Part shown: piece by piece, positions 1 through 25,462 of the stretch
How the letters are laid out: every line of letters begins with the position of its first letter
How positions within the stretch are numbered: the first letter of the stretch is position 1
Source of the DNA: a virus
IMG/VR virus record: IMGVR_UViG_3300025070_000205
Coordinates: 1-25,462 of that record
Length of the DNA: 25,462 nt
Reading direction: 5' to 3' (one strand)
Position numbers and translations under genes: made by a program
The notes under the pieces: generated by a model
Databases searched by the model: none
Seen by the model: the letters and a program-made list of their open reading frames with translations, nothing else
What the model was told of the DNA's origin: nothing

Positions 1-82
1 TCAAGTATGAGCAACGCCGAACAGAATAACCTTGAATTCTTTAAGGAAATGTCTATGAATTTGCTTGGCACAGCTATCATGG

Positions 83-122
83 GCCGGCGTAGCTCAGTTG
101 GTAGAGCAGAAGACTCTTAATC
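83..122 (+). tRNA. 5' half of a tRNA-Lys(CUU) gene, truncated at a phage attachment site
   Basis: The sequence reads as a normal tRNA from the acceptor stem through the anticodon loop. It has a 7-base acceptor strand GCCGGCG (83-89), U8-A9, D arm GCTC/GAGC (92-95, 104-107), a 5' anticodon stem GAAGA (109-113) and the loop CTCTTAA (114-120), giving anticodon CUU (Lys). After TC at 121-122 the 3' anticodon stem no longer pairs, and no acceptor complement or CCA end follows. A degraded T-arm-like stretch (GTCGTG at 146-151, then TCCCCA at 158-163) lies before the integrase. The break at the anticodon loop next to a tyrosine integrase fits an att site, either attL or attP. Whether the upstream 82 bases are host or phage cannot be told. 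Confidence 0.7.
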
Positions 123-148
123 CTGTGACTTATTTCACTACAAGAGTC
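112..148. other. candidate att core with nested inverted repeats
   Basis: GACTCTT (112-118, the tRNA anticodon loop side) is repeated in inverse as AAGAGTC (142-148). Nested inside is GTGA (125-128) / TCAC (135-138). The crossover region of tRNA-targeting tyrosine integrases often lies in the anticodon loop, which is exactly where tRNA identity stops here. The 23-base gap between the outer arms is longer than a usual core overlap region, so the repeat may instead be an arm-type site or a leader hairpin for the integrase. Its role is inferred. Confidence 0.45.
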
Positions 149-168
149 GTGCGCTAATCCCCATAACT

Positions 169-1335
169 ATGAGCAAAAAAAGAGCATTACAAAAAAAGAA
201 CGATATTATACTTCGTTCTGCACTAAACGGTGGTAAGGTTGACCCTAATGCAAGTGAATTGCAATTAAACAATACCAACCCCATACGCGTCGAATTAAAG
301 GAACGGCACGGCAAAAAAGGAGTCACCCAAGTCATGGAATTCAAACTTGATAAGGAGCGGATTCGTAAATCTCTGGAGACCTCTTGCCCCAATGAGGCTA
401 TCGAAAAAGTTCAACCAGCCCTACTCGAAATAATCAATCAGCGGATTGAGAAAAAAACTCCGTTGATTTCTGTATTATTAAAAACCTACGAGTTCAATCG
501 TCTTGCGACTGGCAAGCAAGCGAACGACAATACCAAGCGCAAAAATGTTGTGTGCATGGTAAGGATCTTGGCCAAGTACGGCATCGATCCCGAAAAGCAC
601 GACATTCGTTACTTCGCCAAGAAGGTAGACGGTCAACCGATCTGCGAACACTACGCTCAGTTTGAGCGCAAACCTGCTGACGTTCGCATGGCACGGTCAA
701 TCTTCTCGAAGGGATGGGTTCGCTATTATAAGGACAGATGCGGCATAGACACCTCGTTCTTCGCCAACTGGATCGCATTGCAATTGGACTCCATTCGAGT
801 GAAACCTTTTATGCCCGACGAGCGTGAACGGCAGAAGATTGAAGAGAAGTGCGGGTTCCTCAAGGTATTGGACCCCGAATTGTACTTGGCGTACGCACTA
901 GCGTACGGACTTGGATTGCGTAGCTCTGAGATACAGAGAGCAAAGTACGAAGATCTTTGGGAGTCTGACGGAAACAAATTGATTCGTATATGGAATCCCA
1001 AGGGTGTTAACGACTCGGAAGTAAATGGCCGAGGCTACCAGGACAGGCCATGCGATCCTGCTTGGTGGGATGAGATTCTCAGTAATAAAACAACGGACAA
1101 TGCTTTAATTGTTCCGGTGCAAGAGGACCGTATCACTCGCGACTTCCCGAAGTTCTTGAAATTGCAGTGTGGAATCAACGACCACCGTCCTGTCCACAGG
1201 CTCCGTAAGTATTGCGGCCACCGGATCATGAAGGACAACGACATATTTATATCTAGCAAAGCACTCGGACATTCCTCAATTGAGATGACGAGCAAGATAT
1301 ACTCAGGCTTACCAAGCGTGAACCGAAGCTTCTAG
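169..1335 (+). CDS. int: tyrosine-family site-specific integrase
   Basis: 388 aa. Phage integrase that would recombine attP with a host tRNA gene. The C-terminal catalytic domain carries the full set of residues: Arg251 in GLRSSEI, His343-x-x-Arg346 in VHRLRKY, His368 in ALGHSS and the nucleophile Tyr378 in SKIYSG. The region from about 90 to 210 would hold the core-binding SAM-like domain. The N-terminal 60 residues are basic, as expected for arm-site binding. The ATG at 169 follows the att region directly (ATAACTATG) and has no Shine-Dalgarno sequence. The family assignment is firm; the tRNA target is inferred from the adjacent tRNA half. No excisionase is obvious, though the small HTH-like protein at 3349-3585 is a possible one. 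Confidence 0.95.
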   Translation: MSKKRALQKKNDIILRSALNGGKVDPNASELQLNNTNPIRVELKERHGKKGVTQVMEFKLDKERIRKSLETSCPNEAIEKVQPALLEIINQRIEKKTPLISVLLKTYEFNRLATGKQANDNTKRKNVVCMVRILAKYGIDPEKHDIRYFAKKVDGQPICEHYAQFERKPADVRMARSIFSKGWVRYYKDRCGIDTSFFANWIALQLDSIRVKPFMPDERERQKIEEKCGFLKVLDPELYLAYALAYGLGLRSSEIQRAKYEDLWESDGNKLIRIWNPKGVNDSEVNGRGYQDRPCDPAWWDEILSNKTTDNALIVPVQEDRITRDFPKFLKLQCGINDHRPVHRLRKYCGHRIMKDNDIFISSKALGHSSIEMTSKIYSGLPSVNRSF

Positions 1336-1415
1336 CACTAAACCTACCCCAACCATTGCCCACTAATCAAAGATACAGCTGTACCTACTACAAATACCTC
1401 CAATACACTACACAT

Positions 1416-1640
1416 ATGAAGACAACAATAGATCTCAATGGGCTTAAAATTGAACACAACGGAAGCGACTCAGTGCTTCTACTTTCCGAAGCGCCGACTG
1501 AAATCGCGATTAGCGATTTGATTGATGAGCTTAACTCTTTACTACCCGAAACTTCAGGGGAAGTGAAATCTCGTCGTTCTCGTCTTGGATCGCTTTGCAA
1601 CCAGCACGAAGAATCAGATCGTATAACTGGGCTTGGATAA
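1416..1640 (+). CDS. hypothetical small protein
   Basis: 74 aa, not recognised. The first 47 residues are balanced and look protein-like (beta-prone start, then an acidic helix ISDLIDELNSLLPE). The last 27 residues are read from the strand opposite the ribbon-helix-helix gene at 1531-1734, a 110-base convergent overlap. I chose the ATG at 1416 over an in-frame upstream start because its context (ACACATATG) matches that of the ParB-like gene at 4242 (GCACATATG). No Shine-Dalgarno sequence is present. The gene may be real or may be a chance reading frame. Confidence 0.4.
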   Translation: MKTTIDLNGLKIEHNGSDSVLLLSEAPTEIAISDLIDELNSLLPETSGEVKSRRSRLGSLCNQHEESDRITGLG

Positions 1641-1734
1641 GCCCGGTGTCATCTCCGAGTTTTTTGACACGCTCCCGCACATCAGGTGAAAGGCGGAGCG
1701 ACAAGGGTTTTGATTTGGATGTGTCTCTTGGCAT
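1531..1734 (-). CDS. ribbon-helix-helix (Arc/CopG-type) DNA-binding protein
   Basis: 67 aa. The pattern is a short basic N-terminus, a beta strand KPLSLRLS (residues 9-16), helix PDVRERVKKLGDDTG, then a second helix LIQAQLYDLILRAGCKAIQ, typical of dimeric RHH repressors. The ATG has a good Shine-Dalgarno sequence (GAAGGGTC before ATG). It is transcribed away from the SSB-led replication operon, with only 63 bp between the start codons, so it is well placed to repress its own gene and the early operon. The tandem ATACATTAAC repeat in that gap is a candidate operator. The fold is a confident guess; the target is inferred. Confidence 0.75.
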   Translation of the reverse strand: MPRDTSKSKPLSLRLSPDVRERVKKLGDDTGLIQAQLYDLILRAGCKAIQDENDEISLPLKFRVVKS

Positions 1735-1797
1735 GACCCTTCTATTTCACACCAAAATAACTAATACAACAATAAAATACATTAACATACATTAACT
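1735..1797. promoter_or_regulatory. divergent control region with tandem 10-bp repeat
   Basis: This gap separates the minus-strand RHH regulator from the plus-strand SSB gene. It is very A/T rich and holds two head-to-tail copies of ATACATTAAC (1777-1786 and 1787-1796), ending one base before the SSB ATG. A one-helical-turn repeat is the usual geometry for cooperatively bound RHH dimers. No well-spaced -35/-10 pair could be picked out for either direction. Confidence 0.5.
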
Positions 1798-2370
1798 ATG
1801 GGAAAACTAAGTAAAATCAAAAGAGCGTCGAGTGGTGGAGGAGGCGGAGGCAACTACGCTAAACTGCTCCAAGGCGAAAACAAGTTCAGAATCGTTGGAG
1901 ACATCGAGGACACACCACCAGGCTTCATTGTAGGTATGGTTGGATGGACAACAAACGAAGAGGGACAACGTCGGCCAGTGCGCTATACAACCGGAGAGTC
2001 TGTCCCGCAGACATTCGAGGATAAGCCCAAGGAGTTCTTTGCGATGATCGTATGGAACTATGCCGAGGAACGCATCCAAATCCTTGAGTTGACCCAAGCA
2101 GGGCTGAAGGATGAGTTGATCAAGCTCGATGCTGACGAGGACTGGGGTGATCTGCGCAAGTTTGACATCTCGATCATCCGTAGTGGTGAAGGGCTTGAGA
2201 CTTCTTATGTCATGACACCTAAGCCCCACAAGAAACGGAGCGACGAGATCAATGCTGCGGTTAAAGCCATGAAGGTGAACCTCAATGCGTTGTTTACTGG
2301 TGACGATCCCTTTGCGGAAGAAGCACCAAGCGCAGAACCCAGTGGTGGTGACGAACCTGCACCTTTCTGA
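1798..2370 (+). CDS. ssb: single-stranded DNA-binding protein, phage type
   Basis: 190 aa. It starts with a Gly-rich linker (residues 13-19), followed by a beta-rich region beginning NKFRIVGDIEDTPPGFIVGMVGW that fits an OB fold. It ends in a long acidic tail finishing DEPAPF; an acidic tail with a terminal Phe is the hallmark of SSBs that recruit replication and repair partners. It heads the replication/recombination operon and is followed one base later by an exonuclease gene, a common phage pairing. The OB fold is inferred rather than read from a signature motif. The ATG at 1798 has no Shine-Dalgarno sequence but directly follows the tandem repeat. Confidence 0.65.
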   Translation: MGKLSKIKRASSGGGGGGNYAKLLQGENKFRIVGDIEDTPPGFIVGMVGWTTNEEGQRRPVRYTTGESVPQTFEDKPKEFFAMIVWNYAEERIQILELTQAGLKDELIKLDADEDWGDLRKFDISIIRSGEGLETSYVMTPKPHKKRSDEINAAVKAMKVNLNALFTGDDPFAEEAPSAEPSGGDEPAPF

Positions 2371-2371
2371 G

Positions 2372-3352
2372 ATGTTAAAAACTGACATATCAAACTCTGC
2401 GTATCATGCGGAGTCTGCGTTGGGTTCGAGTCGGGCAAGAAAATTGCTCGACTCCTGCCCGGCGCGGGTGTGGCACGAAATGAAGTTTCCGACACCTAGT
2501 GACGCGAAACATTTTGTGATCGGTGGATGCGGTCACACGGCAACGCTTGAACCGTTCAAACTCGAAGACGAGTATGCGGTCAAGCCCGACACGATTGACG
2601 GTAACAGTTCACGAACCAATGCGTACAAGGCGGCCTTTGAGGAAATGCAAAACCATGCTCCCGACAAGAGATGGTTAACTCAAAGCGACTATGATCTTTG
2701 CATGAGTATGGCGGATTCCGCACGGGAACATCCCTTGTTAAAGACGTACTTGGGCAAGTCCGATACGATCATCGAGGGAACCGGATACTTTGGATATCAA
2801 GGAGCAGACTGCAAGGTCCGTCCTGACTTGTTCAACGAAGGCGCGGGTGTGGTGATTGATTTGAAAACTACCCAAGAGGGAGATCCGCGAGGATTCGCAT
2901 CTTCGGTTCGTAAATACGGGTATGATTTCCAAGCCTGTTGGTATATGGAAGGGTTGCGAGCTATGGGGTACGATCCCAAGCAATTCATCTTCCTAGTCGT
3001 TGAGAAGTCACCACCCTTTCTTACAAGTGCGTACACCATAGATGCATCCCAACTGGAGAAGCAGAAGCCACGCATGGGTGAGGCTTGCAGGATATGGAAG
3101 GAGTGCATGAAGTCAGGCGTATGGCCAGGTTATGGTGACCACATCCAAACGATTGGCACTACCGAACGCTTCGAGGTTGCGAAGAATCGATACTCGATCA
3201 CGGACTTGGCGGCTAAATTCAAGGTGCCAAGGAGTCGCGTCTACGGACTCATTGCAGAACACAAGCTGAAGAGTGAATACTACGGCAAGAAGCGTACTAT
3301 CTCCCTTGCTGAATTTTCGAAGGCAATAAACACACCGAGGAAAGTGGCATGA
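2372..3352 (+). CDS. RecE / lambda-exonuclease-type PD-(D/E)XK nuclease with C-terminal HTH
   Basis: 326 aa. Likely resects double-stranded DNA for recombination or repair. Residues seen: His55 in GCGHTATLEP, Asp152 in CKVRPDLF, Asp163-x-Lys165 in VIDLKTT, and Gln187 with Tyr191 in FQACWY. This is the conserved order of the RecE/DUF3799-like exonucleases. Residues from about 278 to 320 form an extra helix-turn-helix of the MerR/excisionase type (YSITDLAAKFKVPRSRVYGL) after the nuclease domain. The start at 2372 lies one base past the SSB stop; a longer frame opens inside the SSB gene at 2285 but is less likely. No RecT/Beta annealase gene lies nearby, so the partner is missing or unrecognised. 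Confidence 0.8.
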   Translation: MLKTDISNSAYHAESALGSSRARKLLDSCPARVWHEMKFPTPSDAKHFVIGGCGHTATLEPFKLEDEYAVKPDTIDGNSSRTNAYKAAFEEMQNHAPDKRWLTQSDYDLCMSMADSAREHPLLKTYLGKSDTIIEGTGYFGYQGADCKVRPDLFNEGAGVVIDLKTTQEGDPRGFASSVRKYGYDFQACWYMEGLRAMGYDPKQFIFLVVEKSPPFLTSAYTIDASQLEKQKPRMGEACRIWKECMKSGVWPGYGDHIQTIGTTERFEVAKNRYSITDLAAKFKVPRSRVYGLIAEHKLKSEYYGKKRTISLAEFSKAINTPRKVA

Positions 3353-3585
3353 GCGGTAAAGTAATCAAACTTATGAACACCAAGAAAGCGTTGGCCCTGA
3401 CGGGTTATCGCTCAATCAACTCGCTCATACAACTGCATCAATCGGAGGACGTTGCATTGACTTGTTACAAAATCAAGGGCGGCCGAGGACAAGGCGGAAT
3501 CGACCAAGCCTGGAGTGTGGCGGAGTTGAATAAATTCATGAAGGATAACCATCAAACGACACAAGAAAAATGGCTAATCGACTAG
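3349..3585 (+). CDS. small HTH-like protein
   Basis: 78 aa. It overlaps the exonuclease stop by four bases (ATGA). The segment MNTKKALALTGYRSINSLIQLHQ (residues 9-31) resembles the winged-helix start of MerR/excisionase-like proteins, and residues 40-54 are Gly/Lys rich (KIKGGRGQGG), like a wing. It could be an excisionase, a DNA-binding accessory of the recombination operon or something else. No family was recognised with confidence. Confidence 0.6.
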   Translation: MSGKVIKLMNTKKALALTGYRSINSLIQLHQSEDVALTCYKIKGGRGQGGIDQAWSVAELNKFMKDNHQTTQEKWLID

Positions 3586-3779
3586 AACAAATAAGGCGGA
3601 TTAAACAGGGTATTGTATTTGCAAAGGAACATGCGGATAATCGCGATTGGCAGGCGGCCATCGTTGTCCAAGGAGCATTGATCGAGCAACTCCTGGCGGT
3701 AGTGGAGGGTGAGGACTTGAATCATCACAGTGATCCCGACGTAAACATAACGTTCACGGAGGATTGCCAAGATGAGTGA
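3570..3779 (+). CDS. hypothetical protein
   Basis: 69 aa, not recognised. A basic, helical first half (RLEQIRRIKQGIVFAKEHADNRDWQAAIVVQGALIEQLLAV) is followed by an acidic tail. It overlaps the gene upstream by 16 bases and the resolvase downstream by 8, so it belongs to the same translationally coupled operon. Confidence 0.6.
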   Translation: MANRLEQIRRIKQGIVFAKEHADNRDWQAAIVVQGALIEQLLAVVEGEDLNHHSDPDVNITFTEDCQDE

Positions 3780-4245
3780 GTGCATCGTAGCTATTGATCC
3801 CGGTGCATCCGGTGGCTTCTGTCAATTTGTGGATGGCAAAGCAGTGTGGGCATGGAAGTTTACGACCTTTTCAGACTTTGTTGCAGACATCTTGGACTTG
3901 CAGGAGAACCCAGACTACTCGTTGGAGATAGTCTTGGAAGACGTGCCGCCCTTTGCGGGAAAGAACATACCATCGTCCACTGGGTTCAAGCTTGGCAAAT
4001 CATGTGGTTTCTATGAAGGCGTAGCCCGTGGACTACAATTGCCCTGCCACATGGTAAGACCCCAAGCGTGGCAAAAAGGCTTGGCCAATGTGGCAGGGCA
4101 GGGTGGCGCCAAGAAGAAGCGCATCCTCAAGGACCATGCACTCAGGCTTTATCCGAAGCTCGGCAAAACTGTAACACTGGCAACAGCAGATGCGGTCCTG
4201 ATTGGGCATTATCACACAACAATAACAACACATAAGCACATATGA
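3772..4245 (+). CDS. RuvC-like Holliday junction resolvase
   Basis: 157 aa. It would cleave four-way or branched DNA formed during replication and packaging. It has the RNase H-like fold pattern of phage and bacterial RuvC: Asp9 in IVAIDPGASGG, Glu56-Asp57 in VLEDVPP, and a C-terminal acidic pair position at Asp140 in LATADAVLIGHY. The middle section (VRPQAWQKGL...KKKRILKDHALRLYP) matches the usual RuvC helical region. The ATG at 3772 overlaps the previous gene. Confidence 0.85.
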   Translation: MSECIVAIDPGASGGFCQFVDGKAVWAWKFTTFSDFVADILDLQENPDYSLEIVLEDVPPFAGKNIPSSTGFKLGKSCGFYEGVARGLQLPCHMVRPQAWQKGLANVAGQGGAKKKRILKDHALRLYPKLGKTVTLATADAVLIGHYHTTITTHKHI

Positions 4246-5153
4246 ATACAGCAATACACAACACACAAATCGCACCAAGCACGTACTTCTACGATCCCCA
4301 ACTTGGCGTGTACATTACAATCAGAACAATCGACCCAATCATGGCCAAGGAGTTACTTGCCGGACAGCACAAGAACCGAAACATATCTCCATTCTCCGTG
4401 AATCGATACAAGGAGTTCATGCAAAGCAATCAATGGGTAATGAATGGCGAACCCATTATCTTCGGTGGCAATAAGCTAATCGACGGGCAACATCGTCTGA
4501 CTGCGTGCATACAAGCAGGTAAAAGTTTCCAGTCTGTATGGATCGAGTTGCAGGATGATGGCGCGTTCAAGACTCTAAACCAAGGTAAGCGCAGAAATCC
4601 CGCAGATGTTTTGTCCATTGAAGGACACGCAAACGTCTCCGTTTTGAATTCAGCAATTACGATGCTTGCAAGGATTGACGAAGTAGGTGAGTTACCGTTC
4701 CAAGGTTTCGGTGGAGGCACAAGGGCTTCAATCCCCAACCATGAGATCAACGAGTGGGCTAAAAAGTATCCGCACTTGGGACTGACCGTTAAGAAGTGTC
4801 AGGCGTGGTATAAGAACTTCCGCTTAAAGAAAGGACCGTCCTCCACGCTTCACTACATGCTGAGAAGATCGGAGACACACTTGTTCGACTTCGATGACGA
4901 GAGTGCGGATTCCAATGCAGACAAGTTTTTCGACTCGCTTTGCAGTGGACTGGACTTGTCCAAGGGTAGTCCTATTCTTCCATACCGCAACCACCTCCTG
5001 CGCATGATGTCGGCTAACGAGAAGATTAGTCCACACTACATCATCCGTGGTGGAATTCTCAGTTACAATGCTTGGTTGACCGGACAAAAGACAAACACGT
5101 GCAGGGTTGGACGGATTACCAAGATCCCGAAGATCAACAAGGCCAATGCATGA
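4242..5153 (+). CDS. ParB-like nuclease-fold protein
   Basis: 303 aa. The N-terminal third holds the ParB/sulfiredoxin-like core motif DGQHRL at residues 81-86, preceded by a typical strand NGEPIIFGGNKLI and followed by AGKSFQSVWIEL. In phages, proteins with this motif are common but rarely assigned a biochemical role; DNA or nucleotide binding is likely. No partition partner (ParA) is present. The start overlaps the resolvase stop by four bases (ATGA). Confidence 0.7.
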   Translation: MNTAIHNTQIAPSTYFYDPQLGVYITIRTIDPIMAKELLAGQHKNRNISPFSVNRYKEFMQSNQWVMNGEPIIFGGNKLIDGQHRLTACIQAGKSFQSVWIELQDDGAFKTLNQGKRRNPADVLSIEGHANVSVLNSAITMLARIDEVGELPFQGFGGGTRASIPNHEINEWAKKYPHLGLTVKKCQAWYKNFRLKKGPSSTLHYMLRRSETHLFDFDDESADSNADKFFDSLCSGLDLSKGSPILPYRNHLLRMMSANEKISPHYIIRGGILSYNAWLTGQKTNTCRVGRITKIPKINKANA

Positions 5154-5496
5154 GCCTGATCTTTCCGAATTCAAACAACAAACTGACGAGTCTGTAAGGC
5201 AAGCCTCCCTCCGTTTGGCGGATAAGTACGGAGTGGAGGCTGCCACGGCACGGAATTGGGTATTGGGGCATCAAGACCCGCTCAAGGGTTTGGTGAGGCT
5301 CAAGAAGAGCCGAGAGATGGACGAGAACTTACGGGCCATGATGGCCTTTGCGTTACCTGGTTACACCTACACACTCGATGAGATTGCCGAGTGTATTGGC
5401 TGCTCCAAAGAACGGGTCCGGCAGATCCAGGATACCGCCCTGCGGAAGCTCAGAAGACGAACAGATTACTTAAAGAAAGAATTAAAAAAACAATGA
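5146..5496 (+). CDS. small protein with sigma-70 region 4-like helix-turn-helix
   Basis: 116 aa. Residues 74-105 (YTLDEIAECIGCSKERVRQIQDTALRKLRRR) are a very good match to sigma region 4.2, the part of sigma factors that reads the -35 element. Regions 2 and 3 are absent, so it is not a complete sigma factor. An N-terminal stretch (VRQASLRLADKYGVEAATARNWVLG, residues 18-41) could be a second HTH. It overlaps the ParB-like gene by eight bases. I chose the ATG at 5146 over an in-frame start at 5107 deep inside that gene. A second protein with the same motif is at 12557-12856. Confidence 0.7.
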   Translation: MHEPDLSEFKQQTDESVRQASLRLADKYGVEAATARNWVLGHQDPLKGLVRLKKSREMDENLRAMMAFALPGYTYTLDEIAECIGCSKERVRQIQDTALRKLRRRTDYLKKELKKQ

Positions 5497-5600
5497 AAAA
5501 CATACTACAGAAAGCTATATTTCACTGCTTGTTCCTGTTGTCCATTATTGTATTTATATGGATGGCATGGGGATTTGTCGCAACCATATTGGGGATCTAA
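5493..5600 (+). CDS. 35-aa single-span membrane peptide
   Basis: A short basic start (MKNILQKAIFHC) is followed by one strongly hydrophobic segment (about residues 13-35). The ATG overlaps the upstream stop by four bases (ATGA), consistent with coupled translation. No function can be assigned; early phage operons often carry such peptides. Confidence 0.5.
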   Translation: MKNILQKAIFHCLFLLSIIVFIWMAWGFVATILGI

Positions 5601-5603
5601 ATC

Positions 5604-6065
5604 ATGTGTAAAAGCAACGAAAAAAGGATCCGTTTTGCACCCGTCCCGCTTGCCATTTTGGATGAGTATTGTGAACTCCACGGCATGACACCAAGTGCCG
5701 CAATATCGCCGCTAATTACGGCATATTTGCGGCATCCCTCGCGCGCGTCGCGTCATTCTTTACAGAATGAATATAATATACATAGCCAAGAAAGTACGGA
5801 TTCGCCGCAAATTGCGGCAAAGCAAAAACCGAAACCTCGCAAGAAAAACAAGACCCCACTGCCCGAAGATTTCGATCCACCAAAAGCGATTTGCGAAGAG
5901 GCAGGAGTGGACCACGAAAAAGCAGTTAGGTTTTTCAAAGCCCAAGCGGAAGCAAAAGATTATCGTTACGTAAATTGGAACAAGGCATTCGCATTGGCGG
6001 TGAACGGTTACCTCGTACAAAACTACCCGCAGATTTTGCAGACCAAACAGGAGAACGAATTTTAG
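5604..6065 (+). CDS. probable replication initiation / helicase-loader protein
   Basis: 153 aa. The first 45 residues look like a short helical DNA-binding or RHH-like module (KRIRFAPVPLAILDEYCELHGMTPSAAISPLITAYL). A basic, Pro/Lys-rich linker follows (residues about 74-90). The C-terminal part (AVRFFKAQAEAKDYRYVNWNKAFALAVNGYL) resembles the C-terminal DnaT/phage O-like domain that delivers DnaB to DNA. It lies one base before the dnaB-like helicase gene, the expected place for a loader. The family assignment is from pattern and context only. Confidence 0.55.
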   Translation: MCKSNEKRIRFAPVPLAILDEYCELHGMTPSAAISPLITAYLRHPSRASRHSLQNEYNIHSQESTDSPQIAAKQKPKPRKKNKTPLPEDFDPPKAICEEAGVDHEKAVRFFKAQAEAKDYRYVNWNKAFALAVNGYLVQNYPQILQTKQENEF

Positions 6066-6066
6066 C

Positions 6067-7350
6067 ATGGATTACGACCTGGCGGAAATTGCGGTCCTTG
6101 CCGCATCCATGCGTGATGAGTCGGGCCGAGGATCGGCTACCGCATTAGAGCATCTAACCCCCCAAGATTTCTCATCCCCCGAAAGGCAACGCATATTCGA
6201 AGCAATCGGTAAGCTCGCACCCAAATGTAACGAGATAGACATACTCATTGCGGAACCATCCTTGGCGGATAGCATTACTTTTATTTCGGAGCAGTACGGA
6301 GGTGGACAAATCGAGCGTTACGTTGATTACCTAATCGAACACCGCAACCATCGTGCAATTGAGTTAGCGATACTCAAGGCACAAGACACGATCAAAGAGG
6401 GTGGAACCGCAGAAGAGGTTGCTTCCTCCTTCACGCACTCCGTAGCCAAGGCACTGAGTAAACGCAAAGGGCAGGTTTCTCTCAAAGATGCCGCCACCCA
6501 AGCACAAGCGGATTTTTACAATATCGATGCAGGCGGAGTCTCCGCAATCCCCACGGGGTTCTCGAAACTGGATGCCCACCTTCAAGGAGGTTTGAAAAAC
6601 GGAAGCTTGTACGTGATTGCCGCAAGACCAGGTATCGGGAAATCAGCACTTGCGATCCACCTGGCAATCCAAGCAGCACAAAAGGGAATCCGTTCCTCTT
6701 ACGCCAGTCTCGAAATGACAGCACCGGAATGCGCTGGCAGGTTACTCACTTCCGTAAGCGGAGTTTCCCGTCCAACCGCACAGGGCAGTCTCTCCCACAG
6801 CGACAGGCAAAAGATTGAGCAAACCGTCAAAGCGTTACGAGGTTGGCCGATTACATTCAAAGACGATAACCAGGCAACCCTTGAGGCATTCTGCGCATTT
6901 CTCGCTCAGCAGCGCTTGGAAGGAGAACTAGGTTTGGCAGTGATAGACTACCTTCAACTCCTCACCTCTCCCGGTTTCTCCTCCCGCCATGAAGAAGTCA
7001 GCGCGATTTCTCGTAGCATGAAAGCCCAAGCACTGGAGCTTGACTTGCCCGTGGTCGCGTTAAGCCAACTCAACCGCAACCTGGAAGCACAAAACCGCAA
7101 ACCCGCTTTGTCGGATCTCCGAGAGTCCGGGTCCATAGAACAAGACGCTGATGTGGTCATGCTCCTATCCAAAGAAAAAGAAGTTTCTCCTTCAAAGGAC
7201 ATCATCCGAATTCACCTTGCGAAGAATCGAAACGGGGAAACTGGATACGTCTTAGCGGAGTTCGACAAAAGCGTAGGGCGATTCTCGACCCACATTCCAA
7301 GCAGATTGAATGAAGAATCACCCGTTTCTCCTTCGCAACCGTCTTGGTAG
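6067..7350 (+). CDS. dnaB: replicative DNA helicase, DnaB family
   Basis: 427 aa. Hexameric 5'-3' helicase that unwinds the replication fork. The N-terminal helical domain (residues about 1-130) is followed by a linker helix and the RecA-like ATPase: Walker A RPGIGKS (187-193), SLEMTAPECAGRLL motif (214-227), Walker B AVIDYLQLL with Asp294, and the SQLNRNLE...ALSDLRESGSIEQDADVV stretch (333-364) typical of DnaB. It is slightly shorter than cellular DnaB (usually about 450-470 aa). No primase or polymerase is encoded in the window, so the phage probably recruits host enzymes or encodes them beyond the right edge. Three GTTTCTCC motifs lie in its 3' third. Confidence 0.95.
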   Translation: MDYDLAEIAVLAASMRDESGRGSATALEHLTPQDFSSPERQRIFEAIGKLAPKCNEIDILIAEPSLADSITFISEQYGGGQIERYVDYLIEHRNHRAIELAILKAQDTIKEGGTAEEVASSFTHSVAKALSKRKGQVSLKDAATQAQADFYNIDAGGVSAIPTGFSKLDAHLQGGLKNGSLYVIAARPGIGKSALAIHLAIQAAQKGIRSSYASLEMTAPECAGRLLTSVSGVSRPTAQGSLSHSDRQKIEQTVKALRGWPITFKDDNQATLEAFCAFLAQQRLEGELGLAVIDYLQLLTSPGFSSRHEEVSAISRSMKAQALELDLPVVALSQLNRNLEAQNRKPALSDLRESGSIEQDADVVMLLSKEKEVSPSKDIIRIHLAKNRNGETGYVLAEFDKSVGRFSTHIPSRLNEESPVSPSQPSW

Positions 7351-7555
7351 ACTTCAGAACGCGACCAAAAGATACGATAGGAGACGCAAGAAGGGGTCTA
7401 ATCGTGCGTTTCGGGAAAAAAGAGGGTCAATACCCGTGCAAGGGTAGCAAAAGGCTTTTAAGGGGCGTTAAGGGATTAAGCGTGACCAGGTAAAAGATCC
7501 GGCCTCACTCAGGAGGGTGCGGTTTGGGCCGTTTCTCCTTCCGTTCAAGCCCTAT
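7351..7555. other. convergent intergenic region without a gene
   Basis: About 200 bases lie between the DnaB stop and the terminator of the minus-strand operon. Small inverted repeats are present (GGGTcaatACCC near 7425; CGGCC...GGCCG spanning about 7500-7531), but no convincing plus-strand terminator with a T run was found. One copy of GTTTCTCCTT lies at 7531-7540. I see no coding potential. Confidence 0.6.
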
Positions 7556-7591
7556 AAAAAGCCCCCGCGAGGTATCCCGCCCCGCGAGGGC
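7555..7591 (-). terminator. rho-independent terminator of the minus-strand accessory operon
   Basis: The arms 7561-7572 and 7580-7591 pair at 10 of 12 positions, are G/C rich and enclose a 7-base loop. Read on the minus strand, the stem is followed by a T run (A run at 7556-7560 on the plus strand). It sits 20 bases past the last gene of the operon. On the plus strand no T run follows, so it should act in one direction only. Confidence 0.85.
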
Positions 7592-7610
7592 ATAGGACTG
7601 AACAAAAGTG

Positions 7611-7787
7611 TTAGGCGCGTTTCTCCTTGTAGATGCGTACCCTTCGATTGTGGACCTTGCGGCCAAGCTCGATGATTCGGTTCCCTTGTTCCTCGGTTAT
7701 GTCATACCAGGAGGCAAACCGTTCGCGGGTTAAAAAGTTATTCAACCAGTCAAGGTAAAGGTTTTGCAGTTTCTCGTATACGCTCAT
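7611..7787 (-). CDS. hypothetical small protein (last gene of accessory operon)
   Basis: 58 aa, aromatic N-terminal half (MSVYEKLQNLYLDWLNNF), basic C-terminal half (GRKVHNRRVRIYKEKRA). Not recognised. The ATG overlaps the preceding gene's stop by four bases and is preceded by GGGGAAGG, a strong Shine-Dalgarno sequence. The terminator follows directly, supporting a real expressed gene. Confidence 0.6.
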   Translation of the reverse strand: MSVYEKLQNLYLDWLNNFLTRERFASWYDITEEQGNRIIELGRKVHNRRVRIYKEKRA

Positions 7788-8011
7788 CCTTCCCCCCTCA
7801 CTTGTATTCTACCCTTTCCTGCAATTACGTCTTGATATTCCCATTCTCCGAGAATGCATACTTTGGATAGCAAGTCATCAATTTTCTTTTTGAAGTAAAC
7901 ACGATACAAGCCATGCATTCGAATGCCATCAATGTAGTAAGGGTTTCTATGAATTACGTGCCAAACGTTGCCATCATAATCTTTGATTTTTCCCTTGCTT
8001 TTTAGGCTCAT
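7784..8011 (-). CDS. hypothetical protein
   Basis: 75 aa, not recognised. Many aromatic and charged residues (NVWHVIHRNPYYIDGIRMHGLYRVYFKKKIDDLL) suggest a small beta-rich fold. It ends RGEG because its stop overlaps the next gene's Shine-Dalgarno sequence and start; it starts with the same GAAGGATGAG junction. Confidence 0.6.
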   Translation of the reverse strand: MSLKSKGKIKDYDGNVWHVIHRNPYYIDGIRMHGLYRVYFKKKIDDLLSKVCILGEWEYQDVIAGKGRIQVRGEG

Positions 8012-8349
8012 CCTTCACCCCCGTCTACCTTTGCGAGGACAGAGCGGACCTCTTCGAGTGCTTCGTCCGTCCCCGTTTCTCCTTGCATTGCAAGCTCTGT
8101 AAGCAATCGCTCAAGGATCTTCGCCTGGGCGTGCAACTCAGGGGCTGCCGCGATTAGGCGAGCGTTTGCAACATCTTCGTTTTGTTCGAAGCTATTTTGC
8201 ATTAGGCAAATCGGATGCAGTGCCGTTGCTCCTTTTTCGCAAGTCATCCTTTTGCCGTTGTTTGCGAAAATACTCCCTTCTCCGTTGCCTTGACCGCAAT
8301 GCCACGGTCCAGGCGTGAACGTCGCGCGTTTCTCTTTGTCCTCACTCAT
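8008..8349 (-). CDS. TPGPW / Ea22-like phage protein
   Basis: 113 aa. The N-terminal ATFTPGPWHCGQGNGEGSIFANNGKR and the later VANARLIAAAPELHAQAKILERLL are the two signature stretches of a family found widely in accessory regions of tailed phages, function unknown. The ATG at 8349 was chosen because it follows GGAAGG and overlaps the preceding stop (ATGA); an upstream in-frame start at 8424 would lie deep inside the neighbour. Ends GGEG, again because of the embedded ribosome-binding site of the next gene. Confidence 0.75.
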   Translation of the reverse strand: MSEDKEKRATFTPGPWHCGQGNGEGSIFANNGKRMTCEKGATALHPICLMQNSFEQNEDVANARLIAAAPELHAQAKILERLLTELAMQGETGTDEALEEVRSVLAKVDGGEG

Positions 8350-8561
8350 CCTTCCACCCTCCCGTTCTTGATCTCGCAAAGCGTAGAATAATAGGAGGAA
8401 TACCCGCTTGGGTCTTTGTTCCATATCTCTTTAACTCTCGCCCTTTCTGCTTCCGTTTCCGGTTTGATATTATCACAACGCGAATTCGGGCCGAATGCGG
8501 ATTGATTGCAAAGCATTAGCAACTCTTCAGCGCGTTGTTTGGTGATTGTTTCGTTTTTCAT
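8346..8561 (-). CDS. hypothetical protein
   Basis: 71 aa, not recognised. Helical, charged N-terminus (MKNETITKQRAEELLMLCNQSAFG) and a Tyr/Ser patch (SGYSSYYSTLC). It starts at a junction AACTAGAACTATGAAAA that is identical to the one before the gene at 8763-8954. It overlaps the next gene by four bases. Confidence 0.55.
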   Translation of the reverse strand: MKNETITKQRAEELLMLCNQSAFGPNSRCDNIKPETEAERARVKEIWNKDPSGYSSYYSTLCEIKNGRVEG

Positions 8562-8565
8562 AGTT

Positions 8566-8763
8566 CTAGTTCAATTCGAATCTCCATTCAATATGATGCT
8601 CCAGGTCATTGATTAAGGCTTTTTTCGCTACAATCTTTTCCATCAATTCGAAAAGTCTTTCCTGCATTTCAGTCAATGTTTGCTTCTCTTTCTTCAATCT
8701 TTCCTCTATGCGTGAAAGAGTTTCAATTGAGCCTTGAGTTGTGTTTTCGTACGGGTAACTCAT
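8566..8763 (-). CDS. hypothetical coiled-coil protein
   Basis: 65 aa. Residues 12-58 (SIETLSRIEERLKKEKQTLTEMQERLFELMEKIVAKKALIN) have clear heptad spacing, predicting a coiled coil. Not otherwise recognised. The ATG shares one base with the stop of the upstream gene (TAATG) and follows GGGGGAAGG. Confidence 0.6.
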   Translation of the reverse strand: MSYPYENTTQGSIETLSRIEERLKKEKQTLTEMQERLFELMEKIVAKKALINDLEHHIEWRFELN

Positions 8764-8954
8764 TATCCTTCCCCCCTTTCCAGTCTCTTTAATTCCTCAA
8801 CCCCTTTTGGGGTTAAGGTTATGATTCGGCCCTTGGATAAAGTTGTGAGGCCAAGGTCGTTTAGGTCGCACGCATCGAGTAAGTCCTCGTCTTTGAGTCT
8901 ACCAAGCTGAATTTTTTTCGATGCATAGCGTTTTAATTGTTCTTTGATTTTCAT
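8763..8954 (-). CDS. hypothetical protein, possible winged-helix
   Basis: 63 aa. LKDEDLLDACDLNDLGLTTLSKGRIITLTPKGVEELKRLERGEG resembles the end of a winged-helix domain (strand-turn-strand then 'TPKGVEELKRL'), a pattern common in small phage and bacterial regulators. The N-terminal helix is basic. A Shine-Dalgarno AGGAG lies 12 bases before the ATG as part of a GTTTCTCCT motif copy on the opposite strand. Confidence 0.55.
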   Translation of the reverse strand: MKIKEQLKRYASKKIQLGRLKDEDLLDACDLNDLGLTTLSKGRIITLTPKGVEELKRLERGEG

Positions 8955-8958
8955 AGTT

Positions 8959-9156
8959 CTAGTTTCTCCTGATTGATTGTTGTAATTGTAGCTCTAACTG
9001 CCTGCCTTGCCTCGCGCGTTTAACGCTATTTACGGTGATCGTTCCACGATCCGCGCATTGTGCCGCCAGTTTCTCCTTCTCCGTTGCCAAGCGGATAATT
9101 GCGTTTATTTCTGCCATGGCTAAAGGCGCGAGTTCGGACATTTTATATAGTGGCAT
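8959..9156 (-). CDS. hypothetical helical protein
   Basis: 65 aa, not recognised; almost entirely helical and Ala/Leu/Gln rich (MAEINAIIRLATEKEKLAAQ, then RARQGRQLELQLQQSIRRN). I chose the ATG at 9156 because it follows a Shine-Dalgarno sequence (AAAGGCGAAGTAATG) and shares a base with the stop of the 20-aa reading frame upstream. An in-frame ATG at 9183 has no such site. Confidence 0.55.
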   Translation of the reverse strand: MPLYKMSELAPLAMAEINAIIRLATEKEKLAAQCADRGTITVNSVKRARQGRQLELQLQQSIRRN

Positions 9157-9218
9157 TACTTCGCCTTTCCTTTGAGCATCCAAAGAAGGACCCGTTCGCG
9201 TTCAGTGAGATTATCCAT
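9156..9218 (-). CDS. 20-aa coupling peptide or leader
   Basis: Encodes MDNLTERERVLLWMLKGKAK. It starts inside the end of the upstream gene with the AAGACAATG junction also used by two other genes of this operon, and its TAA overlaps the next ATG (TAATG). Either it is a real micro-protein or it passes ribosomes from one gene to the next. Confidence 0.4.
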   Translation of the reverse strand: MDNLTERERVLLWMLKGKAK

Positions 9219-9456
9219 TGTCTTGGCCTCCGTTGAGAAACTGCACGGCTTCACGTTTATTCGTTTCAACCGTTTCAATCATAAGTGCGATATCCTTTTG
9301 ATTCGCCTTGTACCATTTGCTTTTAATCAATTCGCGTTGCCAATATCCTGATGCTTTTTCAATTACTTGCGGGATGTCCCAGCGCCCAAGCTCAAGGCCA
9401 TTGCGAATCAATGGCAAATCGGCATCGTGTTTAATATATTCGGTAAGTGTTTTCAT
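9211..9456 (-). CDS. hypothetical protein
   Basis: 81 aa, not recognised. Looks like a compact helical protein (WDIPQVIEKASGYWQRELIKSKWYKANQKDIALMIETVETNKREAVQFLN). The ATG follows a stop-NACT-ATGAAAA junction similar to those at 8561 and 8954. It ends eight bases inside the 20-aa reading frame. Confidence 0.6.
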   Translation of the reverse strand: MKTLTEYIKHDADLPLIRNGLELGRWDIPQVIEKASGYWQRELIKSKWYKANQKDIALMIETVETNKREAVQFLNGGQDNG

Positions 9457-9460
9457 AGTA

Positions 9461-9541
9461 TTAACTGTTGATAATGGATTGGTGGAGAACCCAAAAGACT
9501 GGAAGCCACGGGCAGAGTAAAATAAGAATATCGTAATTCAT
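9461..9541 (-). CDS. 26-aa hydrophobic peptide
   Basis: Encodes MNYDILILLCPWLPVFWVLHQSIINS, which could span a membrane once. It fills most of the gap between two better-supported genes and ends four bases before the next ATG. No Shine-Dalgarno sequence is visible. It may be a small membrane protein or a chance frame. Confidence 0.35.
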   Translation of the reverse strand: MNYDILILLCPWLPVFWVLHQSIINS

Positions 9542-9575
9542 GATAGCGTTTTGACGTGTTTGGTAGTTTGTAGAA

Positions 9576-9908
9576 TTACGAGTTTTTGCCTTGGGATTCT
9601 GTCCATTTTTCAAGAGTGGCAATCTGCAGAATATGGAAAGCTTGACTCAAGATATAATCGTCCAATCTGACGTTGTCCGTATTATGGTCATTCTCCATGC
9701 GGGAATCTTCGGCCTTGTCGAATAGCTCGCGATTTTCAAATCTGATAAAGTCAACCAAGCGCCAAGCTTTATAGTAAACGAAGGAATGATCGCAATTGGC
9801 GCAGATCTCATGGATCGCGCTCCAATGGTCGAAAGAATCGTCGAGGTTATAATCTTTTACGGATTCCGTGAGTGAATCAATAAGTGAATCGAATTCTGAT
9901 AATTTCAT
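9576..9908 (-). CDS. hypothetical acidic protein
   Basis: 110 aa, acidic, rich in Asp, aromatic residues and His (DDSFDHWSAIHEICANCDHSFVYYKAWRLVDFIRFE). Not recognised. I chose the ATG at 9908 because it follows AAAGGACAAGACA, nearly the same leader as the gene upstream (AAAGGACTAAGACA before 10138). An in-frame ATG at 9950 lies inside the upstream gene. Small acidic early proteins can be DNA mimics, but nothing here proves that. Confidence 0.6.
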   Translation of the reverse strand: MKLSEFDSLIDSLTESVKDYNLDDSFDHWSAIHEICANCDHSFVYYKAWRLVDFIRFENRELFDKAEDSRMENDHNTDNVRLDDYILSQAFHILQIATLEKWTESQGKNS

Positions 9909-9931
9909 TGTCTTGTCCTTTGGTTGAATGG

Positions 9932-10138
9932 TTACGCTTTCTTGATCCATAGGTGGCCAAGGATAAAGCCGAATTTCTTTTCGCGAATCTTTGCACGCAC
10001 TGTTTGCCGAAGCTTATTGTCATGCATGAGAGAGACTCTCCCGGTCTCAAGGATATGCGCGTTGATTAGGGAATCTTCTTTGCTCAAGTCAGAGCTAAAG
10101 AAAAACGATTCATTTCCATTAGATAATACTTTATTCAT
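9932..10138 (-). CDS. hypothetical protein, first gene of the accessory operon
   Basis: 68 aa, not recognised (central segment SSDLSKEDSLINAHILETGRVSLMHDNKLRQTVRAKIREKKFG). The ATG at 10138 has a Shine-Dalgarno sequence AAAGGAC. A longer frame from 10222 would start inside the TTGACA promoter box and is rejected. As the first gene after the promoter it is expected to be expressed most. Confidence 0.6.
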   Translation of the reverse strand: MNKVLSNGNESFFFSSDLSKEDSLINAHILETGRVSLMHDNKLRQTVRAKIREKKFGFILGHLWIKKA

Positions 10139-10166
10139 TGTCTTAGTCCTTTTGTTGTGTGGTTGA

Positions 10167-10183
10167 AACGGGAAAGCCCCGTT
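10167..10183. promoter_or_regulatory. inverted repeat in the 5' leader of the accessory operon
   Basis: AACGGG and CCCGTT form a perfect 6-bp inverted repeat around AAAGC, just downstream of the -10 region. It could be a repressor operator or an RNA hairpin. Confidence 0.5.
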
Positions 10184-10195
10184 GGATATGAGCAA

Positions 10196-10222
10196 ATTGT
10201 CACGTTCCGTAGTATGTGTCAA
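10196..10222 (-). promoter_or_regulatory. sigma-70-like promoter of the accessory operon
   Basis: Read on the minus strand: a perfect -35 TTGACA (10222-10217) and a -10 candidate GACAAT (10201-10196) with a 15-base spacer; shifting one base gives ACAATT at 16. It lies about 60 bases before the first gene. The -35 is convincing and the -10 less so. Confidence 0.5.
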
Positions 10223-10240
10223 ACATATTTATGCATTATT

Positions 10241-10372
10241 TTACAATAGCGTACAATCGGTGAAACCGAGGCTATTGAGTTTCGAAGGAAAAAGGGTTGC
10301 GAATGCCACCAGGTCGCGAATGAATAAAAGCAGAGCAAACGCAATGTGATGGATTATCGCTTGCCAATTCAT
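10241..10372 (-). CDS. possible 43-aa membrane peptide
   Basis: MNWQAIIHHIAFALLLFIRDLVAFATLF followed by a short polar tail: one likely membrane span. AAGGGCG precedes the ATG by a few bases. It stands alone upstream of the accessory promoter, and the surrounding region looks non-coding, so this may be chance. Confidence 0.3.
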   Translation of the reverse strand: MNWQAIIHHIAFALLLFIRDLVAFATLFPSKLNSLGFTDCTLL

Positions 10373-10394
10373 TTCGCCCTTGAGTCGCAAAAAA

Positions 10395-10410
10395 AGAATT
10401 CGCGAATTCT
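10395..10410. repeat. perfect 16-bp palindrome
   Basis: AGAATTCGCGAATTCT reads the same on both strands. It lies in non-coding DNA beside an A/T-rich stretch. Candidate operator or initiator-binding site. Confidence 0.75.
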
Positions 10411-10543
10411 CAGCAAATAAATAATTAGAGCAACTGTACCAAGTAGTGAGCGCGAGCGATTGAAGGACATGACCGCGAATCCATGGCAAAGTTTGCCCTC
10501 GGTTTGTCACATATTGACGCAAGCCCAGCAACTATCGCAACTA

Positions 10544-10566
10544 GCAGAAGACTCAAAGTCTTTTGC
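10544..10566. repeat. stable hairpin in non-coding DNA
   Basis: Arms 10544-10553 (GCAGAAGACT) and 10557-10566 (AGTCTTTTGC) pair over 10 bp with one G-U, around a CAA loop. No T run follows on either strand, so it is not a standard terminator. Confidence 0.65.
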
Positions 10567-10749
10567 CTACCAAAACGAACCGGAAACTGGCCCATTAGTG
10601 AGACGCACCCAGGCACGAGCTACTGACGCGGGTCAGAGGGGGGGGGCGGGGGTGCGCGTCATAGCGCGCTAATCTCTGTATTATCATTACCTCCCCCACA
10701 ACTTTTTTCGCAATAAGCCCCCCCTGGTCCCGTGTCTTGCGTATCCCAT

Positions 10750-10787
10750 CCTATCCGCGCTATATGTCCTATCCGCGCTATCCGCGC
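10750..10787. repeat. three iteron-like CTATCCGCGC repeats
   Basis: CTATCCGCGC occurs at 10751-10760, 10769-10778 and 10778-10787. The first two belong to an identical 14-mer CCTATCCGCGCTAT starting at 10750 and 10768, 18 bases apart. Confidence 0.8.
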
Positions 10788-10929
10788 CCTAGTAGCCACC
10801 CGTAGCGAAGACTGGGTGACTGCTATTTATTCTGATGGGTTTCTGAGTTTCTATGGTCCTGTGCTTCTGTGTTGCATTTATGAGAATGCCTGAGAGTAGG
10901 CCACCCTTGGTCATAGAGATGGGCGAGTG

Positions 10930-11538
10930 TTATGAGCCACTCGTAGTCGTATCGAGTGGTTTGTATATTTGGTAGCCCTTGTTGATGACTACTTCTTTGC
11001 AGAGGTCGATGAATTCTTCGTCCGTCATTTGTCCCTTTGCCTGGTTTGCTTCTGAGCATAGTATTTGGAGATTGTTAATGGTATTGTCTCCGCCACGGGC
11101 AATTGGGGTTATATGATCGTATTGGTAGTCTTCGGGGTTATTCCAATTGAGTGGTCTTCCGGTTAATGCGCAGGGGAAGTGGTCACCGTAGATCTTATGA
11201 ACGTCTTTATAGTTGAAAGTCATGGATGATTGAAATTGGCATGATTTTTGGGTGATTGCCTTCTTGATTTGCCTGGGTGACTTGTGCTGATACCACGGTT
11301 GCCTTGGGGGTGATTGGGTTCGTGGATGTTGAAAGTGCCATATACGCTTCGTGAGTAGGACTGAGGGTGATGTTTCCCTTAGTCTTGCTTCTCTCTGTCT
11401 AACCTTTTCTTTTTGACCGGGAGAGAGGTGGTAGGAGATTGTGGACTTCGAACAGTTTAATTGCTGTTGAATTTTATTGTATGACCAACCGAGTTCTCTG
11501 AGGCGTATTATCTTCGGCCCTAGATTTTTGTTATTCAT
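10930..11538 (-). CDS. HNH endonuclease with N-terminal helix-turn-helix
   Basis: 202 aa. Residues 8-38 (PKIIRLRELGWSYNKIQQQLNCSKSTISYHLS) are a clear HTH. The C-terminal HNH domain has CALTGR (123-128), DHITPIARGGDNTINNLQILC (141-161) and NQAKG (165-169), with His142, Asn156 and a terminal Asn165 in the expected places. Only one half of the usual Cys zinc pairs is kept. HNH proteins near terminase genes can aid DNA packaging; free-standing ones can be homing nucleases. It overlaps the gene upstream by eight bases, which argues for a resident gene. Confidence 0.85.
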   Translation of the reverse strand: MNNKNLGPKIIRLRELGWSYNKIQQQLNCSKSTISYHLSPGQKEKVRQREARLRETSPSVLLTKRIWHFQHPRTQSPPRQPWYQHKSPRQIKKAITQKSCQFQSSMTFNYKDVHKIYGDHFPCALTGRPLNWNNPEDYQYDHITPIARGGDNTINNLQILCSEANQAKGQMTDEEFIDLCKEVVINKGYQIYKPLDTTTSGS

Positions 11539-12055
11539 CGTCCTGTTCTAGGTGGACTACCTTTTGTTCTGAAGCTTCAGTGGGTTGTTCTTTGACTGTT
11601 TTGGATGCACCCTTGAGGATATTGCGTACTTGATCGGGTGACATGTCTGATTGTCCGAGTGTGACGTTTGCGGATGCTGTAATGTTTGATGGTCTTCCTG
11701 AGACTGTGAGGAACTTGTCCATTATGATGGATACTGCATAGGCTAGGTTTTGGGGAGGTATGTCATCCAGCTTGGAGTGTAGGATGTTGAGTGAATCCCC
11801 TACCATGTTCGAGAGCTTGCCGTTTACTTGGTTTAGAAATTCTTGTTCCGTCATGTCCAGGCGGTAACGGAGGAAGTTGGCGACTGACTGCCTTAGTTCG
11901 GGGTCTACCTTTTTAAGTTCCCGTGCTTCTTCGGTTGCGTTTGATTGCTTGGCCGCGATCTTGGCGGCTGAATTGATTATTTTATTCTTAGTCATATCGT
12001 CAACGAAGCCTCTTACGGAGTTTGGTTTTTTTCTTCTTCTATAGATTCTTGGCAT
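11531..12055 (-). CDS. hypothetical protein, possible small terminase or DNA-binding protein
   Basis: 174 aa. Basic N-terminus (MPRIYRRRKKP), helical middle, then DDIPPQNLAYAVSIIMDKFLTVSGRPSNITASANVTLG (residues about 97-134). The 'NLAYAVSIIMDKFLTVSGRPS' pattern is seen in phage small-terminase-like proteins. It ends in a charged tail. Coupling to an HNH gene agrees with a packaging role, but it is on the opposite strand from the large terminase and 2.3 kb away. The assignment is tentative. Confidence 0.5.
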   Translation of the reverse strand: MPRIYRRRKKPNSVRGFVDDMTKNKIINSAAKIAAKQSNATEEARELKKVDPELRQSVANFLRYRLDMTEQEFLNQVNGKLSNMVGDSLNILHSKLDDIPPQNLAYAVSIIMDKFLTVSGRPSNITASANVTLGQSDMSPDQVRNILKGASKTVKEQPTEASEQKVVHLEQDDE

Positions 12056-12119
12056 ATTTTTTTGTCTTTTAGTTCAATTTAGTTGACATAGCAATATAAA
12101 AGAATACGAGTGACTACAG
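12056..12119. promoter_or_regulatory. divergent promoter region before the packaging-side genes
   Basis: 64 bases separate divergent starts. A perfect TTGACA (12083-12088) faces the plus-strand gene; the -10 match TACGAG (12105-12110, 16-base spacing) is poor. With that -10, transcription would start within a few bases of the ATG at 12120. A/T-rich DNA toward the minus gene could serve the opposite promoter. Confidence 0.4.
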
Positions 12120-12560
12120 ATGGATACTGAACGGGCAAAGAAGATATTGGCGGATTCGGGTATTGAGCATCCTGTATTTGCGCAGAGGCTTGGCATTAAG
12201 GCGAATAGCTTTCGTATGAACCTGAGTATGGGACGGTTGAGTAAGAAAGCTGTGGCTTTACTCTTAGAGTTGGAAGCTGATCTGAAGGAGGACAAGGAGG
12301 ACGGACCTTCTGAGGCGGCAATGGTGAAGGAGGGAATGATCCGTCAGACTTTGGAAGTACCCTTGGAGAAAATGGGCAAGGTGTATATGTTACCCAAGAA
12401 TCCGTATTTGCGTCTTGTTGAGTTCAAGGATGGAAGCCATGGCAAGTTCAAGGCTCAACCTGGTAAGTTCGTATTGGGTGCGATTGTAAAGTTAGCCCAT
12501 GAGAAGGGTGACATGTATCGCTTGGTGGGTAGGTACGACAGGAAGGATCGGTTGGTATGA
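12120..12560 (+). CDS. hypothetical protein with HTH-like N-terminus
   Basis: 146 aa. Residues 5-50 (AKKILADSGIEHPVFAQRLGIKANSFRMNLSMGRLSKKAVALLLELE) resemble the Cro/XRE-like HTH core. The C-terminal part (KMGKVYMLPKNPYLRLVEFKDGSHGKFKAQPGKFVLGAIVKLAHEKGDMYRLVGRYD) looks beta-rich. First gene of the plus-strand late half, so it could be a regulator. Function not assigned. Confidence 0.65.
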   Translation: MDTERAKKILADSGIEHPVFAQRLGIKANSFRMNLSMGRLSKKAVALLLELEADLKEDKEDGPSEAAMVKEGMIRQTLEVPLEKMGKVYMLPKNPYLRLVEFKDGSHGKFKAQPGKFVLGAIVKLAHEKGDMYRLVGRYDRKDRLV

Positions 12561-12856
12561 GTGAAGCCCTACAGATGTCCAGGGTGACCGGATTTCATCG
12601 AGTGTCCTGTGGTGAGTATTTGCGAGGTCAGACTGACCCGTTTGAGAAGAGTAGTCGCATACAGAAGGAACTGACCGATTGCTTGCTTGCTATCTTGGCT
12701 TTATCTGCTCCGCGAGGGGTTCCCATGTCCTGCCGGGAGATTGGAGAGTTTTGCGGCATCTCCAAGCAACGAGTCCATCAGATCGAGAAGGAAGCCATGA
12801 AGAAACTTAGAAGTAACTCAACGGTCACCCGCAAGGAGTTTAGGCAATGGAAATAG
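12557..12856 (+). CDS. second small protein with sigma-70 region 4-like HTH
   Basis: 99 aa. Residues 57-86 (MSCREIGEFCGISKQRVHQIEKEAMKKLRS) match sigma region 4.2 well. As in the protein at 5146-5496, no region 2 is present. The two share the same HTH layout but little else. It overlaps the preceding gene by four bases (ATGA). It lies upstream of the late operons, so it is a candidate regulator of the paired late promoters. Confidence 0.7.
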   Translation: MSEALQMSRVTGFHRVSCGEYLRGQTDPFEKSSRIQKELTDCLLAILALSAPRGVPMSCREIGEFCGISKQRVHQIEKEAMKKLRSNSTVTRKEFRQWK

Positions 12857-12993
12857 ACAAGACTCGAATAGAGAAGGCATTAAGCGACTTAAAGACCTTA
12901 GTTGCCCAGGTTGGCAATGCCCGTGTTCGAGAACTCTACCGGAAACCACTTGAGGAATTTATCAAAGACGTAGCGAAACATTATGAAAATTGA
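12847..12993 (+). CDS. hypothetical 48-aa protein
   Basis: MEIDKTRIEKALSDLKTLV, then a helical second half ending VAKHYEN. Not recognised. It overlaps the sigma-like gene by ten bases and the next gene by eleven, within a run of closely packed small genes. Confidence 0.55.
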   Translation: MEIDKTRIEKALSDLKTLVAQVGNARVRELYRKPLEEFIKDVAKHYEN

Positions 12994-13084
12994 CCCAATA
13001 GAACCGAACGACGATTGGATATGCGACGAGATGTGGGGAGTCGAGGAAGACGAGGATGACGAAACCGAAGAAGAGGAAGAGTGA
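12983..13084 (+). CDS. hypothetical 33-aa acidic peptide
   Basis: MKIDPIEPNDDWICDEMWGV followed by an almost purely Asp/Glu tail. It overlaps both neighbours. Strong acidity is the only visible feature. Confidence 0.45.
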   Translation: MKIDPIEPNDDWICDEMWGVEEDEDDETEEEEE

Positions 13085-13259
13085 AAAGTTGCTTACCTTG
13101 CCCGAAGCACACAAGGCGTGGGAACGCTTTTGGAGCAATACTCGAATTCTCGGATTCACCGAGGACGAGCATGGGGAGAAGCAAGCTATTCGCACGGACG
13201 TCCAACGAATCATGCCTGAGAACTACGGGAGTTTGAATTTTACGAACAGGAAGAAATGA
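13056..13259 (+). CDS. hypothetical basic protein
   Basis: 67 aa with a basic start (MTKPKKRKSEK) and a helical middle (LPEAHKAWERFWSNTRILGF). Not recognised. The start lies 29 bases inside the preceding acidic peptide gene; the stop overlaps the next ATG by four bases. Confidence 0.55.
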   Translation: MTKPKKRKSEKLLTLPEAHKAWERFWSNTRILGFTEDEHGEKQAIRTDVQRIMPENYGSLNFTNRKK

Positions 13260-13432
13260 GTGAGGCCAGTAGACAGTGCATTCATGAGTTAAAAGCTTTG
13301 TTCCATAGGTGGGAAGAGGAGAGTGACTTGGAACAGGATGACATACTAGACTGTACTAAAGACGCTTTGAATGAGTATTACGATGAAGACGTCATTGAAT
13401 TCGAGTCTGAGATTGACGAGGAGGAGGAATGA
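13256..13432 (+). CDS. hypothetical acidic protein
   Basis: 58 aa (MSEASRQCIHELKALFHRW start, then a very acidic tail ending EIDEEEE). Starts with an ATGA overlap and ends with another, so translation is probably coupled along this run of genes. Confidence 0.55.
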   Translation: MSEASRQCIHELKALFHRWEEESDLEQDDILDCTKDALNEYYDEDVIEFESEIDEEEE

Positions 13433-13614
13433 ACGTTCACCAACCAACTAAGAAGATAAGCTCCTGGCCGCAAATGGTTGTGCGTTTGACCAAGGAGCGG
13501 GATGAATTGATCAAGGAGAACAAGGAACTCAGCAAGGAGAACTTGGAACTCAAGAGAAGATGTTCCGACCTATGGAGAGAACTTTCTGAGGAAAGGGCAA
13601 AGAGTGATTCGTGA
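13429..13614 (+). CDS. hypothetical coiled-coil protein
   Basis: 61 aa. Residues 18-56 (VRLTKERDELIKENKELSKENLELKRRCSDLWRELSEE) have regular heptads, a likely coiled coil. Could be a small oligomerising accessory protein; no family recognised. Confidence 0.6.
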   Translation: MNVHQPTKKISSWPQMVVRLTKERDELIKENKELSKENLELKRRCSDLWRELSEERAKSDS

Positions 13615-13849
13615 AATGTCCACCAGGATTCAACCCGATCTTTTGGAGAAAATACGGGCGAGCAATACCCATATCAGTTGCCGAGTTACCACGGTGCGAC
13701 TTGAAAAAGCTGGGTCCACCATGCTCGAAATTAAGCCCAGAGACGTTGGAACGGATACGGAGGGATGGACGGTTGGGCCGGAAGAAATCGCGGTCCAAAC
13801 GCTCGAAGAAGGGATTATCGTAGGCATGGAGATCCAAGCGAGGGAATGA
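13604..13849 (+). CDS. hypothetical protein (frame chosen over an overlapping alternative)
   Basis: 81 aa from GTG, or 77 aa from the ATG at 13616. It ends ...VGPEEIAVQTLEEGIIVGMEIQARE, and its TGA overlaps the next ATG, as for its neighbours. First-position G is frequent in this frame, as in the neighbouring genes. A second open frame (13611-13823, GTG start) covers the same bases and encodes a Cys/Arg-rich protein; see findings. Function unknown. Confidence 0.55.
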   Translation: MIREMSTRIQPDLLEKIRASNTHISCRVTTVRLEKAGSTMLEIKPRDVGTDTEGWTVGPEEIAVQTLEEGIIVGMEIQARE

Positions 13850-14313
13850 AGCTCACCCTCCAACCCGACGAAGTCCAGGTCTGTCAAATGATTGGCCGGA
13901 TGCGTACATTGATTGCCCGTGGAAACGGGGTGCGTGATGCGAAGATGGGCAACCAGGACGGAGCGGAAGCAGATGTGATGGGCATGATGGCGGAGTATGG
14001 ATTTGCCAAGCAGATGAATGTATTCCCTGATCTTGGACTTACTCCAAGGAGCGGATCTGCGGATGGGGTAATGGCGAGTGGCAAACGCTATGACATCAAA
14101 GCATCCAAGCACAAGACCGCCCGATTGCTTTCCACCCTCAAGGTAAACCCCGACGTGGATGTTTACGTCCTTTGCGTGGTCGATGGATCGACCCTCGACT
14201 TCAAGGGATGGGCATTCAAAGAGGAACTTATTCGCGAGGAGAACAAGACCGACTTGGGACATGGGGTAGGGTATGCGCTGACGCAGGACAAGCTTAGATG
14301 GTTCGATGCCTAA
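13846..14313 (+). CDS. probable PD-(D/E)XK-like nuclease next to terminase
   Basis: 155 aa. The order Glu50 (MMAEYG), Asp73 (GSADGV) and Asp83-x-Lys85 (RYDIKASKHK), with strands between (VYVLCVVDG after), fits a minimal restriction-endonuclease-like fold. I chose the ATG at 13846 because it overlaps the preceding stop; an in-frame upstream start at 13765 is shadowed by that gene. Its place directly before terL suggests a role in genome processing, but this is inference. Confidence 0.6.
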   Translation: MKLTLQPDEVQVCQMIGRMRTLIARGNGVRDAKMGNQDGAEADVMGMMAEYGFAKQMNVFPDLGLTPRSGSADGVMASGKRYDIKASKHKTARLLSTLKVNPDVDVYVLCVVDGSTLDFKGWAFKEELIREENKTDLGHGVGYALTQDKLRWFDA

Positions 14314-15991
14314 GATAACCTACACGGACGAAGTAAACGCTCACTTCGGAATCCCTTGGACGGATGACTTGAAGTACGACAAGGGCGAGCTTGTCTGTGC
14401 ATTAAGTCCCGAAGAGATAGATCGCTTGACCATAGAAGACCCGGAGCGAGCGCAAACCCTTACTCGTCTGTTAATGGATCAACCTGGTAGCGAGAAGGAA
14501 GACCCGATCCAATGGGGATGGACATTGCCCGGTTGGCGGCGCGTGATGGAACGATTCGACAAGGACAAGATCCATGTAATACTTGGAGGGAATCGCTCGT
14601 CCAAGTCTATTCTTTCAACCCGTATGCTTGTGCATTTGGCTCAGACTATCCCCGAAGCGGAGATTCGCTCGATGCATGTGACAGAAGAGCGATCAATTCA
14701 AGACTCGCAGAAAATGGTATGGGCTGCGCTTCCTGCTCGATACAAGAGATCGAAGAAGAAGGGACCGAATCATAGTCTTCAATATAATCAGAAGAACGGA
14801 TTCAATTCCGCAAAGGCAATCCTTCCACCTACCGACCCAACCGCAGAGCGTGGCTCAACGATATACTTCAATAATTATCGCCAGTACATGGCAGACCCGC
14901 AAATCTTCGAGGGATGGTCCGCTCATTGCATCCATCTTGAGGAAGAGGTTCCCAATAATATTTACGAAACGCTGTTGGGTCGAACGGTTGACTATCATGG
15001 TCGCTTGATTTTGTCGTTCACAACCCTTCAAGGTTTCACTCCACTGGTTGATAGTTTGCTCAAGGGTGCGGAAACCGTAAGGACGAGGTATAGTGAACTC
15101 TTGAAAAGGGAATTACCAGTTGAACAAATCTCTGCAAATTGGCCTGACTGCCGGATACACTTCCTATGGACCCAAGATAATCCATTCATTGACGGACAAG
15201 AATTGGTACGGACATATGCACGGCAATCCCAAGAAGTAAAGCTTGCTCGCCTGTACGGAATCCCGTCCAAGTCGTTCCAAGGCCGCTTCCCAAAATTTAA
15301 CCGCGAGTCCAATGTGATTGAGCATGAACAAATCCCATTCATCAAAGATCCGTCCATTGACGTCACCCGTTACTTCATTTGCGATCCGGGTGGTAGCAAG
15401 CCTTGGGTTGCCCTATGGGCGGGTGTCATGCGGGACGGTAGAATATTCATCTACCGCGAGTTCCCCGACAGCACGATGGGTGCTTGGGCATTACCCCATG
15501 TGAACGGAGCAGGAAAGAGCGTAGGCAAGCCTGGTCCCGGTCAGCGTCCACTCGGATGGGGTTATATTGATTACAAGAATCACTTCGAGGACTTGGAAGA
15601 CGGGGAGGACATATTTGAACGAATCGTTGACCCGCGAATGGGAGCGGCCACGGTGAGAACCAAAGAGGGTGAGTCGAATATTATCAATACCATGAGCAAC
15701 CTTGGGTTCGTATTCCGTGCCGCACCTGGAGTGGACATCGAGGCAGGGATTGCGAAAATTAACGATGCACTCAGTTGGGATGATACCGAACCCATGACGG
15801 TTGATAATACCCCAAAGCTATTCGTCAGCGACAGGTGTGACAATACGGTTAGTTCAATGATGGAATACTCAGGGCAGAGCAGGTCCGAACATTGGAAAGA
15901 CCAAATCGACTGTCTCCGTTATTTAATGGTGAGCGGGGCAGACCATATAAGCGAATCAAGCCTCCAAGCAACGGGTGGCGGAGGGTACTAA
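14306..15991 (+). CDS. terL: terminase large subunit
   Basis: 561 aa. ATP-driven DNA packaging motor and headful or cos nuclease. ATPase domain: Walker A GGNRSSKS (94-101), Walker B region HCIHLEEEVPN (208-217) and a coupling motif SFTTLQG (237-243). Nuclease domain: Asp360 in YFICDPGG, a second acidic position in GYIDYKNH, and the terminal WKDQIDCLRYLM. In the Walker A motif, Ser99 stands where Gly is usual (GxRSGKS). It overlaps the nuclease-like gene by eight bases. No small terminase is next to it; the minus-strand gene at 11531 is the candidate. Confidence 0.93.
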   Translation: MPKITYTDEVNAHFGIPWTDDLKYDKGELVCALSPEEIDRLTIEDPERAQTLTRLLMDQPGSEKEDPIQWGWTLPGWRRVMERFDKDKIHVILGGNRSSKSILSTRMLVHLAQTIPEAEIRSMHVTEERSIQDSQKMVWAALPARYKRSKKKGPNHSLQYNQKNGFNSAKAILPPTDPTAERGSTIYFNNYRQYMADPQIFEGWSAHCIHLEEEVPNNIYETLLGRTVDYHGRLILSFTTLQGFTPLVDSLLKGAETVRTRYSELLKRELPVEQISANWPDCRIHFLWTQDNPFIDGQELVRTYARQSQEVKLARLYGIPSKSFQGRFPKFNRESNVIEHEQIPFIKDPSIDVTRYFICDPGGSKPWVALWAGVMRDGRIFIYREFPDSTMGAWALPHVNGAGKSVGKPGPGQRPLGWGYIDYKNHFEDLEDGEDIFERIVDPRMGAATVRTKEGESNIINTMSNLGFVFRAAPGVDIEAGIAKINDALSWDDTEPMTVDNTPKLFVSDRCDNTVSSMMEYSGQSRSEHWKDQIDCLRYLMVSGADHISESSLQATGGGGY

Positions 15992-16012
15992 CTACACCAC
16001 ACTACGATTGCG

Positions 16013-16048
16013 TTGACCTGTAAGGCGTATTGCCTTACAATCTGTAAC
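16013..16048 (+). promoter_or_regulatory. late promoter with embedded inverted-repeat operator (portal operon)
   Basis: TTGACC (16013-16018), 17 bases, TACAAT (16036-16041). The spacer and the -10 hold a perfect inverted repeat TGTAAGG (16019-16025) / CCTTACA (16033-16039), and TGTAAC follows at 16043-16048. The same arrangement recurs at 19194 before the scaffold gene. The expected transcript start lies only a few bases before the portal ATG. Confidence 0.8.
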
Positions 16049-16051
16049 GCA

Positions 16052-18124
16052 ATGCTCAGTGCCGCAGATCCCGAACTTCTCTATGTATCCAAGAAGCCCG
16101 ATATTGCTTACTTGGCTCAGACCTATAAGGAAACACAGTCCGACTTGGGTGAGTGGTTAGACCGCAAGCAACGCGACTACGACGTAAGGAATTGCCAATG
16201 GGCGGGAAAGAGCGATGACTTTAAGAAGCACGCATCGCTAAGTTCCACCGGAGAAGTATTTCCTTGGGAGGGTGCCAGTGATAGCGAAATCCGCATGGCG
16301 GACGAGATAATCGGATGCAAGGTTTCGATGGTTATGAATGCGGTAAGGCGAGCGCATATCGTTGCTACCCCAACCGAATCGAACGACGTTGAGCGGGCAT
16401 CCGTCATAAGCAACTTCCTTCGTTGGCTCATCAATACCAAGATGACTGAGTTCTACTCTGAGATGGAACTTGCTATGAATCATCTCTTCGAGAAGGGGAT
16501 GACCGTTACTTACGCCTACTACGATCAGCAGGAACTGAAACAACAACAGACCATAAAGCTTGAGGAAATAGCCCAAGTTTTGCCAGCCATTGCGGAAGTC
16601 ATCCAGGACGGATCGATGGACGATGAGTTGAGTGAAACCCTCAAGGAACAATTCGGAGTATCCAAGACCAAGGGTAGGGCAATGCTCCGAGAACTACGCA
16701 AAGACGGTGAGACTACCGTTCCGGTTACACGCGAAGTGATTAGCCGCCCCAAGATCAAAGCACTTGCCCCTGACGAAGATGTGTTTTGGCCAAACTACAC
16801 GATTGATCCGCAAGAGGCTCCCTATGTCTTCCATGTTGTGAACATGACACCCGAACAGATTCGGGCAAAGATCAACACTGAGGGATGGGATAAGAACTTT
16901 GTCGAGCAGGTAGTTGACCTTGCGAACAATGCCGAGGCCGAGGACAACCTTTACAATATTCGCGAGCAAGACGAATTCGTTCACTCCGATGATCAGTATG
17001 TAAAAATCGTCTATTGCTACCAACGCCTTTTGGATGAGGACAATATTCCGGGTATCTACTGCACGATCTTTCATGCCAGTGTGACTGAGACATATGCAAA
17101 GCATCAATTAATGGACTACGCTCATGGCAAGTACCCGTTCACGGTTACAACGTGGGAGCGTACATCCAAGCGACTTTATTCGTCCCGTTCAATACCGACC
17201 ATTGCAGAACCCGATCAACAGGCATTAAAGGTAGAAGTAGACTCAGCAATAGACGCTCAGTCTTTGACTACGCTTCCACCAATTGAGCATCCTCTTGGAA
17301 GATCCCCAAGTCGGTTTGGACCGGGTGTAAGGCTCCCTTATCGTACTCCTGGTGAGGTTCGTTTTGCGGATACGCCACGTGGTTCAACGGTAAACGTCGA
17401 ACTCCGCAGGTATATCCAAGAACAGGTAAACCGATACTTCGGAAGGAACGGTCCTGGCGTTGATCCGGTTGAAGCGCAGATGAAGCAGCAGCATATCATC
17501 GACAAGGTATTCAGCCACCTCAGACAAGTCCTTGATCAAATCTTCAGCCTCTATCAACAGTACGGACCCGATGAGGAATTCTTTCGGGTTACGGGAATGC
17601 AGGACTTGCAGAAGTTCAGTAAAGGTAACCCCGGTGAACGCTTTGACTTTTCACTTCAATTCGATGCGGCTTCACAAGATCCCGCCCAAATGCTTGATCG
17701 TGTAAAAGCGATTGCCGAGCTAGGTGGAATGTTGGACAAGAACGGCACGCTTGATACCGAGAGGTTGCTTCAAATCGCAGTTGGACAGATCATGCCTGGT
17801 GCTGCGGAGAGCATAATGATTCCCAAAGAGACTGCATCACAGAAAGCAGTTGAGGAAGAGCGTCAAACTATTGCAGAGATCTATGCGGGAGTTCCGCCTA
17901 ACGTCCGTCCGAATGACGCTCACGAAATGAAACTCCAAGTATTTCAACAGTGGTTACAACAACCCGACGTCACTCAAAAGGTTCAACAAGATCCTGCCTT
18001 GCAAGAGCGTATTCAGAATTACCTGCAACAAAGACAGATGCAAGTAACTCAGAAACAGAATGCTCAGATTGGCAGACTCGGAGCCGCACCAACACAGTTT
18101 GGGGAAACCCCAAGCGCAGCATAG
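16052..18124 (+). CDS. portal (head-tail connector) protein
   Basis: 690 aa. Placed directly after terL and before scaffold and capsid, the standard site for the portal gene. It has the length of large podovirus-like portals and typical stretches: helical N-terminus, GEVFPWEGASDSEIRMADEII (about residues 67-87), the stem/wing region around FHVVNMTPEQIRA, and a Gln-rich C-terminal tail (QKVQQDPALQERIQNYLQQRQMQVTQKQ). A longer frame opens at a TTG at 16013, but that TTG is the -35 box of the promoter, so the ATG at 16052 is the start. It has no Shine-Dalgarno sequence. Confidence 0.85.
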   Translation: MLSAADPELLYVSKKPDIAYLAQTYKETQSDLGEWLDRKQRDYDVRNCQWAGKSDDFKKHASLSSTGEVFPWEGASDSEIRMADEIIGCKVSMVMNAVRRAHIVATPTESNDVERASVISNFLRWLINTKMTEFYSEMELAMNHLFEKGMTVTYAYYDQQELKQQQTIKLEEIAQVLPAIAEVIQDGSMDDELSETLKEQFGVSKTKGRAMLRELRKDGETTVPVTREVISRPKIKALAPDEDVFWPNYTIDPQEAPYVFHVVNMTPEQIRAKINTEGWDKNFVEQVVDLANNAEAEDNLYNIREQDEFVHSDDQYVKIVYCYQRLLDEDNIPGIYCTIFHASVTETYAKHQLMDYAHGKYPFTVTTWERTSKRLYSSRSIPTIAEPDQQALKVEVDSAIDAQSLTTLPPIEHPLGRSPSRFGPGVRLPYRTPGEVRFADTPRGSTVNVELRRYIQEQVNRYFGRNGPGVDPVEAQMKQQHIIDKVFSHLRQVLDQIFSLYQQYGPDEEFFRVTGMQDLQKFSKGNPGERFDFSLQFDAASQDPAQMLDRVKAIAELGGMLDKNGTLDTERLLQIAVGQIMPGAAESIMIPKETASQKAVEEERQTIAEIYAGVPPNVRPNDAHEMKLQVFQQWLQQPDVTQKVQQDPALQERIQNYLQQRQMQVTQKQNAQIGRLGAAPTQFGETPSAA

Positions 18125-18132
18125 GAAACATC

Positions 18133-18249
18133 ATGCCCTACGGTAAAGGTACATACGGATCGAAGGTTGGAAGACCTTCCAAGAAAGCAAAAGCAATGGC
18201 ACGGAAGAAGATGCCAGTGAAAAAGAAAAAGATGCTGAAGAGACGGTGA
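18133..18249 (+). CDS. small basic Gly/Lys-rich protein
   Basis: 38 aa: MPYGKGTYGSKVGRPSKK, then mostly Lys/Arg. Proteins beginning with this kind of 'GKGTYG...GRP' stretch occur next to portal genes in environmental phages. Probably a DNA-binding or packaged virion peptide; function unproven. The stop overlaps the next GTG. Confidence 0.55.
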   Translation: MPYGKGTYGSKVGRPSKKAKAMARKKMPVKKKKMLKRR

Positions 18250-18524
18250 GTGTTGAGTACCGTGGCGAAAGGTTCAGTGGGTATAACAAACCAAAGCGAA
18301 CCCCAAAGCATCCCAAGAAATCCCATGTCGTTCTGATCAAGGACAACGGCAAGGACCGTATGATTCGATTTGGCCAACAGGGTGCATCCACTGCGGGTAA
18401 ACCCAAAGCGGGTGAAGGGCAGACGATGAAGAAGAAACGAGCATCCTTCAAAGCTCGGCATTCCAAGAATATCGCTAAAGGTAAAACCTCGGCTGCCTAC
18501 TGGGCCAACAAGGTAAAGTGGTAA
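18246..18524 (+). CDS. basic phage protein of the RFGQQG...AAYWANKVKW type
   Basis: 92 aa with a GTG start overlapping the previous stop (GTGA). The stretches KHPKKSHVVLIKDNGKDRMIRFGQQG and FKARHSKNIAKGKTSAAYWANKVKW are characteristic of a small protein found in many aquatic phages, of unknown role. High Lys/Arg suggests nucleic-acid contact. Confidence 0.75.
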   Translation: MSVEYRGERFSGYNKPKRTPKHPKKSHVVLIKDNGKDRMIRFGQQGASTAGKPKAGEGQTMKKKRASFKARHSKNIAKGKTSAAYWANKVKW

Positions 18525-18525
18525 C

Positions 18526-18873
18526 ATGCCCAAGGACGCTTGCTATAAGAAGGTCAAGAGACGGGTAAAGGTATTCCCTTCCGCCCGTGCTTCCCAACAG
18601 ATTGCGAAGTGTCGCAAGTCCAAAGGCCAAGTAAAGAAGTCGGCCAAGGGTGCATCCTTAAAGCGTTGGAAGTCCGAGAAGTGGAAGGACACAAAGTCCG
18701 GTAAACCCTGCGGTCAGGGTGGAAAAAATGAATATTGCAGACCCACTAAACGAGTTTCATCCAAGACCCCGAAGACAAAATCCGAAATGAGTAAAAGCCA
18801 ACTGGCAAAGAAAAAGCGGGAGAAGTCGAAGGTGGGGATGGGTAGAAGAGTCAAACCCGTAAGGAGAAAATAA
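18526..18873 (+). CDS. DUF5872-like basic protein
   Basis: 115 aa. MPKDACYKKVKRRVKVFPSARASQQIAKCRK is the typical N-terminus of a phage family, followed by LKRWKSEKWKDTKSGKPCGQGGKNEYCRPTKRVS, a Cys-containing basic domain. It may bind DNA in the capsid; the family role is not known. It follows the previous gene by one base. Confidence 0.7.
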   Translation: MPKDACYKKVKRRVKVFPSARASQQIAKCRKSKGQVKKSAKGASLKRWKSEKWKDTKSGKPCGQGGKNEYCRPTKRVSSKTPKTKSEMSKSQLAKKKREKSKVGMGRRVKPVRRK

Positions 18874-18874
18874 C

Positions 18875-19114
18875 ATGCCCCGTAAGAAAAAAACCTACCA
18901 CGAAATTGACCCCGAAGAAGCGATCCAAGCATTGACCTTCTTAAAGGGTGAACCAAATTTTCTAAAGTACATCGAGATGCGTGAATCCATGCGTGAGGAT
19001 GTAATCCGTCAACTCCAGGTAAAAGAGGTAGTCGAGTGTACAAATCGCCACTACATGTTGTGCGGTAAACTCGAAGCAATCGACGAGGAACTTGATACCT
19101 TTTACCGACTTTAA
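18875..19114 (+). CDS. hypothetical protein, last gene of the portal operon
   Basis: 79 aa, not recognised. Basic start (MPRKKKTYHEI) then a helical, acidic body (EEAIQALTFLKGEPNFLKYIEMRESMREDVIRQLQ). A strong terminator follows 35 bases after its stop. Confidence 0.65.
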   Translation: MPRKKKTYHEIDPEEAIQALTFLKGEPNFLKYIEMRESMREDVIRQLQVKEVVECTNRHYMLCGKLEAIDEELDTFYRL

Positions 19115-19148
19115 CCTTTCAGTGCGAACATATGGGGATGTGTATGCG

Positions 19149-19185
19149 CCCCCTGCGAGTCCCGCCAACTTGCAGGGGGTTTTTT
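19149..19185 (+). terminator. rho-independent terminator of the portal operon
   Basis: CCCCCTGC (19149-19156) and GCAGGGGG (19172-19179) pair perfectly, with a further AGT/ACT pairing inside, followed by six T (19180-19185). Nine bases later the next promoter begins, so this marks a clean unit boundary. Confidence 0.92.
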
Positions 19186-19193
19186 GTTTTGAA

Positions 19194-19229
19194 TTGTCCT
19201 GTAAGGTAATGTGCCTTACAATTTGTAAC
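19194..19229 (+). promoter_or_regulatory. late promoter with embedded inverted-repeat operator (scaffold-capsid operon)
   Basis: TTGTCC (19194-19199), 17 bases, TACAAT (19217-19222). The inverted repeat TGTAAGG (19200-19206) / CCTTACA (19214-19220) and a trailing TGTAAC (19224-19229) match the promoter at 16013 in sequence and spacing; only the 7-base loop and two other positions differ. Confidence 0.85.
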
Positions 19230-19251
19230 AGCGAAAAAAGCGCTACTAAAC

Positions 19252-20340
19252 ATGACAGTCGAATCAATCGAAGCCGAAGTCGCTACCTCTGAACCTGCTG
19301 AGAGTAGTGTAACGCCCGATCCGGGGAATCTAACAATGGCCGAGTATGCGAGCAATTTGCTCAAAGCTCAGTCCGAGGAGGAGCAACCCGAATCACCCGA
19401 AGAGGAAACAGAACCTTCTGATCTAGCTGAAGAGTCTGAAGAACCGGAGGAGACACAGTCTACTGAGGAACCGGAAGAATCGGATCAAACCGAAGCCGCC
19501 GAACCGAATACTGTTCTTTCTAAGTTTAATATAGACCTGGACTCATTGTCCGAAGAAGAAACCAAGGAACTCGCAAAGTCGCTTTCCCTGAGTGCAGTCA
19601 AACGCTTTGGCGATTTGACCGCACAAAAGAAAGCACTGGCACTGGAGAATGCCGAGCTACAAGCGCAAGCCCAAGCAAAGCCCGAACCTGTCAACGAGAG
19701 TCCTTCGTTCATGAAGGATAATGCACTGCATAACGTTAACGACGTCCAAGCACTCACCAAAGAAGTCGAGAACCTAACCACGCTCATCGAATGGGCCGAA
19801 GAAGGGTTGGAGAACGAGGTTGAGTACGACGATGCCGGAAACGAGTACGTAGCCAAGGATGGGGACAAAACCTATACCAAAGCCGACCTTCGTAGGATTA
19901 GGGCAAACGCCCGTAAGGTTTTACGAAAGGATGCACCCGCGAGACAGAAGTGGATCGAGGAGCGTACGCAAAGTGACCAACACGCAATCCAAACATTCGA
20001 CTTCCTTAGTGATGGAGAATCTGAGGATTACAAGTTGTTCATGCAGGTGAAGAGCAACCCACTCTATCAACCACTAGTCGAGCATTTGCCCAACGGCAAC
20101 TTTGCGGTCGGACTAATGATTGAGGGAATGAAAGCACTCCAAGCACGCCAGGTCAATACGAGCAAACCGAAACCAAAGCCCAAGGCTCCCGTAGCTTCAG
20201 TCGAAGCAGGAAGCGCCAAGCCAAGGACGGAGAACTCGCAACGAAAGAAAGCATTGGAATCGGCCAAGGCAAAATTTGATAAGTCCGGGGACATGGGAGA
20301 CTACCAACACTATCTTAAACTCAAGCGGGCAACCGCATAA
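19252..20340 (+). CDS. scaffolding protein
   Basis: 362 aa. Highly acidic, low-complexity N-terminal third (Glu/Pro/Ser-rich, about residues 38-85), a central Ala/Gln/Glu-rich helical region and a basic C-terminus (KPKPKPKAPV about 305-315, then KRATA end). This charge layout, and the position directly before the major capsid gene, fit a phage scaffold that binds the coat through a basic C-terminal region. The gene follows its own promoter by 22 bases and has no Shine-Dalgarno sequence. Confidence 0.75.
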   Translation: MTVESIEAEVATSEPAESSVTPDPGNLTMAEYASNLLKAQSEEEQPESPEEETEPSDLAEESEEPEETQSTEEPEESDQTEAAEPNTVLSKFNIDLDSLSEEETKELAKSLSLSAVKRFGDLTAQKKALALENAELQAQAQAKPEPVNESPSFMKDNALHNVNDVQALTKEVENLTTLIEWAEEGLENEVEYDDAGNEYVAKDGDKTYTKADLRRIRANARKVLRKDAPARQKWIEERTQSDQHAIQTFDFLSDGESEDYKLFMQVKSNPLYQPLVEHLPNGNFAVGLMIEGMKALQARQVNTSKPKPKPKAPVASVEAGSAKPRTENSQRKKALESAKAKFDKSGDMGDYQHYLKLKRATA

Positions 20341-20367
20341 TTTAAAAATTCAAGGAGGATACATTAG

Positions 20368-21333
20368 ATGGCATCAAGTACATCATATAACACTGCTGGC
20401 AATAAAGAGCAGATTTTAGACATTATCACCGTGTTAGAACCGGAGGCTAGCCCCCTGGTCAGCATGATGAAAAAGGGTAACGCAACTAGCACATTCGTCG
20501 AATGGCAAGCAGACAAACTCAGCACGCCTGACTTTTCGGGAGTGAATGAAGGCGAGGACGTAAGTTCTTTTAAGAATCAAGCCGAGGATCGCGCTAGACT
20601 TGGAAATTATGTCCAAAAGTTTCGCGACACCTTTCAGGTTTCCGACATTCAGCAACTCGTTGACACCGCCGGAGTCGCATCCGAATTCGCCAATGCCGAG
20701 TCCAAAGCTGTTCGCAACGTTAAGCGTTCAATCGAAAGTGCATTTTGCTCCGCTCAAGACCGTCAGGCCGAAGCCGGAAGTGGCACGCCTTACAAGACTC
20801 GCGGATTGCTCAAGTGGCTTGGATCGGGTGGTCAACCTTCCGACATACCTGCCGCTTACCAAAGCGTTGCCAACGACACCACGGGAACCCAGACCGAAGC
20901 TACCTTCAACAGCGTTCTTCAAGAACTCTACGAAGCCAACGGAATGCCTGGTGGTCAACTTACCTTAATTGCAGGTCCAAGCCTCAAGCAAGAGATCTCG
21001 AACTTCTCTCGTCAGCTTGCCGCAGCCAATGGCACTTACGTTGTCAACCAGGATGCCGATTCTCGCAAGATCACGCTTACCGTGAACCTCTACGAAGGTG
21101 ACTTTGGTAACGTTGCAATCGTGCCTTCGCTTTTTGTGAATCGCACAAGCGGATCGGACACCATCGACGCTGATGCCGGACTTCTCGTTGATCCCGAATA
21201 CGTCGGAATGCACTCGCTCAAAGCCGAGTCTGCCACCGAGTTGGAAGATCAAGGCGGAGGTCGCAGAGGTTTCGTAGACGTAATTTGCGGATTGGCATGT
21301 TACTCGCCTAAAGCCCATGGCTTTTTTAATTGA
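20368..21333 (+). CDS. major capsid protein, SU10/DUF5309-like (HK97 fold)
   Basis: 321 aa. It starts MASSTSYNTAGNKEQILDIITVLEPEASPLVSMMKKGNATSTFVEWQADKL, the characteristic N-terminal stretch of SU10-like capsid proteins, followed by the long helix region (AESKAVRNVKRSIESAFC) and a beta-rich C-terminal half. A strong Shine-Dalgarno sequence (AGGAGG) precedes the ATG, unlike most genes in this window; high expression is expected. It lies 27 bases after the scaffold gene. Confidence 0.85.
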   Translation: MASSTSYNTAGNKEQILDIITVLEPEASPLVSMMKKGNATSTFVEWQADKLSTPDFSGVNEGEDVSSFKNQAEDRARLGNYVQKFRDTFQVSDIQQLVDTAGVASEFANAESKAVRNVKRSIESAFCSAQDRQAEAGSGTPYKTRGLLKWLGSGGQPSDIPAAYQSVANDTTGTQTEATFNSVLQELYEANGMPGGQLTLIAGPSLKQEISNFSRQLAAANGTYVVNQDADSRKITLTVNLYEGDFGNVAIVPSLFVNRTSGSDTIDADAGLLVDPEYVGMHSLKAESATELEDQGGGRRGFVDVICGLACYSPKAHGFFN

Positions 21334-21359
21334 TAATCAATAACTAAGGAGATTTAGAC

Positions 21360-21788
21360 ATGCCAGAACTATCTAACAACGAAGCAGGTCGCGGTTTTAC
21401 ACACATCTACACCGCAACCTACGAAGATCTACAAACGATTGGCAATGGTGGCCAAGCCACTATCGCAACCATACCCGCAGGAGGTGCCGTCGAAATGGCC
21501 GGAGTTTACGAGTCCGTAGCTTTTGCCGGAACGACTTCCCTCGTCATTGACGTAGGGACAACCGGAGGAGATCCCGACGAGTTCATCGATGCTCTCGATG
21601 TGGACGGTATGTCTGCACCAGTATTCAATACTGGAGACGGGTTCACGGGTGGGCAATCACAACCAGTAGGCGGAACCAACACCGCAACTTCCGTTCTTTT
21701 GGAAGTTACTGACGCAGCTATTGCTTCAGCTACCGCAGGTGAAATCGTTATTGGATTACGCATCGTTGACCTCGGTCAATTTGCTTAA
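21360..21788 (+). CDS. probable capsid decoration protein
   Basis: 142 aa, Gly/Thr/Ala-rich and beta-rich throughout (TIGNGGQATIATIPAGGAVEMAGVYESVAFAGTTSLVIDVGTTGGDP). It directly follows the capsid gene and has its own strong Shine-Dalgarno sequence (AAGGAG), as expected for a protein present in hundreds of copies. The role is inferred from place and composition. Confidence 0.6.
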   Translation: MPELSNNEAGRGFTHIYTATYEDLQTIGNGGQATIATIPAGGAVEMAGVYESVAFAGTTSLVIDVGTTGGDPDEFIDALDVDGMSAPVFNTGDGFTGGQSQPVGGTNTATSVLLEVTDAAIASATAGEIVIGLRIVDLGQFA

Positions 21789-21795
21789 TTCCAAG

Positions 21796-21841
21796 CAACA
21801 TTTGTTGTTGTCCGGGGGGTGGCTCATCCGAGTCACCTCCT
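21796..21841 (+). repeat. two hairpins after the decoration gene
   Basis: CAACA/TGTTG (21796-21807) is followed by a 12-bp stem (21814-21825 with 21830-21841, three G-U pairs, ATCC loop). No T run follows, so it looks more like an mRNA-stabilising or processing element than a terminator. Confidence 0.55.
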
Positions 21842-21877
21842 TGGACACGACAAGCACAACCCAAACCCTATAACACT

Positions 21878-22222
21878 ATGTCCGAAATCTTTGTACCCAA
21901 GTGGAAGAAAGACCAAGGTAATGGTTCGTCGTTCATGAAAAATCTTGAACGGCATTTGCGATACGAAGTTGACCTTGAAAAGTACGAGGCCAAGAAACGC
22001 GAAATAGAATGTGGCAAGGAGAACCAACACGCTGGCGTAATGGAAGGCGTTGGACAACTGAAAGCAACCATCCCCGCTCGCGAATACTTTCGTTGGCAAC
22101 AATTCAAACCTGGATGCTGGGGTGACAAATCCTTCGTCAAGGAATTCTTGCGCGACAACCCATCCCTTAGAGCAAAATCATTTGACAAGAAAACCTTCCA
22201 AGGAGGCTTGGAACTAGCATGA
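21878..22222 (+). CDS. hypothetical virion-region protein
   Basis: 114 aa, not recognised. Charged and helical (NLERHLRYEVDLEKYEAKKREIECGKENQH), then AREYFRWQQFKPGCWGDKSFVKEFLRDNP. Position between decoration and adaptor genes suggests a minor head or virion-associated role. The stop overlaps the next ATG by four bases. Confidence 0.6.
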   Translation: MSEIFVPKWKKDQGNGSSFMKNLERHLRYEVDLEKYEAKKREIECGKENQHAGVMEGVGQLKATIPAREYFRWQQFKPGCWGDKSFVKEFLRDNPSLRAKSFDKKTFQGGLELA

Positions 22223-23055
22223 GGCCAATCGCGGTAAGCGTACTTACGACTAACCTGACAAACATGGTTGGCGTGGATGCTTTGCTCACCGCAGAGTCCA
22301 CCGCAGCAGTCAGAAGCTTTAACCGCTTTGGACGCTTGGCATGGGAACGAACTGCATGGCCCCTTGCTTCTCGGTTAACTCAAGTCATCCCCGATGTCCG
22401 AGTCAGAAGCGTAGACGTTGGGAGTGGTGGTGCATCCTATACCTCCGCCCCTACCGTAGCATTCAGTGGAGGAGGGGGTAGCTCGGCCGCAGGAACCGCA
22501 ACGATCAATTCCGATGGTGAGGTCAACGGAGTTGCGATGACGAACAACGGCACTGGATTCACGGGAGTTCCCACAGTGTCCTTTTCGGGAGGTGGTGGAA
22601 GTGGAGCAACTGCAACTGCCAACCTCTTAGCCTACCTGGACTTTGGAACCACGATTGGCGAAATCTTCCGAGTGACCGAACAAGATCCCTATGGCTTGGG
22701 CAATGCAAGCGACATCGCATTCCGCAACGTCTACGTCACCGGAGCGAGTGAATACGGAGAAGCAATCCTACCACAACGCTCATCCACCTCGCCTGTTTGG
22801 GTGTACTATCGGAGTCCTTATCCAAACTACGCAAGCAACGCTACTGACTTCCCGTACCTCTTTGCAGAGTACGTGGTTCTCGGAGCATACGGGGATTGGC
22901 TTTCCTCAGACGGCCAACAGGACAAGGCACAAGCAATTTACCAACAAGCGGAATCCGTCTTGCAAGTAGAGTTGGATAAACTCGAAAGACAAGAGGGACA
23001 AAGCCAACCACTTTTAATCGAAACATACGGCACAACCATTGCCACAACTGCATAA
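22219..23055 (+). CDS. probable head-tail adaptor with inserted beta-repeat domain
   Basis: 278 aa. The ends look like a head-completion adaptor: a helical N-terminus (residues 1-60) and a helical C-terminus (FPYLFAEYVVLGAYGDWLSSDGQQDKAQAIYQQAESVLQVELDKLE). Between them, residues about 63-137 hold two copies of a Gly-rich beta repeat (GASYTSAPTVAFSGGGGS and GTGFTGVPTVSFSGGGGS), a type found in phage tail and surface proteins and unexpected inside an adaptor. The adaptor call comes from position and outline. Confidence 0.6.
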   Translation: MRPIAVSVLTTNLTNMVGVDALLTAESTAAVRSFNRFGRLAWERTAWPLASRLTQVIPDVRVRSVDVGSGGASYTSAPTVAFSGGGGSSAAGTATINSDGEVNGVAMTNNGTGFTGVPTVSFSGGGGSGATATANLLAYLDFGTTIGEIFRVTEQDPYGLGNASDIAFRNVYVTGASEYGEAILPQRSSTSPVWVYYRSPYPNYASNATDFPYLFAEYVVLGAYGDWLSSDGQQDKAQAIYQQAESVLQVELDKLERQEGQSQPLLIETYGTTIATTA

Positions 23056-23059
23056 CATT

Positions 23060-23320
23060 ATGGCATCTACATCAGAATATCGCGGCCTCGGACTTAATGG
23101 GGGAACCTACATTAACGATACTGCTAATCACACAGGAGACTTCTTTTGCTTTCTTGCAACTGAGGACACTGTTTTAGCAAGTGTCACAGGTAATATTGAC
23201 AACATTGCTGACCTTTGCACGGGCCAAGATGCAACTGTTCTGTCAGCAAATAGCGCTATTTACGGACGCATAAAATCAATCCAGTTAACTTCCGGCGCAG
23301 TAATAGCGTACAAGATGTAA
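23060..23320 (+). CDS. hypothetical small virion protein
   Basis: 86 aa, beta-rich (YRGLGLNGGTYINDTANHTGDFFCFLATEDTVLASVTGNIDNIADL). It resembles small tail-region proteins of environmental phages that precede tail fibre genes. I chose the ATG at 23060 over an in-frame start at 23039 inside the previous gene. Function unknown. Confidence 0.6.
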   Translation: MASTSEYRGLGLNGGTYINDTANHTGDFFCFLATEDTVLASVTGNIDNIADLCTGQDATVLSANSAIYGRIKSIQLTSGAVIAYKM

Positions 23321-23321
23321 G

Positions 23322-23459
23322 ATGATTTCACTTGATCTCATAGTAGGAGTACCAAGGTCATTTACAAGTGGTGGCACCCCACCAATCGACGGGGCATTGA
23401 GGGCTGAACAAGGCCCATTTTTAAACTGCGAGGACGGGAGCATCCTTGCCTTCGACTAA
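23322..23459 (+). CDS. hypothetical 45-aa protein
   Basis: MISLDLIVGVPRSFTSGG, then GALRAEQGPFLNCEDGSILAFD. Starts one base after the previous stop and ends eleven bases before the fibre gene. Not recognised; the tight packing supports it. Confidence 0.5.
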   Translation: MISLDLIVGVPRSFTSGGTPPIDGALRAEQGPFLNCEDGSILAFD

Positions 23460-23470
23460 AGGACAAATAA

Positions 23471-24019
23471 ATGGCTAACAAACGTATTTCTTCACTGAGT
23501 TCATTGGGCGGAACACCCGCCAATGACGATATTATTCCAATCACGGATATTTCGGACACATCAGGGTCCGCCCAAGGTACGACTAAAAAAGTCACGGTTC
23601 AGAATTTATTGGCAGGCGCTTCGGCTCCCGTCACGTCTGTCAATTCATTGACGGGTGTGGTATCGATTGATGCCGGCAACTTGGCCGACTTTAACTTCGA
23701 TGGGAATCCAATCCTTGGATTTGACGCAACCCTGAACGATCAAACGGGTACGGCTTATACTTTGGTAGCCGCCGATGCGGGGAAAGTCATAACTTGCAAC
23801 AACGGCTCGGCCGTGACGGTCACGGTCCCTTCGGGCCTCGGTGCGGGTTTCACTTGCTCAGTCATCCAAAAGGGAGCGGGCCAGGTTAGCTTCACCGCAT
23901 CATCGACTACGATTAACAATCGGCAATCGCACACTAAGATTGCCGGCCAACATGGAGTCGCATCCTTGATCGCTACGGCCGCCGATGTTTTCGTTTTAGC
24001 AGGAGATACCGCAAGCTAA
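23471..24019 (+). CDS. tail fibre-like protein
   Basis: 182 aa. The N-terminus (KRISSLSSLGGTPANDDIIPITDIS) and SVNSLTGVVSID are repeated themes of phage fibre proteins, and the C-terminal part (YTLVAADAGKVITCNNGSAVTVTVPSGLGAGFTCSVIQKGAGQVSFTA) is a beta-rich domain common in fibres. It would bind host surface or connect to the next gene's product. The stop overlaps the next ATG (TAATG). Confidence 0.65.
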   Translation: MANKRISSLSSLGGTPANDDIIPITDISDTSGSAQGTTKKVTVQNLLAGASAPVTSVNSLTGVVSIDAGNLADFNFDGNPILGFDATLNDQTGTAYTLVAADAGKVITCNNGSAVTVTVPSGLGAGFTCSVIQKGAGQVSFTASSTTINNRQSHTKIAGQHGVASLIATAADVFVLAGDTAS

Positions 24020-24792
24020 TGAGTTTGGTTTTACCAACATTCAGCGGGTTCGTTCAGCCTGCAAGCGGAGGCGGAGGCGCATTCGCAAACACCCTGTCAG
24101 GCTCATTCGACGGTACGGATGACTACTTGGACCTTGGTACCGCGAGTGCGTTGAATCCGACTTCAAGCCTTACGGTTTCGGCTTGGGTAAAAACGGATTC
24201 TCACACTAATACTCCTGGCGTATACGATGTTATTTACTCATCGAGTAAAGATTCTAGCGGCTCAAACGGCGGCATCGCGCTAGCAAACAATCAAAACAAG
24301 TGGAAATGCTACTTCTACTCAGGAACGACTTGGTATGCTGTAGAAAGCGACAACAACGTCGTGGACGGTCAATGGTATCATTTGGCTAGCACATGGGACG
24401 GTACGACTGCAAAACTCTACGTAAACGGGAGCGTTCAGACGAGTACCGCTAGTATCAGTTCGATTACCTACTTCACAGCGGTTTCGGCAAAAGTAGGTTC
24501 ATACTTTACGGGTAACTATTTGAACGGTTTAATAGACGAGGTATCCTTATTCGATTCAGCGCTTTCCGCTTCAGACGTAACAGCAATATACAACAGCGGG
24601 GTTCCTCCCGACATTTCGTCTCTCAATCCCGTAGGATGGTGGCGTGTAGGCGATGGAACAGGCGACACGGATTCGGCAGGTGGAACGCCTGCAAATGGTG
24701 ACACGATTGGCACCGTTGTTGACCAAGGGTCGGGTAGTAATAATGCAACAGGAACGAACGGCCCGACTTATTCATCAACTGTACCATCTTAA
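24019..24792 (+). CDS. LamG/concanavalin-like domain protein (putative receptor-binding)
   Basis: 257 aa. FDGTDDYLDLG...SLTVSAWVKTD (about 30-60), GQWYHLASTWDGTTAKLYVNGSVQ (about 117-140) and YLNGLIDEVSLFDSALSASDVTAIYNSG (about 170-197) are the ordered signature stretches of a Laminin-G-3 jelly roll, usually sugar-binding. No signal peptide is seen, so it is probably part of the tail. Coupled to the fibre gene by a one-base overlap. Confidence 0.8.
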   Translation: MSLVLPTFSGFVQPASGGGGAFANTLSGSFDGTDDYLDLGTASALNPTSSLTVSAWVKTDSHTNTPGVYDVIYSSSKDSSGSNGGIALANNQNKWKCYFYSGTTWYAVESDNNVVDGQWYHLASTWDGTTAKLYVNGSVQTSTASISSITYFTAVSAKVGSYFTGNYLNGLIDEVSLFDSALSASDVTAIYNSGVPPDISSLNPVGWWRVGDGTGDTDSAGGTPANGDTIGTVVDQGSGSNNATGTNGPTYSSTVPS

Positions 24793-24796
24793 TCTT

Positions 24797-25036
24797 ATGA
24801 GCAAAAATTACGTAATCATCGACGCTTCAGACGTCTCTTCAATCGACTTCGATCAGGTCATGGAAACCTCGGCGGATACGCTGAGATATTCACTCGACGG
24901 TTCCAAAACTTTCGTAAAGTTCGAGGGATCGACCCCAAGCTTTCTTGAGGGCAAAACCCAATATGATCATTCGGAAATTCTTACTATTCTCGCCGGCCCC
25001 GAATGGACTGACCCCGATGGCCCTCCAGGTGAATGA
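24797..25036 (+). CDS. hypothetical tail-region protein
   Basis: 79 aa starting MSKNYVIIDASDVSSIDFDQVMETS and containing LDGSKTFVKFEGSTPSFL, a sequence type often found after fibre genes in tailed phages; role unknown. I chose the ATG at 24797 because it lies four bases past the previous stop; the in-frame start at 24653 is inside the LamG gene. It overlaps the next gene by four bases. Confidence 0.65.
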   Translation: MSKNYVIIDASDVSSIDFDQVMETSADTLRYSLDGSKTFVKFEGSTPSFLEGKTQYDHSEILTILAGPEWTDPDGPPGE

Positions 25037-25462
25037 AGCGATGCCACGTAGTCCTTGCAGTCGATGCCATTTTGCTCCTTGTCATTGTGATCCTCACAGG
25101 ATGCTCAATGAAGCAATGGTATCCGACTATGGGGGCCGTAGTGGGAGGGGGAGCGGGGGCGCTTGGTGGTCCTGGCATAGCGGCAGTAGGAGCGGGGAGC
25201 GGAGCTTTAGTTGGGGAAGTTTTGCAGGGCAACAAAGAGGTGGCCGAAGCAAAGGAAACCATAGACGCACTGACCCATGGAGATGTTTCGGAACTCGTCC
25301 AACAGGGCATGGCCAAACACGCGAGTGGTTTCGACGAATTTACGAGTTATATCAAAAAAATATTAATAGTCGCGGCCTGCATTCTTGGGGCATATCTCTG
25401 CATACCGATTTTCGTAGCACGCAAGACCGCAGAGACTTGCTCTAAAACTGCCGCAGAAAGAC
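25033..25462 (+). CDS. probable lipoprotein, cut by window end
   Basis: At least 143 aa, open at the right edge. It begins with an uncleaved-looking basic start then a hydrophobic stretch and a lipobox (LTGCS, Cys24), so it is likely a lipoprotein or spanin-like or superinfection-related envelope protein. A Gly/Ala-rich stretch follows (GAVVGGGAGALGGPGIAAVGAGSGALVGEVL), then a helical part and a second hydrophobic segment (IKKILIVAACILGAYLCIPIFVA). The ATG overlaps the previous stop (ATGA). Downstream genes are outside the window. Confidence 0.65.
   Translation, partial: MKRCHVVLAVDAILLLVIVILTGCSMKQWYPTMGAVVGGGAGALGGPGIAAVGAGSGALVGEVLQGNKEVAEAKETIDALTHGDVSELVQQGMAKHASGFDEFTSYIKKILIVAACILGAYLCIPIFVARKTAETCSKTAAER

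Follow-up and report, generated by a model that had tools for sequence, protein, structure and literature searches.

A probable accessory cassette operon of an integrase-bearing tailed phage and the oriented word on its coding strand

The stoperators of Cluster A mycobacteriophages are, in the accounts drawn on here, repressor-bound sites spread across the genome. In the mobile regulatory cassettes of T4 (PeSL) and in the lambda nin gene chain, small genes are shuffled at short repeated boundaries or at stop/start overlaps. The accessory genes of phages form a very large pool of proteins without assigned function. Among accessory proteins, Ea22, to which a pro-lysogenic activity is ascribed, is described in the portions of the literature used here as having a central coiled coil (PMC10834534) and a C-terminal domain repertoire that differs between lambda and Stx phages, with a shared terminal K/RGE motif (PMC10834534, PMC7093339). 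The Start-Associated Sequences of Cluster K mycobacteriophages are presented, in the part of the source consulted, as a short asymmetric word in nearly always one orientation, lying immediately 5' of gene starts with rare exceptions, upstream of unrelated genes and sometimes together with the previous stop codon (PMC3203893).

Here we analysed a 25,462-nt stretch of viral DNA (IMG/VR record IMGVR_UViG_3300025070_000205, positions 1 to 25,462; hereafter the window) that carries a row of tiny genes next to dnaB. The locus is probably an accessory cassette operon of an integrase-bearing tailed phage, with an oriented, apparently selected word on the operon strand.

Layout of the operon and its flanking signals

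The block of twelve tiny minus-strand ORFs (20-113 codons, 7611-10138) described by the first-pass annotation is present, and its genes and flanking signals are as follows.

10196..10222, minus strand, candidate promoter: TTGACA at 10222-10217, 15 nt, then GACAAT
10167..10183, minus strand, leader hairpin, AACGGG-loop-CCCGTT; kept in 5/5 relatives (L018, L020, L019, L021, L042)
9932..10138, minus strand, g1: 68 aa; 83% in the L018/L020 relatives
9576..9908, minus strand, g2: 110 aa, acidic, pI 4.6, charge -12; pN/pS 0.53 from one pair
9461..9541, minus strand, g3: hydrophobic 26-aa peptide, recurring in relatives (19 loci); pN/pS 0.17
9211..9456, minus strand, g4: 81 aa; pN/pS 0.14
9156..9218, minus strand, g5: marginal 20-aa ORF; close relatives 90% identical; pN/pS 0.43 from only 7 synonymous changes
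8959..9156, minus strand, g6: 65 aa; recurrent family; one word copy inside
8763..8954, minus strand, g7: 63 aa; possible winged helix, low-confidence model; pN/pS 0.17
8566..8763, minus strand, g8: 65 aa, coiled coil (Pfam Trimer_CC, 7.5e-7); pN/pS 0.28
8346..8561, minus strand, g9: 71 aa; pN/pS 0.20
8008..8349, minus strand, g10: 113-aa TPGPW protein, phrog_1273; ends constant, middle (~8172-8301) swapped
7784..8011, minus strand, g11: 75 aa; pN/pS 0.35 from one pair
7611..7787, minus strand, g12: 58 aa; phrog_26669/4907; pN/pS 0.09
7555..7591, minus strand, intrinsic terminator: 12-bp stem with 10 GC pairs, T-rich tail (7591-7561)

Stop and start codons overlap by 1-8 nt at g4/g5, g5/g6, g7/g8, g9/g10, g10/g11 and g11/g12. 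For ten of these genes an alignable relative exists, and silent changes were in excess in all ten (pN/pS 0.09-0.53); g1 was left out because of an insertion in its relative and g10 because of its variable middle. The ratio was weakest for g2 and g5, and the 26-codon g3 is well supported as a gene. By this comparison, the genes are under coding constraint wherever the test is possible.

The terminator scored strongly in a scan, in agreement with the earlier call, and its words were found again in 18/18 loci of the three nearest lineages (7/7, 4/4, 7/7). The proposed promoter fared less well. Boxes resembling -35 and -10 elements are present and the -35 box is conserved in L018 and L020, but the site is weak: the box is not conserved in L019, L021 and L042 (2/5 relatives), and 10196-10222 was absent from the list of a promoter scan, which returned 5 promoter-like sites against a chance expectation of 7.3. 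The scan miss and the restricted -35 box therefore leave the promoter plausible and unproven. An Rfam search of the sequence gave no match, and a tRNA search found none.

Among the encoded proteins, the acidic protein (g2) and the coiled coil (g8) were confirmed. The AlphaFold2 model of g7 has the order H-H-E-E-H at a mean pLDDT of 59, and a sequence search against the PDB found no relevant homologue; one PDB match (E=2.4e-5) was dismissed, as it covers 19 residues of a designed barrel. PHROG matches in the block are those of g10 and g12, all to families without assigned function.

No DNA similarity to named phages, near or distant, was found. The best terminase match is to Phage C75C1 (30% identity), whose portal and major head protein are 38% and 43% identical. 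A prophage search (one genome scan) returned one 18-kb contig (L099) in an Opitutia MAG, which is phage-like over the part present, with no bacterial flank seen, and gives a weak hint of Opitutia as host. That this is an accessory block of mostly unrecognised genes in an integrase-bearing phage is supported. The whole block is not conserved in lytic relatives: close homologues in isolated phages were seen for g12 alone, in phages named like the Felix-O1 type, which we take to be lytic, and the matches of g10, in 9 phage records, are weaker.

Turnover of the island and the swapped middle of g10

The gene content of this slot, bounded by dnaB and an HNH/174-aa gene pair, differs among related viral contigs. 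The 460 ORFs of 33 islands, counted after removal of the duplicates L002, L005 and L018, fell into 192 protein families, 113 of them confined to one island; the ORFs come from our own gene caller and include doubtful ones in the leader region. DNA similarity among relatives starts and stops at gene junctions, and the units of exchange are therefore single genes. In a hand-compiled list of block ends from these DNA comparisons, 25/40 distinct ends are no more than 12 nt away from a gene boundary, compared with 6.4 at random. In L021, the 26-bp end of g10 is duplicated exactly on both sides of an inserted gene. Horizontal movement of a gene is seen for g12, which is 96% identical in L007 though DnaB is just 53% identical. 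These sequence comparisons show conserved anchors, contents that turn over and block ends at junctions. For the 174-aa protein, PDB matches were no better than E=0.32 and Pfam gave only McrBC at E=0.024.

The TPGPW protein g10 had been labelled Ea22-like. This label was not borne out, as 0/36 family members match the Pfam Ea22 model (presumably Ead_Ea22) at E<=1. All 36/36 relatives of g10 match phrog_1273, as does g10 of the window (E=4.1e-13, residues 7-112); this family is without assigned function, so membership leaves g10 unexplained. The AlphaFold2 model has beta strands at 16-45 (low confidence) followed by three helices, and no long coiled coil like that of Ea22 is predicted in it. In fold searches with g10, nothing in the PDB reached E<=0.001, and the best E in a viral library was 0.028, the top matches there being uncharacterised or unnamed proteins; a sequence search against the PDB gave no relevant match.

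To compare the g10 middles, eight loci and incomplete copies were removed and 5/41 sequences with unrecognisable ends were then dropped. Where DnaB is >85% identical (133 pairs), the middles are <40% identical in 118 pairs and >=80% identical in 15, with none between, and where DnaB is <70% identical (423 pairs), 18 pairs share a middle (>50%); some DnaB are partial in these comparisons (the L008 match covers only 38 residues), so that identities may be inflated. As modelled, g10 would be a variable, mostly beta module carried on a constant helical base, and different middles would engage different partners.

Taken as an accessory cassette operon, the locus would consist of one-gene modules set between a fixed leader and a fixed terminator; relatives would gain, lose and swap these modules, with gene junctions, often stop/start overlaps, as the probable exchange points. 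The genes would be expressed early and may tune the host or the choice between lysis and lysogeny. With a bounded slot, one-gene modules, a swapped domain and dozens of natural relatives, cassette exchange becomes measurable here.

The oriented word

A ten-letter word, AAGGAGAAAC, recurs on the operon RNA strand, both in the block and in the final 400 bp of dnaB, and is almost absent outside them. Its copies in the window are as follows.

9069..9077, minus strand, word copy AGGAGAAAC, inside g6
8962..8970, minus strand, word copy at the g6 end and g7 ribosome-binding site
8075..8083, minus strand, word copy inside g10, where the model has a linker joining helices 2 and 3
7619..7627, minus strand, word copy at the end of the last gene, g12
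7531..7539, minus strand, word copy past the terminator
7324..7332, minus strand, word copy antisense in dnaB
7183..7191, minus strand, word copy antisense in dnaB
6974..6982, minus strand, word copy antisense in dnaB

In 58 de-duplicated loci, AAGGAGAAA occurs 254 times on the operon strand and 0 times on the opposite strand of a 201 kb domain, and 7 times in 427 kb outside it, both strands counted. This set includes L010, whose DnaB-like match is unrelated (22% identity) and whose operon strand is without AAGGAGAAA copies. With L002-L005 left out, word orientation in the domain is 274 vs 1. The word sits upstream of genes from different families in a single orientation, and an ATG follows 11-20 nt downstream in 119/222 copies.

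The pattern was looked for again in new loci sharing <50% of 25-mers on the island side (32/58 passed, 31 after de-duplication), a threshold loosened from a first, stricter filter of <10%. Islands of these loci carry 71 word copies on the operon strand and 0 on the other; none occurs in 138 kb of late side or in the 33 kb beyond. In the 4/58 loci that passed the stricter filter, 6 copies lie on the operon strand; the opposite strand has 0, as do 32 kb of late side. The dnaB ends of the new loci have only 1 copy in 4.15 kb. Clade D lineages (groups A-E were drawn by eye from identities) have a shifted word variant, and their dnaB copies are mostly missing.

Under a null of synonymous recoding, the dnaB end holds 17 word copies against a mean of 0.55 and gene interiors hold 39 against a mean of 7.4, counts that overstate significance because homologous loci are not independent. 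Among close relatives, positions in the dnaB copies capable of silent change are invariant in 11/11 cases, compared with 49/139 elsewhere. The word therefore seems, from these patterns, to be maintained by selection. Its presence at silent positions of a helicase and in unrelated genes suggests that such genes share a layer of control invisible to annotation.

Competing explanations and known systems

It is most likely that the word acts on RNA, given its sense-strand orientation and the location of about half of its copies before start codons; it would be an extended ribosome-binding word doubling as a binding or pairing site. A role on RNA only does not readily fit the dnaB-antisense copies beyond the terminator. 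Our first idea had been that the word is merely the operon's commonest ribosome-binding site, with in-gene copies as fusion scars and dnaB copies arising by chance. The many copies placed ahead of an ATG fit this idea, as do the interior copies in g6 and g10, which resemble full junction words at linkers. It was set back by the dnaB and interior copies, by the excess over the recoding nulls, by the invariance of 3/3 dnaB copies at silent positions and by the flanking genes, where AGGAG is frequent and AGGAGAAAC almost never occurs, and we now consider it unlikely. Of similarly low probability is a stoperator-like DNA site recognised by a repressor of the phage or by another protein, serving silencing or a one-directional block of transcription. 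Such a site would account for the uniform orientation along the operon, the presence of several copies in each genome, the sharp limits, the copies past the terminator and antisense in dnaB, and the conserved silent positions there. Nevertheless, the promoter and the first part of the operon are without copies in the window, the new loci have none until ~1.9 kb past the 174-aa gene, and a DNA site need not coincide with a ribosome-binding site, as about half of the copies do. Tentatively, and with little confidence, we suggest that the word is a trans-recognised control element tying the accessory island to the replication module, read by a phage factor or by the 3' end of the dnaB mRNA, where GUUUCUCCUU stretches are the perfect complement of AAGGAGAAAC. 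If so, any acquired gene would join common control by gaining AAGGAGAAAC, whatever genes are present, which would explain immediate control of newly acquired phage genes.

A recombination signal, Chi-like or by microhomology, could also drive cassette exchange in the island, as the word is polar, is limited to the fast-turnover region and has junction copies duplicated around the L021 inserted gene. Word-free junctions serve equally as block ends, so exchange does not require the word, and its identity with host Chi was not supported: in 115 genomes from the phylum of the relative-bearing MAG (G001) the word is not over-represented, though the host is uncertain; we regard this explanation as very doubtful. 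For the block as a whole, fast turnover of small genes beside conserved replication genes is a known pattern of anti-defence islands, and the small, unrecognised genes here share it. Roles in anti-defence, superinfection exclusion or host takeover had been suggested at first, and no sign of them was found when 124 family representatives were searched: the 8 matches from PADLOC are all one-protein matches with a best E=6.7e-4, and those from Pfam are confined to GP88, coiled-coil models and a DUF. PADLOC covers defence and not anti-defence proteins, so this result weighs little in either direction, and a block that is chiefly an anti-defence island seems to us somewhat unlikely.

The reading that we prefer, an accessory cassette operon, has its counterpart in the lambda exo-xis region, where, in the portions of the sources used, a temperate phage is likewise described as having small early accessory genes in a row (PMC10834534, PMC7093339). 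Ea22 of that literature varies, as far as it is described there, in its C-terminal domain, whereas g10 swaps its middle and its family fails the Ea22 Pfam model. Like the Start-Associated Sequences as reported in the consulted part of their source, the word has a single orientation and lies upstream of different families; unlike them, 103/222 copies are without an ATG 11-20 nt downstream, and some are dnaB-antisense or in genes. The word shares with stoperators, as these temperate-phage sites are outlined above, an asymmetric, oriented and repeated form, but is limited to the island and the dnaB end rather than genome-wide. Unlike in T4 PeSL, no promoter-stem-loop unit was found here and the word also lies inside genes; as in T4 PeSL and lambda nin, small genes are shuffled at repeated boundary sequences or stop/start overlaps.

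Coding support for the block and its surroundings

The plus strand of the 25,462-base record, which is a whole virus record, encodes an integrase, a single-strand binding protein, an exonuclease VIII-type exonuclease, a Holliday-junction resolvase, a sigma-region-4 protein and a DnaB-like helicase (dnaB, ending at 7350), with the terminase and major head protein further right. The twelve minus-strand ORFs listed in the first-pass annotation (g1, the first gene, to g12, the last) are present between dnaB and the following pair:

10930-12055, minus strand: HNH gene and conserved 174-aa gene

All ten block genes that could be compared with relatives had a pN/pS below 0.6, ranging from 0.09 (g12) to 0.53 (g2) and including 0.17 for the 26-codon g3; the value for g5 is based on few changes. 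The terminator proposed earlier for this operon is strong and recurs in relatives. The promoter proposed with it fared less well: our scan did not pick it up, and of five close relatives just two keep its -35 box, whereas all five keep a leader hairpin beside the first gene.

Several neighbouring features were also recorded. In two short proteins (5107-5496, E = 1.8e-10; 12557-12856, E = 4.3e-9) Pfam detects a sigma-70 region 4 domain and no other sigma region; they may be small transcription regulators. Directly upstream of dnaB lies a 153-aa protein (5604-6065) with no Pfam match, whose start, by eye, looks somewhat like a ribbon-helix-helix and whose end looks like that of a helicase loader. 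The 174-aa protein (11531-12055) adjoins the block, is highly conserved (50-94% identity in an 18-sequence alignment) and is without a family; it is perhaps a small terminase or a regulator. Two long stretches without convincing genes (10222-10930 and 12856-13765) lie on either side of the HNH/174-aa pair with its neighbours, and an Rfam search of both gave no match.

Turnover at gene junctions and a mosaic g10

Relatives were gathered with g10, g12 and DnaB as queries, and 33 islands extending between dnaB and either the HNH or the 174-aa gene were compared. The 460 operon-strand ORFs called in them, HNH and 174-aa genes counted in, fell into 192 families, 113 of which were confined to a single island. 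Among the recurrent elements were the g6/g10 cluster (30 of 33 islands), a family built around a membrane-like core of 42-46 aa (24 of 33, absent from the window) and a family of 28-32 aa hydrophobic peptides (20 of 33), to which relatives of g3 belong, g3 itself having been missed by the gene caller. The membrane-like peptide sits near the dnaB side of islands, for example in the loci L064 and L091.

Of 427 pairs of adjacent genes, 126 overlap by 4 bases, the most frequent spacing. When the window was aligned with close relatives, similarity started and stopped at gene boundaries: 25 of the 40 distinct block ends lay no more than 12 nt from a boundary, where 6.4 would be expected at random. 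In the related locus L021, the g10 end occurs as perfect 26-bp copies on either side of an inserted gene. Judged from sequence identities, single genes also move between lineages, as in L007, where g12 is 96% identical and DnaB only 53%. The block is a swappable slot with turnover at gene junctions. An HNH endonuclease (10930-11538) with an HTH-like start lies at one edge of it and might conceivably help to spread it in the manner of a homing enzyme.

Exchange also reaches inside g10, which is itself a mosaic. In 36 parsed sequences, the start up to TPGPW and the end from ARLIAAAPEL are conserved and lineage-specific, and the middle (28-70 residues) is replaced as one unit. Among 133 pairs with DnaB more than 85% identical, middles were below 40% identical in 118 and at least 80% in 15, with none between. 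The reverse also occurred: of the 423 pairs whose DnaB identity was below 70%, 18 had a common middle (>50%), and in 16 of these the middle was more similar than the tail. Nine of the 16 middle types occur in more than one DnaB lineage. In the structure model, beta strands are placed at 16-45 with low confidence and helices, mostly confident, at 53-108, which suggests that the swapped part is a beta module carried by a helical base. Every one of the 36 alignment members matches phrog_1273 and none matches the Pfam Ea22 profile, so that this test lends no support to the earlier label 'Ea22-like'. A limited literature search for TPGPW and IAAAPELL found no earlier description of this mosaic.

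Profiling of 124 island family representatives returned two matches to GP88 and single matches to each of three coiled-coil or unknown models (Pfam), PHROG matches without description, and eight one-protein PADLOC matches, none better than 6.7e-4. The anti-defence role suggested previously is possible, and nothing in this analysis points to it.

An oriented word on the operon strand

In the domain made up of the final 420 bp of dnaB and the following 3.5 kb, no 9-mer was more frequent on the operon strand than AAGGAGAAA (254 copies, 56 of 58 de-duplicated loci), with 0 copies on the other strand and 7 in the 427 kb outside. Counted in 500-bp bins over loci that were not de-duplicated, AGGAGAAAC was spread over the final 500 bp of dnaB and roughly the next 4 kb, with 274 copies on the operon strand versus 1 on the other; the remaining bins listed held none on the operon strand. 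The word is the most clustered 9-mer in the window (8 copies). In the islands of 31 further loci, all 71 copies lay on the operon strand, and none occurred in the late side (138 kb) or in the 33 kb past the dnaB end. Copies within dnaB are frequent in clades A-C (lineage groups set by eye) and rare in the others; clade D favours the variant AAAGAGAAAC.

An ATG lies 11-20 nt downstream of 119 of 222 copies, where the word recurs, in three reading frames, as the C-terminal tails KEKLA, RRN and KGETA. The remainder lie inside genes, at the last-gene end, past the terminator or, in dnaB, on the antisense strand. With homologous sites counted more than once in both tests, the last 140 codons of 29 dnaB genes held 17 copies versus a mean of 0.55 on random synonymous recoding (maximum 3 in 500 runs), and the interiors of 275 supported island ORFs held 39 versus 7.4 (maximum 14 in 200 runs). 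All three copies were invariant across nine distinct close dnaB sequences, compared with 5.2% of 9-mers in the same stretch, and silent-capable positions were unchanged at 11 of 11 sites in the copies versus 49 of 139 elsewhere (Fisher p = 2.3e-5). On this sequence evidence, the word is not only a ribosome-binding site and seems to be under selection; the repeated counting of homologous sites, the uneven spread of the dnaB copies among clades and the variant favoured by clade D weigh against this reading.

Readings of the word and known counterparts

The word keeps to the sense strand and in many cases overlaps the ribosome-binding site, which leads us to suggest that it is read on the RNA of the operon; the operon itself may be a place where small early genes get tried out. 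The main rival is a DNA-binding, stoperator-like site, a role that would better fit the copies in dnaB, but the absence of the word near the promoter counts against it. Counts in 115 genomes of the phylum to which the sole relative-bearing MAG belongs, itself only a tentative pointer to the host, do not support a host Chi role for the word. That relative, L099, is a phage contig assigned to an Opitutia MAG, with terminase and portal 74% and 67% identical to those of the window, a weak hint of a Verrucomicrobiota host.

For g10, the nearest precedent is Ea22, an early protein of small size that comes with a set of exchangeable domains (PMC10834534, PMC7093339). The nearest known counterpart of the word is the Start-Associated Sequences of Cluster K, which are asymmetric, oriented, found at the starts of unrelated genes and of unknown function; unlike the word described here, they are tied to gene starts with rare exceptions (PMC3203893).

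Follow-up and report, generated by a model that had tools for sequence, protein, structure and literature searches.

Two Matching Blocks Upstream of the Portal and Scaffold Genes

Why should two structural genes of one phage be preceded by almost the same 36 bases, and does one protein act on both? The virus record analysed here, 25,462 bases long (hereafter the window), carries tailed phage genes (integrase, DnaB-like helicase, large terminase and a major capsid protein that falls in PHROG 1328). The first-pass annotation had described two late promoters in it, each composed of TTGWCC, 17 bases, TACAAT, an inverted repeat TGTAAGG-N7-CCTTACA and AT-Y-TGTAAC. Direct reading confirmed this at both sites: the portal block (16013-16048, plus strand) is TTGACC-TGTAAGG-CGTATTG-CCTTACA-AT-C-TGTAAC and the scaffold block (19194-19229, plus strand) is TTGTCC-TGTAAGG-TAATGTG-CCTTACA-AT-T-TGTAAC, with exactly 17 bases between TTGWCC and TACAAT in both. 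The near-identity outside the loop also stood, as the two 36-mers match at 29/36 positions and the next best match to the portal block anywhere in the window reaches 21/36. Perfect 7-7-7 dyads of any kind are common (three in the window against 1.7 expected), whereas two with the same arm occurred in 0/200 Markov shuffles; the exact TGTAAGG-N7-CCTTACA dyad is present in the record at these two sites only. A consensus promoter scan alone was unconvincing (11 found, 15.4 expected). At these sites the -35 and -10 hexamers match the sigma70 consensus at 10/12 and 9/12 positions, and the 17-bp spacing lies within 16-18 bp.

At the portal site the -35 element TTGACC (16013..16018, plus strand as all features below), of which TTGAC is kept in nearly all relatives, is followed by the left arm of the putative operator, TGTAAGG (16019..16025), a variable 7-base loop (16026..16032) and the right arm CCTTACA (16033..16039). 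The right arm overlaps the -10 element TACAAT (16036..16041; TATAAT in L210), and a protein bound to the dyad would therefore cover the -10, as had been proposed. A third element, TGTAAC (16043..16048; TGCTAC in most relatives), lies at about the expected start point. The portal gene (16052..18124) begins with ATG 10 nt past the -10. It lacks a Shine-Dalgarno sequence and, if this promoter drives it, its message would be near-leaderless; in relatives, by contrast, the capsid gene carries AGGAGG. The portal ring is needed in few copies, and a near-leaderless, poorly initiated message would suit such a low-copy protein. A portal start at the TTG at 16013 was ruled out, since the distance from block to ATG shifts by 1 nt between relatives, and the block is therefore considered non-coding.

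The scaffold site is preceded directly by an intrinsic terminator (19148..19188), which has a hairpin and T run in most relatives. It comprises the -35 element TTGTCC (19194..19199), the dyad (19200..19220), the -10 element TACAAT (19217..19222) and TGTAAC (19224..19229). The downstream gene (19252..20340, ATG at 19252) was named scaffold-like from its position and composition and gave no family hit; the major capsid gene (20368-21333) is next. Taking the explanation as a whole, we consider it quite likely that both blocks are sigma70-type late promoters with a shared operator, whose start points would be expected 6-8 nt past the -10.

A Core Promoter Fixed in Position Throughout the Group

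A search with the portal protein retrieved 80 loci with 75-100% identity, and the complete motif occurred in 31 records of the public viral contigs searched. Every one of these sites lies at a portal or scaffold start, so the repeat does not fall at random positions in related phages. A promoter-like block stands just 5' of the portal ATG in every portal relative with upstream sequence (81 distinct haplotypes), and its sequence differs by clade. Type A, that of the window, is TTGACC-TGTAAGG-N7-CCTTACA-AT-N-TGTAAC; type B is mostly TTGACC-CGTAAGG-N7-CCTTACA-MT-N-TGCTAC; type C is TTGA-CTACAT-N10-ATGTAG-TTTTATGCTAC; and type D is TTGCCC...GGCTACAAGTAGC-TACATT-ATGCTAC. The scaffold sites of clade C contain no strict dyad. 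A few relatives are without the dyads of types A to D (L056, L059-L061/L172 and L210); in L210, which derives from an Opitutia metagenome-assembled genome (MAG), the portal promoter is TTGACT-N17-TATAAT-TTGCTACATCT-ATG.

The portal -35 begins 37-43 nt before the ATG in 43 of 44 distinct loci, the remaining one having been missed by the pattern, whereas the gap between terminase and portal genes ranges from 38 to 1469 nt. Because this gap varies and the distance from promoter to ATG is fixed, inserts of about 1.2-1.4 kb must fall upstream of the portal promoter, and none was found between the promoter and its gene. Such inserts between terL and the portal promoter were observed in L016, L025, L058, L060, L069, L076, L206 and L264. 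Upstream of the capsid gene, 108/109 loci have the scaffold-site core TTG-N20-TAnnnn-(N0-2)-TG(CT/TA)A(C/T) where it was expected; the only locus without it is that of the distant phage C75C1. In 93/108 loci this core is preceded by a T run with an exact hairpin arm of 6 or more in front of it. The predicted core promoter is a first layer, group-wide and fixed in position.

Could the dyad instead work in read-through transcripts, as an RNA hairpin that serves as attenuator, RNase site or translational operator? It would form a 7-bp stem with a 7-nt loop directly 5' of the portal ATG. However, the dyad lies upstream of the expected start and its scaffold copy stands behind a terminator, the T to C change in the left arm of clade B portal sites is uncompensated in the right arm, and there is no Rfam match, which together make this reading very improbable.

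A Dyad Layer Gained and Lost in Concert

The second layer, the putative operator dyad TGTAAGG, is restricted to one clade. Mean pairwise divergence within this dyad clade is 4.1% for the left arm and 1.8% for the right arm, compared to 18% for the -35, 45% for the loop and 60% for four-fold degenerate portal codon sites, which upholds the earlier claim that the dyad is conserved for a reason. Polymerase needs no such sequence in a promoter spacer; the left arm sits in that spacer, and the conserved dyad thus extends outside the core promoter elements, as an operator would. It might be argued that the copies are alike without having a function, because the compared genomes are kin and gene conversion can homogenise copies. 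This is scarcely credible, since the two sites of one genome agree in their arms but not in their loops and -35 elements, and since the arms are far more conserved than neutral sites.

Dyad-bearing records that span both sites contain exactly two full dyads each, one of the two in G003 having a single mismatch. Among 44 distinct pairs of portal and scaffold sites, each taken from a single record, the dyad is present at both sites in 16, at neither in 28 and at one only in none. These 16 and 28 pairs are non-independent; counted as events, the joint changes number about three instead of 44. The third element in these pairs is TGTAAC at both sites in seven, TGCTAC at both in 35 and unlike in two (L059 and L060). 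Mapped onto the portal protein tree, the dyad must have changed three times, as well supported branches dictate; most naturally this means a single gain, at a branch with 99% support, and one loss each in the lineages of L056 and L059. In both loss lineages the dyad is missing from the portal and scaffold sites alike. Joint gain and loss at both sites would be expected if the two shared a trans-acting factor. The sites are confined to the two promoters considered co-regulated and evolve together, again as expected of an operator, and a single protein probably controls both promoters. The joint control of the two operons put forward by the first-pass annotation is therefore supported by the both-or-neither distribution in 44/44 pairs, with its one gain and two losses.

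Candidate Binding Proteins

The regulators named beforehand, i.e., two small proteins with sigma region 4 and a ribbon-helix-helix (RHH) protein, fit poorly with the gene content of the dyad-bearing genomes. The gene at 12557, for one of the sigma-region-4 proteins, belongs to a cassette and is missing from the dyad-bearing G002, L013, L025 and L149; in several genomes DNA methylase genes or another sigma-like gene replace it. This locus directly after p12120 (12557-12856 in the window) is a swap cassette, in which sigma-region-4-like genes, genes for cytosine methylases or for other methylases, or no gene at all, take each other's place among the relatives. The 5107 protein is confined to clade A. 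A sigma-region-4 regulator should occur in every dyad-bearing genome; in G022 (37 kb, both dyads, possibly an incomplete record) no such protein was detected above the family cut-off. The Arc-like RHH protein (1531-1734) is absent from G003, which bears both dyads, and its gene has a different conserved element of its own upstream, AATACA/TGTATT. In the divergent RHH/ssb intergenic region (1735-1797 of the window, and in relatives) a conserved CAACAATAAAATACA element common to clades A and C is likely the operator of the RHH protein.

These observations bear on the possibility that the dyad binds an activator, or a phage protein that appropriates sigma, turning the late promoters on. The imperfect -35 and -10 elements (10/12 and 9/12) and the occurrence of small sigma-region-4 proteins in several of these phages would be in line with this. 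However, a dyad over the spacer and -10 is in the usual position for a repressor, G022 bears the dyad with no sigma-region-4 protein above the cut-off, and many relatives keep the core promoter without a dyad, so that in these the polymerase needs none. We therefore regard activation as unlikely. A profile for phage single-subunit RNA polymerase (PF00940) found no match in 12 records, in a search in which the positive controls were silent too.

For the repressor that we favour, the best candidate is p12120 (12120..12560), a predicted helix-turn-helix (HTH) and OB-fold protein and, among the DNA-binding candidates followed, the one present in every relative covering its locus; the first-pass annotation had listed it for gel shifts only. 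Its model (mean pLDDT 78) has N-terminal helices arranged as a helix-turn-helix and a C-terminal OB fold that resembles IF-1; the sequence support for the HTH is weak. The recognition-helix segment differs between clades A/B and C/D, which tracks phylogeny and is weak evidence, and the unrooted p12120 tree has a topology compatible with the portal tree. L172, from a dyad-loss lineage, has a long p12120 branch and an altered recognition helix, which is one event. That p12120 is the dyad-binding protein is a tentative proposal, for which we see a real but minority chance.

The region before p12120 (12083..12119) is itself promoter-like (TTGACATAGCAA...TACGAG...), near-leaderless and equipped with its own dyad. 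In the window, L118, L120, L122 and L132 the -35 of this block is overlaid by a TTGAC-N2-GTCAA-like dyad, CTACA units recur at a distance of 10 bp, and the block ends within a few nt of the ATG. The same kind of dyad was found at the portal promoter of L210 and, one base shorter, at those of L059-L061. With a different dyad at its own promoter, p12120 either reads more than one site or is not the reader. In clades C and D its promoter shares 10-15 bases (CTACATAAGG, CTACAATAGACTACA) with the late promoters, which suggests one circuit there. It is conceivable, and improbable in our estimate, that the operator reader is a new kind of late-gene regulator, an HTH fused to an IF-1-like OB fold (p12120) that would regulate its own near-leaderless message too, with the OB fold possibly acting on the leaderless portal and regulator transcripts. 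If true, transcription and translation control would be joined in one phage protein.

The second candidate is p5604 (5604..6065), with an RHH-like N terminus and a replication-initiator-like C terminus. Its A/B type differs from those of C and D, and the model contains no confident N-terminal strand.

Relatives and Tentative Host

The relatives of the window phage have genomes of 36-39 kb and form a marine group that probably infects Verrucomicrobiota, a tentative host assignment. Relatives of the terminase were found in two Verrucomicrobiota/Opitutia MAG contigs. A tRNA-Lys-like fragment (GCCGGCGTAGCTCAGTTGGTAGAGCAGAAGACTCTTAATC, about 82-122 in the window) precedes the integrase gene and is a likely attachment site; in a host search against 57 genomes the tRNA attachment site gave one near match, by which the host is not settled. 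The marine Verrucomicrobia phage group G11 has genomes of about 39 kb with 45% GC, an integrase and a tRNA attachment site, and Verrucomicrobia as host on the basis of an att match; promoters are unmentioned in the text of that paper (PMC3861242). The window's group may be this G11 group, to which it is likened by description, the genome sizes (about 39 kb and 36-39 kb) being alike. The nearest isolate record is phage C75C1 (OQ984151), which has a similar gene order and portal and capsid proteins with 38% and 43% identity. As a distant test it lent no support, the core promoter not being found before its capsid and scaffold genes.

Host factors control some phage promoters, and a host regulator might likewise read the dyad, the more so as the host itself is tentative. 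However, the exact dyad TGTAAGG-N7-CCTTACA was present in 0/188 genomes from the class to which the Opitutia MAG belongs, a count that applies to the exact motif and to that class, and the dyad was gained and lost inside one phage group. We therefore consider a host reader quite improbable.

A further likeness was observed in L255 (IMGVR_UViG_3300045996_003142) and L311, in which eight intergenic copies of a TTGYAAGG-N7-CCTTRCRCTATGTTCTGTG-like repeat (L311, 5335-10877) lie over the -35 and spacer, with arms nearly as in the window dyad and a loop of equal length. This contig has no p12120 match and one weak protein match to the window only. Convergence might explain the likeness, or chance, given the millions of contigs.

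A Proposed Two-Promoter Switch for Portal and Scaffold/Capsid Genes

We propose that one of the two late promoters drives the portal gene and the other the scaffold and capsid genes, with the same operator lying across the spacer and -10 of each. A protein of the phage itself, probably dimeric, would bind TGTAAGG-N7-CCTTACA and silence both promoters at once, either until late in infection or, given the integrase, during a prophage state; upon release, portal and scaffold/capsid would fire together. Repression is the simplest reading because a dyad-bound dimer would cover both spacer and -10, and the bound protein is most likely a repressor rather than an activator. The terminator before the scaffold promoter would insulate the second operon and, combined with the near-leaderless portal message, would allow low portal and high scaffold/capsid expression from separate messages under one switch.

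In phage lambda, the dyad operators OR and OL lie over the sigma70 promoters PR and PL, and a bound dimer excludes polymerase. The dyad described here likewise overlaps a phage promoter, although with one site each at two late structural promoters and with a binder that is only a candidate. In cluster A mycobacteriophages the repressor sites occur genome-wide and their sequence differs by clade along with the repressor; these stoperators are many, asymmetric, 13 bp long and block elongation (PMC6550527), in contrast to the two symmetric sites placed exactly on promoters here. It is thus already known that phage promoters can carry operators and that operator sequences can differ by clade (lambda; mycobacteriophage stoperators, PMC6550527). 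New here are the pairing of two late promoters under an operator layer that can be removed, and the concerted gain and loss of that layer. A limited literature search gave no description of this promoter pair, and the control of late genes in Verrucomicrobiota phages likewise seems to be undescribed, nothing on it having come up.

For these phages, the analysis thus yields a regulon of two sites, an operator that can be tested and a ranked list of regulators. The natural gain and loss events separate a core promoter that is kept from an operator layer that is replaceable, and the terminator, the second promoter and the near-leaderless portal message suggest that the dosage of portal is controlled separately from that of scaffold and capsid.
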